64,000 bases of DNA from Acidimicrobiaceae bacterium (GTDB lineage: Bacteria > Actinomycetota > Acidimicrobiia > Acidimicrobiales > RAAP-2): assembly GCA_003132305.1 (NCBI GenBank), contig PKXJ01000004.1, forward strand, positions 86,830 to 150,829. The letters run 5' to 3'. This document shows positions 1 through 64,000 of the stretch, in pieces; position 1 is the stretch's first letter; the number at the start of each line of letters is the position of its first letter. The translations under genes were made by a program, and so were the position numbers. The notes beneath the pieces were generated by a model, which was not told where the DNA came from, searched no databases, and worked only from the letters and a program-made list of their open reading frames with translations.

Positions 1-1067
1 CCGCCACCAACCGCCCCGACGTCTTGGACCCCGCCCTACTACGTCCGGGTCGCTTCGACCGCCAGATCATCGTGCCCCTGCCGGACCTCGAAGAACGTAT
101 CCCCATCTTGGAAGTACACGCCAAGGGTAAGCCCCTCGACCCGTCGGTCGACATGAACATCGTCGCGCGCGGCACGCCGGGCATGAGCGGCGCGGACCTG
201 GCGAACCTCGTCAACGAGGCGGCCCTGCACGCGGTTCGACGCAACTCCACGACCATCGGTATGGAGGACTTCGAGTCCTCGCGCGACCGCGTCTTGATGG
301 GTCAAGAGCGCGATACCTTGGTCCTGCAAGACGACGAGCGCGAGCGCATCGCCTTTCACGAAAGCGGCCACGCGCTACTGGCCTACGTCCTCGACAAAAC
401 CGATCCCCTGCACAAGATCACGATCATTCCTCGCGGCATGGCACTCGGCGTGACGATGACGTTGCCCGAAGAGGACCGCCACATCATGTCCCGCCAACAC
501 TTAGAGGACTCCCTCTGCATGCGCATGGGCGGACGCGTGGCGGAACTTCTCGTCTACGGTGACCTCTCGACGGGCGCCGCGGACGACCTGCAGCGCAACA
601 CCGAACTCGCGCGGCGCATGGTGCGCGAGTGGGGCATGTCCAAGGAGATCGGTCCCATGGCGTGGGGCTCGAACAACCAAGTGTTCCTGGGCGAAGACCT
701 CATGCACACGCGCGACTACTCCGACCACACCTCCAAGGTCATCGACGACGAAATCGAGCGAATCCTTCGAGAGCAGGAGTCGAGGGCCATTGAGGTGCTC
801 ACCCTGCACCGTCGTGGCCTCGAGTCGCTGACGCGAGCTCTGCTCGAGCGAGAGACCATCGACGGCGCCGACGCGGCCCGACTGATCGACGAAGCGAACG
901 GCGAGCCCGTTCACCCCGAGGGCACCAAAACCGTCAGTACCTTGAGTGGTATTGGTAAGGCGGCGCCCAAGAAGGAGCCGGCGCCCGTGGCGGCGGCGGT
1001 ATCGCCCACGGCGCCGCGCGTACCGGCGACGCCGAACTGGCAGCCGCCGACGCTACCTGCCGTCTAG
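1..1067 (+). CDS. ftsH: ATP-dependent zinc metalloprotease FtsH (3' part, cut by window edge)
   Basis: This membrane-anchored AAA+ protease degrades misfolded membrane proteins and short-lived regulators. The reading frame is open from base 3, so the gene starts outside the window. The first residues are the AAA second region of homology (ATNRPDVLDPALLRPGRFDR). The helical lid follows, then the M41 peptidase domain with the zinc motif HESGH at 357-371 and the downstream STGAADDL segment that carries the third metal ligand in this family. The last 50 or so residues are an Ala/Pro-rich tail, as in other actinobacterial FtsH. The transmembrane segments and Walker A/B lie upstream and cannot be seen. 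The 3' end overlaps the convergent DUF5719 gene by 15 bases. A TTA leucine codon lies at 499-501. Confidence 0.96.
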   Translation, partial: ATNRPDVLDPALLRPGRFDRQIIVPLPDLEERIPILEVHAKGKPLDPSVDMNIVARGTPGMSGADLANLVNEAALHAVRRNSTTIGMEDFESSRDRVLMGQERDTLVLQDDERERIAFHESGHALLAYVLDKTDPLHKITIIPRGMALGVTMTLPEEDRHIMSRQHLEDSLCMRMGGRVAELLVYGDLSTGAADDLQRNTELARRMVREWGMSKEIGPMAWGSNNQVFLGEDLMHTRDYSDHTSKVIDDEIERILREQESRAIEVLTLHRRGLESLTRALLERETIDGADAARLIDEANGEPVHPEGTKTVSTLSGIGKAAPKKEPAPVAAAVSPTAPRVPATPNWQPPTLPAV

Positions 1068-2417
1068 GGGCGTCACCACGTACAAGCCCACGGGCCTGCT
1101 CGGCAGTGTCAAAGAGACCACCATCGAGGGCTTCGTGGACGTCAGAAGATAGGTCGCGCTCGGCGATCTCGAGAACGAGGGAATGGTCGCAAAGAGGCTC
1201 GTGGTCTGTCCAGCGCTGAGATTTATCCCGCTCGTCACGACCCGTGACGTGGGGGCGTTAAACGTCGACACGTCCACCGTCGTGGCCCGCGACGAAGTAT
1301 TCGTCACGGTCGCGGCGGCGAAGCCAATACCGGAGAAGTCGCCGACGAGAAAGGCGTTGCTCGGCGTCGCGGGCGACGACAACGCAAACCACTTGCCCGT
1401 GCCCGTCGCGAGCGCACTGACGACCGGCACGTTCGAGTGAACCGTCAAGTTCGCGTAGCCGGCCGCCGGTATCGCCGGATTCGGCGTGACGACGACGACG
1501 CCCGTGCTGAGGGGCGCGATGGTGACCCTCTGTGGGGGCACCTTGAAGTTACTGAGCGCGACGTCCACCGTGACCTGGGCCGGCGAGTCGTTCGGATTGG
1601 CGACACGAATCTGCGCCGTGGCCGCCTCGACCGTCGTGACGTTGGGTAACCACGAGTGCTTTGACGCGTCGGTGAGACCCTGATCGTACGAGACCGTCCC
1701 CGCCGAGTTCTCGACTCCGACGATCTCGAGTGAACCGCGAAGAACCGTGACCCCGACCCCCACGTTCGAGGTGTTGACCACTTCCTTGCCCAGGTCAACC
1801 TCGGTCTGGGCGTGCGCTGGAACCGCGATTCCTTGAAAGGCCTGCGGCGCCGAGTAGCCCGTGGTCGCGTAGATCGACGCGTTGAACACCGCCGACGTGG
1901 CCGTCGGGTTGTAGACGCTTAAGTACGCGCTCGATCCCGTCGACGTGTCAAAGCCCGTCGCGTACCAGCGCGTCACGCCCGACGCCGAGCAGGGCACTTC
2001 GCTCCGGTCGGTGCCGGCAATCTCTTCACCCACCACCCCGCCGCCGCTGATCTGGACCGCGACGGCGAAGTTGTCGCCCGCGGCGCTCTTATCAACGACG
2101 CTCGGTTGCAGCGACTGCAGGCCGTGCGCGGCCAGTTCAATCGAGCCCTGCCAGGTGTTTCCCTTGTCGGAGACCACGCTCACGCTGAGGCTTCGACTGG
2201 CCGAGGCCGTGTTGTAAAACGAAACGCGCCCCGGCGCTCCGTGGGCGCTGGAGATTCCCGTGCAGTAGAGCGCGGTCGACTCCGCGTTCAATGAGACCTT
2301 AAGACCACTGGGGAGTTGCGAGGGATTGGTGGCGTGACGAAGTGACGTCACGAAGCCCGTCGCGACAAGTACTACCGCCGCCACGGTCAGGAGCGGGAGA
2401 CGGCGACGCTTAGACAT
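1053..2417 (-). CDS. DUF5719 family membrane-anchored protein
   Basis: A protein of 454 residues with a basic N-terminus (MSKRRRLP), one hydrophobic segment at about residues 8-24, and a long extracytoplasmic beta-rich region poor in charge, resembling repeated Ig-like modules. The frame runs further upstream. ATG 2417 is chosen because it overlaps the stop of the preceding glycosyltransferase gene (ATGTCTAA) and gives a clean signal anchor. I assign DUF5719 from its position: in actinobacteria such proteins follow a large GT2/membrane protein near the F420 genes, as here. Its role is unknown; an envelope role with its neighbour is inference. Confidence 0.75.
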   Translation of the reverse strand: MSKRRRLPLLTVAAVVLVATGFVTSLRHATNPSQLPSGLKVSLNAESTALYCTGISSAHGAPGRVSFYNTASASRSLSVSVVSDKGNTWQGSIELAAHGLQSLQPSVVDKSAAGDNFAVAVQISGGGVVGEEIAGTDRSEVPCSASGVTRWYATGFDTSTGSSAYLSVYNPTATSAVFNASIYATTGYSAPQAFQGIAVPAHAQTEVDLGKEVVNTSNVGVGVTVLRGSLEIVGVENSAGTVSYDQGLTDASKHSWLPNVTTVEAATAQIRVANPNDSPAQVTVDVALSNFKVPPQRVTIAPLSTGVVVVTPNPAIPAAGYANLTVHSNVPVVSALATGTGKWFALSSPATPSNAFLVGDFSGIGFAAATVTNTSSRATTVDVSTFNAPTSRVVTSGINLSAGQTTSLFATIPSFSRSPSATYLLTSTKPSMVVSLTLPSRPVGLYVVTPLDGR

Positions 2418-5400
2418 CAAGCTCCTTCGCCGGTCGCGCCGTGACGCCCCGGCGACGTCCGGTAAAGAGCCACTCGAGTCGGTGAATCCAGCCAAAGCCG
2501 AGCCAGACAATCCCCCACATGCCCAAGGTGAAAAGAGCGATAATCCCGTTCAGGGGGAACTGGTGCAAGACGATCGTGCCGACCGGGTTGGTGGGCGCCG
2601 GCGCCACGGTGTAGAAGGGCGTCCAACTGCCGAACGTCGATCGCGGCGCGGGTTTGCCATTGACGTCCAGGGCAAACGCGCCCGCGGGCGCGAGGCCCGC
2701 GACGACCGTCGAACCCGCGGTCAAGGGACCCGAGTTCGACGTTGAGCTAAAGACGGGCGCGAGCGACGTAGAGCCGGGAACGGTCGCGGCGACGATCCCG
2801 TGAAAGAGAGAGTTCGAGAAGACTTCGACCGAGGAGGTTTGAAGATTCAACGAGAGGTCGCTTTGATTATCGAGGGCCGCTACCAGCACGCCGGGCGCGC
2901 GGTGCAGCGGCGCGTTCTGGACGCCCGCGAGTTCGGGCGCCGACGAATTCATTACGACAATGGTAGAGATGCCCGCGGGCGCGAGCAGCTCACCGAGTCG
3001 AACGGTGTGTCCGGCGAGGGCGCTCTGGACCGCCTCCATGATGACGTCGCTCGTGCCCGAATCGGGGGGGCTAAAGAGCGTGGCGCCCCCGGGTAGCCCG
3101 TTCATTGACGTCGCCGCTTCGAGACCGGGCGCCACGGACCAACCCGCGAGCGGCAGGACCGAGGGATCACCGAGCCACAGGACCCGAAACCCACCGGCCG
3201 TCGAGGGCGCGAGGGTGCTCAGTGACTCCGCGACGCTCGTCGTTGGAAGATCAAAACGACCACTGCCAAAGTTGGCGAGGAAGGGCAGTATCGCCACCAG
3301 CAACGTCGCGACCGACAGACCGGCCGCGATCTGGCGCCAGCCAAAGCCCGCGTCGCGCAGGTCGTGTTCGAGAGCCCCGATTCCGAGACCGATCAGTGAC
3401 GCGAGCATCACGGCGTAGAGCGCCAACATGACGTCGAGATCGGGTGCGAACGAACCCAACCAGTGACGCGAGACGAGAGCGGTGAGTACCAGGGTCAAGG
3501 TCGCGATCACCACGATCTTTGAGGCCACCAGACGGCGATCGCCCTTGCAGAGCACGAAGGCGAAGAGCGCCGCGAGGGGTAAGAGCCAACCCCACCACGT
3601 GGCACCGAACGTGCCGTCGACGCCGCGCAGGAACAAACTAAACGACGGCGCCGACCACGGCCCCCGCGCTAGTCCAAGGATCTCGAGGGCGCGTCGCCCG
3701 GCAAAGAAGACGTCAATGGTCATCGGGAGCAGAAATATCGCGACGTTCAGAACTAACGAGCCGAGGAATCTCCACGATCCTCGAAAGGACGTCTCGGGAT
3801 CGGGCTCAATGAGTCGAGCCACCGTGACGCCCACCACCACGAGTCCAACGACTATCAACGTGGCGGGCGCCATGGCCGTCACGACGGCGAGGAGCATGAT
3901 GAGCACCATGCGCTGACCGGACTCGGTCGTGCGCCAGCCCCGATGACCAAAGGGCACCGGTTCAGAGTAGGGAACGAGTCGAAAACCCGGCACGTCCATT
4001 AAGGCAAAGATTCGTCGCACGATATAGGGCAGACCCGCCACCACCACCAGCACGTCGACGCGACCCTGGCTGATCATGTTGAGACCAACGGGCATCGCCA
4101 CGTAGGCGAAGGCGCCAAAGATTCGCGCGCGATTCGACACGCGATCCTTGAGGAGACGACCCACGCCAAAGGCGCCAACGGGCACCGCGAAAATCAGCGC
4201 CAATCGGGGCAAGGCGCCCATGCGCCCGAACACGAACGTGCCCGCGAAGGCCAGCATCCCGTAACCGGGCATGCCCGGCGTGCCCGTGCCCACCCCGTTC
4301 GAGGACCACGACGCAAAGAAGTGTCGCCACGTTCCCCACCACGAGTCGAGGGGCGCGAGCCGGCCAACCAGCGGCAGATGCGTCGCGACGAGATTGCGCG
4401 ATCCAATGAGCCACAACACCGCGACGAGTCCGACGAACGCGGCCTGCGAGCGAAAGGACGTCATGAGCCGAGAGGAGCGCGTGCGAAGTTCGAGCACTCC
4501 ACTCTCGGCGATCTCGTCGAACTCTTCGTTCTCCGAAAAGGCCGCCGCGAATCCGACGCCGGCCCCTTCGGTTTCCCCAAAGGCCTCGAGCGTTTCGTCG
4601 GGTGGCAAGATACCTCGCGCCTTGTCGTACCCTTCACGGAGCAACGTCACGAAGAAGTGCTTCAGTCGACTGGCTCCCCCGACTTGGAGTCGGTGCAACT
4701 CGGCGTCCGAGAGCACCCGGAGCCGGTGAAGTTGACGACGACGTTGTCGAACGCCCCGGCGTTGTTTGATCAACCAGCGCCACGAACCGGCGACGGCGCC
4801 CGCGCGATCGAGGTCTCGACTAGCGAGCGCGAGCGCCACCTCGAAGGTGTCGATGACCAAGAGCATCATCAACGTCCACACGACCTGACGTCGTCCCCAC
4901 CCCGTCGCGACGACGAGGAGTTCGTGGCGGCGCTGGAGGTCCTGTCGGCTGGCGCGTCGCGTACCGACGGCGGTGACGAGACGTTCGCCCGTAGCAATCG
5001 TCTCACGATGGGCCACTTTGGCGAGTGGCGCCACGACGATGCGCGCTCCCGCCACCTGCGCGCGCCAGCAGAGATCGAGGTCTTCGCCGAGGAGCGTGAT
5101 CATTGGGTCGAACCCGCGCAGCGTCGTAAAGAGGTCCGTGCGAACGAGCGTGACCCCGCCGGGCGCGACGAAGACGTCTCGCTCGAGGTCTTGTTGGCCG
5201 TGGTCAATCTCACCGAGTACCACGCGCTCTCGCACCACGCCGAATCGGTCGCACGTTTGGCCCGCGTGCAAGAGCACGAGAGTGTCTTCGTACGCCACGA
5301 CCTTGGGCGTGACGATGCCCGCGTTCGCGCGATACGCCGTCTCGACCATGAGTTGCACCGCGTCGGGTTCGAGGAGCACGTCGTCGTGACAGAAGAGAAC

Positions 5401-5661
5401 AAAGGCCGAACCGTCGATCATGAGCGCCGCTTCGTTGCAGGCCGCGCCAAATCCCCGGTTCTCGTCGAGTACGCGCACGAAGGCGTTGGGCGCGACAGCC
5501 GCAACGCGCTCGGGGACCTGCGAAGCATCCCCGTTCGCCACCACGAGCAGGCTTAGTTGCTCGTAGTTCTGAGCCGCCAAGGAAGCCGCCGTGGCTTCGA
5601 GGCCCGGCCCGGAACCGGTAGTAACGATGACGGCAACAACGGCCGGAGCACGAGAGTCCAT
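2410..5661 (-). CDS. Large GT2 glycosyltransferase fused to a polytopic membrane domain
   Basis: A 1083-residue protein. Residues 1 to about 235 form a family 2 glycosyltransferase: a nucleotide-binding N-terminus (VAVIVTTGSGPGLEATAASL), the acidic motif CHDDVLLEP near residue 92, and EDLDLCWRAQ near 190. A charged linker of about 150 residues follows. From about residue 400 there are roughly a dozen hydrophobic segments, then a large extracytoplasmic region and a last transmembrane segment near the C-terminus. Homologues sit beside DUF5719 genes in actinobacteria. It probably transfers a sugar to a lipid-linked or wall glycan, with the membrane part acting in transport or as a second enzyme. 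Substrate unknown. It overlaps the DUF5719 start by 8 bases, so the two genes are probably co-translated. Confidence 0.85.
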   Translation of the reverse strand: MDSRAPAVVAVIVTTGSGPGLEATAASLAAQNYEQLSLLVVANGDASQVPERVAAVAPNAFVRVLDENRGFGAACNEAALMIDGSAFVLFCHDDVLLEPDAVQLMVETAYRANAGIVTPKVVAYEDTLVLLHAGQTCDRFGVVRERVVLGEIDHGQQDLERDVFVAPGGVTLVRTDLFTTLRGFDPMITLLGEDLDLCWRAQVAGARIVVAPLAKVAHRETIATGERLVTAVGTRRASRQDLQRRHELLVVATGWGRRQVVWTLMMLLVIDTFEVALALASRDLDRAGAVAGSWRWLIKQRRGVRQRRRQLHRLRVLSDAELHRLQVGGASRLKHFFVTLLREGYDKARGILPPDETLEAFGETEGAGVGFAAAFSENEEFDEIAESGVLELRTRSSRLMTSFRSQAAFVGLVAVLWLIGSRNLVATHLPLVGRLAPLDSWWGTWRHFFASWSSNGVGTGTPGMPGYGMLAFAGTFVFGRMGALPRLALIFAVPVGAFGVGRLLKDRVSNRARIFGAFAYVAMPVGLNMISQGRVDVLVVVAGLPYIVRRIFALMDVPGFRLVPYSEPVPFGHRGWRTTESGQRMVLIMLLAVVTAMAPATLIVVGLVVVGVTVARLIEPDPETSFRGSWRFLGSLVLNVAIFLLPMTIDVFFAGRRALEILGLARGPWSAPSFSLFLRGVDGTFGATWWGWLLPLAALFAFVLCKGDRRLVASKIVVIATLTLVLTALVSRHWLGSFAPDLDVMLALYAVMLASLIGLGIGALEHDLRDAGFGWRQIAAGLSVATLLVAILPFLANFGSGRFDLPTTSVAESLSTLAPSTAGGFRVLWLGDPSVLPLAGWSVAPGLEAATSMNGLPGGATLFSPPDSGTSDVIMEAVQSALAGHTVRLGELLAPAGISTIVVMNSSAPELAGVQNAPLHRAPGVLVAALDNQSDLSLNLQTSSVEVFSNSLFHGIVAATVPGSTSLAPVFSSTSNSGPLTAGSTVVAGLAPAGAFALDVNGKPAPRSTFGSWTPFYTVAPAPTNPVGTIVLHQFPLNGIIALFTLGMWGIVWLGFGWIHRLEWLFTGRRRGVTARPAKELDV

Positions 5662-5740
5662 CAGTCCTACAAGGTTAGTTGGCCCAAGAGATCGGTTTTG
5701 AATGCTGCCGCGTTCAAATCCCTACGGTCACGCGAAATCT

Positions 5741-6643
5741 CTAGTTCTCGAGACGCCGCGCGGTGAGTTCGTCAACGACGTCGCCGAGCGACACGTGCAA
5801 GGGAATGCTGGGCGACCAGCCGGTCGCGCCGTTCAACTTTTCGAAGCTTCCTCGAGATACTGGGACTTCGTTCGGTCGCAGGAGCGTCGGATCAACGACG
5901 AGTTTCATCATTGGCGCGATTTGGTGCACGAGTAGGTCCGCGATGTCACGTAACGCCACGTCATGTCCCGAGGCGACGTTGTAGGTCTCACCCGCAACGC
6001 CGAGGAGCGTGAGCAGTCGATAGGCCCGCACCACGTCACGCACGTCAGTGAAGTCGCGCCGAGTAGAGAGATCACCCACCGGGATCTCGCTCTCGCCGTG
6101 CTCTCGGGCTTCGAGTAAACGACTCACGAGTGCGGGCACCACGAAGTTGAGGGCCTGGCCCGGGCCGAGGTGATTGAACGGGCGAACGATGAGAACGCGC
6201 TGGCCTCGTCGACGAGCCACGTCGTGCGCGACGCGCTCAGCTTCCACTTTGCTCGAAGAGTAGGGATTGGCGGGCGCGGCGCGAAAACTCTCGCGAATCG
6301 GGAGGTCCTCTTCGCGCACGACGCCGTAGACCTCGGACGAACTGACGATGAGCGTCGTTGACGTCGGTACGGCTTCGAAGGCGGCGTCCAGTACGCACTG
6401 GGTTCCCACGACGTTCACGCGCGTGAACTCACTGGCGTGGTCCCACGACTCACCCACGTGGGTCAGCGCCGCGAGGTGGTACGTAACGTCGGGGCGACAG
6501 GCTTGGAAGACTTCGCGCATGCTTTTTGCGTCCGTGACGTCGCGCTCGCGGTCGATGCTGTCCACCTCGTCACCGCTCTCTCGCAAGTGTGCTACTAGGT
6601 GCCGACCGACAAAGCCTTGGGAGCCAGTGACGAGGGCGCGCAT
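5741..6643 (-). CDS. NAD(P)-dependent sugar epimerase/dehydratase (extended SDR)
   Basis: A 300-residue Rossmann enzyme of the GDP-mannose 4,6-dehydratase / GDP-6-deoxy-mannose reductase type. The coenzyme motif TGSQGFVG is at residues 5-12, the Ser of the triad lies in VSSSEVYG, and the YxxxK pair is in NPYSSSKVEAERV. The frame extends upstream, but ATG 6643 is used: it starts right at the Rossmann strand and lies 1 base past the stop of the preceding glycosyltransferase. It probably makes the nucleotide sugar used by the three glycosyltransferases of this operon. The exact sugar cannot be told from sequence alone. Last gene of the operon. Confidence 0.85.
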   Translation of the reverse strand: MRALVTGSQGFVGRHLVAHLRESGDEVDSIDRERDVTDAKSMREVFQACRPDVTYHLAALTHVGESWDHASEFTRVNVVGTQCVLDAAFEAVPTSTTLIVSSSEVYGVVREEDLPIRESFRAAPANPYSSSKVEAERVAHDVARRRGQRVLIVRPFNHLGPGQALNFVVPALVSRLLEAREHGESEIPVGDLSTRRDFTDVRDVVRAYRLLTLLGVAGETYNVASGHDVALRDIADLLVHQIAPMMKLVVDPTLLRPNEVPVSRGSFEKLNGATGWSPSIPLHVSLGDVVDELTARRLEN

Positions 6644-6644
6644 C

Positions 6645-7760
6645 TCAGCTACGTGCCTGTTCGTACGCCACCAGGTGCTGAGCGACGCAGGCCTCCCACG
6701 TAAAGTGCTCGGACCGTTCGCGAGCGCGTCTCGACCATTGACGTCGATCGTCCTCACTTGTTTCGAGGACGTCGAGGAGTGCCGCCGCGAGGGCTTCGGC
6801 GTTGCCGACGGGCACTAGTCGCGCCGCGTCACCGGCGACTTCAGCCATGACGGTGTCCTTCGTGGTCACCACCGACGCACCACAGGCCATCGCTTCAAGG
6901 ACGGGTAGACCGAACCCCTCCCCCCGCGACGGGTAAGCCACGGCGCGAGCTCGGCGAAAGAGCGCCGGTAGCAGCGCGTCATCAACGAAGCCGAGGCGAC
7001 GGATTCGAGCGTGAAAGGGGTGCGTGCCAATCTGCGCCTCGATCGGACCCACGCCCCAGCCGGCCTGGCCCGCGAGCCACAACTCGACCTCGTTGTCGCA
7101 ACGCGCGATCTCACGAAAGGCCTCGAGCAACACGTCCAGTCCCTTGCGCGGTTCAAAGGTACCCACGAAGAAGATGAAGGGAACATCAACTTCGAGACCA
7201 TAGTCGCGAAAGGTGGACTCGTCGTGAAGATCCAACGTGTCGAATCTCGCGAGCTCGACGCCCAGTGGCGCGACCACGATCGGTGCGTGCGCGGGAAAGA
7301 TCTCCTCCAAGAGTCGAGCACTAAACGCGCTCACGCTCACCAAGACGCGAGCGTGTTGCGTCGAGTACTTGACGGCTCGTCGAAAGAAGGCGACCTTCGA
7401 ACGTTGGTGCCACTCGGGATTGGTGAAGAACGTGAGGTCGTGGATGGTGACCACAGTAGGCGTCGAGCGTCGACGGGGCATTGTGTAGTGCGGGGCGTGC
7501 CATACGTCCGCCGCGCGCGCGACGGGACTCCGTCCGAGGGCCCACGCTTCGTTCGCGAGTCGCGCGACGCGTCCGTTCGGCACCAGACCAATCACCTCGG
7601 CTCGAGGTGACACGTCGCGCCAGCGATCAGTGTCGCCGCGGCGCGTGACCAGCGTGGTCGTGACGTCAACCTCGGGCAAACGACGGGCGAGCTCGGCGAT
7701 GTAGCGACCGGCACCCGCAATCTTGGGCGGAACGGCGGACACGTCCAGCGCAACTTTCAC
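6645..7760 (-). CDS. GT4-type glycosyltransferase
   Basis: A 371-residue GT-B glycosyltransferase. The N-terminal domain begins KVALDVSAVPPKIAGAGRYI. The donor-binding C-terminal domain has FVGTFEPRKGLDVLLEAF and the ExxxxxxLPxxE-like motif in SRGEGFGLPVLEAMACG. GTG 7760 overlaps the upstream stop as GTGA, the pattern used by the genes before it. A start at 7799 would add 13 residues not expected for the family. It is cytoplasmic or peripheral on the inner membrane face and probably adds one sugar to a lipid-linked glycan. The acceptor is unknown. Confidence 0.88.
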   Translation of the reverse strand: MKVALDVSAVPPKIAGAGRYIAELARRLPEVDVTTTLVTRRGDTDRWRDVSPRAEVIGLVPNGRVARLANEAWALGRSPVARAADVWHAPHYTMPRRRSTPTVVTIHDLTFFTNPEWHQRSKVAFFRRAVKYSTQHARVLVSVSAFSARLLEEIFPAHAPIVVAPLGVELARFDTLDLHDESTFRDYGLEVDVPFIFFVGTFEPRKGLDVLLEAFREIARCDNEVELWLAGQAGWGVGPIEAQIGTHPFHARIRRLGFVDDALLPALFRRARAVAYPSRGEGFGLPVLEAMACGASVVTTKDTVMAEVAGDAARLVPVGNAEALAAALLDVLETSEDDRRQWSRRARERSEHFTWEACVAQHLVAYEQARS

Positions 7761-8842
7761 TGCCACGCCGCCAGGTGATCGAGCGCCGCGTTTCGCCACG
7801 TCAGCGACGCCACCGAGGCGCGTCGACGTTGACGCGCGTCTTCGTCGTCACTCTGCGACAAGGCTTGCACGAGACCTTCGGCGATGGCCTCGACGTCGAG
7901 TGGATCGACGCGCACCACTTCGCTGTTGCTGGCGACGCTCGGCGTCGTGACGCTCGCGACGACCCGGGCGCCCGCGTGCAGGGCCTCCACCGGCGGCAGT
8001 CCCCAACCTTCGGCCCGAGGAACGTAGGCAAAGATGCTCGCGTCGCGGTAGAGACCCTTCAAGAGGGACCCCGACACGAGACCCAGGGCCACGGCGTTGG
8101 GGCGCTCCACGTCGTCGCCCCAGCCCGACGGCCCCACGAGAACCAGTGGACCAAGATCACGGTTCGTCGAAGAAGCGAGCGCGTGGGCCTTCGCCAAGCG
8201 TTCCAGATTCTTCCTCGGCTCGCGCGTTCCGACGTACAACGTAAAGGGCCCCTCGACGCCACGTTGCACGAGAGCGGCGCGCACCTGGGCTTCGCTGTCG
8301 GGCACCGTGAGCTCGTCGTCGACCCCGAGGCGCGAATCGTGCACTCGCCCAGGATCGAATCCCTCGTCGATCAATCGCAGAGCCAGACCCGGCGCCGTGG
8401 AGATAATGCGCACGTCGTCTCGTCGTTTCAGCAACTGCAAGCGCCCCTCGTGAAACCGGATGCCGTGCGGGGTGCTCGCGCTCGGTTCGTCGCGCCACAA
8501 GAGGTCGTGCAGCGCCGCCGAGTGCACGGCGTCCTTCTTTCCACCACCAAAGGGTCCGGCCAGCGAGGTCGCGTGCACGACGTCACTGAAGGCCGGCACG
8601 CCCACGGACCGTCGCGCCCACAGTCGTGTCAACACGTTGATCGACGCGTTCGCGTTCACGCGTTCGAGGGCGAGGTCGGAGATGTCCTGCGTTGGATCGC
8701 CGCGCGGCGTGATACCCACCAGACGGAGCGACTCGTCGTTCAGCGAATCGAGGCCCTGCACCAGTCCTCGCACGTACGTGGCGATACCCCCAGGCTGGGG
8801 TCGAAAGAACTGGTCGAGCGAAATGCTGACGGCGCGGGTCAC
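7757..8842 (-). CDS. GT4-type glycosyltransferase
   Basis: A 361-residue GT-B glycosyltransferase, second of three in a row. It starts with a glycine-rich acceptor-side loop (FFRPQPGGIATYVRGL) and has the C-terminal donor site TLYVGTREPRKNLERLAKA and PRAEGWGLPPVEALHAG. Its GTG start at 8842 overlaps the upstream stop as GTGA, and its own stop overlaps the next start in the same way, so translation of the run looks coupled. It likely acts on the same surface glycan as its neighbours. Specificity is unknown. Confidence 0.87.
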   Translation of the reverse strand: MTRAVSISLDQFFRPQPGGIATYVRGLVQGLDSLNDESLRLVGITPRGDPTQDISDLALERVNANASINVLTRLWARRSVGVPAFSDVVHATSLAGPFGGGKKDAVHSAALHDLLWRDEPSASTPHGIRFHEGRLQLLKRRDDVRIISTAPGLALRLIDEGFDPGRVHDSRLGVDDELTVPDSEAQVRAALVQRGVEGPFTLYVGTREPRKNLERLAKAHALASSTNRDLGPLVLVGPSGWGDDVERPNAVALGLVSGSLLKGLYRDASIFAYVPRAEGWGLPPVEALHAGARVVASVTTPSVASNSEVVRVDPLDVEAIAEGLVQALSQSDDEDARQRRRASVASLTWRNAALDHLAAWQ

Positions 8843-9849
8843 GGATTCCAGCCTCGCACGACTTCTCGATAGAGTGCGGCGTACGCGCGCGCGGCGGTGG
8901 CTGGTGCAAAATCTTCAGCCCTCGAGCGACCGGCCGCCGTCATGATGGCTCGGCGTGTCGGACTCTCCCAGATCTCGTTAAGGGTGGGGATGACCTCGTC
9001 GTCACTCTCGGTCAAGGCGGCCGCGCCGCTCAAGAGTTCTCGATTGATCGTCGTCGCGCGGGCAATCGTTGGCACGCCAGCCGCGAGGGCCGCGATGGCG
9101 AACGAGGGAAAGCGCGCGCCGTCAGAGACGTGAAGGACGACCCTCGCCTCGCGGAGCGCGCTGCGCGCGTCGCTCCTCGGTCGCAAGCGCACGCCGAGTC
9201 CTCTGGAGCGAATTCGTTGCGCCATCTGCGCGCTGGTGACTGCCTCGACGTGGGTACCTTGACTCTTGGCGAACTCGATCAGTGCGGGGGCCAAGGTGAA
9301 AAACGGCTTCACGACGCCGGTCAGGTTCACGACGATCGCCGTACCCGTCACGGTGGGCTGAACGAGTGGGACGGCCGGGGGCACGACGACGACGCGCGCT
9401 CGATCGATGTCGAGCACACTCTGTACTTCGCGACCCGCACTTCTCGTGGACGCGACGAGCGTCGCTCCGTGGCGAACGGCACGACGTAGTTGATTTATGC
9501 GCTGGTACTCGCGCGACTCGCCTCGGAGTGGTCGCAGATCATCGACCGAAATTATGAGCGGCGTCGACTTGGTCGGCGGTGTCGTACGACCCGCGACGTG
9601 CACGACGTCCACCGGATCGAGGAGTCGATCGAGCGAGGGGCCGAGGCTTCGTCGCCACAACGGCGTCCAGAGCGAGCGAAGCGCCAGTCGCGCTTCGTTG
9701 GGTGACGTGGGCGCCGAGTGTGAACGAAAGCGCACCAGCACACACTCGCCCGTGGCGTCGAGCGCGTTCGCCAGATCCGTCATCGAGTTGCCCAGTGACT
9801 CGAGCGAGCCGTCGAGATCGAGGCCAACTCGGGGAAGTTCAGAACTCAC
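8839..9849 (-). CDS. GT4-like glycosyltransferase
   Basis: About 336 residues from GTG 9849, which overlaps the stop of the serine hydrolase gene (GTGA). Longer upstream readings only run through that gene. The GT-B fold is suggested by VLVRFRSHSAP and IISVDDLRPLRG in the N-terminal half and by RVVLHVSDGARFPSFAIAAL in the C-terminal half, where the usual EGFGLP loop is replaced by DGARFPSF. The conserved donor-site Glu therefore appears altered, so this is the most divergent of the three enzymes. It may use a different donor or be less active. Confidence 0.72.
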   Translation of the reverse strand: MSSELPRVGLDLDGSLESLGNSMTDLANALDATGECVLVRFRSHSAPTSPNEARLALRSLWTPLWRRSLGPSLDRLLDPVDVVHVAGRTTPPTKSTPLIISVDDLRPLRGESREYQRINQLRRAVRHGATLVASTRSAGREVQSVLDIDRARVVVVPPAVPLVQPTVTGTAIVVNLTGVVKPFFTLAPALIEFAKSQGTHVEAVTSAQMAQRIRSRGLGVRLRPRSDARSALREARVVLHVSDGARFPSFAIAALAAGVPTIARATTINRELLSGAAALTESDDEVIPTLNEIWESPTRRAIMTAAGRSRAEDFAPATAARAYAALYREVVRGWNP

Positions 9850-10655
9850 GACGCGAGGGCTAGCTGGCGCGCCACACTGGTCCACTCGGGCCAGAGACGC
9901 ACGGCCCACGGTCCAAAGGGCTCGGTGCTGGTGGCGACGACGCCAATGCCCTCGTCGGCGTTCAGCAACATCAACGAGCCACTTTGACCGAAATGACCGA
10001 AGCTCGCCGGCGGCCAGTCGCCCATCCAGTGTTCTTTGTCGCCGCGTACCTCTGGTCCAATTCCCCACGGGCAGGGGGTGAATCGACCAAAGCCCGGCAC
10101 GATGCCCACAAGGTCAGGCAGGTAGGGCCGAATGAGTCGGTCCCTCGTCTCTCGCGCGATGCCGTCAGGTCGAAGCCACGCCACGGCCAACTTCGCCAGA
10201 TCGTTGGTCGAGCCACTGATCCCAAAAGAGGGTCGATCGAGGAGCGCCGATGACGACATCCCGAGGGGTCGAAAGACTCGGTGTTCCAACCAGTCGGCCG
10301 CGGGACTCTCACCGACAATGGCCTTCACGGCGTAGTCCACGCCGTAGTTGGAGTAGACGCGCCGGGTGGCGATGGGCACCATCGGATCGCCCTCTTCGAG
10401 GCCGAGGCCGCTCGAATGGGAGAAGAGATTGGCGAAGTTCGCGCCTCGGGGTCCCACGCTTTCGCTGTACGCGTGCAGATCCCAGTCGATCTCGACGCCG
10501 AAGGCCATCGCCACGGCCATCTTCGAGACCGAGGCCCAGGGTCGTATCTCGTCGAGATTGCCACTTTCAAGCACGCGCTCGATCACGCCGTCGTGTAAGC
10601 GCAGTACGACGAACGCCGGCGAGCCGGGCCAGGCGTCATCGAGGGGGCTGCTCAC
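9846..10655 (-). CDS. Serine hydrolase of the beta-lactamase / class C PBP family
   Basis: About 269 residues. The catalytic SxxK is SVSK in WASVSKMAVAM; the tyrosine motif is YSNYG; a later FGHFGQSGS segment fits the position of the third (HxG/KTG-like) box. No clear signal peptide is present, so either it acts in the cytoplasm or the true N-terminus differs. The start is taken at GTG 10655 (VSSPLDD), with GAGAG a few bases upstream. The open frame continues to 10814 but would run through cofD on the other strand. It is the first gene of the glycosyltransferase operon. A role as esterase or amidase on the same glycan or its precursor is inference. Confidence 0.78.
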   Translation of the reverse strand: MSSPLDDAWPGSPAFVVLRLHDGVIERVLESGNLDEIRPWASVSKMAVAMAFGVEIDWDLHAYSESVGPRGANFANLFSHSSGLGLEEGDPMVPIATRRVYSNYGVDYAVKAIVGESPAADWLEHRVFRPLGMSSSALLDRPSFGISGSTNDLAKLAVAWLRPDGIARETRDRLIRPYLPDLVGIVPGFGRFTPCPWGIGPEVRGDKEHWMGDWPPASFGHFGQSGSLMLLNADEGIGVVATSTEPFGPWAVRLWPEWTSVARQLALAS

Positions 10656-10694
10656 AACTCTCGATGATACCCAAGCGCCCCTAAGGTTTCGGAA

Positions 10695-11609
10695 GTGATA
10701 ACCGTACTGAGTGGGGGCATCGGAGCAGCCCGACTGATTCGAGCGCTGAGTGGCGTGATCGATCCCACACAGATCACCGCCGTCGTGAACGTCGGCGACG
10801 ATCTCGTGCTGCACGGACTCACCATCTGTCCCGACCTCGACACCATCACCTACACGCTTGCCGGACTGAACAACGACGAACTCGGCTGGGGGCTACGCGA
10901 CGAGACGTGGCGCGTGATGGACGAATTAGATGAACTCGGCGGAGCAGCGTGGTTTCGACTCGGCGATCGCGACCTCGCCACGCATCTCTATCGAAGTCAA
11001 CGTCTGAGCGAAGGCGCCACCAAAACCGAGGTCACCGCCGAGCTGGCCACGCGACTCAGCGTCAACGTGCGCCTGCTGCCCGTCACGAACGATCCGATGG
11101 CCACGGAGTTTGTCACCGACCGCGGACGCCTGACCTTTCAGGAGTACTTCGTGCGCTATCACCACGACGTCGTCGTTACGTCCATCGAGGTCGTCGGCGC
11201 CTCCACGGCGCGCCTGAGTGACGAAGCGAGGCGCGCGCTGCACGACGCCAGTCGTATCGTGATCGCGCCTTCGAATCCCCTGATCTCGATCGACCCGATT
11301 CTCCAAGTTCCGGGCGTGCGAGAGATTCTCCACGAGCGACGAGAGAACGTCGTCGCGGTCTCACCGCTCGTTCAAGGCACGGCGCTGAAGGGTCCCGCCG
11401 ATCGACTCCTTCGTGAACTCGGACACGAGGCGTCCTCGTTGGGCGTCGTTGACTTCTACGAGGGCCTGGTGGGTACGTGGATCATCGACGAAGCCGACGC
11501 GGCCCTCGCCGAGAAGATTCGCGGCCGTGGCGTTCACGTGGAGGTCACCACCACGATCATGGCTGAACCCGACAACGCCGAGCGTCTCGCCAAAGCGGTG
11601 CTCGCGTGA
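10695..11609 (+). CDS. cofD: 2-phospho-L-lactate transferase (coenzyme F420 synthesis)
   Basis: Joins the phospholactyl-type moiety to 7,8-didemethyl-8-hydroxy-5-deazariboflavin (Fo), giving F420-0 or dehydro-F420-0. The 304-residue product starts with the family signature ITVLSGGIGAARLIRAL and has NVGDDLVLHGL, NNDELGWGLRDETW and APSNPLISIDPIL, all typical of CofD/FbiA. The GTG start lies only 39 bases from the divergent serine hydrolase start, so promoters must be compact. It overlaps cofE by 4 bases (GTGA). No cofC or Fo synthase lies in the window. Confidence 0.95.
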   Translation: MITVLSGGIGAARLIRALSGVIDPTQITAVVNVGDDLVLHGLTICPDLDTITYTLAGLNNDELGWGLRDETWRVMDELDELGGAAWFRLGDRDLATHLYRSQRLSEGATKTEVTAELATRLSVNVRLLPVTNDPMATEFVTDRGRLTFQEYFVRYHHDVVVTSIEVVGASTARLSDEARRALHDASRIVIAPSNPLISIDPILQVPGVREILHERRENVVAVSPLVQGTALKGPADRLLRELGHEASSLGVVDFYEGLVGTWIIDEADAALAEKIRGRGVHVEVTTTIMAEPDNAERLAKAVLA

Positions 11610-12316
11610 GTGAACTGCGTCTCGTGGCGCTCGCCTCCAGCGTAAAAGTGCAACGCGACGACGACCTCGTGACGTTGCTGCTCGACGCCGTGTCGAGCGC
11701 TGGCGAAGAGTTGCGCCACCACGATCTCCTCATCGTCACCAGCAAAGTCGTGTCGAAATCCGAAGGTCAAGTTGTGGCCTTTGACGGCTCCGAGCGGCAC
11801 AAAGTCGCCATCGTCGAACAAGAGTCCGTGCGCGTCCTACGTCGCCGTGGGCCCCTTCGCATCACCGAGACGCGACAGGGCTTCATCAACGCCAACGCGG
11901 GCGTGGACCTTTCTAATACCGACGAGGGGACCGCGGTGCTTCTACCGAAGGACGCCGATCGTTCGGCGCGTCGAATCCAAAGTGACGTCGCGCGACGAAC
12001 GGGCGTCGAGGTCGCAATTCTGATTACCGACACCTTTGGTCGCGTCTGGCGCCAAGGCGTCACCGACGTGGCGCTGGGATCAGCGGGACTCGTACCGTTA
12101 CTGGATCTGCGGGGCACGTTCGACGCGAACGGCCGACTCCTCGAAGCCACCGAGGTCGCCATCGCCGACGAGATCGCTGGCGCGGCGAATTTGGTTCTGC
12201 ACAAGGCGGCGGGAACGCCCTTCGCGCTGGTGCGGGGTCTCGACGAGTCGTTCTTTGGACCGGGCTCTATTCAAGAGAACATCGTTCGAACCAAGAACGA
12301 CGATCTCTTTCGCTAG
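11606..12316 (+). CDS. cofE: Coenzyme F420-0:L-glutamate ligase
   Basis: Adds L-glutamates to F420-0 using GTP. The 236-residue product covers only the CofE domain: TSKVVSKSEGQ, TRQGFINANAGVDLSN and ITDTFGRVWRQGVTDVALG are present. The C-terminal flavin/nitroreductase-like domain of mycobacterial FbiB, which reduces the dehydro intermediate, is absent and would have to be encoded elsewhere. It is translationally coupled to cofD and faces the nucleotide-sugar pyrophosphorylase gene, whose stop begins at the very next base (TAGCTAG). Confidence 0.95.
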   Translation: MSELRLVALASSVKVQRDDDLVTLLLDAVSSAGEELRHHDLLIVTSKVVSKSEGQVVAFDGSERHKVAIVEQESVRVLRRRGPLRITETRQGFINANAGVDLSNTDEGTAVLLPKDADRSARRIQSDVARRTGVEVAILITDTFGRVWRQGVTDVALGSAGLVPLLDLRGTFDANGRLLEATEVAIADEIAGAANLVLHKAAGTPFALVRGLDESFFGPGSIQENIVRTKNDDLFR

Positions 12317-13342
12317 CTAGACCCCGCCGAGTCGCACGTCGCCCGACAGGCGCGAGTCCGACGCCACGTGCTCTTTCGCGCCCACGACACACGTCGGACC
12401 GAGGATCGAGCTCGTGCCAATGACGGCCTCGGGCCCGATGATGGACGAGCGAATCTCGCAGCCACTCTGCACGACGGCGCCGGGCAAGAGCACCGAGTCT
12501 TCCAAGATCACGTCCGCGCCCACGACGCACTCTCGGTCGACGACGCTGTGGCGAAGCGTCGCGCTCGCGTCAACGGTGGCCGAGGGGCTTCGCCACGATC
12601 CATCGACCACGCCTTGGAAGTCGTGTTGATGGTTGCGACCCTTGAGAACGTCAACGTTGGCTTGCAGGTAGAGCTGCGGCGTGCCAGTGTCCAGCCAGTA
12701 CCCGTCGTCCGAGAGGGCGTAGAGCGCGTTCGCGGCGGCCAGCGCGGGGAAGGTCACTCGTTCGATGCTGACGGGTCCCGTGGGCGCGATGCGATCTAAC
12801 GCGCGCGGCTCGAAGACGTAGGTGCCGGCGTTGATGAGATTCGTCGGCGCTTCGCCGGGCGGCGGTTTCTCGACGAACTCCAACACGCGGCCGTCTTCGG
12901 CCGTCGGCACCACGCCAAAGTGTGAGGGGTCTTCGACGGGGTGCAACGCAATGGTCACCTCGGCGCCGCTCTCGCGGTGAAAGTTCAAGAGCCGGGTGAC
13001 GTCGAGGTCGGTCACGACGTCACCGTTCACGACGAGAAACGTCTCGTCGATGCCGGCGAAAGTCGAGGCAAATCGAATCGCGCCCGCGGTGTCGAGGGGC
13101 TCCTGCTCGACGGCGTAGGTCACGCGCACGCCCGAGATGAGGTTCGAGGGATAAGCCTCGGTGAAACGGTCGGGCAGATATCCCAGCGAGAGCACGGCGT
13201 CGGTGACGCCGTGGCGCGCCAGGGCCCCGAGCACGCACTCAATCATGGGCACCCCCACGAGCGGCAACATCTGCTTGGGCGTTTCGTAGGTCAAGGGACG
13301 TAGTCGTGTCCCCTTACCACCGACCAGGATGATCGACTGCAA
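12317..13342 (-). CDS. NDP-sugar pyrophosphorylase (mannose-1-P guanylyltransferase-like)
   Basis: A 341-residue protein. The N-terminal nucleotidyltransferase domain has GGKGTRLRPLT at residues 8-18, the PKQMLPL lysine motif and VVNGDVVTDLD. The C-terminal third is a left-handed beta-helix of hexapeptide-like repeats (VVGADVILEDSVLLPGAVVQ). Enzymes of this architecture next to F420 genes in actinobacteria are annotated as ManB/ManC-type mannose-1-phosphate guanylyltransferases; the exact nucleotide and sugar are not certain. It would supply activated sugar to the glycosyltransferases encoded nearby. Its ATG lies 3 bases after the preceding gene, so the two are probably co-transcribed. Confidence 0.85.
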   Translation of the reverse strand: MQSIILVGGKGTRLRPLTYETPKQMLPLVGVPMIECVLGALARHGVTDAVLSLGYLPDRFTEAYPSNLISGVRVTYAVEQEPLDTAGAIRFASTFAGIDETFLVVNGDVVTDLDVTRLLNFHRESGAEVTIALHPVEDPSHFGVVPTAEDGRVLEFVEKPPPGEAPTNLINAGTYVFEPRALDRIAPTGPVSIERVTFPALAAANALYALSDDGYWLDTGTPQLYLQANVDVLKGRNHQHDFQGVVDGSWRSPSATVDASATLRHSVVDRECVVGADVILEDSVLLPGAVVQSGCEIRSSIIGPEAVIGTSSILGPTCVVGAKEHVASDSRLSGDVRLGGV

Positions 13343-13345
13343 CGA

Positions 13346-14119
13346 TCAGCCCTTGGTCGTGGTGGTCGTACTCGCGGTGGTGGTCGTCGTCGGGGCCGTC
13401 GTCGGCGTCGCGACGGTGGTGGTCGTGGACGTAATGGCGGCCGCGAACATGGCGTCAACCGTCGTCGTTGTGGGCGCCGAGGGCGCGACACCCGTGGGCT
13501 CGAAGGCCATCGTCACACGAAGATCATTGACGAATTTGATCTTGGCGGGATTCGTCGTGATCGTGGGTTTCTTCTGGGCCAACGTCGTCCAATAGGCGTA
13601 CACAACCTTGCCTTTCTTCCCGGGGTACTTCGACTTCGCCGAGCACGTGGCACCGTTTTTGTAGGTGGTTTTGGGATTCGCGACGCCCGTCGCCGTGGGC
13701 ACGCCGAGCTCGCTCGAACTCACTACCAGTCCGGGGTACTCGGACGCGAACTGCTTCAAAGTCGCGTTGTTTCCGGCATCGGCGGCGGAGGCTGGCGTCA
13801 GTTTGACGACGTTGTCGTTTTGAACCGTGAAGCCGCCCTTGAAGGTCGGGTCCGTGTTCAGGTACGCCAATTTCTGGCCACAGTACTGTATCGACAGTCC
13901 GGCGTACAGCGTCGTGCCGATCTTCGGCGCGACCGCCGTGGAGTGCTTCTTCACCGGGTTCTGGTACTCAAAGCGCGAGTAGACCGTCAACGCGAGTCCC
14001 AGGACGACGATGACCGCGAGCACTCCGTAGTAGTTCCCCGGACGAGATTTTTGGTAGGCCTTGCCGCCACCCGCGGCGCCCACCCTACTTACCCACTTAC
14101 CTGATGTGCTTTTCGCCAC
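13346..14119 (-). CDS. Membrane-anchored protein with Thr-rich C-terminal tail, function unknown
   Basis: A 257-residue protein: about 28 basic/Gly-rich cytoplasmic residues, one transmembrane helix (YGVLAVIVVLGLALTVYSRF), an extracytoplasmic domain of about 140 residues with two cysteines (in IQYCGQKL and GATCSAKS) that could form a disulfide, and a tail of about 50 residues dominated by Thr, Ala and Pro. I do not recognise the domain. Starts at GTG 14119, 41 bases downstream of the tRNA gene on the same strand. The tail resembles glycosylated wall-spanning linkers; that is inference. Probably co-transcribed with the pyrophosphorylase gene. Confidence 0.7.
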   Translation of the reverse strand: MAKSTSGKWVSRVGAAGGGKAYQKSRPGNYYGVLAVIVVLGLALTVYSRFEYQNPVKKHSTAVAPKIGTTLYAGLSIQYCGQKLAYLNTDPTFKGGFTVQNDNVVKLTPASAADAGNNATLKQFASEYPGLVVSSSELGVPTATGVANPKTTYKNGATCSAKSKYPGKKGKVVYAYWTTLAQKKPTITTNPAKIKFVNDLRVTMAFEPTGVAPSAPTTTTVDAMFAAAITSTTTTVATPTTAPTTTTTASTTTTTKG

Positions 14120-14160
14120 CCTACAACGCTACTAAATAATGAGTAAGGGTCCTCGCTGCG

Positions 14161-14234
14161 TAGGGGCGAAGGGACTCGAACCCTCACTGGAGGCGGTTTA
14201 AGCGCCTTGCCTCTGCCAATTGGGCTACGCCCCC
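14161..14234 (-). tRNA. tRNA with anticodon UAA (Leu-type codon), short variable loop
   Basis: Folding the minus strand by eye gives a complete 74-base cloverleaf: 7-bp acceptor with a G1-U72 wobble, U8-A9, a 3-bp D stem (GCC/GGC) with GG in the loop, anticodon stem AGGCG/CGCCT with loop CTTAAAC (anticodon UAA), a 5-base variable loop CCAGT, T stem GAGGG/CCCTT with loop TTCGAGT, and discriminator A73. CCA is not encoded. UAA reads the leucine codon UUA, and A73 plus the 3-bp D stem fit tRNA-Leu, but bacterial tRNA-Leu normally has a long variable arm, which is missing here. The amino acid identity is therefore open. It lies directly upstream of the Thr-rich protein gene. Confidence 0.85.
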
Positions 14235-14311
14235 ACGCAACAGGGTCGCGCCGTAACGCTAACGCATTGTTACGATTTCGCGGAACGCCAAGATTTCTTG
14301 TGTCCACTAAC

Positions 14312-14324
14312 TAGGCTGGTTCTA
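14312..14324 (+). promoter_or_regulatory. Possible -10 element giving a leaderless mRNA
   Basis: TAGGCT at 14312-14317 lies 6 bases before the ATG of the NlpC/P60 gene, so transcription would start at or next to the start codon. No Shine-Dalgarno sequence precedes the ATG. The -35 region is not convincing. Confidence 0.3.
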
Positions 14325-15493
14325 TGTTTCGCGTGCGTCGTCGGGGCACGACTCGAACTACTCCCCTTGTGCTTTTGGCGGTACTCACCGCTTCGTGGCT
14401 CTTCCTACCCACCTCGGCCAGCGCGAGTTCGATTGCCGTCACTCAAAAGCAGATCTCCGATCTCTCGGCGGCCCTCTCGCGTCAGGAGATGCGCAGCGAA
14501 GTCACTTCGAATCAATACGACGCGGAGAAGGGCAATCTGGCGTCCATCAACACCAACATTGTCAATCTCCAAACCCAGGAGGCGCAGAAACGCGCCGCCG
14601 CCAAAGCCACCTCGAAGAAGCTGGTCGTCGCGGTCGTTCGCGCCTACGTGCTTGGCGCGGCCGGCACGCAGGGACTCTCGTTGTTCAATCAAAACGTCAC
14701 CAAGGCCGACGCCACCAAGGTCTACCAAGACCGGGTGATCGGCAACCTCAACACACTGGTCAAGACCTACGAGCGTGAGCAGACGTCCCTGCAGAACACC
14801 GTCGCCAAAGTCGCCGCGCAGCGCGCCAAAGCACAACACGCGACGTACGAACTAAAGGGTCTGCTCGAGCAGAACATCCAACTCCAAAACGCCACGCAGG
14901 CGACCCTCGACACCGTGACGGCCCGACTCAAGGGCGAGATCATTACCTACGAGGTGAGTGCGGGTGTGACGGCCGCCAAGGCGAAGAACACCGCCGGCGA
15001 AGAGCAGGCCATCGCGGCGGCGTCGGCGGTGGGGGGCCAGAGTGCCGCCAACGAAGTCATCGACGCCATCCAGGCCGCGATCGCGACGCCCACGATCGCC
15101 GAAGTGGGAAGTTCGGCCCAGGGCGACAAGGCCGTGCAGTACGCCAAATCCCAGATCGGCGTGCCCTACGTCTGGGGCGGCGAGACGGCGGGCGTGGGCT
15201 TTGACTGTTCGGGTCTCGTCCAGTGGGCCTGGGCGAAAGCGGGAATAACCATCCCGCGCACCACCGAGTCCCAGTACCCGGACATGATTCACGTGACCTT
15301 CACCGAGCTCCAGCCGGGCGACCTGCTGTTCTACTACAACCTTGACGGTGACCACGTCGTCGATCACGTCGTGATGTACGTGGGTAGTGGCCCCTGGGGC
15401 GTCGACACGACGATCGCCGCCGCGCACTCCGGAACCACCGTCGCGCTCGCTCCCCTCTTCACCTCCGGACTCTACGGGGCCGCGCGCCCCTAG
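14324..15493 (+). CDS. Secreted NlpC/P60 peptidoglycan endopeptidase
   Basis: A 389-residue exported hydrolase related to RipA/RipC. The signal peptide is at residues 1 to about 35 (basic start, then PLVLLAVLTASWLFL, cut near SASAS). A long coiled coil of about 200 residues rich in Gln, Ala and Lys follows; in relatives this part is regulated by FtsEX or wall contact. The C-terminal NlpC/P60 domain begins at AVQYAKSQIGVPYVWGG and has the catalytic Cys in FDCSGLVQWAW and His in DHVVMYVG. It should cut the stem peptide during cell separation. A GT2 gene follows 9 bases later. Confidence 0.92.
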   Translation: MFRVRRRGTTRTTPLVLLAVLTASWLFLPTSASASSIAVTQKQISDLSAALSRQEMRSEVTSNQYDAEKGNLASINTNIVNLQTQEAQKRAAAKATSKKLVVAVVRAYVLGAAGTQGLSLFNQNVTKADATKVYQDRVIGNLNTLVKTYEREQTSLQNTVAKVAAQRAKAQHATYELKGLLEQNIQLQNATQATLDTVTARLKGEIITYEVSAGVTAAKAKNTAGEEQAIAAASAVGGQSAANEVIDAIQAAIATPTIAEVGSSAQGDKAVQYAKSQIGVPYVWGGETAGVGFDCSGLVQWAWAKAGITIPRTTESQYPDMIHVTFTELQPGDLLFYYNLDGDHVVDHVVMYVGSGPWGVDTTIAAAHSGTTVALAPLFTSGLYGAARP

Positions 15494-15502
15494 GGCGACC
15501 AC

Positions 15503-16435
15503 GTGACGCTCACGCTCTCTCTCATCATCCCGGCCTACAACGAAGCCGAGCGGTTGGCCTTGGGTTTCGAACGCCTCCGACCCACGTTGCAGTCCCTCGA
15601 TCCGTCCACGGTGGAAGTCATCGTGATCGACGACGGCTCGAGCGACGACACCTTGGAGCGCGCGCGAGAAACTTACGGCCACTTGGAACACGCCCTCTTT
15701 GTTCGACAGCCCACCAACCTTGGTAAGGGCGCGGCGCTACGACTCGGCATCGCGCTCGCGAGCGGAACCTACGTCGTCACCGTCGACGCCGACATGGCGA
15801 TTGACCCACGACGACTCCCCGACTTCGTCGCGGCCCTGGACGACGCCGCGCTCGTGCCGGGTTCGCGGGCTCTCTCGGGTGACATCAAGTACGACTCGCG
15901 GCTTCGCACGTTCGCCGGAGCAGCGTACAACCGCCTGGTGCGCCACTACACGGGCACCACGCTTCGTGACACGCAGTGTGGTTGTAAGGGTTTCCAGCTC
16001 GGACCGGCGCGACTCCTGGCGCTGCTCGCCATGATCGACGGATTCGCCTTGGACGTGGAGTTTCTCTACCTCGCCGACCAACTAGAACTGAGCGTGCGTC
16101 CGCTCCTCGTGACTTGGCAGGACGTACGAGGCTCGTCGGTTCGACCGGGTCACGACGCGTGGGCCATGATCCGTGACATCCGGGGCCTCAAGAAGACCCG
16201 CTACGAGAACCCGGTCGTCGAACTTCCGGTGTCGGTAACGGCCAACGACGTCGCCGCGCTGGCGAAAGAAGCTCGCCTCCTCGGTCTCGTCATCGCGAGA
16301 AACGCCGTCGACGCCCTGCTCGTCCTCGGTCGTGACGGCGCGCTGGGCGGGTTGGGTATTGCTGGCGCCTTAGGAGGAACCCTGCGCACGGCTCGCCTCG
16401 AGGAGCTGCGCGGACGAACGTACGAGGCCGTCTAG
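15503..16435 (+). CDS. GT2 polyprenyl-phosphate glycosyltransferase (dolichyl-P-glucosyl/mannosyltransferase-like)
   Basis: A 310-residue family 2 glycosyltransferase. It has LSLIIPAYNEAERL at the start, IDDGSSDDT, NLGKGAALRLG, and the metal-binding VTVDADMAID, then the QCGCKGF loop typical of enzymes that put a hexose on polyprenyl phosphate (ALG5/DPM-like). The final 60 residues (from about residue 245) are an Ala/Leu/Gly-rich extension that may associate with the membrane. GTG start 15503. The product would feed extracytoplasmic glycosylation. Its TAG stop shares the palindrome CTAG with the stop of the convergent GNAT gene. Confidence 0.87.
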   Translation: MTLTLSLIIPAYNEAERLALGFERLRPTLQSLDPSTVEVIVIDDGSSDDTLERARETYGHLEHALFVRQPTNLGKGAALRLGIALASGTYVVTVDADMAIDPRRLPDFVAALDDAALVPGSRALSGDIKYDSRLRTFAGAAYNRLVRHYTGTTLRDTQCGCKGFQLGPARLLALLAMIDGFALDVEFLYLADQLELSVRPLLVTWQDVRGSSVRPGHDAWAMIRDIRGLKKTRYENPVVELPVSVTANDVAALAKEARLLGLVIARNAVDALLVLGRDGALGGLGIAGALGGTLRTARLEELRGRTYEAV

Positions 16436-17061
16436 TCGCGACGCGGCAACAGCCAGTCCGTGACGAGTTCGGGTGCGCGATCGCTCCACTCTTCGGCGGT
16501 AATGGCGTAGCGCGCGTGGTCTTCCCAGGCGCCGTCAATCTCGAGGTAACGCTCCGAGATTCCTTCAATTCGCAGTGCGAGTTTTTCGACCACACGGCGT
16601 GACGAGGCGTTTCGAGGAATGATGTTGATCTCCACGCGGTGCAGGCGAAGTGACTCGAAGGCGTACTGCAGCATCGTGACGACGGCTTCGGGCATGAGTC
16701 CCTGGCCGGCGACCGCCTCGTCGATCCAGTAACCGATGTAGGCCGACTGGAGGGGCCCGCGCTGAATCGACGAGAGCGTGATCTCACCAACGAAGCGACC
16801 CTCGACGAAGATCCCAAAACCAAAGCCCGTGCCGATCTGTCGTTCACGTTCTCGAATCGCGCAACGGCTCACAAAACTGCGGTGATCCTCCGCCAAGTGC
16901 GTGGCGTGGGCCGAGCGCGGCTCCCACTTCAAAAGCCAGTCCCGACAGCGTGTACGCACCTCGTACCACGGCTCGTAGTCCGGCTCGCTCATCGTGCGCA
17001 GCACGATCCGTCGCCCGTGCAAGGTGATGGGCGAATAGACGGCGCTTCGAGTCGTTACCAT
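16432..17061 (-). CDS. GNAT N-acetyltransferase, RimJ/RimL type
   Basis: A 209-residue acetyltransferase. It opens with LHGRRIVLRTMSEPDYEPW, has the strand-rich core YIGYWIDEAVAGQGLMPEA (acetyl-CoA pyrophosphate loop, here AGQGLM) and the RVEINIIPRNASSRRVVEKL motif of RimJ/RimL-like enzymes that acetylate N-termini of ribosomal proteins or small molecules. Substrate unknown. ATG 17061. The gene stands alone between a convergent GT2 gene and ppx. Confidence 0.85.
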   Translation of the reverse strand: MVTTRSAVYSPITLHGRRIVLRTMSEPDYEPWYEVRTRCRDWLLKWEPRSAHATHLAEDHRSFVSRCAIRERERQIGTGFGFGIFVEGRFVGEITLSSIQRGPLQSAYIGYWIDEAVAGQGLMPEAVVTMLQYAFESLRLHRVEINIIPRNASSRRVVEKLALRIEGISERYLEIDGAWEDHARYAITAEEWSDRAPELVTDWLLPRRD

Positions 17062-17110
17062 GAGCGAGTTCTCACCCCTCCATCGTTACAGGTCAGCGAC
17101 ACGCGCGCAA

Positions 17111-18034
17111 TCAAGGGGCCAGTAGCGAACTCGTTATCCCGTCAAGAATGTCGTTCTCCGAACTCAAAAGCTGTTCCACCTTGAAGCGTTCCATCACGGC
17201 GTCCAGGATATAGAGCCCCGCCGGCAAGACGTCCTCTCGTCCGAGCACCATCCCCGGGTGTGTAAGTCGCTCTTCGGGTGACTCTCGGGCGAGTAGGTCT
17301 CGCCAGTGCTGCACGGTCGTTCGCGAGAGCACTCGATGATGGACCACGTCGCGGTCGTAGTTCGCTTGTCCCGCGTCAAGTTGGGCGAGAGCCGCGACCG
17401 TTCCCGCCAGCCCGACGAGCCGTACGTTCGCTACTACTTCTTGAAACACGGGGACGGCGTCGAAAGCTCGGTCCAGTTCCAGCTCGATCATCGACTTCGT
17501 GACGGTGTCGCTCTCGGAGGTGACGACGCCTCGACCAAGCGCGCGCTCGGTGACCCGCACGCAACCAAGTTGCATTGAGTGACTGAACAGCACTCCATCG
17601 AGTTCGACCGCCAGTTCGGTCGATCCTCCGCCGACGTCGACGATCATGGTGGGTGTTTCGACTTTACCGAGATCGCCGCTCGCGCCGGCGTACGAGTACG
17701 CCGCCTCTTCGTCGCCGTGAAGAGTCTTCGCGACAAAGCCCGCGATGTCGTGCGCCCTTTCGAGAAACGCTGATCCGTTCGTCGCGTCGCGCACCGCCGA
17801 CGTTGCGACGAGTAGTCCCCTGGTAACGCTCGCGTCGTCACACCTTTCGCGGTACGTTTGGAGCACTCGAAAGGTTCGATCCATCGCCTCGGGTAACAGT
17901 GAACCCGACGCGTCGACGCCCTGGCTGAGCCGCGTGATATGCATCTCTCTCACTAACGCGCGGCCCTCACCGTCGACGATGAGGGTTCGCGTGGAGTTGC
18001 TCCCGCAGTCAATGGCGGCCACCGCGTTAGCCAC
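17111..18034 (-). CDS. ppx: Exopolyphosphatase / pppGpp phosphohydrolase (Ppx/GppA family)
   Basis: A 307-residue ASKHA-fold phosphatase. It begins with the phosphate-1 motif AAIDCGSNSTRTLIVD and has the second motif MIVDVGGGSTELAV. The length matches the short actinobacterial Ppx1 type, which lacks the C-terminal HD domain of E. coli Ppx. It hydrolyses polyphosphate and possibly pppGpp. The GTG start at 18034 overlaps the stop of the DUF501 gene by 8 bases. It ends the run eno-ftsB-DUF501-ppx. Confidence 0.92.
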   Translation of the reverse strand: MANAVAAIDCGSNSTRTLIVDGEGRALVREMHITRLSQGVDASGSLLPEAMDRTFRVLQTYRERCDDASVTRGLLVATSAVRDATNGSAFLERAHDIAGFVAKTLHGDEEAAYSYAGASGDLGKVETPTMIVDVGGGSTELAVELDGVLFSHSMQLGCVRVTERALGRGVVTSESDTVTKSMIELELDRAFDAVPVFQEVVANVRLVGLAGTVAALAQLDAGQANYDRDVVHHRVLSRTTVQHWRDLLARESPEERLTHPGMVLGREDVLPAGLYILDAVMERFKVEQLLSSENDILDGITSSLLAP

Positions 18035-18509
18035 GAACGTCTTCGACTATCAGTGAACTCACGTCGAGCGTGCTCGCGACAACTTCGCCCACGGGATCGT
18101 CCGCGCCGACGAGGAAGTTGGCGAGGTGGGCGTGCAGGCACTTCACGCCGACGCGCGTACCACCCACGCCCCCTTCGGGCTGAACGAGCTCGGTGCGAAC
18201 GGTCGCCAAGCGACGCCGACGGGCGTACTCGTCGTGCGTGCGCTGGAGTTCGTCGGCGTCAACGAGGATTTCGAAGCGGTGCACTCCCCCGTCGCCTTCG
18301 ATTCGACTCACCGCGTCGTGCAGCTCGGGATCGACGAGCCAATACAGGGTGGGCATGGGCGTACCGTCTCGAAGGTGAGGCTCGTTCTCGATGACGACGG
18401 GACGTCCATCGGCGCGGCGAACGACTACCGCGAAACGCCCGTAGAGCGGTCGACCCAGTAGTGATTCGACGAGCGTGAGATCGTCGGGGGACGCGTCCCT
18501 AAAGGTCAA
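18027..18509 (-). CDS. DUF501 domain protein
   Basis: A 160-residue conserved actinobacterial protein of unknown function. Recognised by LGRPLYGRFAVVVRRADGRPVVIENEP followed by LRDGTPMPTLYWLVDP and the tail GVKCLHAHLANFLVGADDPVGE, and by its fixed place between ftsB and ppx. It is soluble with no signal peptide. It overlaps the ftsB stop by 4 bases and the ppx start by 8, so the three are surely co-translated. Confidence 0.9.
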   Translation of the reverse strand: MTFRDASPDDLTLVESLLGRPLYGRFAVVVRRADGRPVVIENEPHLRDGTPMPTLYWLVDPELHDAVSRIEGDGGVHRFEILVDADELQRTHDEYARRRRLATVRTELVQPEGGVGGTRVGVKCLHAHLANFLVGADDPVGEVVASTLDVSSLIVEDVRG

Positions 18510-18970
18510 CGCCAGAACTCGAAGGTACGAACCAGTCGAGAGACGTACGCGTTCGTGGTGCGGTGCGTCGGCGGCGAGCCGGAAAGCGGCGTCGCGGACG
18601 AAGGCGAGACGAGCGGTTGCAGACCGGGATCGGCCGAACTTGGTGACACCTGGCCCGCGGAGTTCCCGGGCAGCACTTGAATCAAGCTCTGACCGGGAGA
18701 GACCAACTGGTACTGCTCGCGCGCGAGTTGCGTCGCGGCGGCCCTGGTGTCAATCAACTTGGCCTGGCTCGTCAGCGCGAGCTCCTGTCGTTGGACGGCC
18801 TTGATTTGGGCGGAAGTGGCGTCGAGTTGCGTCTGCTGATGCCACAACGCCGCGGCCGGGAACCAACCCACCAGCATGATGACGGCGGTCAGTACGCCAA
18901 GGGGCAACATCCAACGGTTACGACTCCGTACGCCGAAATAATGTGATGTTCGCACTGCCGCCCCCGACAA
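18506..18970 (-). CDS. ftsB: FtsB/DivIC-family septum formation initiator
   Basis: A 154-residue bitopic membrane protein of the divisome. A short cytoplasmic start is followed by a transmembrane helix (LPLGVLTAVIMLVGWFPAA, about residues 22-40) and a coiled coil of about 50 residues ending in LAREQYQLVSPGQ, the hallmark junction of FtsB/DivIC. The final 50 residues are Ser/Pro-rich and probably disordered. The position after eno is the usual actinobacterial one, but 167 bases separate them here. Confidence 0.88.
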   Translation of the reverse strand: MSGAAVRTSHYFGVRSRNRWMLPLGVLTAVIMLVGWFPAAALWHQQTQLDATSAQIKAVQRQELALTSQAKLIDTRAAATQLAREQYQLVSPGQSLIQVLPGNSAGQVSPSSADPGLQPLVSPSSATPLSGSPPTHRTTNAYVSRLVRTFEFWR

Positions 18971-19041
18971 AGACTCTGAAACTACGAAACGTTCTTGACC
19001 GCTTAACTTTTTCTCACTGCTAGAGGAGTCATTCTACTTCG

Positions 19042-19062
19042 TGGCGGCGTTAAAACGCGCCA
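19042..19062. terminator. Hairpin between eno and ftsB
   Basis: A 21-base inverted repeat (TGGCGGCGTTAAAACGCGCCA on the plus strand, shown as two arms TGGCGGCGTT and AACGCGCCA around a 2-base loop with one bulge). No T-run follows on either strand, so it is not a classical intrinsic terminator. It could be a weak terminator or an mRNA 3'-end stabiliser for eno. Confidence 0.35.
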
Positions 19063-19137
19063 GCCCCGCAGTTTTACGTTGTCCGGTGATCATCTTCACC
19101 CTAAAGGCGGTAGTTGCCACCACTTTGCCCGGCGAAG

Positions 19138-20442
<1,305 letters not shown>

Positions 20443-20479
20443 TCAGTTTGACCCCAAGGTTAGTAGGCGACCTTTGAGA

Positions 20480-21862
20480 CTAGGAACGCCCTTCACTCTC
20501 GTGGATGGCGTCACGCAGTTTCGTCGCGCGCTCACGCAGCACTCCCTCGAGGTCCACGCCCGCGAACTGCGCGGCCGCGACCAGCGCGCTGATCGCGTCG
20601 CCCCACGCGTCTTCCACGTTCGAAGAGGACTGCGCGTCACGAACGGAAACGTCGTCGAGGTGCAGCGCGTTGAGAGCGCGCAGCGCGTTTTCGCGCGACG
20701 CCTCGCCCGACGTCGTGGCCACGTCGACCAGAACGGCCTTACGAAGCAGTTTCGTGTAAAGGGTGAGAGCCGGCAGTTGCCACGCGATGCCGTCCGTAAC
20801 GCTCTCGCGACCCTTTTCCTTTTGTTTTAGGACCTCCCAGCGGGTCGCGACGTCGTCGGAGCCCGTGACCGTGACCTCACCAAAGACGTGAGGATGGCGT
20901 CCGATGAGCTTGTCGCGAACGGTGTCGGCAATGGTGGCGAAGTTGAAGTTTCCCTCCTCGTCACCGAGTTCCGCGTGAAAGACAATCTGAAAGAGTAAGT
21001 CGCCGAGTTCCTCTTCGACGTGATCGATCGCGGCCCCATCGTCCACACCTTCGGCTTCGACGCGCACGAACGTCTCGAGCGCGTCGATGGTTTCGTACGC
21101 CTCTTCGAGCAGGTGTCGGGTCAACGAGGCGTGGGTCTGCTCCTGATCCCAGGGACACTCCGCGCGCAGTCGCTTCATAAAGTCAATAAGGTCGCCCATC
21201 GCCTCGCCCGCGTCGCGGAATCCTTCGACCCAGAGCGACGTCAGGTGATCGGCCCCGTGAAAGCCCGCCAGCTCTGACGCGCGCAGCGTCGTGACCACCT
21301 CGTCGTCGAGTCCGAGATGATGCAGCACCACAACCTCAACCGCGGCCGGCAGGCGGTCGGCCACGCTCGCGAGCACTTCGGGCGCGTAGGTCTGGAGAAT
21401 TAACAGAGGGCCGGGACCTCGAAAGTCTTCGTGGGAACCCAGTGCGTCCACGACGCGCAGCCCCGCGCTCATGGGGTCGCGTCCGAGCGCGGCGCACGCT
21501 ACGTCGATCACCGAGACGGCGGGTTCGGTGATCGTGGTCACCTCGCGACGTTCACGCAAGAGCTCCACGGTTCGCTCCGCGACCAGCGGGGAACCCGGAA
21601 CGGCGTAGACGACTTCGTGGGTCGAAGAGCCGAGGGCGAGGGCCACGAGGTCGTCGACGATCTCCCCGTAGAGTTCCTCGAACGACGAAGCATCCTCGTA
21701 GAACTCGTCGTAACTCTCAACATCGACGAAGTGATAGGCGCTCGGATGTTGACGAGTGCGAAAACGCACGACCGGCGACTCACGCAGTAGCGCGTGGGTG
21801 CGAAGAGTGACGTTGTCGAGAGTGCCGGGTCCGAGCCCTACGACACGTACGACGGGTTTCAC
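20480..21862 (-). CDS. mazG: YabN-like protein: tetrapyrrole-methylase domain fused to MazG NTP pyrophosphohydrolase
   Basis: A 460-residue two-domain protein. Residues 1 to about 215 form a TP-methylase-like domain (VRVVGLGPGTLDNVTLRT; YAVPGSPLVAERTVELL). Residues from about 220 form the MazG part, with ECPWDQEQTHASLTRHLLEEAYE and the metal-binding EEELGDLLFQIVFHAEL. A second, weaker MazG-like helix pair follows. It hydrolyses nucleoside triphosphates to monophosphates and clears abnormal nucleotides. The stop of the upstream foldase gene overlaps its start (ATGA). The mfd-foldase-mazG-eno order is the standard actinobacterial one. Confidence 0.93.
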   Translation of the reverse strand: MKPVVRVVGLGPGTLDNVTLRTHALLRESPVVRFRTRQHPSAYHFVDVESYDEFYEDASSFEELYGEIVDDLVALALGSSTHEVVYAVPGSPLVAERTVELLRERREVTTITEPAVSVIDVACAALGRDPMSAGLRVVDALGSHEDFRGPGPLLILQTYAPEVLASVADRLPAAVEVVVLHHLGLDDEVVTTLRASELAGFHGADHLTSLWVEGFRDAGEAMGDLIDFMKRLRAECPWDQEQTHASLTRHLLEEAYETIDALETFVRVEAEGVDDGAAIDHVEEELGDLLFQIVFHAELGDEEGNFNFATIADTVRDKLIGRHPHVFGEVTVTGSDDVATRWEVLKQKEKGRESVTDGIAWQLPALTLYTKLLRKAVLVDVATTSGEASRENALRALNALHLDDVSVRDAQSSSNVEDAWGDAISALVAAAQFAGVDLEGVLRERATKLRDAIHESEGRS

Positions 21863-22944
21863 TTATACGTGGTGGCGGCGGCGTTCAGCTTCTTCGTTCC
21901 CGTCACGTCCCTCGCCAACGGTTTCGCCGAAGCGAAGACGTCGGGGCCCGTCGTGTTGAGCCCCCACCGACCAAGCGCCGGATCGACGTGCACCGCGGCG
22001 GCGCCGAGCAGATCGTTCTTCAGCTTGTTCGCCGAGGAGGCGTTCAGGCTCTGCAAGTCCGCCAACACGGCCGACGCGGCCTTGTTAAAGGGAGTCGCGG
22101 TGCGTTTCGTTACCGCGACGTAGAGCGCGTAGGTGGAGCCGTTATTCGTGATGTAGTTGGGCGTGGTGGCAAAGGTGTTCAGCGCCAGTGACACCACGTC
22201 TGAGCGCACGCTGGTGTACGAAGTCGAGGTCGGCGCGAAGCATCCAACGGCCCCACCCTTCACCGACGACGCGGAGTCCTGGGAGTACTGCTTCGCGAGC
22301 GCCGCCACCGATGCTCCCGCCGCCTGACTCTTCGCGAACGCGCTGACCTCACCGGGAAGCACCAGGGCCACGGAGACGCATAGCGTGTCGTAGTCCGACG
22401 TGTGCTGGGCGTAGTAACTCTTCATCGAGGCCGTGGTCAAGGGCTTCGTCGTCTTGATCTTCTGCACCAGGTAGAGCGAGTCAGCCTGGGCTTGGATCTC
22501 GGTGGTGCGCATCTCACTCGGCATTTCCGCGAGGGCTTCGGTGGACGTTCCCGGGCACCTGAACGAGTTCGCGGTGGCCTGGGAGGTCATCTCGCCCTCC
22601 AACGACGACGTCGCGAGGGCTAACTCGTGGGCAGTGGGGTGGTGCTTCAGTGTCATGGTGACGTACTGGCTGATCGCGAGACCCTCGACACGAAGGTTCG
22701 CCCACGCCGCCGCGCCCGTCGCCTTGATGGAGTAGCCCCCGGCGCCCGGTGCGTAGCTCGTCGGACTGAGAGCGGTGATGAAGCACTGCAACGTGTTGTT
22801 GTGCGAGATCGCGCTGAGCTCACTCTGCAGGGTGTTGGCCGACACGGTTTGGTGGTTCACCGTGATGCCCGAGGACGAACTACTCAGTCCATAGAGTGTG
22901 GCCCCGAGCAGAGCGAGAACGAACAGGGCTACGAGGCGACGCAC
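21859..22944 (-). CDS. Exported SurA/PpiC-like foldase
   Basis: A 361-residue secreted or membrane-anchored protein. A short basic start and one hydrophobic helix (LVALFVLALLGATLYGL) act as signal or anchor. No lipobox cysteine is evident. A SurA-N-like helical part contains many Ala/Ser residues, and the region around VALVLPGEVSAFAKSQAAGASVAALAKQYSQD and KGGAVGCFAP matches the parvulin pattern, though divergent. Proteins of this kind lie between mfd and mazG in actinobacteria and are thought to assist folding of exported proteins. Peptidyl-prolyl isomerase activity is not certain. Confidence 0.72.
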   Translation of the reverse strand: MRRLVALFVLALLGATLYGLSSSSSGITVNHQTVSANTLQSELSAISHNNTLQCFITALSPTSYAPGAGGYSIKATGAAAWANLRVEGLAISQYVTMTLKHHPTAHELALATSSLEGEMTSQATANSFRCPGTSTEALAEMPSEMRTTEIQAQADSLYLVQKIKTTKPLTTASMKSYYAQHTSDYDTLCVSVALVLPGEVSAFAKSQAAGASVAALAKQYSQDSASSVKGGAVGCFAPTSTSYTSVRSDVVSLALNTFATTPNYITNNGSTYALYVAVTKRTATPFNKAASAVLADLQSLNASSANKLKNDLLGAAAVHVDPALGRWGLNTTGPDVFASAKPLARDVTGTKKLNAAATTYK

Positions 22945-22961
22945 CTCCTCATGCTACCGAA

Positions 22962-25900
22962 TCAGACTTGTGCTTCTGCCGTCGCGGCGTGCAGTTCATC
23001 CAGTAGTTCCAGGATCGCGCGCGGAGTCGCGGCGCTCGGCGCGAGCTCCAGTCGAAGTTCCTTCGTGGACTCGTTGTACGCACTCGAGCCGTACTTTCGA
23101 CGCAGGCGTAACTGTTGCGAGAGCGCCAGCGTGAGCGGTCCCATCTTGAGAACGGGCTTCGATCGAACGCCGACGCGTGCGGGCAAGACCACGACCGACG
23201 AAACGGTGTAGTCGAGACAGACGAGTCGAAGGTGCGCCAACTCCAAAAGGCCGATCGTTGGCGCGGGCAGGGCGCCGTAGCGGTCGATCCACTCGTCGCG
23301 TAGGTCCGCGAGTTCCTCAATGGAGGTGACCCCCGCGAGACGACGGTAGGCCTCGAGTCGGGCGTCGTCGGCCTCGACGTAGTCCTTGGGAAGGTGAGCC
23401 TCGCCGGGAACGTCGAGGTTGATGGGCACGACGTCAGGCACGTGAAAGCCCTTCGCGTCGGCGACGGCTTCGGCCACGAGTTGCACGTAGAGGTCGTAGC
23501 CCACCGCCGCGACGGGGCCCGACTGGTCGTGACCGAGGAGATTGCCCGCGCCACGAATCTCGAGGTCGCGCATGGCGATCTTGAAGCCACTGCCGAGCGC
23601 GGTGTTGTCGCCAATGGTGCGAAGTCGCTCGTAGGCGGTCTCGGTAAGCACTTGATCGGCCGGGTGAAAGAGGTAGGCGTACGCGCGCCGTCCGCTTCGC
23701 CCCACTCGCCCGCGCAACTGGTGCAACTGGCCGAGACCGAGTCGCTCGGCGCGGTCCACGATCAAGGTGTTCACCGACGGTAAGTCAATGCCGGACTCGA
23801 CGATCGTCGTGCAGACCAACACGTCGTAGCGCCGCTCCCAGAAGTCGATCATCACACGTTCGAGGGTGCCCTCATCCATCTGACCGTGCGCGACGGCGAT
23901 CCTCGCGTCGGGGACCAGTTGTCCGAGCCGCTTGGCCGTTTGATCGATGTCGCTGACTCGATTGTGCACGAAGAAGGTTTGACCTTCGCGAAGGAGCTCG
24001 CGGCGAACGGCTTCGACGACGGCCGGCTCGTTGAACTCACCCACGTGGGTAAGAATCGGTCGGCGATCGGCCGGGGGCGTCGTGATCATCGAGAGATCGC
24101 GAATGCCGGTAAAGGCCATCTCGAGCGTGCGGGGAATGGGGCTCGCGCTCAGGGTCAACACGTCCACCCCAACCGAGCGCGTTTTGATGGACTCCTTGTG
24201 TTGCACGCCAAAACGTTGCTCTTCGTCGACGACCAAGAGCCCCAGCTGCTTAAATGACACGGCGTCACTCAGCAGTCGGTGCGTGCCAATGACGACATCG
24301 ATCGTTCCCTCGCTCAGTCCGAGCAGCGTGGCCCGGGATTCGGTCTCGTCGACGAATCGGCTGAGCAACGCCACCTTCACTGGAAAACCAGCGAAGCGCT
24401 CGGAGAACGTGGCGAAGTGTTGACTCGCGAGCAGCGTGGTCGGCACGAGAATCGCCGCTTGCCTGTTATCTTGGACCGCTTTGAACACCGCGCGCAGGGC
24501 GACCTCGGTCTTGCCAAAGCCCACGTCCGCGCAGACCAGTCGGTCCATGGGACGCGGTGACTCCATGTCGGACTTCACGTCAAGAATCGCCTGGGCCTGG
24601 TCGGCCGTCAAGGTGTAGGGGAAGAGATCCTCCATCTCTCGCTGCCAGGCCGTGTCGGGGCCAAAGGCGTGGCCCGGGGCGACGGTTCGCAGACGGTAGA
24701 GATCGACGAGTTCTTGGGCAACCAAGTACGCGGCGGCGCGCGCCTTCGCCCTCGTCTTTTGCCACTCCGCGCCGCCCATGCGCGACAGCGCCGGACTGTC
24801 ACCGCCGGTGTAGGGAGTGAGGGCGTCGATCTGTTCGGTGGGCCAATAACTGCGACCGTCTTTGAACTCGAGGATCAGGTAGTCGCGCGTGACGCCGTTG
24901 ATCGCTCTGGTCGTGGTGCCCGAAAAGCGCGCGACGCCGTGTTGACGGTGCACGACGTAGTTGCCCACCGAGAGATCGTCGAAGAATCCGTCGACGTTGC
25001 GCGCTCTCGGGCGCGAGACGCGTCGCTGGCTGCGCCGCCCCGTGAGGTCGCTTTCGCTCCAGATCACCACTTCGGGCTCGTCGAGGGAAAAACCCGAAGG
25101 GAGAGAACTCTCGAGGACGCTGAGGCGCGCCTCGAGTACGTGTAGGGGATCGGTCGTGACCTCGAGACCTTCGCCGCGCAACTGATCGGCCATGCGCTCA
25201 ATCGCGGCCGGCGTTGAAGTCAACACCACGCCGCGACGGGCCTTCGTCCAGCCGCGCACGTGCGCGGCGATTCGCGCCGCGTCGCCCTGGACGACGGGGG
25301 GCGACGTGAGTTGGCCGGTCTCGCCGAGCGACGACGCGCTCGTTTCCAGGGCCACGTCGACCCTTCCCTCGATCACGTCGTCGTGGGCCAGGTGCAACAG
25401 CGGCACAGTCCCACTCGCGCGCCACGTGGCCGCGACGACGTCGGTCAGTTCACGCTCCTCGGCGAGGAGATCGTCGAGACGGGCGCGAACTCGGTCGGGT
25501 TCGATCACCACCACTTTCGCGTCGCTGATCTCGTCGAGCAGCGTGCGAGGCTCGCTGACGAAGAGACCCATCCAACCTTCCATGCCGTCAAAGAGCTGTC
25601 CTAGGGCGAGACGGTCAAACGTCGCGCTGGCCCAGGGTTCACTCATCGAGAGTTCTTCAGCGTGGTGACGCGTTCTTTCACCGGGCATCCACTCGCGCGC
25701 CGGCGCGATGACGGCCTCGTCGAGGTCGTGCGTCGAACGCTGTGTCGCGATGTCAAAGACGGTCAGGCGTTCGATCTCGTCGCCGAAGAAGTCGAGACGC
25801 AGCGGCTCGTCGTTCTGGGCGGGCCAGACGTCCACGATGCCACCGCGCACCGCGATCTCGGCGCGGTGTTCGACCAGGTGCTCACGTCGATAACCCATGG

Positions 25901-26357
25901 CGACGAGCCCTTTGACGAACTCGTCGCGATTAATCTCGCTGCCGCTCGTGAACACGTACGGCGCACGCAGCGCTTCAGGTGAGAGGACCTGCGCGATCGA
26001 GCGAGCCGACGAGACGATGACGCGCGGACCCCTCCCCTCTTGAATCTGCCATCGCAGCAGGGCCCGCATGGCCATGACCTGACTGTCGGGACTGACGCGT
26101 TCGAGGGGGTGCGTGTCCCAGCCCGGCCAGAGGGCCACGGCGCTTTCGCCGAGCCACGCCACGAGCGCGTCACGAATGTGTTCGGCGTCGCTCGAGGTGG
26201 CCGCCACCGCTACCAGGAAGGGAGCATCGAGCGAGAGGGTCGCGATCGCCAGGGGCGTCGCGTAACTCGACGGTGCGAACGAGCCCGACGCCACGGACGC
26301 GCGAATCGTGGGACTGACGAGTTCGAGGACGCGTTGCAGTCCGCTCAGCTCACTCAC
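22962..26357 (-). CDS. mfd: Transcription-repair coupling factor
   Basis: A 1131-residue ATP-dependent translocase that removes stalled RNA polymerase and recruits UvrA. Domains in order: UvrB-like N-terminal modules, the RNA-polymerase-interacting CarD-like domain (NYVVHRQHGVARFSG), helicase domain 1 with Walker A CADVGFGKTEVALR and the DEEQ box VVDEEQRFGVQH, helicase domain 2 with the TRG-type motif QLRGRVGRSGR, and the C-terminal TRCF domain. All parts appear complete. The GTG start overlaps the pth stop by 4 bases (GTGA). Confidence 0.97.
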   Translation of the reverse strand: MSELSGLQRVLELVSPTIRASVASGSFAPSSYATPLAIATLSLDAPFLVAVAATSSDAEHIRDALVAWLGESAVALWPGWDTHPLERVSPDSQVMAMRALLRWQIQEGRGPRVIVSSARSIAQVLSPEALRAPYVFTSGSEINRDEFVKGLVAMGYRREHLVEHRAEIAVRGGIVDVWPAQNDEPLRLDFFGDEIERLTVFDIATQRSTHDLDEAVIAPAREWMPGERTRHHAEELSMSEPWASATFDRLALGQLFDGMEGWMGLFVSEPRTLLDEISDAKVVVIEPDRVRARLDDLLAEERELTDVVAATWRASGTVPLLHLAHDDVIEGRVDVALETSASSLGETGQLTSPPVVQGDAARIAAHVRGWTKARRGVVLTSTPAAIERMADQLRGEGLEVTTDPLHVLEARLSVLESSLPSGFSLDEPEVVIWSESDLTGRRSQRRVSRPRARNVDGFFDDLSVGNYVVHRQHGVARFSGTTTRAINGVTRDYLILEFKDGRSYWPTEQIDALTPYTGGDSPALSRMGGAEWQKTRAKARAAAYLVAQELVDLYRLRTVAPGHAFGPDTAWQREMEDLFPYTLTADQAQAILDVKSDMESPRPMDRLVCADVGFGKTEVALRAVFKAVQDNRQAAILVPTTLLASQHFATFSERFAGFPVKVALLSRFVDETESRATLLGLSEGTIDVVIGTHRLLSDAVSFKQLGLLVVDEEQRFGVQHKESIKTRSVGVDVLTLSASPIPRTLEMAFTGIRDLSMITTPPADRRPILTHVGEFNEPAVVEAVRRELLREGQTFFVHNRVSDIDQTAKRLGQLVPDARIAVAHGQMDEGTLERVMIDFWERRYDVLVCTTIVESGIDLPSVNTLIVDRAERLGLGQLHQLRGRVGRSGRRAYAYLFHPADQVLTETAYERLRTIGDNTALGSGFKIAMRDLEIRGAGNLLGHDQSGPVAAVGYDLYVQLVAEAVADAKGFHVPDVVPINLDVPGEAHLPKDYVEADDARLEAYRRLAGVTSIEELADLRDEWIDRYGALPAPTIGLLELAHLRLVCLDYTVSSVVVLPARVGVRSKPVLKMGPLTLALSQQLRLRRKYGSSAYNESTKELRLELAPSAATPRAILELLDELHAATAEAQV

Positions 26358-26971
26358 GATCCGTTCACGCGTCGTTGAGCCTCTTCAAAGTCAAAGTCCA
26401 GGATTGTTTCGATAGCGTCGGCCGCGAGCGCGACGTCAGCGCCGAGCGCTTCACGGCCCTTGGCACTGGGGCGGCGAAGGACGTAGTCCGCGCCCTGTTC
26501 TTTCGTCGGTGGCTTGCCAATCCCCACGCGTAGTCGCGCGAAGTCTTGGGTGCCGAGCGTCTGGGCAATCGAGCGCAGTCCGTTGTGCCCGGCGAGGCCA
26601 CCGCCAAACTTCAACTGCACTCGCCCGGGTTCGAGGTCGAGTTCGTCGTGCACAATGACCAGTTTCGAGAGATCGTCGATTGACGTGCGGCGAAGCAGTA
26701 GTGGCAGTGCGGATCCCGACTCGTTCATGAACGTCGTGGGCACGGCCAGGGTAACGGGTCCGCGAGGCGTCGGCAGCGTCACGCTGAGTGCACGCTGACG
26801 ACGTTCGAGCGTTAACTGCCCGCCGCGACGTTGCACCGCGAGGCGTAGCGCGTCGCCGCCCACGTTGTGGCGCGACCCTTCGTACTGGGCGCCGGGATTG
26901 GCCAGGCCGACAATGAGCAAGGTGCTCTTCTGGCCACGTCGATCGTTCTCACGAGCGCGTCGCAGCGCCAC
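26354..26971 (-). CDS. pth: Peptidyl-tRNA hydrolase
   Basis: Releases peptides from peptidyl-tRNA dropped by the ribosome. The 205-residue product has the family core LLIVGLANPGAQYEGSRHNVGG (catalytic His in SRHNVG), TFMNESG, and VIVHDELDLEPGRVQLKFGGG. The first 15 residues before the core are extra and basic; a start closer to the core is possible, but no better-placed start codon is seen. It lies 6 bases after the L25 gene and overlaps mfd. Confidence 0.95.
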   Translation of the reverse strand: MALRRARENDRRGQKSTLLIVGLANPGAQYEGSRHNVGGDALRLAVQRRGGQLTLERRQRALSVTLPTPRGPVTLAVPTTFMNESGSALPLLLRRTSIDDLSKLVIVHDELDLEPGRVQLKFGGGLAGHNGLRSIAQTLGTQDFARLRVGIGKPPTKEQGADYVLRRPSAKGREALGADVALAADAIETILDFDFEEAQRRVNGS

Positions 26972-26977
26972 GACGAA

Positions 26978-27577
26978 CTACTCCGCAGGGACTTCGTCGG
27001 GTACGACGACCGCTTTGGCGGTGCGCCCGGCGTGAGTAGCCACGACCGACACCGTCGAGTCACCGGTGACCTCGACGCCCTTGGGCAGCACCAGGTCACT
27101 GACGCGAATCGCCGCGCCGACCGTCAGACCCGAGATGTCCACTTCAATGAAGTTGGGAATCTGGTCAGGTCGGGTCTTCACTTCGATGCTGAACATCTGC
27201 TGGTCGACTTCCCAGTCGGCGTGACGTACTTCAACGGCGTCGCCGATGAGGTGCAACGGCACCTCGGCCAGAACGGCCTGATTGGGGTCCACGACTTGAA
27301 AGTCGATGTGCGACACGGTGCCCTTCACCGGGTGGCGCTGGATCTCACGCGCCATGACGGTGTACTTCTTGCCGTCGGCGTCGAGCGTGATGAGAGAGTT
27401 CAGACCCTGATCACCCGAGACGGCGCTGCGAAAGTCCTTGGCGTTCACGGCCACGGGCAGGGGCCCGACGCCGTGTCCGTAGACAACGCCGGGAATAGAG
27501 CCCGCCTGGCGCAGGCGCCGTGCGTTCGCCGAGCCGTGGGCGTTGTCCGTCGACGCGTGCAACGTGACTTGTGACAT
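26978..27577 (-). CDS. rplY: 50S ribosomal protein L25 / general stress protein Ctc
   Basis: A two-domain bL25 (TL5/CTC type), 199 residues, that binds 5S rRNA. The N-terminal L25 domain begins SQVTLHASTDNAHGSANARRLRQ and has IPGVVYGHG; the C-terminal TL5 beta domain ends in an Ala/Val-rich stretch. ATG 27577 is chosen over the longer reading because GAGGAG lies 5-10 bases before it. Confidence 0.95.
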   Translation of the reverse strand: MSQVTLHASTDNAHGSANARRLRQAGSIPGVVYGHGVGPLPVAVNAKDFRSAVSGDQGLNSLITLDADGKKYTVMAREIQRHPVKGTVSHIDFQVVDPNQAVLAEVPLHLIGDAVEVRHADWEVDQQMFSIEVKTRPDQIPNFIEVDISGLTVGAAIRVSDLVLPKGVEVTGDSTVSVVATHAGRTAKAVVVPDEVPAE

Positions 27578-27587
27578 GAGTACTCCT

Positions 27588-27836
27588 CTAAGAAACGGCT
27601 GGCGGCCCGTAGGGCGACGCACAGGAGAGACAGTCTAGCCCGGACCAGCCCGGTGCCCTCCCGACGGTTACCGCACGTAGCGCCCAACGGGGGGCCTCAG
27701 TCCAACTGGGAAGTCTTAGGTGATGGAACTCCCCGCAACTGGGACACATGATGTCGCTCTCGCCTTCCAGAAACAGTTGCCCGCTCGTGGGATTCAAGAC
27801 CGTCGTCGACGCGGTTACCGGACACGTCAACCTCAT
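27588..27836 (-). CDS. Small zinc-ribbon-like protein candidate
   Basis: A reading of 82 residues from ATG 27836, filling an otherwise empty 365-base gap between prs and rplY. It starts MRLTCPVTAS and contains TSGQLFLEGESDIMCPSCGEFHHLRLPSW and a C-terminal CLSC pair, so three cysteine clusters could bind zinc. The composition looks protein-like in this frame only. There is no good Shine-Dalgarno sequence at ATG 27836; GTG 27860 is an alternative start. I do not recognise a family. The real 3' part may end before the rplY ribosome site. Confidence 0.45.
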   Translation of the reverse strand: MRLTCPVTASTTVLNPTSGQLFLEGESDIMCPSCGEFHHLRLPSWTEAPRWALRAVTVGRAPGWSGLDCLSCASPYGPPAVS

Positions 27837-27942
27837 CGAAGAACTGAAGGCGTCAGTCACGTGAACTGGTTCCACGAACGCGAGAGTAGGCCGTCGAGAG
27901 TTCGCGACCGTTTGACCCTCGCTCGGCCTAGAAGCGCTCGAC

Positions 27943-28917
27943 CTAGAGCAGGTTCTCGCCGCCGAAGATGTCCGAGACCGAGTTGTCTTCAAAGATCGCC
28001 GATATCGCGTTGGCGATGATGGGCGCGATGGAGAGGATCTCCAACTTCTCAAAGCGCTTCTCCGGACCGAGGGGCAGCGTGTCGGTCACGATGACGCGAC
28101 TGATGGGCGCGTTAAAGAGTCGGTCCACCGCGGGCGGTGAGAAGACGGCGTGGGTCGCCATGACCCAGATCTCGTTCGCGCCGTGCGCCTTCAAGAGATC
28201 ACAGGCCGCCACGATCGTACCCGCCGTGTCGATCATGTCGTCGATCAAGACGCAGTGCCGCCCGTCCACGTCACCCACGATGTGGCGCGCGACGGCGACG
28301 TTCGCGACGCCGTGCGGACGCGTCTTATGCACGAGCGCGAGGTCGCAACCCAAGTGCTGGGCGTAGCGTTCGGCGACCTTCACGCGACCCGCGTCGGGAG
28401 CAACCACGACGAGTTCGCGCGGATCAGCGTGGGCTTTGAGGTAGTCCTCCAGCACGGGCGCCGCGACCAGGTGATCGACGGGAATATCGAAGAATCCCTG
28501 AATCTGCCCCGAGTGAAAGTCCACGGACAACACTCGACTGGCCCCCGCCGTTTGGAGCATGTCGGCCACGAGTTTGGCGGTGATTGGTTCGCGTCCGGCG
28601 GTCTTTCGATCTTGTCGTGCGTATCCGTAGTTCGGCACGACCGCCGTGATGCTCTTCGCCGACGCTCTCTTGGCAGCGTCGATCATGATGAGTTGTTCCA
28701 TGACCGAATCGTTCACCGGCGAACTGTGGGTTTGGACAATGAACACGTGTGCGCCACGAATTGATTCGTCAAAGCGACAGTGGATCTCGCCGTCGGCGAA
28801 CTCGCGAAGATTGGCCTCGGTCAGTTCGACGCCGAGCTTGTCGGCGACGTCCGCGGCGAGTGCCGGGTGAGATCGTCCCGTCACGATGACGAGGCGACGC
28901 TTGGCGAGGGACTCCAC
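27943..28917 (-). CDS. prs: Ribose-phosphate pyrophosphokinase
   Basis: Makes PRPP from ribose-5-phosphate and ATP for purine, pyrimidine, His and Trp synthesis. The 324-residue product has NLREFADGEIHCRFDESIRG, the class I segment VDFHSGQIQGFFDIPVDHL, the flexible loop region with ARQDRK, and the PRPP-binding loop VLIDDMIDTAGTIV. Length is normal. It follows glmU by 29 bases, the usual glmU-prs pair. Confidence 0.97.
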   Translation of the reverse strand: MESLAKRRLVIVTGRSHPALAADVADKLGVELTEANLREFADGEIHCRFDESIRGAHVFIVQTHSSPVNDSVMEQLIMIDAAKRASAKSITAVVPNYGYARQDRKTAGREPITAKLVADMLQTAGASRVLSVDFHSGQIQGFFDIPVDHLVAAPVLEDYLKAHADPRELVVVAPDAGRVKVAERYAQHLGCDLALVHKTRPHGVANVAVARHIVGDVDGRHCVLIDDMIDTAGTIVAACDLLKAHGANEIWVMATHAVFSPPAVDRLFNAPISRVIVTDTLPLGPEKRFEKLEILSIAPIIANAISAIFEDNSVSDIFGGENLL

Positions 28918-28946
28918 GGCGCCAGCGTACAGGTGAACGAGACCCG

Positions 28947-30059
28947 CTAGTGAGAACGGTGCGTTAAGGGCGTCACAATTTCACCCGTCGCGACGTCGGC
29001 CCCGGGACTCAAAACGACGAAGGACGCGACGCGCGCGTCCGCCCCGATGCGCACGTGTGACGCTTCGACGGCACCGACGTAGGCGCTTTCGCCCACCTCG
29101 ACGTCACTGAGAACGGCGTGGGGTCCAATCTGAGCACCTCGAGCAATGACGCAGTGGCCCTTCAGAATCGTCCCCGGCAGGAGCGAAACTTCGGCCGCCA
29201 GCTCGACGTCGGCGTCGACGTAGGTGTCGTCGGGGTTCCACATCGTCACCCCTCGGGCCAACCACTGGTCGTTGATGCGCCGACGAAGGACGCGTTCGGC
29301 GCGGGCGAGCTGGAGGCGGTCGTTGACCCCCGACGCCTCGCTCGGGTCCTCAAGCATCAACGACGCGGTGAGGTGTCCCATCTCGTGCAGTACCGAGACG
29401 AGGTCGGTGAGGTAGTACTCGTGTTGCGCGTTCTGGCGACCGACGCGACGCAGCGCCGGCCCGAGCAGACTCTGACGCACCACCATGATCGAGGTGTTGA
29501 CGACGTTGATGGCTCGTTCGTCGACGTTGGCGTCTCGTTCCTCGACAATTCGCTCGAGCGTGCCGTCCTTGGCGTGGATCAGTCGGCCGTAGCCAGTTGG
29601 ATCGTCCATTCGTGCGCTCAGCACCGTTAACCCCACGTTGCGCTCTCGATGCACCGCCAAGAGGTTCGACACCGTGGAGCGGCGAAGAAGCGGGGTGTCG
29701 CCCGGAAGGATCAACACGTCGCCGTCGGTGACACCAATCGCGTCGTCAATCGTCGAAAGCGACACCGTCACGGCGTGACCGGTACCGAGCTGTTCGTTCT
29801 GCTCGACGAACGTCAGGGGAACGTCGCGGCGCGCGCGTTCGCTGAGCTCTTTTTCGACCCACGTCGCGTTATGGCCCACCACGACGATGGTCGCTCGGAC
29901 GTTCTCCTGCGCGGCCGCGTCCAGGACGTAGAGGATCATGGCCCGCCCGCAGAGTTGGTGCAACGGCTTGGGCCGTGACGAACGCATCCTCGTTCCCTCG
30001 CCAGCGGCGAGCACCACGACGCACGTAGGACGACTCACCCTTCCATCTCTAGCAGTCAT
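28947..30059 (-). CDS. glmU: GlmU-type N-acetylglucosamine-1-phosphate uridylyltransferase, short form
   Basis: A 370-residue protein against about 450-480 for bifunctional GlmU. The N-terminal uridylyltransferase domain is intact: VVVLAAGEGTRMRSSRPKPLHQLCG, LGTGHAV, ILPGDTPLL. A shortened left-handed beta-helix begins near residue 235 and ends at about the point matching E. coli Arg333 (here LSPGADV). The segment with the acetyltransferase residues equivalent to Lys351, His363, Tyr366, Asn377 and Lys392 is absent. Only 29 bases separate its stop from prs, so no detached fragment exists. The start may be ATG 30059 or GTG 30038. Confidence 0.85.
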   Translation of the reverse strand: MTARDGRVSRPTCVVVLAAGEGTRMRSSRPKPLHQLCGRAMILYVLDAAAQENVRATIVVVGHNATWVEKELSERARRDVPLTFVEQNEQLGTGHAVTVSLSTIDDAIGVTDGDVLILPGDTPLLRRSTVSNLLAVHRERNVGLTVLSARMDDPTGYGRLIHAKDGTLERIVEERDANVDERAINVVNTSIMVVRQSLLGPALRRVGRQNAQHEYYLTDLVSVLHEMGHLTASLMLEDPSEASGVNDRLQLARAERVLRRRINDQWLARGVTMWNPDDTYVDADVELAAEVSLLPGTILKGHCVIARGAQIGPHAVLSDVEVGESAYVGAVEASHVRIGADARVASFVVLSPGADVATGEIVTPLTHRSH

Positions 30060-30063
30060 CCCC

Positions 30064-30077
30064 TACGATTCAAAGCG
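30064..30077 (+). promoter_or_regulatory. Possible -10 element for a leaderless alpha/beta-hydrolase mRNA
   Basis: TACGAT at 30064-30069 ends 7 bases before the GTG start at 30077, the spacing expected when transcription begins at the start codon. The divergent glmU start is only 17 bases away, leaving no room for a leader with a ribosome site. The -35 would lie inside glmU and is not clear. Confidence 0.35.
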
Positions 30078-30964
30078 TGCCCGTGTTTTCTTACGATGAA
30101 TTTTCGCTTTTTCACGAGAACGCGAGTGAGTGGGACCTCGACGTTCCCGGACCCAGCGTGCAGCGGTTCTTTCTTGCGGTGGACGGACTTCGCCAACTGA
30201 GCGGACTGCGCTGGGGCGAAAGTGACCCCGAGATCGTTCTCGTGCACGGCGGAGCCCAGAACGCCCACACGTTCGACACCGTGGCGCTCGCGCTCGACCG
30301 TCCCCTGCTCGCGCTCGATCTCCCCGGGCACGGGCACTCCGACGCGGGGCCCTTTGGGGCGTCGGCGATCGCGAACCACGCGCTCGACCTCGAGCGTGCG
30401 CTCGAACAGCTGACTCGTGGGGCGTTACCGCTCGTGGGCATGTCCCTCGGGGGCCTGTGTTCAATCCTCGTCGCCGCCGAGAGGCCAGACCTTGTTCGTT
30501 CGCTCGTACTCATCGACATCACGCCGGGCGTCAACGCCGACAAGGCCAAACACATCACGGACTTCGTGAACGGTCCACGGATGTTCGACAACTTCGACGA
30601 GCTGCTCGCGCGCACGATCGAACACAATCCCACGAGGTCGGTCTCGTCCCTGCGACGCGGCATTCTGCACAACGCCGTGCAACGTCCCGACGGCACGTGG
30701 GTCTGGCGTCACCAACAGCACCCCCAGTCCGACCTCAGCGCGCCCGACGCCGGCGACCTCTGGGAGAAACTCGGCGCGCTCACCATGCCCCTCGCACTCA
30801 TCCGTGGAATGGCGCGGGGCTCGGTCGTGGACGACGACGACGAAGCGGAACTTCTTCGTCGAGTGCCCGAAGCGACGGTCATTCACGTCGCGGACGCCGG
30901 GCACTCGATCCAGGGCGATCAGCCCGTCGAACTCGCAAAAATCCTCGAACGCGTCTGTTTTTAG
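30077..30964 (+). CDS. Alpha/beta hydrolase
   Basis: A 295-residue cytoplasmic hydrolase. It has the oxyanion-hole motif VLVHGGAQN, the nucleophile elbow GMSLGG with catalytic Ser, and a C-terminal His in VADAGHSIQGDQP; the acidic residue is likely in the RGMARGSVVDDDDE region. No signal peptide. Substrate unknown; family members include esterases, lipases and haloperoxidase-like enzymes. GTG 30077. It is followed by tRNA-Gln on the opposite strand. Confidence 0.88.
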   Translation: MPVFSYDEFSLFHENASEWDLDVPGPSVQRFFLAVDGLRQLSGLRWGESDPEIVLVHGGAQNAHTFDTVALALDRPLLALDLPGHGHSDAGPFGASAIANHALDLERALEQLTRGALPLVGMSLGGLCSILVAAERPDLVRSLVLIDITPGVNADKAKHITDFVNGPRMFDNFDELLARTIEHNPTRSVSSLRRGILHNAVQRPDGTWVWRHQQHPQSDLSAPDAGDLWEKLGALTMPLALIRGMARGSVVDDDDEAELLRRVPEATVIHVADAGHSIQGDQPVELAKILERVCF

Positions 30965-30971
30965 ACGTTCT

Positions 30972-31047
30972 TGGCTGGCGGGGGAGGGCTCGAACCTCCA
31001 ACCTACGGATTCAAAGTCCGTCGTTCTGCCAATTGAACTACCCGCCA
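30972..31047 (-). tRNA. tRNA-Gln (anticodon UUG)
   Basis: A standard class I cloverleaf on the minus strand: acceptor TGGCGGG/CCCGCCA, D arm with AATTGG, anticodon loop CTTTGAA (UUG), T loop TTCGAGC, discriminator G73 as expected for tRNA-Gln, and an encoded CCA end at 30972-30974. Confidence 0.96.
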
Positions 31048-31065
31048 CTACCGGTACTGTGGCAA

Positions 31066-31080
31066 TCTTCAGAGATTCTT
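31066..31080 (+). promoter_or_regulatory. Candidate direct-repeat operator before the two-component system
   Basis: TCTT occurs at 31066-31069 and 31077-31080, 11 bases apart, within ATCTTCAGAGATTCTTAGAG. OmpR-type regulators bind such direct repeats one helical turn apart, and the same core recurs before the redox operon. Likely an autoregulatory site; inference only. Confidence 0.35.
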
Positions 31081-31153
31081 AGAGAATGTCTGGCGATGCT
31101 TAATACCAATCAGCAACACTAGAGCCTGTTAACTAACCCAACGAAAGTCGCAA

Positions 31154-31855
31154 GTGACTACCGCTCCCACACCCAACTCCTACGTGGCCATCGTCGACGA
31201 CGACTCGGCTATTCGCTCGTCCCTCGGACGCGCCCTGCGCATGGAGAACTACGACGTCGAACTCTTCGAAGACGGTACGAGCGCCCTCAAGTCGATCCAA
31301 CTTCGCGCGCCCGACGCGATCGTGCTCGACCTGCAACTGCCCGATATTGACGGACTGGAAATCTGTCGGCGCATTCGCCGCTCCGGCGATACGACGCCCA
31401 TTTTGATGTTGACCGCGCGCAACGCCGTGAACGACCGGGTCGAGGGTCTCGACGTCGGAGCCGACGACTACCTAGTGAAGCCCTTCGACCTGGCGGAGTT
31501 GCTGGCGCGACTGCGCGCGCTGCTGCGTCGACACAACGTCGGCGACGTCGACGGCACGGTGCTTCGCTTCGAAGATCTCACGCTCAATCCTCAGACGCGC
31601 GAAGTGCACCGCGGCACTCGACTGATCGAACTGACCAAGATCGAGTTTGACCTCCTCGAACTTTTCTTGCACCACCCGCGCCAGGTACTCACTCGCGATC
31701 AGATCCTGGATCTGGTGTGGGGCTACAACTTTGACTCGGGCACGAACTCCTTGGCCGTCTACATTGGCTACCTCCGGCGCAAACTCGAAGAAGACAACAA
31801 GGCGCGACTCATCCAAACGGTGCGCGGAGTGGGCTACGCGCTTCGAACGTCGTGA
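31154..31855 (+). CDS. OmpR/PhoB-family response regulator (MprA-like)
   Basis: A 233-residue regulator. The receiver domain has acidic residues in VAIVDDDSA, the phosphorylated Asp in IVLDLQLPDIDG (about residue 60) and the conserved Lys in DYLVKPFDLAEL. After a linker comes the winged-helix DNA-binding domain ending in AVYIGYLRRKLEED and VRGVGYALR. GTG start. It overlaps the kinase gene start by 4 bases, so the pair form one signalling unit. A redox operon follows on the same strand and is a likely target. Confidence 0.94.
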   Translation: MTTAPTPNSYVAIVDDDSAIRSSLGRALRMENYDVELFEDGTSALKSIQLRAPDAIVLDLQLPDIDGLEICRRIRRSGDTTPILMLTARNAVNDRVEGLDVGADDYLVKPFDLAELLARLRALLRRHNVGDVDGTVLRFEDLTLNPQTREVHRGTRLIELTKIEFDLLELFLHHPRQVLTRDQILDLVWGYNFDSGTNSLAVYIGYLRRKLEEDNKARLIQTVRGVGYALRTS

Positions 31856-33192
31856 CGTTTCGCGTACGCGTCATCACGGCGACCGTGGCGGCCGCCGCGA
31901 TCGCCGTGATCCTCGCCAGTTTTGCGTCGTACCTCATTGCGCGTAGCGCGATTCTGCACTCGGTGGACGAGTCGCTGATCCAGGCTTCGCAACAGCGACT
32001 ACGCGTGAGCGACGACAACCGCGTCACCGGCTCCTACTCCGAGACCGTTCTGCCCACGGGCCAGACGTTGCCGACCTCCAACGTGCCCATCGACGCCACG
32101 ATCAAGAGCGTCGCGAACGGCAAGAGCTCGCGAGTCATTCGCACCATCACCCTGGAGGGTCAGTCCTACCGCGAACTGATCGAACCACTGCCTAAGAACT
32201 CGGTCGTCAACTGCCCGACGGGCACCTGTCAGATTTCGACGACCTCGGCGCAGCTCTACATGGTCGACATCACGGGACAGGTCACCGAACTCAGTCGCTT
32301 GGTCTCGACCCTGATGCTCGTCGCGGCGGGCGGTCTGCTCCTCGCGTTTGGCCTCGGACTCTTCCTCGCGCGCCAGGCCCTGCACCCCCTCGAAAAGGTC
32401 ACCAACGAGATCGAAACGGTCGCCACGACCAACGATCTGCAGTACCGGCTGACCGAAGGCGACGCCGACGAACTGGGACGGCTCCGAAGAGTCTTTAACC
32501 GACTCCTTCGATCGGTCGAGAGCAGTCAGACCCTGCAGCGTCAACTCGTCCTCGACGCGAGTCACGAACTGAGAACGCCGCTGACGTCGCTACGCACCAA
32601 CGCCCAGGTACTCTCGCGCGCGCCCGAACTCAATCCCGAGGAACTCCGCCAGATCACTGACGACATGGTCACCCAAGTCGACGAGCTGGCCGCGCTCGTC
32701 ACCGACCTCGGCGAGCTCGCCCGCGGCGAAAAGTCCGAGGGCGAACCCGAGACCCTTCGACTCGACGACTGCGTCGACGAGTGCGTAGAGACCGCTCGCA
32801 CCTACGCGCGCATTCGCGACATCACGATGGACGTCGAGTTGGAAACTTCGTTCGTGCGGGCCCGACACGACCGTCTCAATCGCGCGATCTCGAATCTACT
32901 GACGAACGCCGTAAAGTTCACCCCCGTCGGTGGACGGATCATGGTCACGACCTCGCACGGCACGGTCACGGTCGCCGACAGCGGCGCGGGCATCAGTGAC
33001 GAAGACCGCCAGTTCGTCTTTGACCGATTCTGGCGATCTCCGTCTGCCCGATCGCTCCCGGGATCGGGGCTCGGACTCTCCATCGTGGCCCAGGTCGTTG
33101 AGGAGCTCGGCGGCACCGTCGCCGTGGATCGAGATCCGACGCTCGGCGGCGCCCGATTCATCATCAGCGTGCCCGAAATCACCGAAGCGTAG
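31852..33192 (+). CDS. Sensor histidine kinase (MprB-like)
   Basis: A 446-residue membrane kinase, partner of the preceding regulator. Transmembrane helix 1 is at about residues 7-30 and helix 2 at about 153-175 (LMLVAAGGLLLAFGLGLFLA), enclosing an extracytoplasmic sensor of about 120 residues that has two cysteines (NCPTGTC) which could respond to redox state or form a disulfide. A HAMP domain, HisKA with phosphorylated His in DASHELRTPLTSL, and an HATPase domain (NAVKFTP, DSGAGISDEDR, GSGLGLSIV) follow. Everything needed for activity is visible. The stimulus is unknown. Confidence 0.94.
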   Translation: MTFRVRVITATVAAAAIAVILASFASYLIARSAILHSVDESLIQASQQRLRVSDDNRVTGSYSETVLPTGQTLPTSNVPIDATIKSVANGKSSRVIRTITLEGQSYRELIEPLPKNSVVNCPTGTCQISTTSAQLYMVDITGQVTELSRLVSTLMLVAAGGLLLAFGLGLFLARQALHPLEKVTNEIETVATTNDLQYRLTEGDADELGRLRRVFNRLLRSVESSQTLQRQLVLDASHELRTPLTSLRTNAQVLSRAPELNPEELRQITDDMVTQVDELAALVTDLGELARGEKSEGEPETLRLDDCVDECVETARTYARIRDITMDVELETSFVRARHDRLNRAISNLLTNAVKFTPVGGRIMVTTSHGTVTVADSGAGISDEDRQFVFDRFWRSPSARSLPGSGLGLSIVAQVVEELGGTVAVDRDPTLGGARFIISVPEITEA

Positions 33193-33213
33193 TGTCGGCG
33201 CGCATTCTGTCAA

Positions 33214-33244
33214 TCTTCTTAAGGAGACGAAGCCACATCTTAAG
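33214..33244 (+). promoter_or_regulatory. Candidate operator/promoter region before the redox operon
   Basis: TCTTAAG is found at 33217-33223 and again at 33238-33244, 21 bases apart (two helical turns). A further overlapping TCTT starts at 33214. The core matches the repeats before the adjacent response-regulator gene. Binding by that regulator is inference. Confidence 0.35.
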
Positions 33245-33278
33245 AATCATCCACAAGACTGGGGGGTGAGGAGAACCT

Positions 33279-33632
33279 TTGACCCCCGCCACCCGTACCC
33301 CCCAGCAACGCGATCGCCGATTCGCGCGAGTCCGTCGACTCACCCAGACCCTCCTCGTGGGCTCGGGCGTCGTTTCGGCCGTACTCGTGGTGTACCTCGC
33401 CGGCGCGGCCAAGCCCGCGGTCATCGTGCCAACCACGGTGCCCGCCGTGCCAACCACGGTGCCCACGACGACGAGCAGCTCTTCTGAGTCGGATGACGCC
33501 CCGACGACGACGCCCACGACCGGGTCGGTCACGACGCCCACCACCGGATCGGTCACCACGCCTACGACCGTGCCGGTCACGACGACCACGGTGTGCACCA
33601 CGACGCCCTCTGGTCAAGTGACCTGCTACTAG
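33279..33632 (+). CDS. Single-pass membrane protein with Thr/Pro-rich tail, function unknown
   Basis: A 117-residue protein from a TTG start, with GAGGAG 5-10 bases before it. About 24 basic cytoplasmic residues, one transmembrane helix (TLLVGSGVVSAVLVVYLAGAA), then about 70 extracytoplasmic residues made almost wholly of Thr, Pro, Val and Ser with a tandem TTGSVTTP repeat. It ends in CTTTPSGQVTCY, with two cysteines. No domain is recognised. It is the first gene of the redox operon, the place where an FMN-binding flavinylation substrate might be expected, but I see no such domain. It could be a wall-spanning linker or cofactor carrier. Confidence 0.65.
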   Translation: MTPATRTPQQRDRRFARVRRLTQTLLVGSGVVSAVLVVYLAGAAKPAVIVPTTVPAVPTTVPTTTSSSSESDDAPTTTPTTGSVTTPTTGSVTTPTTVPVTTTTVCTTTPSGQVTCY

Positions 33633-33639
33633 TGGCGCC

Positions 33640-34539
33640 ATGAACTTCAAGATCTGGGGCGTCAGCGGAACGCTCGTTACCGAGCACGATCACCAGATGA
33701 TCTTCGCCCAAGATCGGCTCTGGCACTGGCTCGACGAGTTCGACGTTACGTGCAATCGTTTTCGAGACGACTCGGAGATCTCACGATTGAACGCTCGCGC
33801 CGGCGAGACCGTTCCCATTAGCGCCACCCTCGAACTCGCCCTCAGTGCGGCGCTCGTCGCGCGCGAAGCCACCGAGGGGCTCTGCGACCCCAGCGTGCTG
33901 CCGGCGCTGCTGGCTCTGGGCTACGACGTCGACTACGACGAACTCAAGGCCCGAAACGACACGACCCTCGCGGCGCCGGTGAAGGGCGCGGGGCCCGACG
34001 CCTTCGCCCTCGATCGAGCGGAGCGCACCGTAACGCTCGCCGCGGGATGTCAACTCGACCTCGGCGCGAGTGCGAAGGCGCTCGTGGCCGACTTGATCGC
34101 GAACGACGTGGCCCCTTCGGGCGGCGTGGTCGTCGAAGTCGGTGGCGACGTCGCGGTTCGCGGTCACGGGCCCCAGGGTCTGTGGGCCATCGGTCTCAGT
34201 GACTCCTTAGAACTAAAGGGAAATGAACCGCGCGTCGCCATTCAGAACGGCGGTATTGCGACGTCGTCGACGACGACGCGCACGTGGCGCGCCAATGGAC
34301 AGCTCGTCAACCACATCATTGATCCGCGAACGGGAAGTTACGCGGTGGGTCCGTACGCCTCCGCCACCGTTTCAGCGAGCAGCTGCGTTCTCGCGAACGC
34401 GTTCGCGACCGCGTCGTTGCTGTGGGGCGAGGACGCCGCGTATCACGTCGCGCAGGCCGGTTGGTCCGGCCGTTTCGTGCGCGGCGACGGAGCCGTGGAG
34501 TTCGTGGGCGGCTGGCCCCTCGACGAGGTGCCCGCGTGA
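33640..34539 (+). CDS. apbE: ApbE-family FAD:protein FMN transferase
   Basis: Attaches FMN covalently to Thr/Ser of target flavoproteins. The 299-residue product has LDLGASAKALVADL (FAD/Mg site), VEVGGDVAVRG, GGIATSSTTTRTW and the family signature HIIDPRTG. No signal peptide or lipobox is seen, so it appears cytoplasmic, unlike the usual exported ApbE. No target with a D-x-x-[ST]-G-A-[ST]-type motif was recognised in the window. It overlaps the next gene by 4 bases (GTGA). Confidence 0.92.
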   Translation: MNFKIWGVSGTLVTEHDHQMIFAQDRLWHWLDEFDVTCNRFRDDSEISRLNARAGETVPISATLELALSAALVAREATEGLCDPSVLPALLALGYDVDYDELKARNDTTLAAPVKGAGPDAFALDRAERTVTLAAGCQLDLGASAKALVADLIANDVAPSGGVVVEVGGDVAVRGHGPQGLWAIGLSDSLELKGNEPRVAIQNGGIATSSTTTRTWRANGQLVNHIIDPRTGSYAVGPYASATVSASSCVLANAFATASLLWGEDAAYHVAQAGWSGRFVRGDGAVEFVGGWPLDEVPA

Positions 34540-35282
34540 TTGCCCTCACGACGCCGTATCTCTGGTACACGACACGGGCCACCGGCATGGTCGCCCTAAT
34601 CCTCTTCACGCTCGTCGTCTCACTGGGAACGCTCGTGGCCAACCGAGTCGGTGGCACGGTCGTGGGACGCTTCGAGGTCAATGAACTGCACCGTTCGATC
34701 TCCATCGTGGCCATGGTGTTCTTGGTCCTTCACATCACGACCACGGTGGTTGACTCGTACGCGCCCACGGGCTGGCTGTCGGCCATCATCCCCTTCGCCT
34801 CGAAGTACCGAACAGTCGGGGTCGCGATTGGCGCCGTGGCCTTTGACCTCATTCTCGCCGTCTGGATCTCGAGCCTTCTCAAAGTTCGCGTGAAAAACGA
34901 GTCGTGGCGCTTAATCCACTGGTTTAGTTGGTTGGCTTTTTCGAGCGCCATCCTCCACGCCTACCTCACCGGCACCGACACCAAGGATGGCGTCGGACTC
35001 GCCGTGGTGGCGGCGTGCGCCCTGTGCGTGTTCGTGACCGCCCTGTGGCGTTACTTGGCGCGTCCCGCTCGAGCCGCTGGCCGTACGGCACTCTCCCCGC
35101 TCGCGGCGGCGAAGGGTCTCGCCACTCCGAGGGCGACGCAGTCCGGCCACGCTTCGGCGAGCTCTCCCTCGGCCTTTCCACGGAGCCCGGACGCCCGGGC
35201 AAAGTCCAGGCACGCATCACCGGACACTCCCTCATCCTTCCCACATAGTCCGGCTCCTCGCCGCTCGAAGAGGTATCGCTAA
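34536..35282 (+). CDS. Ferric-reductase-like di-heme membrane protein
   Basis: A 248-residue polytopic membrane protein with about five or six hydrophobic helices, ending in a basic, Ser/Pro-rich tail of about 60 residues. Four histidines lie in pairs, in ELHRSISI, VLHITTTV, LIHWFSWL and ILHAYLTG, a pattern fitting two bis-His b hemes as in ferric reductase and NADPH-oxidase-type domains. No FAD/NAD domain is attached; the NuoF-like protein that follows could donate electrons. GTG 34536 is chosen for its overlap with apbE. Its stop and the next start share bases (TAATG). Confidence 0.83.
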   Translation: MIALTTPYLWYTTRATGMVALILFTLVVSLGTLVANRVGGTVVGRFEVNELHRSISIVAMVFLVLHITTTVVDSYAPTGWLSAIIPFASKYRTVGVAIGAVAFDLILAVWISSLLKVRVKNESWRLIHWFSWLAFSSAILHAYLTGTDTKDGVGLAVVAACALCVFVTALWRYLARPARAAGRTALSPLAAAKGLATPRATQSGHASASSPSAFPRSPDARAKSRHASPDTPSSFPHSPAPRRSKRYR

Positions 35283-36556
35283 TGCTCGCGCACGAACTCC
35301 CCCGACTTCTCTTTGGCACCCCGGGCAACCCGTTGACGCTGGCGCAACACAAGGCGACTTTCGCGAGCACCTTCAACGCGGAGTCGCTCCTGGGCGAACT
35401 TGAGGCTTCGGGTCTGACCGGGCGAGGGGGTGCCGCTTTTCCCACCGCTCGAAAGGCTCGACTCCTTCGAGAACAGCGCGGACACCACAAGGTGGTCGTC
35501 GTGAACGCCATGGAAGGCGAACCGGTTTCCTACAAAGATTCGACACTGCTCAGCACCAACCCGCATCTCGTACTCGACGGCGCGGCGATACTCGCCTCGA
35601 TTATTGGCGCCAACCACGTCATCGTTTGCGTTTCGCGCGACAATCCCACCGCCGTGGGACACGTGCAACGCGCGCTCGACGAACGCCAGCGAGGCGGTTC
35701 TAAGGGGCCCGAATTCAACCTCGAAACAGCGCCGTGGCGTTACGTGGCCGGTGAGGAGTCCGCTTTGGTGCACTGGCTCAACGACAACGAATCGCTGCCC
35801 CAGTATCGCCCCCAGCGCCCCGACATCCTCAAATTGAGCCATCGCTCCGTCCTACTGGACAACGTCGAAACGTGCGCCAACGTCGGATTGATCGGACGAT
35901 ACGGCGCCGCGTGGTTTCGCACCTTGGGAACCAGGACCAGCCCGGGGTCTGTCCTGGTCACACTCACCGGCGCCGTCGAGCGCCCCAAGGTTCTCGAAGT
36001 CGCACCGGGCATGACCCTTCGAACAGTTCTCAACGTCGCCGACGCCGACCCCGACCCGCAAGCCTTGCTGCTCGGGGGTTACGGCGGCTCGTGGCTGGAC
36101 GGCGCGTTGCTCGATACGCCCTACGACAACGAGTCCTTGGCGCCGTTGGGCGCCTCGGTGGGTGCGGGCATCGTCGTGGTTCTCGGACGCCAGGGCTGTG
36201 GCGTGGTCGAGACGCAACGAGTCGTCAAGTGGATGGCCAACGAGAGCGCCCGCCAGTGCGGACCGTGCGCCTTTGGACTTCCGGCCCTTAGTGAAGATCT
36301 CGCCGAACTGAGTACGGGATCACGAAACTCGACGAAAGCCCTCCAGAGACTCGAACAACGTTGCGGCGTCATCGAGGGTCGAGGCGCCTGCCATCACCCC
36401 GACGGTGTCGTGCGCCTCGTTCGATCGGCGCTTCGCGTTTTCGCCGAGGACTTCAAGAGCCACTCGCGAGGTACGCCGTGTCTCGGCTCACGCTCGAAGA
36501 AGTACTTCGTCGCGGTGCCGCGACTCGAACACGAAAGCGAATTGATATGGGTGTGA
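35282..36556 (+). CDS. NuoF-like FMN/iron-sulfur oxidoreductase
   Basis: A 424-residue relative of the complex I 51-kDa subunit. FMN/NADH sites are seen in GLTGRGGAAFPTARK and NAMEGEPVSYKDS; an SLBB region occupies the middle; a C-terminal iron-sulfur domain has RQCGPCAFGLPAL and GRGACHHPDG. The first of the four usual cluster cysteines is not conserved, but an extra Cys (QRCGVIEG) is close by. There is no NuoE or NuoG partner, so it must work with the ferredoxin and the di-heme protein of this operon. It likely moves electrons between NAD(P)H or ferredoxin and the membrane. It overlaps the ferredoxin gene by 10 bases. Confidence 0.88.
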   Translation: MLAHELPRLLFGTPGNPLTLAQHKATFASTFNAESLLGELEASGLTGRGGAAFPTARKARLLREQRGHHKVVVVNAMEGEPVSYKDSTLLSTNPHLVLDGAAILASIIGANHVIVCVSRDNPTAVGHVQRALDERQRGGSKGPEFNLETAPWRYVAGEESALVHWLNDNESLPQYRPQRPDILKLSHRSVLLDNVETCANVGLIGRYGAAWFRTLGTRTSPGSVLVTLTGAVERPKVLEVAPGMTLRTVLNVADADPDPQALLLGGYGGSWLDGALLDTPYDNESLAPLGASVGAGIVVVLGRQGCGVVETQRVVKWMANESARQCGPCAFGLPALSEDLAELSTGSRNSTKALQRLEQRCGVIEGRGACHHPDGVVRLVRSALRVFAEDFKSHSRGTPCLGSRSKKYFVAVPRLEHESELIWV

Positions 36557-36786
36557 GACGGCGCACGGGCGGCTTCTATCTTCGAGTGAACCCGATTCTC
36601 TGTGACGGCTTCGGGCACTGTCACGAACTGGCCCCCGAACTCGTGAATATGGACGAGTGGGGCTATCCGATCATCGAAAAAGAGCCGACGCCACTGAGCG
36701 AACTCGCCGCGCTCGAATCCGCGCGCTACGCCGTACGAGGCTGTCCGCGCCAAGCGCTGCGCATCGAACGAGTCAGCGAAGCGTAG
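36547..36786 (+). CDS. Ferredoxin, probably [3Fe-4S]
   Basis: A 79-residue ferredoxin from ATG 36547. The cluster ligands are in ILCDGFGHCHELAPEL and GCPRQALRI: three cysteines in the CxxxxxC...CP arrangement of small actinobacterial [3Fe-4S] ferredoxins, with Gly/His in place of the fourth. The longer open frame upstream is within the NuoF-like gene and is rejected. It is presumably the electron partner of the NuoF-like protein. The 3' end overlaps the convergent VOC gene by 14 bases. Confidence 0.85.
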   Translation: MGVRRRTGGFYLRVNPILCDGFGHCHELAPELVNMDEWGYPIIEKEPTPLSELAALESARYAVRGCPRQALRIERVSEA

Positions 36787-37141
36787 CGGCGTCGATCAGT
36801 TCGAGACGGTTTCCCACGGGATCGTCCACGTGACAGCGCCTGGTCTCTGGAATTGACTCGTCGGGTCGGACCTCGACGCCCGCGCCCACAAGTCGGGCGA
36901 TCAGTTCGTCGTAGTTGTCCACAGCGAGCGCGGGGTGCGCCTTCTTCGCCGGGAGAAACTTCGCTTCGACGCCGAGGTGCAGAACGGCCGCGTCTCGTTG
37001 GTACCAGCGACCGCCGCGCGCGGCGAGCAGTGGTGGCTTTTCAAGTTCGTGAAAACCGAGCAACGTCACGTAGAACTCGTCGCAGTGACGCTCGGCACCG
37101 GCGGGAATTGCGAGCTGCACGTGATCGAGTTGCCAAGGCAC
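36773..37141 (-). CDS. VOC/glyoxalase-superfamily protein
   Basis: A 122-residue protein with the two beta-alpha-beta-beta-beta modules of the VOC fold: LDHVQLAIPAGAERHCDEFYVTLLGFHE and HPALAVDNYDELIARLVGAGVEV, ending in HVDDPVGNRLELID. His and Glu residues at the usual metal positions are present. The activity is unknown; relatives include glyoxalases, dioxygenases and fosfomycin-type resistance proteins. GTG start. Confidence 0.85.
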   Translation of the reverse strand: MPWQLDHVQLAIPAGAERHCDEFYVTLLGFHELEKPPLLAARGGRWYQRDAAVLHLGVEAKFLPAKKAHPALAVDNYDELIARLVGAGVEVRPDESIPETRRCHVDDPVGNRLELIDAATLR

Positions 37142-37179
37142 GCCGTAACCTCCAAGAAAAGGCCCCAGAAAAAACCTAG

Positions 37180-37195
37180 TAGTGTTCTACGAGCC
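37180..37195 (+). promoter_or_regulatory. Possible -10 element for bS22
   Basis: TAGTGT at 37180-37185 (or TAGTAG at 37177-37182) lies just before the ATG at 37196. The implied leader is only a few bases, and no Shine-Dalgarno sequence is present, so the mRNA is probably leaderless or nearly so. Confidence 0.3.
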
Positions 37196-37297
37196 ATGGG
37201 ATCACTAATTAAGAAGCGCCGCAAGCGTATGCGCAAGAAGAAGCACAAGAAGATGCTGAAGCGAACCCGCTTCCAGCGTCGCGCCGCCGGCAAATAG
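37196..37297 (+). CDS. Small ribosomal protein bS22 (AURKAIP1/COX24 domain)
   Basis: A 33-residue, very basic protein: MGSLIKKRRKRM followed by RKKKHKKMLKRTRFQRR. This matches the actinobacterial AURKAIP1/COX24-domain protein, identified in mycobacterial ribosome structures as bS22 of the 30S subunit. Complete and of normal length. It is followed 6 bases later by the convergent ispE gene. Confidence 0.93.
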   Translation: MGSLIKKRRKRMRKKKHKKMLKRTRFQRRAAGK

Positions 37298-37303
37298 CTC
37301 CCT

Positions 37304-38059
37304 CTACGCCTCTCTTGGCGTGGTGATGGTCTGGCGAAACTGAACGAGGCCTTCTGGACCCAACACTTCCCACGTCTCGACGCCTTCTTCGAGGTGACCC
37401 TCCACGAACAGCGTCGATCCCGACCCCGCGAGGTGAACCCGGTCGCCGAGCGTCGCCGCCAGCCAGTCCATGGTCTCGCCTAGACGGGGCTCGACGAGGC
37501 GCGCCGCCGCCTCGAGGTGGTTTCTTCCCTGGGGCTTCTCGCCACGTTGCACGAGTTCATCGAAGGCTTGGTAGCACTCGCGCGTGTTCACGCCAAAGTC
37601 GAGCAGCACCAGCGTGACGTCACGTGCTTCAAAGGGCAGCGACGTTACTCGTTCGCCCACGCCCTCAACGAGCGCGCGGCCCCCCACTTGACAGAACGGC
37701 ACGTCGCCGCCGAGCGACTGGGCCACTTCGTTGCTCACGCCCCCGGCCCAGCGAAGAATCGCCGCGGCGTTAGAACTGCCGCCACCGAGTCCCCCGCCGG
37801 GAGGAATGATCTTGTGCAGCGTGACGCCCGCGCGGCGTCCAACGAGGGCGAGCGCCCGCGTAACCAGATTGTGCTCGTCGAGGGGAACCGCCGAGAACGG
37901 GCCTTCAAGGCGCAAGTAGTCGCCGGTCTCATCGACGTCCAGACGGTCAACGAAGTCCAACGAGACCATCTCCGAGCGAAGTTCGTGCAAACCGTCGTCG
38001 CGGCGACGCGTCACTTCGAGGAACCACGTCAACTTCGCCGGCGCCCGTAGTTCCCTCAC
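37304..38059 (-). CDS. ispE: 4-diphosphocytidyl-2-C-methyl-D-erythritol kinase
   Basis: GHMP kinase of the MEP isoprenoid pathway. It has the N-terminal substrate motif APAKLTWFLEVTRRRDDGLHEL and the ATP-binding glycine loop IPPGGGLGGGSSNAAAILRW. At 251 residues it is about 30 shorter than the E. coli enzyme, mainly in the C-terminal half, with a late GSGSTLFVEG motif still present. It overlaps the ksgA stop by 4 bases (GTGA). Confidence 0.93.
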   Translation of the reverse strand: MRELRAPAKLTWFLEVTRRRDDGLHELRSEMVSLDFVDRLDVDETGDYLRLEGPFSAVPLDEHNLVTRALALVGRRAGVTLHKIIPPGGGLGGGSSNAAAILRWAGGVSNEVAQSLGGDVPFCQVGGRALVEGVGERVTSLPFEARDVTLVLLDFGVNTRECYQAFDELVQRGEKPQGRNHLEAAARLVEPRLGETMDWLAATLGDRVHLAGSGSTLFVEGHLEEGVETWEVLGPEGLVQFRQTITTPREA

Positions 38060-38874
38060 TTGGCCGCCACCAGGGCCGCGAACTCTTCGAGCGTCAGCTC
38101 TTCGGGACGGCGAGTCTCCGCGACGCCCGAGCGTTCGAACACGCCCTCACTCGTCCACGCCGAGAGCGAACGGCGCAGCATCTTTCGCCGTTGGCCAAAG
38201 GCCATACGAATGACCGAAAAGAGCTCGTCTTCGCTCACCATCGCCGGGTCGACGCGTACGCGATCGCGCCGCTCTAGCGAGACCAGGACCGAGTCGACGT
38301 TGGGTTTAGGCACGAAGACCGAGGGCGAGACCTTGCCGACGATCTTGGCGTCGGCAAAGTACTGTACGCGCAGCGACACCGCGCCGTAGGCCTCGTCGCC
38401 GGCGTACGCCGCCAGTCGCTCGCCCACCTCCTTTTGCACCATGACGAGCATTCGACGAATGAGCGGCTGGCTCTCTAAGAGGTGCAACACCAGCGGCGTC
38501 GCGACGTTGTACGGCAGGTTCGCTACGACGACGGCGGGCGCGCCACCGAGGATCGCGTCGTAGTCCGCGTCCAGCGCGTTCACGTGATGGACCGCGACGC
38601 CGTGGGGTTCGACGACGGATCGAAGAGGTTCTATTAGGTAGCGATCAACCTCGATCGCGTGCACCGTGGCGCCGGTCTCCACGAGAGCGAGGGTCAGCGA
38701 TCCGAGACCGGCACCAATCTCGAGGACCTGATCACCGGGTCCAACGCCCGAAAGGCGCGCGATTCGTCGCACGGTGTTCGGATCAACCACGAAGTTCTGG
38801 CCGAGGGCTCTCGAGGGTTTGAGTCCGTGGTCCTTTAAGAGCGCGACGAGTTCGCTACGCGTATGAGTCACCAA
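38056..38874 (-). CDS. rsmA: 16S rRNA dimethyladenosine transferase (KsgA/RsmA)
   Basis: Dimethylates two adjacent adenines near the 3' end of 16S rRNA in late 30S assembly. The 272-residue product has GQNFVVDPNTVRRI, SAM motif VLEIGAGLGSLTLAL, the DAD equivalent in NALDADYD, and the catalytic motif IV VVANLPYNVATPLV. Complete. The stop of the PASTA/RlpA-like gene overlaps its start. Confidence 0.96.
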   Translation of the reverse strand: MVTHTRSELVALLKDHGLKPSRALGQNFVVDPNTVRRIARLSGVGPGDQVLEIGAGLGSLTLALVETGATVHAIEVDRYLIEPLRSVVEPHGVAVHHVNALDADYDAILGGAPAVVVANLPYNVATPLVLHLLESQPLIRRMLVMVQKEVGERLAAYAGDEAYGAVSLRVQYFADAKIVGKVSPSVFVPKPNVDSVLVSLERRDRVRVDPAMVSEDELFSVIRMAFGQRRKMLRRSLSAWTSEGVFERSGVAETRRPEELTLEEFAALVAAK

Positions 38875-39695
38875 GAGACTTTGACACTAATTACCCCCAC
38901 CGCGAGTGGCGCCAACTGCGCGAACTGCGTCTCGGCGAGATCGACGACGTGATTGCCGCCCTCATTCTCTCGGTCGGTGATGACGCAGGAAATCCTTTTG
39001 CCGGTGGTGAGATCCTCGACCGTGATTCGCGTGCCCTTGGGTAGAAACCACGTCGCGCACTGGCCGGGAGTGTAGTTGTACCACGTGGCGACCCCGATCT
39101 TGTAGCCCGTGCCGCTGATGACGACCGACGTGGCCTTCACGGGATCTCTCCTTCTCGCCGGCGCGGGGCGGTGCGTGCTCACGCGAACGGTGATCTCGTC
39201 GTGCCAGGAGACCCGCGTCCCCGCGGCCGGGGACTGGGCCAGGGCGACGGTCCAGGTTCTGTTTGAACTCCCTGGTCCGACCGTCTTAAAGTACAGTTGC
39301 GCGCGTCGCATCGCGGCGAAAACGGACGCTTTCGAAAGCCCGATCAGGCGCGGGACCGCGCGCGGGCCGCGCGGCGAGCGCGTGGTGACCGTCAAGGTCG
39401 CCTCGCCGTGCCACGCAATGACGACGCCGGGGCGTGGCAACTGGGCCGCGACCGCCGCCCACCGGTCGTTCGCGCTACCTGGTCCCCTCGTTTCAAAGTA
39501 GAGGCCGTCGTGACGCATTATTCGATAGACCTGGACTCGACTGTGACCAATGAGGTCCGGCATGCGCACGGAGGCGTGCTTGGTAGCGGCGCCGACCGAG
39601 CCCGGCGTGAGTAGTACCAAAGAGGTGGCCAACGCGGCCAGCGTGGTACGAAGTAATCGCGGACGCCTGAGCGCACCGCGTCGTGATGTACTCAG
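38868..39695 (-). CDS. Secreted PASTA-domain protein with RlpA-like double-psi beta-barrel
   Basis: About 275 residues from a CTG start at 39695. That start lies 7 bases after GGAGGA and gives a proper signal peptide (RRPRLLRTTLAALATSLVLL, cut near VGAA). A TTG start at 39632 would leave no basic n-region. Two PASTA repeats follow (MPDLIGHSRVQVYRIMR; VPRLIGLSKASVFAAMR), then an RlpA-like barrel: IGVATWYNYTPGQCATWFLPKGT, CVITDREN and HVVDLAETQFAQLAPL with the Asp expected in lytic transglycosylase-like barrels. It lies between tatD and ksgA, where many actinobacteria have rpfB, so a peptidoglycan-lytic role is likely. Confidence 0.8.
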   Translation of the reverse strand: MSTSRRGALRRPRLLRTTLAALATSLVLLTPGSVGAATKHASVRMPDLIGHSRVQVYRIMRHDGLYFETRGPGSANDRWAAVAAQLPRPGVVIAWHGEATLTVTTRSPRGPRAVPRLIGLSKASVFAAMRRAQLYFKTVGPGSSNRTWTVALAQSPAAGTRVSWHDEITVRVSTHRPAPARRRDPVKATSVVISGTGYKIGVATWYNYTPGQCATWFLPKGTRITVEDLTTGKRISCVITDRENEGGNHVVDLAETQFAQLAPLAVGVISVKVSW

Positions 39696-39809
39696 TTATC
39701 CGTCCTCCGCCAGGACTGCGGGGTTTTTCGATGAATCCCGCCCCGTAACGCTAGGAGAGCGCGAGGGTTTAGGCAACTCGCCCTAAAAATCCATAGAAAT
39801 ACTGGGTTC
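39696..39809 (-). promoter_or_regulatory. Structured 5' leader of the PASTA/RlpA-like gene
   Basis: Three hairpins can be drawn on the minus strand: stems 39761-39765/39777-39781 (GCGAG/CTCGC), 39719-39723/39741-39745 (CGGGG/CCCCG) and 39702-39716 (GTCCTggcggAGGAC). The last one buries the GGAGGA ribosome site. This could be a translational control element or riboswitch-like leader; it does not match the c-di-AMP riboswitch motifs I know. Part may also end tatD transcripts. Confidence 0.4.
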
Positions 39810-40613
39810 CTACTGCATCGGGCCCGGTAATTGGAAGAGCCGCGCCGAGTTCGTGGCCGTGGCCTCTTGGAAGAGGTCGAGGTCTTCATCGCGCAGTTGC
39901 GCCACGTAAGCACCGACGACGGACACGAACGACGGCTCGTTTGGTCGACCCCGGTAGGGCACCGGCGCCAAAAAGGGACTATCGGTTTCCACGTGCAGGC
40001 GATTGAGCGGGACGAGCTTGGCGGCTTCTCTGAGTGATTCGGCGTTTTTAAAGGTGACGACGCCCGAAAGCGAGACGTCACATCCGAGGTCGAGACATCC
40101 CTCCGCGTCGTCGGGCGTCCCGGTGAAGCAGTGGATCACCGTTCGAGGAGGCACGCCCTCACTCTTGAGGATGCCAAAGAGATCGTCGAAGGCGTCGCGA
40201 GCGTGCACCACGAGGGCCAAGTCGAGTTCGTGCGCCAGGGCGATCTGGGCCGAAAAGGCCTGTCGTTGCTGGGTTCTCGGCGAGTGTTCGTAAAAGTAGT
40301 CGAGGCCGCACTCGCCAATGGCCACGAGACGAGCGTGTCCCCTTCTCGCCAGGGCCGCGACCGGTTCGAGGTCGTCCTTCGCGTCGTGAGGGTGAAGACC
40401 TACGGTGGCGTAGATCTCCACCGGACCAGTGAGTGCGGTGATCGCGAGGGCTTCGGCCGAACTCGCGGCGTCGGTGCCGACAACGACGACGCGATCGACA
40501 CCCGCTTCGTGGGCCCGAGCAAGGGTGGCGTCGACGTCACCGTCGCGCGTGTCCTTCGATGATTCAAGGAAGTGGTCTTGCAGGTGACAGTGCGCGTCGG
40601 TCCACCCACTCAT
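39810..40613 (-). CDS. tatD: TatD-family metal-dependent deoxyribonuclease
   Basis: A 267-residue TIM-barrel hydrolase. The metal motif DAHCHL is at the N-terminus; VGLHPHDAK, IGECGLDYFYE, VVHARDAF, IHCFTGTPDDA and ETDSPFLAP follow. It probably acts as a 3'-5' DNase in DNA repair or turnover. The frame continues far upstream, but ATG 40613 starts right at the motif and overlaps the metG stop (ATGA). Confidence 0.94.
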   Translation of the reverse strand: MSGWTDAHCHLQDHFLESSKDTRDGDVDATLARAHEAGVDRVVVVGTDAASSAEALAITALTGPVEIYATVGLHPHDAKDDLEPVAALARRGHARLVAIGECGLDYFYEHSPRTQQRQAFSAQIALAHELDLALVVHARDAFDDLFGILKSEGVPPRTVIHCFTGTPDDAEGCLDLGCDVSLSGVVTFKNAESLREAAKLVPLNRLHVETDSPFLAPVPYRGRPNEPSFVSVVGAYVAQLRDEDLDLFQEATATNSARLFQLPGPMQ

Positions 40614-42139
40614 TCGTCGCTCTTGATGCGAGGAAAGAGCGGGTCGCCCTTCACGACGCTCGCGCCCACGTACTGACCCCAGGTCGCCGACTTGGAAAGG
40701 GGCGCCGCGGCCGGCGAACCCGTAAGGCCAATTCGTCGCCAAATCTCCTCGGCAACGCTCGGCATGGCCGGCGACACGAGAATGGCCACGAGCCGTATGG
40801 CTTCCAGGGCGTCGCCCATGACGGCGTTGAGCGCGGCACCCGGCTCCATCTTCCACGGCGCGTGCAGTTCCAAGTACGCGTTGGTCGCGCCGATGAGATC
40901 CCACGTCACTTCGAGGGCCCGTTGGGGCGCGAAGACCTCCCACGCTTCGCTGGCCGCGTTGAGCGCGACCTCGGCGTCAGCGCGAAGCGACGACTCACTC
41001 TGTGACGCGGGCCCGACGCCGGCACATTTCGACGCGACGACGGTAGTGACGCGTGCGACGAGGTTGCCCAGATTGTTCGCTAAGTCCGTGTTGTAGCGAG
41101 CGACGACGCCTTCGAGGGAGAACTCACCGTCGTTGCCGAGCGCCGTTTCTCGCAACAGGTAGTAGCGAAGTGGATCGACGCCGAACTCCCTCGCGAGCGC
41201 GATGGGCTCGATGTCGGTGACCTTCACGGCGCCCTCGGCGGCCATGGTTTTGCCGAGCTTCTCCCCGCCCACCAAGAGCCAACCGTTGACGTGGACGTGG
41301 TGCACGGGCTCGAGATCCGCCGCCATGCACATCGCCGGCCACCATACGCAGTGAAAACGAAGAATCTCCTTGCCGATCAAGTGATTCGAGTATGGCCACC
41401 AGTTCGCCACTTCGTCGTCGTCGCGGCCGTAACCAATGGCCGTCAGGTAGTTGATGAGGGCGTCGTACCAGACGTAAAAGACGTGGCGCTCGTCCCAGGG
41501 CACGGGCACACCCCAGGAGATGGACGTTCGCGTGATGGAAATGTCGCGTAGCCCCCCCTTGATGAACGCGTGAGCCTCGTTGCGCTTGGTTTCGGGAGTC
41601 ACGAAACCCGGGTGATCGACGTAGTACTCGAGGAGGCGATCTTCGAAGGCACTCAGACGAAAGAACCAGTTCTCTTCTTCCATCTCGGTTAAGGGGCTGT
41701 GGTGAATGGGACACTTACCGTTCTCGCTGACTTCGATCGTGTAGTAGTCCTCGCAACTCACGCAGTAGAGGCCCTTGTAGACGTCCTTGTAGATGTAGCC
41801 GTTCTCGTAGATGACTGAGAGGAACTTCTGCACGGTCGAATAGTGGCGAGGTTCGGTCGTTCGAATGAAGTCGTCGTAACTGATGTTGAGAACGGCCCAG
41901 GCCTCACGAAAGCGCTCGGACACCTGATCAGTCCACTCCTTGGGGGCAAACCCCTTCTTCGCCGCGGCGTCGGCCATCTTTTGGCCGTGCTCGTCGGTGC
42001 CGGTGAGAAATTTGACGTCGTCGCCCGCGAGGCGGTGCCACCGAGCGAGCGCGTCGGCGTTCACCGTCGTGTAGGCGGACCCCACGTGGGGCGCGTCGTT
42101 CGCGTAGTAGATGGGAGTGGTGATGTAGAAGCGACCCAT
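40610..42139 (-). CDS. metG: Methionyl-tRNA synthetase
   Basis: A class I aminoacyl-tRNA synthetase of 509 residues. The HIGH-type motif is PHVGSAYTTVNADALARWH, and the zinc knuckle is CVSCEDYYT with CPIHH. The KMSKS loop is altered to GEKLGKTMAAEG, keeping both lysines. The helical anticodon-binding domain follows. The C-terminal tRNA-binding EMAP-like domain is absent, as in most actinobacteria. It precedes tatD with a 4-base overlap. Confidence 0.96.
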   Translation of the reverse strand: MGRFYITTPIYYANDAPHVGSAYTTVNADALARWHRLAGDDVKFLTGTDEHGQKMADAAAKKGFAPKEWTDQVSERFREAWAVLNISYDDFIRTTEPRHYSTVQKFLSVIYENGYIYKDVYKGLYCVSCEDYYTIEVSENGKCPIHHSPLTEMEEENWFFRLSAFEDRLLEYYVDHPGFVTPETKRNEAHAFIKGGLRDISITRTSISWGVPVPWDERHVFYVWYDALINYLTAIGYGRDDDEVANWWPYSNHLIGKEILRFHCVWWPAMCMAADLEPVHHVHVNGWLLVGGEKLGKTMAAEGAVKVTDIEPIALAREFGVDPLRYYLLRETALGNDGEFSLEGVVARYNTDLANNLGNLVARVTTVVASKCAGVGPASQSESSLRADAEVALNAASEAWEVFAPQRALEVTWDLIGATNAYLELHAPWKMEPGAALNAVMGDALEAIRLVAILVSPAMPSVAEEIWRRIGLTGSPAAAPLSKSATWGQYVGASVVKGDPLFPRIKSDE

Positions 42140-42156
42140 GGGTAGAGGTTAGTGAA

Positions 42157-43020
42157 CTAGCGCGGCTCGTCTCTTCGTATCTCCAGGGCGAGTTGGTACA
42201 CCTCGCGCCGCGCGACGCCCAACACTTCCGCGACGAAGTCGACAGCGTCGCGCGTGGACGCGCCGGCATCGAACTGTTCGACGAGCGCCTCGCGCACGAC
42301 GACGACGTCGACGTCGACGTCGGGCTTGAGGGACACGCCGTCGAGCACGACGACGATCTCACCCTTGACGTCGCGTTGATCCATTAGTTCGGCCACGTCC
42401 AAGAGCGTGCCGCGAACGATTTCCTCGTGGAGTTTGGTCATCTCACGCGCTATCGCCACTCGTCGAGTGGGAAAGAGCGCCGCCAGTTCGTGTAAGACGG
42501 CCTTGAGACGCTGGGGCGACTCGTAGAACACAATGGTGCGTTCTTCGCGCGCCCACTGCTCGTAGCTCGTGATCCGCTCGCTCGACTTGCGCGAGAGGAA
42601 GCCCTCCATAACAAAGCGCTCGGTGGGAAGACCGCTAATGCTCAGTGCGGCGATGACGGCCGACGGACCGGGAGCGGTGGTCACCACAAGACCAGCGTCG
42701 ACCACCGCCGCCACGACGCGACTGCCGGGGTCAGAGATCCCCGGCGTTCCCGCGTCACTGATGAGCACCACCAACTCACCCGCTCGAACTCGTGCGACGA
42801 TCGGGGCACACTCGGCCGCTTCGTTGTGTTCGTGCAACGATCGGAGCCGGCCGCCCGTGGGAATGTTGTGAGCGCTGAAGAGCACTCTCGAGTGACGCGT
42901 GTCTTCGCAGTAGATAACGTCCGCCGCGGCGAAGAGTTCGAGCGCTCGACGAGAGAGATCACCGAGATTTCCGAGCGGCGTCGCGACGAGGACCAACTGG
43001 CCAGCCTTCACCTCATCCAC
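42157..43020 (-). CDS. rsmI: 16S rRNA (cytidine-2'-O)-methyltransferase RsmI
   Basis: Methylates the ribose of C1402 in 16S rRNA. The 287-residue product has LVLVATPLGNLGDLSRRAL, IYCEDTRHSRVL, VLISDAGTPGISDPGSRVV and the loop GPSAVIAALSISGLPTERFVMEGFL. GTG 43020 is chosen because GAGGAAA lies just before it; the longer frame to 43071 would run into the divergent bL37 promoter. Confidence 0.95.
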   Translation of the reverse strand: MDEVKAGQLVLVATPLGNLGDLSRRALELFAAADVIYCEDTRHSRVLFSAHNIPTGGRLRSLHEHNEAAECAPIVARVRAGELVVLISDAGTPGISDPGSRVVAAVVDAGLVVTTAPGPSAVIAALSISGLPTERFVMEGFLSRKSSERITSYEQWAREERTIVFYESPQRLKAVLHELAALFPTRRVAIAREMTKLHEEIVRGTLLDVAELMDQRDVKGEIVVVLDGVSLKPDVDVDVVVVREALVEQFDAGASTRDAVDFVAEVLGVARREVYQLALEIRRDEPR

Positions 43021-43059
43021 GTTGATTTCCTCGTTTGGCTCGCGACACGCTCTACCTAG

Positions 43060-43073
43060 TAACATTGTCACCT
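43060..43073 (+). promoter_or_regulatory. Possible -10 element for bL37
   Basis: TAACAT at 43060-43065 with a possible -35 TTGGCT at 43035-43040 (19-base spacer). Transcription would start 1-2 bases before the ATG at 43074, giving a near-leaderless mRNA. No Shine-Dalgarno sequence is seen. Confidence 0.3.
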
Positions 43074-43157
43074 ATGTCAAAGCGGACCGTGAAGCGCAAA
43101 CTACGCGCTAAGAAGAAGGCCAATCACGGCAAACGGCCGAACTGCGGTCGCGGCTAA
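43074..43157 (+). CDS. Small ribosomal protein bL37
   Basis: A 27-residue, highly basic protein: MSKRTVKRKLRA then KKKANHGKRPNCGRG. The ANHGKRPN core matches bL37, the tiny 50S protein first seen in mycobacterial ribosome structures and often missed by gene callers because of its length. The extra CGRG at the end is unusual compared with the ending RPNA I recall. The gene stands between the divergent rsmI and the convergent GDPD gene. Confidence 0.85.
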   Translation: MSKRTVKRKLRAKKKANHGKRPNCGRG

Positions 43158-43161
43158 GGCC

Positions 43162-44016
43162 TCAACCTAGTTTTCCGTCCCACGCGCAGCCTCGTTCTTT
43201 CAACAGAGCGGCCAGTGGCGTGGGTCGATCACTCACCAGTCCGTCGACGCCCAGGTCCACCAGGCGCGCCATCTCGTCGACGTCGTTGATCGTCCACACG
43301 TGCACGGCCACGCCCGCCTCGTGAGCCGCGTCGACGAATGACTCGGTCACCACTTCCACGTTGGCGAACGTGGCGGGGACTTGAAAGGCGCTGACCGGCG
43401 CCACGACGGGAGTCCCCTCGAGATGGGAAAAGTAGAACGTCGCGGTTTCGTTGGTGGCCGCCGACGTCGCGACGCCCGGGGCCAGTGAACGAAAACGCTG
43501 GATGGCCTCGTCGTGAAAGGACGCCACGATCACCGAGTCCGTGATCTCGAGGCGCTGCAGTTCGTCGCCGAGCAACGACTCGTAGGGCTCGACGTCGGGA
43601 CTCGTGCGTTTGATATCGAGGTTCAAGAGCACGCCCGGAAAAGACGCCGCGACCTCTTCGAGCGTCGCGACGGCGTAACGCCGATCACTCGGAGCGCGGC
43701 CTCGTAGAAGATACTCACTCGCCTCTCGTCCCGGTGTCACGACGTCGCCGTTGATCCACCAGTGCGCGTTGTCCATCTCGTAAAGTTCGGCGAGCGTGAG
43801 CGTGGCGATCTCGCCGTGATGATTCGTCGTGCGATCGACGGAGTCGTCGTGACAGACCACGAGGCGGCGATCCTTGGTCGCGTGCACGTCGAGCTCAATC
43901 GCGCTCGCGCCCACGCTGAGCGCGTGTTCGATCGCGGCCAACGTCGACGAAGGTCCTTCAAAGGAACCACCCTGGTGCGCGAAGGCGATGACCCGGCGCG
44001 CGGTCCACTGGCTCAT
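43162..44016 (-). CDS. Glycerophosphodiester phosphodiesterase
   Basis: A 284-residue TIM-barrel GDPD that releases glycerol-3-phosphate from lipid head groups. It has AFAHQGGSFEGPSSTLAAI (His, usually HRG; here HQGG), SAIELDVHATKDRRLVVCHDDSVDRTT with the catalytic Glu-Asp-His set, and LNLDIK. The C-terminus has VHVWTINDVDEMARLVDLGVDGLVSDRP. ATG 44016 overlaps the stop of the DUF3817 gene by 4 bases. The open frame upstream belongs to the other genes. No signal peptide, so cytoplasmic. Confidence 0.92.
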   Translation of the reverse strand: MSQWTARRVIAFAHQGGSFEGPSSTLAAIEHALSVGASAIELDVHATKDRRLVVCHDDSVDRTTNHHGEIATLTLAELYEMDNAHWWINGDVVTPGREASEYLLRGRAPSDRRYAVATLEEVAASFPGVLLNLDIKRTSPDVEPYESLLGDELQRLEITDSVIVASFHDEAIQRFRSLAPGVATSAATNETATFYFSHLEGTPVVAPVSAFQVPATFANVEVVTESFVDAAHEAGVAVHVWTINDVDEMARLVDLGVDGLVSDRPTPLAALLKERGCAWDGKLG

Positions 44017-44339
44017 TTCGCGGGCAGGCCCCGGGGATAGAGCTTCACGCGCATGCGGTGCTCCAAGTAAAAGGCGAGACCGGGCACGAATCCCGCGAAG
44101 AGCATCAGGGCGAGATAGGACACGTTCAGGCGGAACTTCATCACGAGATTGAAGCACATGATCATGTAGATCGGATAGAGCACAAAACCATGCCCGGCTC
44201 CATCGATCACCACGAAGAGTTTGATATGCGTCCACAACGCGAGGTCGATCTTTTTTAGCAGGGCCGTAACGTAAAGAGTTATAAGCGTCGTGCCAGTAAC
44301 GAATGACATCGTTCGATAGCGCCGGAACGTGGCGTTCAC
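44013..44339 (-). CDS. DUF3817 small membrane protein
   Basis: A 108-residue membrane protein with three hydrophobic helices. FRRYRTMSFVTGTTLITLY and IDGAGHGFVLYPIYMI match the DUF3817 pattern common in actinobacteria, usually in one or two copies. Function unknown. Its GTG start shares one base with the upstream stop (TAGTG). Confidence 0.83.
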   Translation of the reverse strand: MNATFRRYRTMSFVTGTTLITLYVTALLKKIDLALWTHIKLFVVIDGAGHGFVLYPIYMIMCFNLVMKFRLNVSYLALMLFAGFVPGLAFYLEHRMRVKLYPRGLPAK

Positions 44340-44710
44340 TAGTGGCCCCAGAGGCGCTTTTTGGGTACGTGGGACAGTTTCTCCAAGTGGTCGTTGTACG
44401 CCGCGAGGGTGGGATCCTCTTGCTCACTCGCGGCTCTCGCGGCGAAGGCCTCGGCCCGCATACTCTCTTCGTACTCGAGGCGAGTCTGCTCTTGCTCCTC
44501 GGTCACTTTTTCCACGTTCAACAACGCGTACCAACCGAGCACGCCCAGCACGGCGATGACGGGCCACTCGATGGAGTAGAGAAAGCTCAACGAGTTGCCC
44601 TGAACCGCGCGGCCGAGCTGCCACCACGCCGCCGTCGCCGAGAACGTCACCCACAAGATGACGGCCAAGTGTAAAGCGATTGCTCGAGGGGAACAATACT
44701 TGGAGCGCAC
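44339..44710 (-). CDS. Conserved actinobacterial two-helix membrane protein
   Basis: A 123-residue protein. The first helix (IALHLAVILWVTFSATAAWWQLGRA) and the AWWQLGRAVQGNSLSFLYSIEWP segment resemble a short protein found next to DUF3817 genes in actinobacteria; the first part also recalls the start of SURF1. The second helix is VIAVLGVLGWYALL. A charged cytoplasmic tail of about 60 residues with coiled-coil character follows. Function unknown. Divergent from a CtaG-like gene, so a link to cytochrome oxidase assembly is possible but unproven. Confidence 0.68.
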   Translation of the reverse strand: MRSKYCSPRAIALHLAVILWVTFSATAAWWQLGRAVQGNSLSFLYSIEWPVIAVLGVLGWYALLNVEKVTEEQEQTRLEYEESMRAEAFAARAASEQEDPTLAAYNDHLEKLSHVPKKRLWGH

Positions 44711-44765
44711 GGGTCCATCCTACTGAGCCGATCTTCTCTTTAATGAGGCGTCGTAAGATACAAGG

Positions 44766-45605
44766 GTGCCGGCGTTGATGAATCCACCGTTTTCTTGGCA
44801 TCATCTCAATCAGTGGGACTTGAGCGTCGTGACGATCCTTCTTCTGCTAATTGCTGGCTCTCTGTACGCACGCGGCGTTTTGCGCGCCACGTCGTGGCCG
44901 CGCAATCGATCGGTCTGTTTCGCCTCGGGACTGTTCGTCACCTTCATCGCCACCCAGTCGTTCATTGGGGTATTCGACCAGGAGTACTTCAGTGACCATA
45001 TGATTCAACATCTTTTGTTGATTATGGTGGCCGCTCCCCTCTTCGCGTTGAGCGCGCCCCTCGACCTCGCGTACCAAGCCGGCAACGCGACGATTCGCCG
45101 GTGGCTCGACAGCCGCTTCATGGCGGGCGTCACCCACCCGCTCCTCGCCTTCGCGCTCTACTGCGTCTTCATTCCCTTTGCGCACCTAACGGGATTCATG
45201 AACGTCATGCTGCAGCACGAGTGGCTTCATGACCTCGAACACGTCGGCTTCCTCGTGGTGGGCTACCTGTTCTTTCGAGTGGCGTTCGGGCTGGAACGAG
45301 GTTACAAACTTCATCCCGGCCTTCGCCTGGTCTACGTGATGGCCGCGGTTCCCGTCGACACCTTCACCGGCCTCGTGTTGTCGATGGAGTCGCGGATTCC
45401 CTTTTCGTCCTACCGGACCCTGGCGCCCACCGGCTCGAGCACCGCGTGGCAACTTTCCAACATCAAGTTGGGCGGCGCCATTATGTGGATTGGCGGTGAC
45501 GCGTTGATGTTGCTCGCCTGCATTCCCATGGCGGTGATGTGGGTTAAGTGGGAGACCGTGCGCACGAAGGAACTCGACGCGATCCTCGACGCGCAAGGTA
45601 TCTGA
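44766..45605 (+). CDS. CtaG-family cytochrome c oxidase assembly protein
   Basis: A 279-residue membrane protein with about seven helices. The conserved histidine-rich motifs of the Caa3-CtaG family are visible: FDQEYFSDHMIQHLLLIMVAAPL, LQHEWLHDLEHVGFLVVGYLF, and an early SWHHLNQW. It probably aids copper insertion into cytochrome oxidase. Start at GTG 44766; the ATG four codons later is possible. The gene faces the kinase gene, one base apart. Confidence 0.88.
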   Translation: MPALMNPPFSWHHLNQWDLSVVTILLLLIAGSLYARGVLRATSWPRNRSVCFASGLFVTFIATQSFIGVFDQEYFSDHMIQHLLLIMVAAPLFALSAPLDLAYQAGNATIRRWLDSRFMAGVTHPLLAFALYCVFIPFAHLTGFMNVMLQHEWLHDLEHVGFLVVGYLFFRVAFGLERGYKLHPGLRLVYVMAAVPVDTFTGLVLSMESRIPFSSYRTLAPTGSSTAWQLSNIKLGGAIMWIGGDALMLLACIPMAVMWVKWETVRTKELDAILDAQGI

Positions 45606-45606
45606 G

Positions 45607-46644
45607 CTACAACAGACCCGCTTCAATGCCGAGCTCTTCGAGATTGGTCTCGGGTCGAGCGCCGAGGTGGGTAATGATCTCGCCTGCGCAGAGCGAACCA
45701 AGTTCCGCCGCTTCGACGGGATCGGCGCCGAGCGCCAGTCCGTAGAGAAATCCCGACGCGAACATATCGCCGGCTCCGTTTTGATCGACGACGTGTTCGA
45801 CCTCGAACGCGGGCACGCTCACGACGCCCGACACCGTGGCGACGTCCGCTCCGAGCGGTCCGCGCGTGACGACCGCGAGCACGCCAATCTCTTCGAGCGC
45901 GCCGAAGGCCTGTTCGAGGTGTTCGAACTGAAAGAGTGAAAGGATCTCGGTTTCGTTCGCGAGGAGCACGTCGATATCAGTGGTCACGAGGTCGAGGAAG
46001 TCCCGACGATGGCGATCGACGCAGAACATGTCGGACAACGAGAGCGCGACCATTGAGTCGTAGTCGTGAGCGAAGTTGACGACCTTTCGAATTGACTCTT
46101 TCGCGGGCGGCAGGTCAAAGAGGTAGCCCTCGACGTACGTGATCTCAGAGCGCGCGATCAGGTCTTCTTTGATATCGCTGGCGTTCAGCTTGTTCGAGGC
46201 GCCCAGGTACGTCGCCATGGTGCGCTGCGCGTCGGGGGTAATAAAGACGTGACAGCGTCCGGTCGCGCCCTCGTCAGCCCCCGCGACGGCGAGATCGAGC
46301 TCGACGCCCATCGAGAGTAGATCGTGGCGGAAACGATCACCGAACTCGTCGCTGGCGACCTTGCCGATGTAGCCACACGTGCCTCCGAGCGCGGCCACGC
46401 CCGCGATCGAGTTCGCGACCGATCCCCCCGACATCTGGATGGTCGGACCCATGGCGTTGTAGAAGACCTCGAGCTGGTCTTCGTCAATGAGGGACATCGC
46501 CGCTTTCACGAGTCCCAGTGCGCGATAGGCCTCGTGTTGGTCTTGGGTGATGACGTCGAGCATGGCGTTGCCAATGCCGGTGACCGCGAGGCGATGGGGA
46601 CCGGGTTTCATGCGCAGCGAGACCGGCGTAGGCGGAGTAGTCAC
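45607..46644 (-). CDS. PfkB-family carbohydrate/nucleoside kinase (adenosine-kinase-like)
   Basis: A 345-residue ribokinase-fold enzyme. It has VTGIGNAMLDVITQD at the start, the lid region MSGGSVANSIAGVAALGGTCGYIGKVASDEFG, and the catalytic anion hole DQNGAGDMFASGFLYG with the base Asp. This set resembles adenosine kinase and related sugar kinases, but substrate is not fixed by sequence. The first 18 residues before the core are probably disordered; a start at an internal ATG is possible. It diverges from pepN across 39 bases. Confidence 0.88.
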   Translation of the reverse strand: MTTPPTPVSLRMKPGPHRLAVTGIGNAMLDVITQDQHEAYRALGLVKAAMSLIDEDQLEVFYNAMGPTIQMSGGSVANSIAGVAALGGTCGYIGKVASDEFGDRFRHDLLSMGVELDLAVAGADEGATGRCHVFITPDAQRTMATYLGASNKLNASDIKEDLIARSEITYVEGYLFDLPPAKESIRKVVNFAHDYDSMVALSLSDMFCVDRHRRDFLDLVTTDIDVLLANETEILSLFQFEHLEQAFGALEEIGVLAVVTRGPLGADVATVSGVVSVPAFEVEHVVDQNGAGDMFASGFLYGLALGADPVEAAELGSLCAGEIITHLGARPETNLEELGIEAGLL

Positions 46645-46683
46645 TTAGCGAGCGTAGAAGATATGGCTCTAAGGTATCGAGTA

Positions 46684-49188
46684 ATGAGCTCATCTTCCAA
46701 CCCCTACCGTCTCGCCCGAAGCGTCGTCCCCTCGGCCTATCGGGTCTTTCTCACCCCCGATCTCGAGGCGTTTACCTTCTCGGGACGCGTTGAAATTGAC
46801 GTCACGATCGAGGAAACCATTGGTGAGTTGACCCTGCACGCCGTGGAACTCGAACTCGGTGCCGCCACGATAAGCGCCGACGGCACGAGTTACCGCTCGC
46901 AGGAGCACCACCTCGACGAGACCTACGAAACCGCGACGTTCGTCTTCGATCGCGAACTTCCCGTGGGCCCGGCCGTCGTGGAAATTGCCTTCGACGGGAT
47001 CTTGAACGACCAGTTGCACGGCTTCTACCGTTCAACATTTACCGACGACCAGGGCGTCAAGCACGCCATTGCCACCACGCAGTTCGAAAACACCGACGCC
47101 CGACGCGCCTTTCCCTGCTGGGACGAGCCGGCCTTCAAGGCGACCTACCAGATCAACCTGACGATCCCCAGCCACTTAGCGACGTACTCAAACTCGCCCG
47201 TGCGCACGGACACGGATCTCGGCAACGGACAGCGCACCGTGAGCTTCGAGCCGACCATGAAGATGTCCACGTACTTGGTCGCCTTCATCGTTGGTCCCTT
47301 CGAAGAGACCGCGACAGTCGACGTCGACGGCGTGCCGCTTCGCGTGGTCTATCCCGTCGGCAATGCTCACCTCACCGAACTCGCCTTGGAGTCCGGTGCC
47401 TTCGCCCTTCGCTTCTTTACGAAGTACTTCAACATCGACTATCCGGGCGACAAGCTCGACATGGTCGCCATTCCCGACTTCGCCGCTGGCGCGATGGAGA
47501 ACTTGGGCTGCATCACGTATCGACTCGCGGACCTACTCGTCGACCCCGCCAAAGCTTCGCTCGCCGAGATGCAGCGAATCGCCGAAGTCGTCGCCCACGA
47601 GATCGCCCACATGTGGTTCGGCGACCTCGTCACGATGGAGTGGTGGGAGGGGATCTGGCTCAACGAAGCCTTCGCCACGTTCATGCAGATACTTTGCACG
47701 AACGAATTCCGTCCCGAGTGGAAGATGTGGGTCAGCTTTGGCGTCGACCGCGACGCCGCGCTCCAGATTGACGGTCTGCACTCCACGCGACCCATTGAGT
47801 ATGAAGTCGTCTCGCCCGACGACACGCGCGGCATGTTTGACCTGCTCACCTACGAAAAGGGCGGTTCGGTCCTTCGCATGCTCGAGCAGTACCTGGGCGC
47901 GGACACGTTCCGCGACGGCATCCGTCACTACCTGACCGAGCACAGCTACGCCAACACCGTCACGAGCGACCTGTGGGACGCCCTCGAAGAGATCTCGAAG
48001 CAACCCGTTCGCGACGTGATGAACACGTGGATTCTCCAGGGCGGTCACCCGCTCGTGACGCTGACCAACGGCGAACTTACCCAACAACCCTTCGCCTACG
48101 GAAAGGCGAAGGGTCCGAGCGCCATCGGCTCGTCGTGGATGGTGCCGGTGCTGACGCGTTCACTCGGTGGGGGCGAACCCAGTCGTCATCTCCTGCTCGA
48201 CAAGCCCCTGAACGTGAGCGACACCCCACCCGTGGTCTTGAACGCGGGTGGCTCCGGTGTCTTTCGTTCGCGCTACGGCAAAGCCGAACTGGCGGCCCTC
48301 GCGGAACACATTGGCGATCTCGAAGAGCTCGAACGCGCGACGTTCATCGCCGACGGATGGGCCTCGCTCTTCGCCGGTCAGATTGCCTGGAAGGACTTTC
48401 TCGCGATGGCCCAAGGACTCGGGGACCAGGATGAGCCGACCCCCTGGGGAAGTGTCGCCAGTGCGCTGGACTACGTTGACCGCGCGCTCGACGCTGATCA
48501 TCGTGGGGGATTCGTCAAGAGCGTGCGCGAACTCTTCGACCCGCAGTTCGCCCGCCTCGGCTGGGACGCCACGCCGGGTGAGAGCGCGCTCACGCCCCAG
48601 GTCCGAGCGATCGTGCTCAGCGTGCTCGGCACTATTGGCGGCGACGAATCCATCAAAGCCGAAGCGGTCAGACGATTTGAAGCCAACAACCTCGACGGCA
48701 ACCTCGCGAACGCGATGCTTCGCATCGTGGCTCGCCAGAACCGTCCCGGCGACTACGAGACCTTCCTCGAGCGCTACCGTCACGCCGCGACACCCCAGGA
48801 CGCGCAACGTTACCTGTGGCGCGGCATCCCCGAGTTCCCCGATGAGCGTGTCGCTCTCGACGCGGCGGAGAAGTGCTTCAGCGAGTTCCGCAATCAAGAC
48901 GCCGCGATCGTGCTGGCGCTGCTCTCACGCAACGCCGTCAGCGGTCCCGCCGTGTGGAAGTACTTCACCGGCCGTTGGGATGACGCCATGGCGCGCTTCC
49001 CCCAGAACTCGCACTCGCGTCTGGCCCTCGGTGTTCCCACGTTCATCAAGGACGAGGCTCTCGCCGACACCGTCGAAGCGTTCCACACGTCGCACCCCGT
49101 CTTTGGTGGGCAGCGCACGATCGAACAGGATCTCGAACGCATGCGCGTCGGTCTCGTCTTCGCGGCGGCAATGCGCCAACAGTTCTAA
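46684..49188 (+). CDS. pepN: Aminopeptidase N (M1 family)
   Basis: An 834-residue zinc aminopeptidase. The exopeptidase motif GAMENLG and zinc site HEIAHMWFGDLV with distal Glu in NEAFATF are intact; the N-terminal beta saddle includes QFENTDARRAFPCWDEPAFKA, and a long C-terminal ERAP1-like helical domain follows. ATG 46684 is preceded by TAAGG; ATG 46663 is an alternative. The much longer upstream frame lies over the opposite-strand kinase gene. No signal peptide, so cytoplasmic peptide turnover. Confidence 0.96.
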   Translation: MSSSSNPYRLARSVVPSAYRVFLTPDLEAFTFSGRVEIDVTIEETIGELTLHAVELELGAATISADGTSYRSQEHHLDETYETATFVFDRELPVGPAVVEIAFDGILNDQLHGFYRSTFTDDQGVKHAIATTQFENTDARRAFPCWDEPAFKATYQINLTIPSHLATYSNSPVRTDTDLGNGQRTVSFEPTMKMSTYLVAFIVGPFEETATVDVDGVPLRVVYPVGNAHLTELALESGAFALRFFTKYFNIDYPGDKLDMVAIPDFAAGAMENLGCITYRLADLLVDPAKASLAEMQRIAEVVAHEIAHMWFGDLVTMEWWEGIWLNEAFATFMQILCTNEFRPEWKMWVSFGVDRDAALQIDGLHSTRPIEYEVVSPDDTRGMFDLLTYEKGGSVLRMLEQYLGADTFRDGIRHYLTEHSYANTVTSDLWDALEEISKQPVRDVMNTWILQGGHPLVTLTNGELTQQPFAYGKAKGPSAIGSSWMVPVLTRSLGGGEPSRHLLLDKPLNVSDTPPVVLNAGGSGVFRSRYGKAELAALAEHIGDLEELERATFIADGWASLFAGQIAWKDFLAMAQGLGDQDEPTPWGSVASALDYVDRALDADHRGGFVKSVRELFDPQFARLGWDATPGESALTPQVRAIVLSVLGTIGGDESIKAEAVRRFEANNLDGNLANAMLRIVARQNRPGDYETFLERYRHAATPQDAQRYLWRGIPEFPDERVALDAAEKCFSEFRNQDAAIVLALLSRNAVSGPAVWKYFTGRWDDAMARFPQNSHSRLALGVPTFIKDEALADTVEAFHTSHPVFGGQRTIEQDLERMRVGLVFAAAMRQQF

Positions 49189-49197
49189 GACCGCGGC

Positions 49198-49791
49198 GTG
49201 AACGTCGGGACGTTTCTCGGCATCTTCGCCCTGATGTTGCTGCTCGAGTTGCCCGACAAGACCATGATCGCGACGATCGTGATGAGTACGCGCGCGCGGC
49301 CCTCGTCGATCGTCATTGGCGCGTCGAGCGGTTTCGTGGTGCAGATGGGTATCGCGGTCGGGGCCGGTGGACTACTGACGCTCCTGCCGGCCCACGTGAA
49401 GGACCTCATCGTCGGCGTGCTCTTCTTAGGGGGCGCGGCGTACCTGCTCCTGACGCGCGAGTCCAAAGTCGAAGAGACGGGTAGTCGCGAAGCGTCGGCC
49501 GAGTACGCCTCCACGCGACTCAGAGAGATCGTGACCGCCTTTAGTGTCATTTTCATCGCCGAGTTCGGCGACCTCACCCAGATTCAGGCGGCGAACTTCA
49601 CGGTGAAGACCCATCAGCCGCTCGAAGTCTTTCTCGCGGGCTCGCTCGCCATGATCAGTGTCTCATTCCTCGGCGCGTACGGCGGCCAACAGCTGCAGCG
49701 TGTCGTGCCGCTCAAGTGGATTCGACTCGGTGGTGGACTCATCTTCGCCGGGTTGGGTCTCTACACCTTGATCTCACTCGCCACCTCGTGA
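49198..49791 (+). CDS. GDT1/TMEM165 (UPF0016) family cation transporter
   Basis: A 197-residue membrane protein with six hydrophobic helices in two repeats. Each repeat has the family signature: ELPDKTMIATIVMS near residue 17 and EFGDLTQIQAANF near residue 120. Bacterial members export manganese (MneA-type); eukaryotic ones move Ca2+/Mn2+. The first repeat has ELPDKT in place of the common EIGDKT. Starts at GTG 9 bases after pepN and overlaps the next gene by 4 bases. Confidence 0.93.
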   Translation: MNVGTFLGIFALMLLLELPDKTMIATIVMSTRARPSSIVIGASSGFVVQMGIAVGAGGLLTLLPAHVKDLIVGVLFLGGAAYLLLTRESKVEETGSREASAEYASTRLREIVTAFSVIFIAEFGDLTQIQAANFTVKTHQPLEVFLAGSLAMISVSFLGAYGGQQLQRVVPLKWIRLGGGLIFAGLGLYTLISLATS

Positions 49792-50423
49792 GTCGACGCG
49801 ACGAACTCTTGGACTTGGCCGAGCGCGCCAAGGGCTTCATGCCCCCCAGTGAGGGCCTCGCGCTCTACGAGTTCGCGCACGCCTACGGACGTCGCGTGCC
49901 CGAAGGTACGTGGCTTGAAGTGGGCGCGTGGTGCGGCAAGTCCACGCTCTACCTCGGCGCCGCGGCCGAAGCCACGAACAGCGTGCTCTACTCGCTCGAT
50001 CACCACCACGGCAGCGAGGAGAACCAGGAGGGTTGGGTGCACTTCGACCCTTCCCTCGTTGACCCCGTCGACGGACGGCTCAACACCTTGCCGACCTGGC
50101 AGCGAACCATCGCGACGGCGCGACTCGAAGAGACCGTCGTGGGACTCGTCGGACACTCCACGATCGTCGCGCGGCACTTCGCTCAGCCGTTGAACCTCGT
50201 CTTTATCGACGGGGGTCACGCCAACGACGTGGCGTGGGCCGACTACGAGTCCTGGTCACCGAAGATCGTTCTTGAGGGACTGCTGCTGATCCACGACATC
50301 TTCGCCGATCCCCGTGACGGCGGACAGGCGCCCTACGAGATCTATCTCGGCGCGCTCGACAGTGGAGCGTTCGTCGAACGCGCCAGCGAGGGATCGCTGC
50401 GCGTTCTCACTCGGGTCGTCTAG
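49788..50423 (+). CDS. Class I SAM-dependent methyltransferase (Methyltransf_24-like)
   Basis: A 211-residue Rossmann methyltransferase. It has TWLEVGAWCGKSTLYLGAAAE (SAM loop), SLDHHHGSEENQEGW (acidic-loop equivalent with an HHH cluster), and NLVFIDGGHANDVAWADYESW, then LLIHDIFADPRDGG. Such proteins are often beside glycan genes and may methylate sugars. GTG 49788 overlaps the transporter stop (GTGA). Its TAG stop shares the palindrome CTAG with the next gene on the opposite strand. Confidence 0.82.
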   Translation: MSRRDELLDLAERAKGFMPPSEGLALYEFAHAYGRRVPEGTWLEVGAWCGKSTLYLGAAAEATNSVLYSLDHHHGSEENQEGWVHFDPSLVDPVDGRLNTLPTWQRTIATARLEETVVGLVGHSTIVARHFAQPLNLVFIDGGHANDVAWADYESWSPKIVLEGLLLIHDIFADPRDGGQAPYEIYLGALDSGAFVERASEGSLRVLTRVV

Positions 50424-51496
50424 TGATCAAGAGGACAGCCCGGCTCGGCGAGGTCGAGCGGCGTGGGCAGTTCGTCGTGGCGAAAGATGCCGGCCGCGTT
50501 CGACGACGAGCTGAGCGCGTCCGCGGCTAAGAGAATGGCCGCGGCGGTGTAGGACGTGGTCTCACGATCGGGAAAGGTCACGCGATCGGGGTAGGCAATC
50601 CCCGTCCAGTACGCGCCGTCGTCACGGCGATGAAGCCGGGTGCAACCAAAGAGATCGAGCGCCTGAGTGGTGAGACCGAGCGCGTCAAGCGCGAGCACGC
50701 ACTCGGCGGTTTCCGCGGCGGTCACCCAGTCGTTCGTTGACACGCAACGAACACCCAGCCCCTCCATCACGTGGCGCTCCCAACCGTCGTCGATTCGTTT
50801 CTCCCCGGCGACGCCGCGAAGCGCGCCGGAGAAGATCGGGTAGTACCAGTCCATCGCGAATTCGTTCTTGGGCGCGAAGGCGCCCGGGTGATGAGCCACC
50901 GCGTGACCGAGTCGACCGGCCGCGAACTCCCACTCGATCTTGGACGTATCGAGACGCTCGGCGAGCGCGACGCCACAGCACAGCGCGTGGTAGATCGACG
51001 ACGATCCCGTCAACAGCGCGTAGGGCTCGGGTCGACCTTGGGCGTCGAGGGACCAGCGAATCGTGCCGTCACGCAGTTGCCAACGGAGCACGAACTCCAG
51101 CGCGCGCTCGACCACCGGCCACAGTTCGCGTGCGAAGTCAACGTCGCCGGTCGCGCGAACGTAGTGATAGAGGCCAGCCGCCACGTAGGCGCAGACGTTC
51201 GTGTCGAGGCGCGCGTCTTTCACCCGAGTACCCACGTAGTAGTTGAACCAACTCCCGTCGCCGAGCTGGGTCGCTTCGAGCCAGCGATAGGCCGCGCGCG
51301 CTTCGCGCGTGAAGCCACTGATGGTGAGGGCCATCGCGACTTCGACGTGATTCCACGGATCACTGTGGCCCCCAGCGAACCAGGGAATCTGCCCGCTCGT
51401 GAGTTGCAGCGACGCCAAGTAGTCGCCCGTCTTTGCTAACTCTTCACTTGAAATGACCCCGGGCACGCCGCCCAGTGAACTGGTCGTCGAACTCAT
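50420..51496 (-). CDS. Prenyltransferase / squalene-cyclase-fold protein
   Basis: A 358-residue alpha/alpha-barrel protein. Repeats such as LASLQLTSGQIPWF, WLEATQLGDGSWFNYY and VLRWQLRDGTIRWSLD are QW-like motifs of the terpenoid cyclase / prenyltransferase superfamily, which also includes glycoside hydrolases of similar fold. A DxDD cyclase motif is not evident, so catalytic terpene cyclisation is doubtful. ATG 51496 overlaps the methyltransferase stop (ATGA). Its position in a methyltransferase-glycosyltransferase run suggests glycan processing or sensing. Uncertain. Confidence 0.6.
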   Translation of the reverse strand: MSSTTSSLGGVPGVISSEELAKTGDYLASLQLTSGQIPWFAGGHSDPWNHVEVAMALTISGFTREARAAYRWLEATQLGDGSWFNYYVGTRVKDARLDTNVCAYVAAGLYHYVRATGDVDFARELWPVVERALEFVLRWQLRDGTIRWSLDAQGRPEPYALLTGSSSIYHALCCGVALAERLDTSKIEWEFAAGRLGHAVAHHPGAFAPKNEFAMDWYYPIFSGALRGVAGEKRIDDGWERHVMEGLGVRCVSTNDWVTAAETAECVLALDALGLTTQALDLFGCTRLHRRDDGAYWTGIAYPDRVTFPDRETTSYTAAAILLAADALSSSSNAAGIFRHDELPTPLDLAEPGCPLDH

Positions 51497-52209
51497 TGGG
51501 GCTTGCGCAGGTAGACAACAATGGACTTGCCCATGACCGGCGAGAGCACCCGCTCGGCGTAGCGCGTCACGCGGGGCTTTTTCATGATCTCCCACACCAG
51601 AAGTTGGTGATAGCGCTTTACGAGTTTGTGTTCATCGTTGGTCGTACCCACGAAGCACTTCAACCACCAGTAGGGACTGTGGAGTCCGTGGGCGTAGTGG
51701 TGTCCGGTGACGACGAGACCCGTCGAAGCCAGTCGTTCGTTAAGTACCGAGCGGCGATAGATGCGAATGTGTCCGCCGGGCACGTTGTGATACTCATCCG
51801 AGAGCGCCCAGTTAATCAGCTCCGGGCCGAAGCGCGGGACGGTGATGGCCATCGTGCCGCCGGGGCGAAGGACGCGCGCCAGCTCTCGCATCACCGCGAC
51901 GTCGTTCGGAATGTGCTCGAGTACTTCCGAACAGATCACCCGATCGAACGATCCGTCGGGGAATGGAAGATGCAACGCGTCACCCTGCACGACGTTGGCG
52001 TGCAGGGATGCCGGCGCCAACTCGCCCACCTCGACCATCGCGGCGAACGTCGCGGCGACGCCTTCGACCTCGTCGCGTCCGGCGTCCAGCGCCACGACAC
52101 TCGCGCCGCGCCGCGCCGCCTCGAAGGCGTGACGACCGAAGCCACAGCCGAGATCGAGCACTTTGTCGCCGGTCTTGAGACCGAGTTCGTCGTACTTAGC
52201 CGTCAGCAT
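51493..52209 (-). CDS. Class I SAM-dependent methyltransferase (UbiE/Methyltransf_11-like)
   Basis: A 238-residue methyltransferase. SAM motif I is VLDLGCGFGRHAFEAARRG, followed by VVALDAGRDEV, VVQGDALHLPFPDGSFD and CSEVLEHIPNDVAVMRELARVLRPGG. The C-terminal 80 residues are longer than in minimal enzymes and aromatic-rich. It begins at the last base of the preceding glycosyltransferase stop. Substrate unknown, probably a glycan or lipid intermediate. Confidence 0.88.
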   Translation of the reverse strand: MLTAKYDELGLKTGDKVLDLGCGFGRHAFEAARRGASVVALDAGRDEVEGVAATFAAMVEVGELAPASLHANVVQGDALHLPFPDGSFDRVICSEVLEHIPNDVAVMRELARVLRPGGTMAITVPRFGPELINWALSDEYHNVPGGHIRIYRRSVLNERLASTGLVVTGHHYAHGLHSPYWWLKCFVGTTNDEHKLVKRYHQLLVWEIMKKPRVTRYAERVLSPVMGKSIVVYLRKPQ

Positions 52210-53579
52210 CAGTCAAAGATCACCGAGTCCGGTAGTGGGCGGCCGTTCACGAGGGCGTCGTAACAGGCCGCCGTCCCTCGGGCCGTCACCTGCCACGTGA
52301 AGCGATCGATCACGCGTTGACGACCGTTGGCGCCCAAGCGCTCGCGCAACGCAGCGTCGTCGAGCAGTTGGCCAATCGCCGCGACCAACGCGTCGGGATC
52401 GTTCGGCTGGACCAGTAGCCCGGTCTCGCCGCTCGTGCCCACAACTTCGGGCAGGGCTCCGCCCGTCGTCGCCACGACCGGCACGCCACAACTCATCGCC
52501 TCGATCGCGGGCAGCGAAAAACCTTCGTAGAGGCTGGGCACGATGGCCACTTCGGCCTCACCGTAGAGCCGCGCCAGCTCTTCGTCGCTGACCCCGGTGA
52601 TGGTGGTGACGATGTCGGTAAGTCCCAGACGCTCCATGGCAAGGGCGACCCGACCCTTGGCCTGGGGCTGACCAATGACGATCAGGTCGATGTCGCGTTC
52701 CACGCGCAACTTCGCGATCGCCTCGAGCAGCGGCACGAGTCCCTTCATGGGCACGTCACTGCTGGACGTCACCATGAGGCGGCCCTTCTTCTTCACGACG
52801 TCGTCGTAGGGCTTGAAGACCTCGGGATCGACGCCCACCGGCACGACGGTGAGACGACCGAGCGCCACGCCCATCTGGGCGTTGATGTCGAACTTGGAGT
52901 TGTGCGACACCGTCAAAACCGCCGGTAGTTGTTTCACGACGCGCACCTGCATGCGGAGAAAGCCGAACCATCGCCGCGTCGTGAAGCGCTGCCAGCGAGT
53001 CTCGGCGTGATCGAGCGCGATCGAGCGGTCCACCGTGATGGGATGGTGCAACGTTTCAAGCAGTGGCCAGCCCCGGCGGTGCAACTTCAAGATGCCCCGG
53101 CCCAAGCACTGGTCGTCGTGAATGACGTCAAAGTCGCCCCGGCGAGAGGCCAAGATCTTCGCAATGCGCATTGAGTACGCGAGCGGTTCGCCAAAGCCGG
53201 CACTCATCATGACGGCGAACTCCGAGATGTCGGCGAGCGACGTGAACTCCGAAAGCGCGGGAATCCTAAAGGGATCGGGGTCGCGGTAGAGGTCGAGCCC
53301 GCGCACCGCAGTGAAGCCAACGCCCTCGTCGAGTTCGGGCCAGGGCGCACCGGAGAAAACCTCGACGCTATGGCCCAGGGCCACGAGCTCACGAGTCAGG
53401 TGACGGGTGTACACCCCCTGGCCACCGCAACGCGGGTTGCCTCGGTAGAGCAAAAAGGCCACGCGGAACTTGCCGGGCTCGGCCGGCTTCGCCGCGACGT
53501 GATCGGGCAACGCGATCGCGCGACTGAGCGCCCACGAGGCCTTCGTGTCGGCGACGGTTTCAGCGAGCGAGCGAGACAA
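52209..53579 (-). CDS. GT4 glycosyltransferase
   Basis: About 456 residues from TTG 53579. The N-terminal domain has RVAFLLYRGNPRCGGQGVYTRHLTREL; the C-terminal domain has VVPVGVDPEVF, TSSSDVPMKGLVPLLEAI and the donor motif PSLYEGFSLPAIEAMSCGVPVVA. All GT-B elements look intact. The open frame extends to ATG 53648, but the first residues there do not look conserved and overlap the promoter of the divergent gene; the start is uncertain. First gene of the glycosyltransferase-methyltransferase-cyclase-fold run. Confidence 0.88.
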   Translation of the reverse strand: MSRSLAETVADTKASWALSRAIALPDHVAAKPAEPGKFRVAFLLYRGNPRCGGQGVYTRHLTRELVALGHSVEVFSGAPWPELDEGVGFTAVRGLDLYRDPDPFRIPALSEFTSLADISEFAVMMSAGFGEPLAYSMRIAKILASRRGDFDVIHDDQCLGRGILKLHRRGWPLLETLHHPITVDRSIALDHAETRWQRFTTRRWFGFLRMQVRVVKQLPAVLTVSHNSKFDINAQMGVALGRLTVVPVGVDPEVFKPYDDVVKKKGRLMVTSSSDVPMKGLVPLLEAIAKLRVERDIDLIVIGQPQAKGRVALAMERLGLTDIVTTITGVSDEELARLYGEAEVAIVPSLYEGFSLPAIEAMSCGVPVVATTGGALPEVVGTSGETGLLVQPNDPDALVAAIGQLLDDAALRERLGANGRQRVIDRFTWQVTARGTAACYDALVNGRPLPDSVIFD

Positions 53580-53682
53580 GAGGCCACTTTCAAAATTGTT
53601 GGGGTCTACTATTCTCGTCCAATTCGCGAGAGGGCACAAATGCCCCAAAAGTGCGGTTAACGCATTGAGTACGCTTCGAACT

Positions 53683-54915
53683 GTGGATCTGAACTACCCC
53701 GCTGAAGCCGAGTCGTTTCGCAAGGAGATTCACGCCTGGCTCGAAGAGAACCTGCCCCCGGGCTGGTTCGAACCGGGCTTTTCGATGAGTGGCGAAGAGC
53801 GCCTGCACTTCAACGAGACCTGGACTGAGAAGCTCTTCGCCGGCGGCTGGATCTGCGCTGGCTGGCCCGTGGAGTACGGCGGCAAGGGACTCACGCTCAT
53901 GGAGCAAGTGGTCTTGAACGAAGAGTTCGCCAAGGCCAACACGCCCATGCGCGCCGACTTCTTTGGCGACACGTTGGTGGGTCCCACGATCCTCCAGTGG
54001 GGCACCGATGAGCAGAAAAAAGAGTTCATCCCGGGCATCCTGCACGGTTCCATCGCCTGGTGCCAAGGATTTTCTGAGCCCAATTCGGGTTCCGATTTGG
54101 CGAGCCTTAAGACGTCGGCCGTGCTCGACGGTGACGAGTGGGTCATCAACGGACAAAAAGTGTGGACGACCCAGGCCCAACACGCCGACTACGTGTTCCT
54201 GCTGACGCGCACCGACCCCCACGCGCCCCAGCACGCGGGTATCAGCTACCTTCTCGTGCCCATGCACCAAGAGGGTGTCGACGTTCGTCCCATTACGCAG
54301 GTCGACGGCTCGGGCGAGTTCAACGAAGTCTTTTTTACCAACGCGCGCTGTCCGAAGAACAACGTCGTCGGTGGCGTCAACAACGGATGGAAGGTCGCCA
54401 TGACGACGCTGGGCTTCGAGCGCGGCTCGTCGTCGACGACGGGATATCGCCGCTTCTTAAAGGAGTGGGAACTTATTGTCAAAGAGACGACGCGCGTGAA
54501 CAAGAACGACGACGCGCTCGTGCGCGACGCGTTGGTGAAGGCCTGGTCGAAGGTGAAGATCATGGAGATAAACGGCTATCGCTCGCTCACCGACGCGCTG
54601 AACAATACGCACCACGCGGCCCTACTCGGCGCCTGCAACAAGATGTTCTGGTCCGAGGCGCACCGCTCGTCCACGGAACTCGCGATGAACATTCTCGGCA
54701 TGGAGGCGCAGATCCTCACCGGAAAGGGACCGGTCGAAGGACCCTCGGGCGCCCTGCGTCGCGGTCGGGCCGACTACCCCGTTTCGGACCTTCAGGCTCA
54801 GTTCTTCTTCTCGAGATCCGAAACCATCTGGGGTGGCACGGCCGAGATCCAGCGCAACATCATTGGCGAGCGAGCTCTCGGTCTACCGAAGGAACCCAAA
54901 GTCCAAAACGCCTAG
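53683..54915 (+). CDS. Acyl-CoA dehydrogenase
   Basis: A 410-residue FAD enzyme. The substrate/FAD segments WCQGFSEPNSGSDLASLKT, INGQKVWTTQAQHADYVFLL and the C-terminal SETIWGGTAEIQRNIIGERALGLP are typical. The glutamate base cannot be placed with certainty; members of this branch act on fatty acyl-CoA or sterol side chains. GTG 53683 starts at VDLNYPAEAESFRKE; the frame upstream is not coding. The stop shares CTAG with the convergent MFS gene. Confidence 0.93.
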   Translation: MDLNYPAEAESFRKEIHAWLEENLPPGWFEPGFSMSGEERLHFNETWTEKLFAGGWICAGWPVEYGGKGLTLMEQVVLNEEFAKANTPMRADFFGDTLVGPTILQWGTDEQKKEFIPGILHGSIAWCQGFSEPNSGSDLASLKTSAVLDGDEWVINGQKVWTTQAQHADYVFLLTRTDPHAPQHAGISYLLVPMHQEGVDVRPITQVDGSGEFNEVFFTNARCPKNNVVGGVNNGWKVAMTTLGFERGSSSTTGYRRFLKEWELIVKETTRVNKNDDALVRDALVKAWSKVKIMEINGYRSLTDALNNTHHAALLGACNKMFWSEAHRSSTELAMNILGMEAQILTGKGPVEGPSGALRRGRADYPVSDLQAQFFFSRSETIWGGTAEIQRNIIGERALGLPKEPKVQNA

Positions 54916-56156
54916 GCGGACTGAAGAACCTTCTCGCCGCGCTGATGCTGGCGCTGTTGCACGAGCAGTCCAACGCCCGTCAACACCGCGAAGGCCGCGC
55001 CCATGAAGATGCCCAGTCGAGGATTCGACCACGACACCACGAGACCCACGAGCGGCGCCCCAATCGGCGTGGTTCCCAAGAACGCAATGCTGTAAAGACT
55101 CATCACGCGCCCACGCATGTGCTCACTCGAGTTCAACTGCAACAGAGAGTTGGCCGTGGCGATCAAGGCGATGGAAAAGGCGCCCGTGGGAATCATCGCG
55201 ATCTCGGCCAGCGTCACCGTCGGCGCAAAGGCCGCCAGACTCATGAAAAGTCCAAAGCCCAGCATCAAGAGGGCGAGCATCTTGGGCGTCGGACGCGAAC
55301 GTCGCGCCACCATCAGTCCGCCCACGACGGCGCCCAGACCCATCGCGCCCATCAAGAGGCCGTAGTGCGCGGCCGAGTTTTCGTGAAAGGTCGTGCGCGA
55401 GAGCAGCGGCAACGTGACGGTGAAGTTGTACGCAAAAGTTCCCACCACCGCGACGGCGATGATGACGTTACGCAACAAGGGATTGCCGAAGGCGTACTTG
55501 AGACCGAGTCGAAGTTGGCCCTTCTCACGCGCGACCGTACGCATCGGTAAGAACTCGGCCTCGCGCATCAAGAGCAACGCGACGAGTACCGCGACGAAAG
55601 ATCCGGCGTTGGCGTAGAAACACGCCGCGATGCCCAAGAACGCGATGAAGCCCGCCGCGACGCCGGGACCAATGAGACGACCAGCGTTCATCAAAACTGA
55701 GTTGAGACCCACGGCGTTGGCAATGAGGTCACGTCCCACCATCTCTTGCACGAAGGCCTGACGCGCGGGCACGTCAAAGAGATTGACAATGCCGAGACCA
55801 AAGGCGATGACGTACACGGTCAACACGTGCACGTGGTGGGTACTGACGAGAATTCCGAGCAAGAGCGCCAGAAGGCCCGCCGAGGTCTGAGTGAAGTACA
55901 AGATGTGGCGCTTCTCGTGACGGTCAGCAACGAGGCCACCGTAGGATCCGAGAATCAACATGGGCACGTACTGCAGCGCCACCGCGATTCCCAGGTCCAC
56001 CGACGACCCAGTGATCTGCAGCACTAGCCAACCTTGGGCCATTAACTGCATCCACGTGCCCGACACCGAGATCAGCTGGCCAATGAAGTACAGGCGAAAG
56101 TTGCGAACCTTGAGGGCCGCGAACGTGCGCGAGGCTTCTCGCTCTCTTCTACTCAC
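54912..56156 (-). CDS. MFS transporter, DHA3-type drug exporter
   Basis: A 414-residue membrane protein with 12 hydrophobic helices. NFRLYFIGQLISVSGTWMQLMAQGWLVLQ and GLVADRHEKRHILYFTQ (motif A between helices 2 and 3) place it with enterobactin-exporter/DHA3 proteins. Its gene overlaps the marR gene by 4 bases, so expression should follow the regulator's ligand. Substrate unknown. Confidence 0.9.
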   Translation of the reverse strand: MSRREREASRTFAALKVRNFRLYFIGQLISVSGTWMQLMAQGWLVLQITGSSVDLGIAVALQYVPMLILGSYGGLVADRHEKRHILYFTQTSAGLLALLLGILVSTHHVHVLTVYVIAFGLGIVNLFDVPARQAFVQEMVGRDLIANAVGLNSVLMNAGRLIGPGVAAGFIAFLGIAACFYANAGSFVAVLVALLLMREAEFLPMRTVAREKGQLRLGLKYAFGNPLLRNVIIAVAVVGTFAYNFTVTLPLLSRTTFHENSAAHYGLLMGAMGLGAVVGGLMVARRSRPTPKMLALLMLGFGLFMSLAAFAPTVTLAEIAMIPTGAFSIALIATANSLLQLNSSEHMRGRVMSLYSIAFLGTTPIGAPLVGLVVSWSNPRLGIFMGAAFAVLTGVGLLVQQRQHQRGEKVLQSA

Positions 56157-56578
56157 TCGTCCTCCAACAGCACTTCGAGAAACGACACCAACTCTTCGGC
56201 CTTGCGCTGATCGCTGAGCGACAGAGCGAGAAGTTTGCGTTCGAGGAATTCGGTCTTTCGCTGGCGAATCGCGTTGAGTTCTTTTCGACCCAGCGGCGTC
56301 AGACGAACGCGCGTGCAGCGCCGATCCAACGGGTCGGCAACGGTGTGAATGATGCCAAGTTGCTCCATGCCCTTCACCAGTTTCGTTATCGACGGCGGTT
56401 GGACCTGCTCGGCGATGGCGAGATCTCCGAGTGAGGGACTTTCGAGCTTGTCAATCGAGGCCAGCATCGACGCCTGCGCGGGCGACACGCCGGTCAGCGC
56501 CGAGTAGCGCAGCTTTCGATTCATCCGCGTGATCGCTCGGCGCAGTCGAGCGGCCGTTTCGTTGGTAGTTATATTCAT
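56153..56578 (-). CDS. MarR-family transcriptional regulator
   Basis: A 141-residue winged-helix repressor. The recognition helix region is SLGDLAIAEQVQPPSITKLVKGMEQLG and the wing is VADPLDRRCTRVRLTPLGRKEL. The core is of normal length. It is translated with the MFS exporter gene, and a palindrome overlaps its own start codon, pointing to autoregulation of the pair. Confidence 0.93.
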   Translation of the reverse strand: MNITTNETAARLRRAITRMNRKLRYSALTGVSPAQASMLASIDKLESPSLGDLAIAEQVQPPSITKLVKGMEQLGIIHTVADPLDRRCTRVRLTPLGRKELNAIRQRKTEFLERKLLALSLSDQRKAEELVSFLEVLLEDE

Positions 56579-56600
56579 TAGTTCACCTAACTAAATAATA
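56578..56600 (-). promoter_or_regulatory. Candidate MarR operator and -10 box
   Basis: On the minus strand the imperfect palindrome TTAGTTAGGTGAACTAA (56578-56594) overlaps the marR ribosome site (AGGTGA) and start codon, directly after TATTAT (56595-56600), a good -10. The arms TTAGTT/AACTAA are perfect. A repressor bound here would block both transcription start and the ribosome site. Confidence 0.55.
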
Positions 56601-56709
56601 CCACACCCGCCAGCGAACGTGACGGCCGGGGTCGCCAGACCCCACGAGAACGTTACGCTCAAACCACCAGGCGAGACGGCCTCGCGAGCTACCTCGTAAA
56701 GAAGGTGTC

Positions 56710-57630
56710 GTGTACAAAGTTCCAACGCAGCTGGACAAGATCGCCGTCGTCACCGGCGCCAACAGCGGTACGGGCAAAGAGACGGCCCGTCGACTGGCGG
56801 GCGCGGGGGCGCACGTGATCATGACCGTTCGAACGAAAGAAAAGGGCGACGCGGCGCGGGAGGAGATTCTCGCCCAACAGCCCGACGCTCAACTCGAGGT
56901 CCGGCTGCTCGACTTGGCCGATCTCTCGTCGGTGCAGACCTTCGCCGACGCCCTCCTGAGCGAGAAACGGCCGTTGAACCTGCTGGTCAACAACGCGGGC
57001 GTCATGACGCCACCCAAGCGTTTTGAAACGGTCGACGGCTTCGAGTTGCAGATGGGCACCAACTTCCTCGGACCCTTTGCCCTGACGCTTCGTCTGATGC
57101 CACTGCTGCTCGCCGCGAACGAGTCGCGCGTCACCACCATGAGTAGCGACGTCGCGACCGTGGGCAGCATTCGATTCAACGACCCCCAGTGGCGGCGTCG
57201 TTACAGTCCCTTTTTCGCGTACGCCCAGTCCAAACTCGCCGATCTGCTCTTCGCTCAGCAACTGTCGTCGATTGCCCGCGAACGCAACTGGGATCTCATC
57301 AGTAACGCGGCGCACCCCGGCTTCACGCGAACGAATCTCCTGAGCGCGGGGGCCTCGCTCGGCCGAGACAAGCCCCGGCGCCAGTGGATGGGTCAAGCGA
57401 CGTTCTTACCGTCCCAGGGCGTGGAACAGGGTTCCGAACCGCTCCTCTACGCCGCGGCGAGCCCGGAAGCCGTCAGTGGCGCCTACTACGGTCCGAGCAG
57501 ATTCTTCGGTCTCGTCGGCCCAACGACCATCGTTCGAGTACCCAAGAGTGCGCGTAAGGCCAACCTCGGTGAACGCCTGTGGAAACTCGCGGAACAACTC
57601 ACGGACGCCGAGTTACCCGACGCGATGTAG
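56710..57630 (+). CDS. Short-chain dehydrogenase/reductase (retinol-dehydrogenase-like)
   Basis: A 306-residue SDR. It has VVTGANSGTGKETARRLAG, NLLVNNAGVM, a catalytic Ser in TTMSSDVATVG and a YxxxK pair in FAYAQSKLADLLFA. The length and sequence recall the retinol dehydrogenase / WW-oxidoreductase branch. GTG 56710. Substrate unknown; a lipid or sterol is possible given the P450 gene close by. Confidence 0.9.
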   Translation: MYKVPTQLDKIAVVTGANSGTGKETARRLAGAGAHVIMTVRTKEKGDAAREEILAQQPDAQLEVRLLDLADLSSVQTFADALLSEKRPLNLLVNNAGVMTPPKRFETVDGFELQMGTNFLGPFALTLRLMPLLLAANESRVTTMSSDVATVGSIRFNDPQWRRRYSPFFAYAQSKLADLLFAQQLSSIARERNWDLISNAAHPGFTRTNLLSAGASLGRDKPRRQWMGQATFLPSQGVEQGSEPLLYAAASPEAVSGAYYGPSRFFGLVGPTTIVRVPKSARKANLGERLWKLAEQLTDAELPDAM

Positions 57631-57643
57631 CGAGGTCTCGGAT

Positions 57644-58021
57644 TTAGAGCGAGCGGTAACGCGGTACGTACGCGCCCGTGCCGAGTAGCGACGAGTCCTC
57701 GGGATCCATCGTCTCGTCGACTCCCCCGATCACTTCGCTCACCCAGGACAGGCGATCCATGAGAATTCTCGTCACGCCACCTTGGATGGTGTCGGTGGAG
57801 ATCGCGCAGCTCGAACACGCGCCTTGGAGTTGCACCTCGACAACGCCCGTTTCGACGTCGCAGCGAACCAGAACCAGGTCGCCGCCGTCCGCCTGCACCG
57901 AGGGACGCATCAGATCCATCAGCGCGTTCAGCGCTGACAGACGACTGGCTCGTTCTTGATCGGTGAGTTCCACTCCTCCAGTCTGCCGTGAAATCGTGGT
58001 GCCGTGCCGGTAGGGGTCCAC
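57644..58021 (-). CDS. NifU C-terminal (Nfu-type) iron-sulfur scaffold protein
   Basis: A 125-residue protein around an Nfu domain: ALMDLMRPSVQADGGDLVLVRCD and the cluster-binding CSSC in LQGACSSCAISTDT. It may carry iron-sulfur clusters to target proteins. GTG 58021 is the start of the longest reading; GTG 57973 lies too close to a GGAGGA sequence, though it would remove 16 residues that do not look conserved. The C-terminus is a 20-residue extension. Confidence 0.85.
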   Translation of the reverse strand: MDPYRHGTTISRQTGGVELTDQERASRLSALNALMDLMRPSVQADGGDLVLVRCDVETGVVEVQLQGACSSCAISTDTIQGGVTRILMDRLSWVSEVIGGVDETMDPEDSSLLGTGAYVPRYRSL

Positions 58022-58029
58022 TCACTACG

Positions 58030-59307
58030 ATGAAGCCCATGCCTCATTCTGAGCCGGCCCTCGGGGTCCACGAAATCGACCTGTCGGCCACGGAGTTCTG
58101 GCGACGACCCTGGAGCGAACGAGAGGCCGCTTTTCGCCTCCTTCGCCGCGAACTCCCCATTGGCCACTACGACGAGCCCGTTCTGGAGTTCTCGACGCTG
58201 GAGTTCCCCAAGAGCAGTGGGTACTTCGCGCTGACGCGCCACGCTGACGTCGCGCAGGTCTCTCGCCACCCTGAGATCTTTATCTCCGGACCCGGAGCCG
58301 TGTCGATGATCGACTTTCCCCCAGAGATCGTCGAGTACTTCTCGGGCATGATTTCAACGGACAATCCCAAGCACGCTCGTCTGCGACGAATCGTCTCCAA
58401 CGCCTTTAATCCAAGAAACATTCGCGGCGTCGAAGAGTCCATCGAGCGCGTCGCCGGCGCGCTCATCGATCAAGCCCGCGAGCACGGAACGGGCGACTTC
58501 GTCACCGATATCGCCGCGCCCTTCCCCCTCGAGATCATCTGTTCGATGATGGGCGTGCCCGAGAGCGAGTTCGCGACCGTGTTGAAGTGTTCGAACATCA
58601 TTCTCTCGAGCGGTGACTCGGAGTTCATTCCCAAAGGGACCGACCCGGTCATCGCGTTCATCGAATCCGGCGCGACGTTGACCGGCATCATGGAAGAGCT
58701 CGGCAAGTTCCGCGTCGATCAACCAATCGATGACATCACGAGTGCCCTCGTCAATGCCGAGATTGAATCCGAGAAGTTGACCCAACAAGAGCTCGCCTCG
58801 TTCTTCGTGCTGCTCGTGACCGCGGGCAATGAGACCACGCGCACAGCCCTCGCCCACGCGCTGCACGCCTTTGGTGAGTTCCCCGAGCAAAAGCAACGTC
58901 TCGTCCTTGACTTCGAGGGACTCGCGAAGACGGCCACCGACGAGATCGTGCGCTGGGCCACGCCGGTCATTTGGATGCGTCGCACTCTCGCGTGTGACTA
59001 CACCCTCTCGGGCTTCGACTTTAAGACCGACGACAAGGTCATCATGTTCTACAACTCGGCCAATCGCGACGAGGACGCCTTCGTCGACCCGTACGTCTTT
59101 GACGTCGCTCGAACGCCCAACGACCACTTCGGCTTCGGCGCGCCCGGTCCCCACTTCTGCCTCGGCGCGCACTTAGCTCGTCGTGAGATCACGGTCATGT
59201 GGCGCGAACTATTGAGGCGGACCCCGACCATTCACCCGACGGGCCCACCCGCGCAACTCGCCTCAAGTTTCGTCAACGGGATCAAGAGCCTCCCCTACAG
59301 CTTTTAA
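58030..59307 (+). CDS. Cytochrome P450
   Basis: A 425-residue P450. The I-helix is VTAGNETTRTALAHAL, the ExxR motif lies in TDEIVRWATPVIWMRR, and the heme loop is FGFGAPGPHFCLGAHLARREI with the Cys ligand. The N-terminal region (LRRIVSNAFNPRNI) resembles actinobacterial CYP125/CYP142-like enzymes that oxidise sterol or lipid side chains; that assignment is inference. It is soluble. ATG 58030. The electron donor could be a ferredoxin encoded elsewhere. The stop overlaps the next convergent stop through TTAA. Confidence 0.94.
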   Translation: MKPMPHSEPALGVHEIDLSATEFWRRPWSEREAAFRLLRRELPIGHYDEPVLEFSTLEFPKSSGYFALTRHADVAQVSRHPEIFISGPGAVSMIDFPPEIVEYFSGMISTDNPKHARLRRIVSNAFNPRNIRGVEESIERVAGALIDQAREHGTGDFVTDIAAPFPLEIICSMMGVPESEFATVLKCSNIILSSGDSEFIPKGTDPVIAFIESGATLTGIMEELGKFRVDQPIDDITSALVNAEIESEKLTQQELASFFVLLVTAGNETTRTALAHALHAFGEFPEQKQRLVLDFEGLAKTATDEIVRWATPVIWMRRTLACDYTLSGFDFKTDDKVIMFYNSANRDEDAFVDPYVFDVARTPNDHFGFGAPGPHFCLGAHLARREITVMWRELLRRTPTIHPTGPPAQLASSFVNGIKSLPYSF

Positions 59308-59654
59308 GCCTGGCGAGCCGCCAACGCTTCGTCGAAAAGTCGAAGCGCCCTCGGACCCCAGACCGTGCCCGGTCCCCCGTTCATCGAGATCGCGACGCCA
59401 ATGGCCTCGGCGAGCTGTTGGCGCGTGACGCCCGAGCGCACGGCGCCACGAGTGTGCGCCACCATGCAGCCGTCGCACTCGCGAGTAATCGCGATCACGA
59501 CCGCCAGAAGTTCCTTCACCCCGAGCGAAAGTTCGCCCTCGGTCATCGCGGCCGACGACATCGACGCGTAGGCCTTCATGACGTCGGGAATCAACTCGCG
59601 AAGATCGAGCGAGGGTTGACGAAGTTCTTCTCGAATGCTCTCCATGCTGTCCAT
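59304..59654 (-). CDS. Carboxymuconolactone decarboxylase / AhpD-like protein
   Basis: A 116-residue helical protein. The redox motif is ECDGCMVAHTRGAVRSG (CxxC with a following His), as in AhpD-like alkylhydroperoxidases. ATG 59654 is preceded by AGGAGG at good distance; the open frame upstream overlaps the carbonic anhydrase gene and is rejected. Confidence 0.9.
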   Translation of the reverse strand: MDSMESIREELRQPSLDLRELIPDVMKAYASMSSAAMTEGELSLGVKELLAVVIAITRECDGCMVAHTRGAVRSGVTRQQLAEAIGVAISMNGGPGTVWGPRALRLFDEALAARQA

Positions 59655-59732
59655 TGCTACCTCCTGGTGCGAGCGTAGCGACTGGCGAGCCCGTCGAGAG
59701 AATAAAAATCGTCGCTTTCCTAAGATGTCATC

Positions 59733-60248
59733 GTGAGCGTTATCGATGAGCTTCTCGTGCACAATCGCTCGTACGTTAAGGCCCACGGGCATCGTGAACT
59801 GTCCACCGTTCCAAAGTTGCACCTCGCGATCCTTACCTGCATGGACTCTCGGCTCGATCTCTTTGGCGCGCTCGGACTGGATCTCGGTGAGGTCCACCTC
59901 ATACGAAACGCCGGCGGCGTCGCGAGCGACGACGCCGTTCGCTCCCTACTCCTCAGCCAACGACTACTCGACACGCGCGCGGTCATGGTCATTCACCACA
60001 CGCGTTGTGGTCTCGAGTCCTTGGACGAAGAGACCCTGCGGCAAGAGATCACGACCGCACTGGGCGTGCAGCCGCCGTTTCGACTGGGCGCCTACGTCGA
60101 CGTGGACGAGGACGTTCGCGCCACCGTCGCGGTCCTTCGCGCAAGCCCTTTTGTCGACGACACGGAGATACGCGGATTCGTCTTTGACGTCGACGACGGG
60201 GAACTCCGCGAGGTCGATCCGGTGTCCAGCTCCGGCGAGAACGCCTGA
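59733..60248 (+). CDS. Beta-type carbonic anhydrase
   Basis: A 171-residue enzyme. The zinc ligands are in LTCMDSRLDLFG (CxDxR) and HHTRCGLES (HxxC), with RNAGGVASDDAVRSLLLSQ between. This is the short Rv1284-type branch of beta carbonic anhydrases. GTG 59733. It interconverts CO2 and bicarbonate in the cytoplasm. Confidence 0.93.
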   Translation: MSVIDELLVHNRSYVKAHGHRELSTVPKLHLAILTCMDSRLDLFGALGLDLGEVHLIRNAGGVASDDAVRSLLLSQRLLDTRAVMVIHHTRCGLESLDEETLRQEITTALGVQPPFRLGAYVDVDEDVRATVAVLRASPFVDDTEIRGFVFDVDDGELREVDPVSSSGENA

Positions 60249-60259
60249 GGACGGACTCT

Positions 60260-60919
60260 CTAGCCGCCGAGCGTCACGTCCTGGTCTTGGTACCACGCCA
60301 ACGCTTCGTGGAACTGGTCAATCTTAAAATCGGGCCACAGATCATCGACGACGTAAAAGTCTGCGTAAATCGATTGGATGGGCAGAAAGCCACTGAGTCG
60401 TCGCCCCCCGCCCCAACGGATAATTAAATCGATTCTCGAGATCTCGGCGGACGCAATGCCGTCGGCGACATTGTCATTTTTGCTCACGTCGCCATTCCTT
60501 AACGAGTAGTTGAGATCCCAATTCCAGCCGTAGTTCACGAGAAAGTTGACCTTGATGCGGCCCTTGCCGAATCTCGTTCGTTTCGTGTAGGGCAGCAGTT
60601 CTTTTGGAAAGAGCGCGGACTGCGTGTTGCCCACCACGAGGAGTTCCGCGTCCCTCTTTTCCAACTCCGCCACGGCTTTGACGCACGCTTTTCGAAACGC
60701 GTCGATCTGGGCCGCGGGGCGTTTGGTGTTGTCGACGGTAAACCCGTAGAAAGTTATTTCTTTGATTCCCAACTCCAAACAGGCGCTGTACACTTCCAAG
60801 CCCGGCTGCAGTCCAAAGTGATAACCGTCTTGTTTTTCGTACCCTTGGTCTTGGGCCCAGCGCCGATTGCCGTCGGGAATAATGCCCACGTGCTGAGGGA
60901 GTCGTTTAACGTTCGCCAC
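60260..60919 (-). CDS. Divergent cis-prenyltransferase (UppS family)
   Basis: A 219-residue member of the undecaprenyl diphosphate synthase family. It keeps PQHVGIIPDGNRRWAQDQG (catalytic Asp, family DGNxRWA), a His in the DGYHFG segment, DNTKRPAAQ (Arg equivalent to E. coli Arg77), RWGGGRRLSGFLPIQ and YVVDDLWPDF. It departs at the usual SENWxRP motif (TVDNTKRP here), and the RTSGExRxS motif reads RWGGGRRLS, so the acidic residue there is missing. It is slightly short. Base composition is visibly less GC-rich than its neighbours and the protein is Lys/Asn-rich, suggesting transfer. It may make a different polyprenyl length. Confidence 0.85.
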   Translation of the reverse strand: MANVKRLPQHVGIIPDGNRRWAQDQGYEKQDGYHFGLQPGLEVYSACLELGIKEITFYGFTVDNTKRPAAQIDAFRKACVKAVAELEKRDAELLVVGNTQSALFPKELLPYTKRTRFGKGRIKVNFLVNYGWNWDLNYSLRNGDVSKNDNVADGIASAEISRIDLIIRWGGGRRLSGFLPIQSIYADFYVVDDLWPDFKIDQFHEALAWYQDQDVTLGG

Positions 60920-61013
60920 GGCGGTCGCTCTCGGCGAACATATTTTTCACAGTGATGCGATTGTACGACACGGCGGACCCGTGACGAGCCCCGTTCGTGC
61001 GCTCAGAAGCGCA

Positions 61014-61460
61014 CTAGAGCCCCTTCTTAAAGCCCTGGCTGGTCAGTTGGAAACCGTGCGCCTCGTAGAAACGATGCGCGTCGAGTCGAACGTTGCGACT
61101 GGTCAACTGCATCCGGTAGCACCCCTCTCGTCGAGCGAGCGCCTCGGCCGCCGCGAGCAGTTTCGCGCCAATGCCCCGACCACGCAGGTCGCTTCGCACG
61201 TGCACGCTCTCGAGCTCACAGCACCACCCACCGGTGTGTTGAAAGTGGGGAAAGACCAAGACCTGACAGACGCCCACCACTTCGCCCGCTACCTGCGCCA
61301 CCAACACGTCACCACGGCGTCGGCGGGTCTCTTCAACGGCATGCCAGTACGCGTCGACCTTCTCTTCGTTCTCCAGCTCGGGCGTGAGGGACCCACCTCG
61401 GACGACCAAAGAGGCCTGTCCGACGTCGCCCAGGGCGATGGGGCGAATGAGAACCTCCAC
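61014..61460 (-). CDS. GNAT N-acetyltransferase
   Basis: A 148-residue acetyltransferase of the GNAT fold. The acetyl-CoA loop is SVHVRSDLRGRGIGAKLLAAAEALARREGC, and the C-terminal motif is RFYEAHGFQLTSQGFKK. Substrate unknown. It lies 3 bases after the amidase stop, on the same strand, probably the second gene of that transcript. Confidence 0.9.
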   Translation of the reverse strand: MEVLIRPIALGDVGQASLVVRGGSLTPELENEEKVDAYWHAVEETRRRRGDVLVAQVAGEVVGVCQVLVFPHFQHTGGWCCELESVHVRSDLRGRGIGAKLLAAAEALARREGCYRMQLTSRNVRLDAHRFYEAHGFQLTSQGFKKGL

Positions 61461-61463
61461 GAC

Positions 61464-62870
61464 CTAGGGACGCGGGTCGATGGGCGTGAGGACTCCCACG
61501 CTCTGCTCGATGGCTTCGGCGGCGTTCAGGCAGAGATCTTCGCGAAAGAGATCACCGATCACCTGCACCCCGGTCGGCAGACCGTTCGCGACGCCCGTCG
61601 GCACGCAGGCCGCGGGCAAGCCCAAGAGATTGGCCGGCAGAACAAAACGAAAGATCTCCATCACCTTCATGGCCGACTCGGCGTCTTTGATGTCGAAACC
61701 CAGTTCAAACGGCGGCTGGGTCCACGTCGGCCCGACGATTAAGGGATACGTCGTAAAGAACTCCCGCCAAGCTCTCGCCACGCGGTAACGATTCTCGTGC
61801 ATCAAGGCGAGTGACTCCGCCGTGGCGGGGGGAAACTCGACGCGGGTCAGTTCGAGGAACCTCATACCCTCCTCGCCCATAAACGGTTCAATTCTCGGCA
61901 TCGCGACCGCGAGGCTGGTCATCATGAGTTCAGTCCAGACAAGGTAGGCGTCGAAGAGGAGCGGCAACTCGACCTCTTCGACCTCGTACCCGGCCGCTTC
62001 GAGGGCGCGTCCCGCGACGCGCACGCCCTCGGCGACGCCACTGTCGGTCTCTCCACCCAGCGGTTCAACGACGAGCGCGACGCGCTTGGAGACCGGGCGT
62101 CCGTGCAAGGGAACGTCCACGGACTGGGGGTCGCCACGATGCGCGCCCATCACGACTTCGAGTCCGCGACGAACATCACCGACGTGACGAGCCAGCACGC
62201 CATCCGCCAACATGATCTGGGCGTTGATGGCCATTTCAAAGACCGCGCTCGGATTGCCCTGAGCCACGCGGCCGCGCGTCGGCTTGATCGACGCGATGCC
62301 ACAGCAGTACGCCGGGTTGCGGAGCGATCCGCCGATGTCGTTACCCAGCCCAATCGGACTCATGCCCGAAGCGATCGCGGCGGCTTCCCCACCGGAGGAC
62401 CCGCCCGCCGTGCGGCCGTGCTTCCAGGGATTGTGCGTCGAGCCGTAGAGCGACGATTCGGCGTTGATCCGTAGACCGAGGTCGGGCATGTTGGTGCGCG
62501 CGAGCACCACGGCGCCGGCGTCTCGCATCTTCTCGACAATGGGCGCGTCGGCACTGGCCACCACGTCTCTCATGGCAATCGATCCCTCGGAGGTGGCGTA
62601 ACCAGCTACGTCCAGATTCGTTTTTACACTGAAGGGAACCCCGTGCAGCGCGCCCAAGGGCGCACCGGTCTTAAGGGACGCGTCCGCGGCGTCGGCCTCG
62701 GCGCGAACCTCGTCGGGACGCACTTCCACGACGGCGTTGACGGCGCCGTTCACCGATTCAATGCGCGCGAGGTGCGACTCGACGACTTCTCTCGATGAGG
62801 TTTGGCCACTTCGAATAAGTTGCGCCAACGAGGTCGCCGACTCTTGCCACAGTTCTCTCGCCACGGTCAT
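61464..62870 (-). CDS. Amidase (amidase signature family)
   Basis: A 468-residue hydrolase with a Ser-cisSer-Lys triad. The Lys is in PFSVKTNLDVAGY, the signature is GRTAGGSSGGEAAAIASG, and GNDIGGSLRNPAYCCG carries the catalytic Ser. Compared with GatA it lacks a GatB/GatC context, so it is more likely a small-molecule amidase than a tRNA amidotransferase subunit. Substrate unknown. Confidence 0.92.
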   Translation of the reverse strand: MTVARELWQESATSLAQLIRSGQTSSREVVESHLARIESVNGAVNAVVEVRPDEVRAEADAADASLKTGAPLGALHGVPFSVKTNLDVAGYATSEGSIAMRDVVASADAPIVEKMRDAGAVVLARTNMPDLGLRINAESSLYGSTHNPWKHGRTAGGSSGGEAAAIASGMSPIGLGNDIGGSLRNPAYCCGIASIKPTRGRVAQGNPSAVFEMAINAQIMLADGVLARHVGDVRRGLEVVMGAHRGDPQSVDVPLHGRPVSKRVALVVEPLGGETDSGVAEGVRVAGRALEAAGYEVEEVELPLLFDAYLVWTELMMTSLAVAMPRIEPFMGEEGMRFLELTRVEFPPATAESLALMHENRYRVARAWREFFTTYPLIVGPTWTQPPFELGFDIKDAESAMKVMEIFRFVLPANLLGLPAACVPTGVANGLPTGVQVIGDLFREDLCLNAAEAIEQSVGVLTPIDPRP

Positions 62871-62923
62871 CCCCTCGGAACAGTTGCTCTGGGTAGTTTG
62901 TCACGTAGCCACGCAATGAGAGA

Positions 62924-63757
62924 TCAGCCGAAGCGCCCTTCGATGTAGTTAAGCGTGCGCTCGTCGTCGGGGTTCGTAAAGATCTTCGTCGTCGGTCCGA
63001 ATTCAATCAACTCACCGGCGCGGTCGCTACCCATCAACAAGAACGCACAGTCGTCCGAGACGCGAAGGGCCTGTTGCATGTTGTGCGTGACGATGATGAT
63101 CGTCACGCGATTCTTCAACTCGCCCATCAGTGACTCAATGGCCTGCGTAGAGTAAGGATCGAGCGACGACGTCGGCTCGTCCATTAGGAGAATTTCGGGT
63201 TCGACGGCGAGGGCTCGAGCGATGCACAGGCGCTGCTGCTCACCGCCCGAGAGCGTTACCGCGTGTACCTTTAGGCGAGTGGACACGCTGTCCCATAACG
63301 CCGCCGCCACCAGAGCGGACTCGGCGGCGTCATCGAGCAGCGACTTCTTGCGAACGCCATTGAAGCGAAGTCCCGAGACTGCGTTGTCGTAGATTGACAT
63401 CGTTGGGAACGGGTTCGGGCGCTGAAAGACCATACCAATTCGACTCCGCAAGAGCGTAGTCGGCATGTCCCCGTGGTAAACCGAGACCTCGCCGAGACGG
63501 ATGTCGCCCGTGACAACTGCTCCCTTCGTAAGGTCGTGGAGTCGGTTGAGGGCGCGCAACAGCGTCGTCTTGCCCGAACCCGAGGGGCCGATCAGGGAGG
63601 TGACCTGATTAGCGGCGACGTCGAAGGTCACATCGCGCACTGCGGTGTGACCGCTGAAGGAGACGGCGACGTCCCGGAGGCTCATCGCCACCCTTCGACC
63701 GAGCGTCGGTAGCGTAGCGACCTCAGCGGTGGCTTCACGCTTTTCGATTGCGTCCAT
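62924..63757 (-). CDS. pstB: Phosphate ABC transporter ATP-binding protein
   Basis: A 277-residue ATPase of the high-affinity phosphate importer. Walker A is GPSGSGKTTLLRALNRL, the signature is TLSGGEQQRLCIARAL, Walker B is EILLMDEPTSSLDP, and the H-loop is VTHNMQQALR. ATG 63757 overlaps the pstA stop (TAATG). The operon probably answers to phosphate starvation; other pst genes lie beyond the window. Confidence 0.95.
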   Translation of the reverse strand: MDAIEKREATAEVATLPTLGRRVAMSLRDVAVSFSGHTAVRDVTFDVAANQVTSLIGPSGSGKTTLLRALNRLHDLTKGAVVTGDIRLGEVSVYHGDMPTTLLRSRIGMVFQRPNPFPTMSIYDNAVSGLRFNGVRKKSLLDDAAESALVAAALWDSVSTRLKVHAVTLSGGEQQRLCIARALAVEPEILLMDEPTSSLDPYSTQAIESLMGELKNRVTIIIVTHNMQQALRVSDDCAFLLMGSDRAGELIEFGPTTKIFTNPDDERTLNYIEGRFG

Positions 63758-64000
63758 TAGTGGTGTCGTTCCCTTCTCATTCGGCCAGTTATTAAGCGAC
63801 TCATCGTGGTCAAGGCGACGACGAGTGCGACGAGGGTGAGGGCCACGCCCCATGCGGCGGCGCGCTGACTGGGGTACTCGGAGTTGGCGTAGCCAAAGAT
63901 CAGTAGCGGCAGAGGTGTCATCGGGCGCAGCGGATTCACGTTCCAGAGGTTCGAAATGGTCGGACCGACCACTAGAAGCACGGGAGCGGTCTCGCCGACA
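63757..64000 (-). CDS. pstA: Phosphate ABC transporter permease PstA (3' part, cut by window edge)
   Basis: C-terminal 80 or so residues of the permease. The GETAPVLLVVGPT segment and the last transmembrane helix (WGVALTLVALVVALTTMSRL) are visible, ending in a basic tail TGRMRRERHH. The frame is open to the window edge. Directly followed by pstB, as expected. Confidence 0.92.
   Translation of the reverse strand, partial: VGETAPVLLVVGPTISNLWNVNPLRPMTPLPLLIFGYANSEYPSQRAAAWGVALTLVALVVALTTMSRLITGRMRRERHH

Follow-up and report, generated by a model that had tools for sequence, protein, structure and literature searches.

An actinobacterial redox operon pairing a metal-site-altered ApbE with a conserved membrane stalk, a candidate flavin acceptor

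The window, a 64,000-nucleotide stretch of Acidimicrobiaceae DNA, contains a redox operon in which a divergent ApbE is encoded just downstream of a short Thr-rich membrane protein, the stalk. We tentatively favor the reading, at a chance slightly below even, that the tail of the stalk is the flavin acceptor of this ApbE. The preliminary description had left two options, the Thr-rich first protein as the target or a partner modified at a non-canonical site. The first is now preferred because the stalk has a conserved C-terminal Ser motif and co-occurs with altered ApbEs; the second has less support. In wider form, a second actinobacterial ApbE lineage with a rebuilt active site (Asn/Thr, Glu/Thr, or Glu/Lys for Asp/Thr) may flavinylate the final residues of a membrane-anchored stalk that is disordered and rich in Ser, Thr, and Pro; such a stalk would replace FMN_bind in transmembrane electron transfer. 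We consider this wider proposal plausible but short of probable.

Organization of the operon

All five genes (33279–36786) are present on the plus strand, with ends that overlap or almost touch (Table 1). Their coordinates and Pfam domains agree with the preliminary description of five tightly linked genes of these kinds. Comparison of operon neighborhoods, a check it had proposed, shows that the genes do not scatter. Those for ApbE, the PF01794 cytochrome, the NuoF-like protein, and the ferredoxin are kept together in 67/68 homologous loci with room on both sides. The arrangement is real and is conserved in actinobacterial relatives beyond chance. The five-gene account was incomplete in one respect: a response regulator and a histidine kinase lie 5′ of the operon on the same strand in 50 of the 57 loci with room, and the conserved unit takes in these two genes (31154–33192) as well. 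A pattern scan of the DNA gave one weak promoter-like pattern and no terminator-like pattern. The Rfam matches are two tRNAs only.

Table 1. Features of the conserved unit in the window.
Feature	Coordinates	Strand	Remarks
Response regulator (Response_reg + Trans_reg_C)	31154..31855	+	Pfam; conserved 5′ of the operon
HAMP sensor histidine kinase	31852..33192	+	Pfam; C121 and C126 in the presumed extracytoplasmic region
Thr-rich single-TM stalk, 117 aa	33279..33632	+	Arg-rich N terminus, TM helix, Thr/Pro/Ser linker, C-terminal Cys hairpin; CTTTPSGQVTCY
Stalk Ser111 codon, candidate FMN attachment site	33609..33611	+	Putative site; Ser invariant across the hairpin clade
ApbE-family protein	33640..34539	+	PF02424, E 9.6e-40; K146, S209, H225, T257 retained; Asn253 for metal-ligand Asp
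ApbE Asn253 codon	34396..34398	+	Position of FmnB Asp301 / E. coli Asp280
PF01794 (MsrQ-like/ferric-reductase-like) membrane cytochrome b	34536..35282	+	PF01794 E 2.1e-8; H52, H66, H128, H141 invariant
NuoF-like FMN/NAD(H)/Fe-S protein	35282..36556	+	PF01512, PF10589; without the first Cys of the NuoF SCGxCxPC motif
Small ferredoxin, Fer4_15 (PF13459)	36547..36786	+	Three conserved Cys (C-x5-C ... CP)

The cytochrome gene adjoins apbE, and each of its four His residues is conserved in 64/64 sequences. The NuoF-like protein has the FMN, SLBB, and Fe-S domain order of NuoF and of the Nfn/HydB NAD(H) subunits; its best fold matches are the B subunits of NfnABC and HydABC. It differs from NuoF in that its score of 197 bits is far below the family cut-off of 559 bits, and in that the first Cys of the N3 [4Fe-4S] cluster is replaced in 81/81 sequences. 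This position is a Cys in all three PDB alignments shown for the protein. C326, C329, and C370 are retained in 81/81, 80/80, and 80/81 sequences, respectively, and the ferredoxin residues C19, C25, and C66 in 78/78. Taken together, the operon would encode a system for electron transfer across the membrane that is driven by NAD(P)H or ferredoxin. Electrons would pass from NAD(P)H or ferredoxin to the FMN/Fe-S centers of the NuoF-like protein, on to the haems b, and then to the outside.

Active site of the altered ApbE

The modeled protein has the ApbE fold (model pLDDT 94.5; Foldseek TM 0.85 to FmnB, PDB ID 7f2u). The residues K146, S209, and H225, which match Lys190, Ser257, and His273 of FmnB (PMC8906456), are present in 73/73 operon ApbEs. 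The protein is like FmnB of Listeria and ApbE/Ftp in its fold and in its active-site Lys, Ser, and His. It differs from FmnB at two positions: the equivalent of Asp301 is Asn in 73/73 operon ApbEs, and the active-site Lys is followed by Ala, not Gly, in 73/73. Asn253 is aligned to Asp in 5/5 PDB alignments shown. Asp301 of FmnB is reported to coordinate both Mg2+ ions, and exchange of metal-coordinating residues for Ala to lower activity greatly or abolish it (PMC8906456).

A sister group has Glu at the Asp position and, in 26 of its 37 members, Lys for the Thr ligand. In the tree, the Asn type forms one side of a branch with an SH-aLRT of 99 and joins the Glu type apart from 29/30 sampled Asp copies. 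Adjoining FMN_bind was found for 0/52 of the Asn or Glu ORFs. ApbEs beside FMN_bind keep the Asp in 28/28 cases, a count of detected neighbors only, since the home-made profile failed to detect at least some genuine FMN_bind genes in Rnf-type loci. The "NuoF" neighbors of eight Asp-type ApbEs are probably RnfC in Rnf clusters, and two loci with this neighbor label (L211 and L220) have SGATISS/TGATISS ORFs.

The change from Asp to Asn or Glu means that metal-dependent transfer may be lost, and the window ApbE may be no transferase; this argues against the stalk as acceptor. In the main rival explanation, which we regard as rather unlikely, the ApbE is a pseudo-transferase that has kept its FAD pocket and lost its metal site. 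It would carry FAD in the cytosol as a subunit that links the NuoF-like/ferredoxin pair to the haems, with the stalk as an assembly or anchoring subunit with a docking tail. The metal-site changes, the tree, and the missing FMN_bind neighbors are all consistent with this, as are the pocket residues, which are retained across the Asn-type ApbEs (F41 84/88; K146, S209, and H225 88/88). E. coli Ftp is reported to bind FAD with micromolar affinity without FAD pyrophosphatase activity (PMC4767422). A pseudo-transferase leaves two things unexplained: the invariant general-base His, and a short Ser motif selected at the stalk end.

No N-terminal hydrophobic signal was seen on reading the window ApbE sequence, as the preliminary description had said. 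This is not special, because the FMN_bind-paired ApbE of the same genome, read in the same way, also seems to have no signal peptide.

Canonical flavin acceptors

No canonical flavin acceptor was seen among ApbE and its downstream partners, in line with the preliminary description. Pfam finds no FMN_bind domain in the five operon proteins, and none of DUF2271, DUF3570, Flavodoxin_4, or FMN_red among the eight window proteins scanned. A conserved [ST]GA[ST] is absent from ApbE and from its three downstream partners (0/64 PF01794 proteins, 2/81 NuoF-like proteins, 0/78 ferredoxins). NqrB/RnfD was ruled out as the acceptor, as PF03116 has no match genome-wide. An FMN_bind gene just outside the operon in relatives would have spoken against the earlier reading; we found 0 such ORFs in 80 operon loci (L002–L081, 3–17 kb each, E up to 0.01), a count that shares the limit of the home-made profile.

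The absence does not extend to the whole genome, which has one FMN_bind protein, encoded on contig C20 in a separate operon beside a second ApbE. Like the operon described here, that one combines a membrane cytochrome with a membrane-anchored, Thr-rich protein and with an ApbE that has no evident signal. It differs in that the anchored protein carries an FMN_bind domain with SGATYTS at its end, the ApbE has the canonical Asp, and the cytochrome, from a longer ORF (415 aa), seems by its sequence to have an FAD/NAD domain of its own. The stalk has the same build as this FMN_bind protein, a TM helix followed by a Thr-rich linker, and each adjoins an ApbE.

The window ApbE could instead flavinylate another protein: the cytochrome b or the NuoF-like protein at a non-canonical site, or an unlinked protein in trans, among them the FMN_bind protein encoded in the second operon. 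ApbEs are reported to act on DUF2271, DUF3570, Flavodoxin_4, and FMN_red proteins (PMC8238504, PMC11334425), and some cytochrome Ser/Thr residues are highly conserved (S113, 64/64). Against this stand the partners' lack of a conserved [ST]GA[ST] and the distribution of FMN_bind in congeneric genomes. Among 32 draft genomes with the NuoF-like gene, eight are without an FMN_bind match and have just one ApbE match apiece. In each of the 28 genomes with FMN_bind, a count separate from these 32, an ApbE adjoins it. We consider another target distinctly improbable.

Distribution and tail motif of the stalk

A stalk ORF lies directly 5′ of ApbE in 66/72 operon loci and upstream of an altered ApbE in 40/54 other loci, with one locus shared by the two sets (L196 = L076). 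It was not detected in 12/37 Glu-type, 2/15 Asn-type, and 4/72 operon loci. An earlier, cruder count gave 19/37 Glu, 9/15 Asn, and 2/55 Asp; the criteria were loosened after inspection of missed loci, and the Glu and Asn counts rose. Upstream of canonical (Asp/Thr) ApbEs without detected FMN_bind, the stalk was found in 0/24 searchable loci, the 25th being too near a contig end; this control is weak, as a single batch of high-scoring ApbEs, taken from distant genomes, supplied 20 of the 25 loci. A stalk-like ORF 2.9 kb upstream in locus L126 was judged spurious. Stalk matches to TraE and EccD fall below the cut-off.

The stalk tail is conserved and the linker is not. Among stalks without the Cys hairpin, [ST].[GAQ]S occurs within the last eight residues in 38/48 (shuffled mean 4.6; reached in 0/2000 shuffles), [ST]G[AGQ][ST] near the end in 24/48 (shuffled 1.3), and the canonical [ST]GA[ST] near the C terminus in 4/48 (shuffled mean 0.6; four reached in 6/2000 shuffles). 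The stalks of three Glu/Lys-type loci (L147, L202, and L203) terminate in SGAS or TGAS. Hairpin-type stalks, the window's clade, have [ST]-x-[PA]-S-G in 58/58. These patterns were picked after some tails had been seen. The short conserved Ser motif may be a minimal new flavin-attachment site.

The stalk and ApbE genes often overlap, so we tested whether the tail motif stems from a Shine-Dalgarno sequence. This origin was rejected. The motif codons vary (GGT, GGC, GGG, and GGA; AGC, TCA, TCG, TCC, and AGT) and an SD-like tetramer occurs in only 12/46 listed tails, which suggests that the protein sequence is what is under selection. In the window, some 30 bases separate the Ser111 codon from the ApbE start, and no SD is present in the 7 bases between the two genes. 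A truncated FMN_bind gene was also rejected as the source of the stalk, given that only 7 bases lie between its stop and the ApbE start and that no FMN_bind was found in relatives' loci.

The tail of the window's clade also has a Cys pair around SG, seen in 54/70 operon loci. The tail could be a redox or docking element without flavin, its two Cys joined in a disulfide, redox-active or structural, that the cytochrome reduces. The kinase sensor bears its own Cys pair (C121/C126 positions both Cys in 46/56 sequences). DUF4266, reported to be a possible member of ApbE/DUF3570 clusters, has a CXC at its C terminus that may undergo redox cycling (PMC8238504). Most stalks beyond the window's clade do without such a Cys pair yet keep [ST]-x-[GAQ]-S, and we give this explanation the lowest chance of those considered, well into the improbable. 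The Cys pairs of kinase and stalk do not co-vary; locus L004 is without the first and has the second.

Proposed role of the stalk

If the stalk tail is the acceptor, the divergent ApbE would move FMN from FAD to the conserved tail Ser ([ST]-x-[GAQP]-S; Ser111 in the window). Judged by its charges, the stalk should have its tail outside, with ApbE inside, which counts against this reading; flavinylation would have to precede passage of the tail across the membrane. The product would be a flavin tethered on a flexible stalk, taking electrons from the outer haem, and the stalk would stand in for the FMN_bind protein of the genome's canonical operon. Also against it, the stalks of the window's clade show no conservation at the canonical acceptor position that follows SG, and the acceptor site would therefore have to be shifted by one motif register. 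There are precedents: a seven-residue motif at a protein terminus is reported to suffice for flavinylation (PMC12052999), and for a flavinylated FMN_red the predicted sites fall within a C-terminal extension that is unstructured (PMC11334425).

Genomes in which the genes have come apart bear on the pairing. Two genomes of one genus have the stalk with PF01794 and NuoF-like genes and no ApbE in the 13-kb stretch; an Asn-type ApbE lies elsewhere, with Asn253/Thr257 confirmed in both. Seven other genomes of that genus have only a more distant NuoF-like gene and no ApbE match. PF01794 and NuoF-like genes without a convincing stalk occur in a second genus (four genomes read of eight found) and likewise in one genome of a third, and in these genomes the ApbE matches are weak and partial, or there are none. 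We count this co-occurrence in favor of the stalk–ApbE pairing. It also tells against the pseudo-transferase: the PF01794–NuoF pairs of the second genus manage without a stalk and a close ApbE, so the system does not always need an additional FAD subunit.

Relation to known systems

As far as sequence can tell, two things are new here: an ApbE clade with Asn for the Mg-ligand Asp, and a conserved membrane stalk paired with altered ApbEs. Literature searches on ApbE in PMC gave no description of an ApbE–stalk pairing among the matches listed. If the stalk is flavinylated, it would be a new class of ApbE substrate, acted on by a metal-site variant of the enzyme. It could then account for part of the genomes reported to have ApbE and no FMN_bind (17% of the survey dataset, PMC8238504), and screens demanding a signal peptide could overlook such systems. 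If the ApbE is a pseudo-transferase instead, the fold would have been reused as a redox subunit.

The closest described systems are the MsrQ-like flavinylation-associated gene clusters, in which a PF01794 cytochrome b occurs with apbE, mostly in Actinobacteria (Meheust et al. 2021, PMC8238504). As reported there, a cluster was counted only if a signal peptide or a lipidation site was present in a target gene. Those clusters typically have an FMN_bind gene, whereas in the window operon none was found and the Thr-rich stalk is in its place; the window ApbE also differs in having no evident signal and a changed metal Asp. Thirty-one of the MsrQ-like clusters include a NuoF-like PF10589 protein, the presumed entry point of NAD(P)H (PMC8238504). 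The window operon shares this PF10589 protein, together with a PF01794 cytochrome with haem-binding His residues encoded beside apbE.

Operon conservation and electron path

The five genes named in the preliminary description are all present on the + strand, and their ends overlap or almost touch.

Genes of the operon and the kinase gene preceding it
Feature	Coordinates	Length	Strand	Position
Histidine kinase	31852-33192		+	upstream
Thr-rich single-TM protein (stalk)		117 aa	+	gene 1
ApbE-family protein			+	gene 2
PF01794 membrane protein			+	gene 3
NuoF-like protein	35282-36556		+	gene 4
Small ferredoxin			+	gene 5

Scanning the GTDB genome collection with the NuoF-like protein gave 98 relatives, of which the best 80 were used. 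By title they are mostly Acidimicrobiaceae, Acidimicrobiales, Actinomycetes or actinobacterium MAGs; the few other titles are perhaps mislabelled. ApbE, PF01794, NuoF-like and ferredoxin genes are all found at 74 of the 80 loci. Where there is room on both sides, the four-gene set is complete at 67 of 68 loci, and the genes thus stay together in other genomes. The lone exception (L072) has the NuoF-like gene only.

Four-His PF01794 proteins allow transmembrane electron passage via two haems. In NuoF-type proteins, FMN accepts hydride from NAD(P)H, and the electrons are then handed one at a time to Fe-S clusters. In this operon, the NuoF-like protein and ferredoxin would feed the haems from the cytosol. 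The fold of the NuoF-like protein is nearest to Nfn/HydB subunits. In 81/81 members the N3 cluster motif lacks its first Cys, and C326, C329 and C370 are kept in 80 or 81, together with C306 (80/81) and C400 (81/81). The Fe-S cluster may therefore be ligated differently, with a non-standard ligand set.

A response regulator and a histidine kinase, which were not part of the gene set first described, lie upstream on the same strand at 50 of the 57 loci with room. The seven exceptions (L071-L073, L076, L078-L080) rank with the most distant relatives in the set. A Cys pair (C121 and C126; CPTGTC in the window) lies in what is presumed to be the extracytoplasmic part of the kinase, and 46 of 56 sequences have both Cys. 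This is a possible disulfide or redox-sensing loop tying the system to the envelope redox state.

Search for a flavin acceptor

ApbE transfers FMN from FAD onto Ser or Thr. In the PF01794 clusters of Meheust et al., FMN_bind is typical (excerpts of PMC8238504), whereas a profile grown from the FMN_bind domain on contig C20 of the source genome found none in the 80 operon loci, so that no such partner was detected just outside the operon in relatives. No [ST]GA[ST] motif is conserved in ApbE or its downstream partners: it was seen in 0/73 ApbE, 0/64 PF01794, 2/81 NuoF-like and 0/78 ferredoxin sequences, counted in the window and those of the 80 loci giving a long enough unbroken protein.

The source genome (2.9 Mb, 35 contigs) has no NqrB/RnfD and a single FMN_bind protein, on C20, flanked by a ferric-reductase-like protein and a second ApbE. 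Its sequence reads as a TM segment at the N terminus followed by a Thr-rich linker and then an FMN_bind domain containing SGATYTS. Its paired ApbE, like that of the operon, reads as having no signal peptide, which, given the TM segment of its partner, would imply flavinylation before export.

Among 37 draft genomes of the genus, own included, FMN_bind is present in 28, adjoined by ApbE in 28/28, and the operon's NuoF-like gene is present in 32. In eight of these 32 (75-97% complete), nothing matched FMN_bind and ApbE was matched just once, next to the NuoF-like gene in six genomes and on a different contig in two. The operon ApbE thus seems to be kept in the absence of any FMN_bind partner.

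An altered ApbE

AlphaFold2 predicts the ApbE fold confidently (pLDDT 94.5), and the model is nearest to FmnB (TM 0.85). All 73 operon copies have Asn253 at the position of FmnB Asp301 and E. coli Ftp Asp280, and Ala in place of the Gly after the active-site Lys. The Asn253 mapping was based on a PDB sequence alignment (Asp in 5/5 shown) and on equal Asp-His spacing of the proposed triad. Asp301 binds the two Mg2+ ions in the FmnB structure, and replacing metal-coordinating residues with Ala strongly lowers or abolishes activity (PMC8906456, in part). Loss of this ligand is the main objection to a transferase role, and gives the rival reading, in which the operon ApbE only holds FAD.

We classified 107 further ApbE ORFs from fetched neighbourhoods. 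Next to FMN_bind the residue is Asp in 28/28. Beside PF01794 alone (n=34) it is Glu in 29, Asp in 3 and Asn in 2; beside a NuoF-like match (n=23), Asn in 11, Asp in 8 (probably RnfC clusters) and Glu in 4; in other contexts (n=22), Asp in 16, Glu in 4 and Asn in 2. Glu-type copies have Lys in place of the Thr metal ligand in 26/37. A tree of 83 sampled copies (31 Asn, 22 of 37 Glu, 30 of 55 Asp) was built with the Asn/Glu/Asp and ligand columns removed. In this quick search, with SH-aLRT support only and a midpoint root, a single branch (SH-aLRT 99) divides the Asn type from the rest, and the Asn and Glu types lie together, separate from 29 of the 30 Asp copies.

The stalk as candidate substrate

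The reading we favour is that the divergent ApbE flavinylates the terminal Ser of the stalk, which would then be a tethered flavin outside, standing in for FMN_bind. Short terminal motifs suffice for ApbE (PMC12052999, in part), and predicted sites of flavinylated FMN_red lie on an unstructured C-terminal extension (PMC11334425, in part).

A stalk ORF lies directly upstream of ApbE at 66 of 72 operon loci (none at 4, contig too short at 2), and at 25/37 Glu-type, 13/15 Asn-type and 2/2 Asp/Lys loci, L196 and L076 being a single locus counted in both the operon and other altered-ApbE sets. None was found upstream of Asp/Thr ApbEs without a detected FMN_bind neighbour (0/24 searchable, one more too short), a control of limited value as 20/25 loci are high-scoring ApbEs from distant genomes.

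The build is conserved (Arg-rich N terminus, TM helix, Ser/Thr/Pro linker, conserved end); the linker, variable in length, is not. In the clade that includes the window, a Cys pair flanks [ST]-x-[PA]-S-G at the end in 58/58, the invariant Ser being Ser111. Among 48 stalks lacking the Cys hairpin, [ST].[GAQ]S occurs in the last 8 residues of 38 (shuffled mean 4.6; 0/2000 shuffles) and precisely at the C-terminal end of 24 (shuffled 1.0). Four have canonical [ST]GA[ST] close to the end (L147, L189, L202, L203; shuffled mean 0.6, 6/2000 shuffles as high). The patterns were picked after some tails had been viewed, so the contrast with shuffles is descriptive. Motif codons vary and 34 of 46 tails have no SD-like tetramer; thus, selection on the tail seems to act on the protein. 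Three loci (L115, L116, L117) have a second stalk-like ORF upstream of the first; in L115 and L117 both end with [ST]-x-[GA]-S.

Meheust et al. require a target gene with a signal peptide or lipidation site, and count 31 PF01794-ApbE clusters with a NuoF-like gene (excerpts of PMC8238504). Searches of open-access PMC text turned up neither the altered ApbE clade nor its pairing with the stalk.

Co-occurrence without linkage

In genus g84, stalk, PF01794 and NuoF-like genes lie together in two genomes whose NuoF-like gene is a close one (44-46% identity), with no ApbE within the 13-kb stretch. Each of the two has an ApbE with Asn253 and Thr257 at another place in the genome (E 1.0e-80 and 2.5e-78). 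No ApbE was matched in seven further g84 genomes, whose NuoF-like genes are more distant (36-38% identity). In genus g72, where four of the eight genomes found were read, and in one g186 genome, PF01794 and NuoF-like ORFs occur with no convincing stalk; ApbE matches are lacking in two of the eight g72 genomes and are weak and partial in the other six (best E about 1e-13 to 1e-14). At L126-L129 and L131, a single ORF is hit by both the NuoF-like and the ferredoxin profile, a possible fusion, with PF01794 adjoining and no ApbE or convincing stalk in the stretch. More distant NuoF-like and ferredoxin pairs (L133, L134) lie beside ORFs that read as Rieske-like, alpha/beta-hydrolase-like and amidohydrolase-like, surroundings that suggest a separate reductase role.
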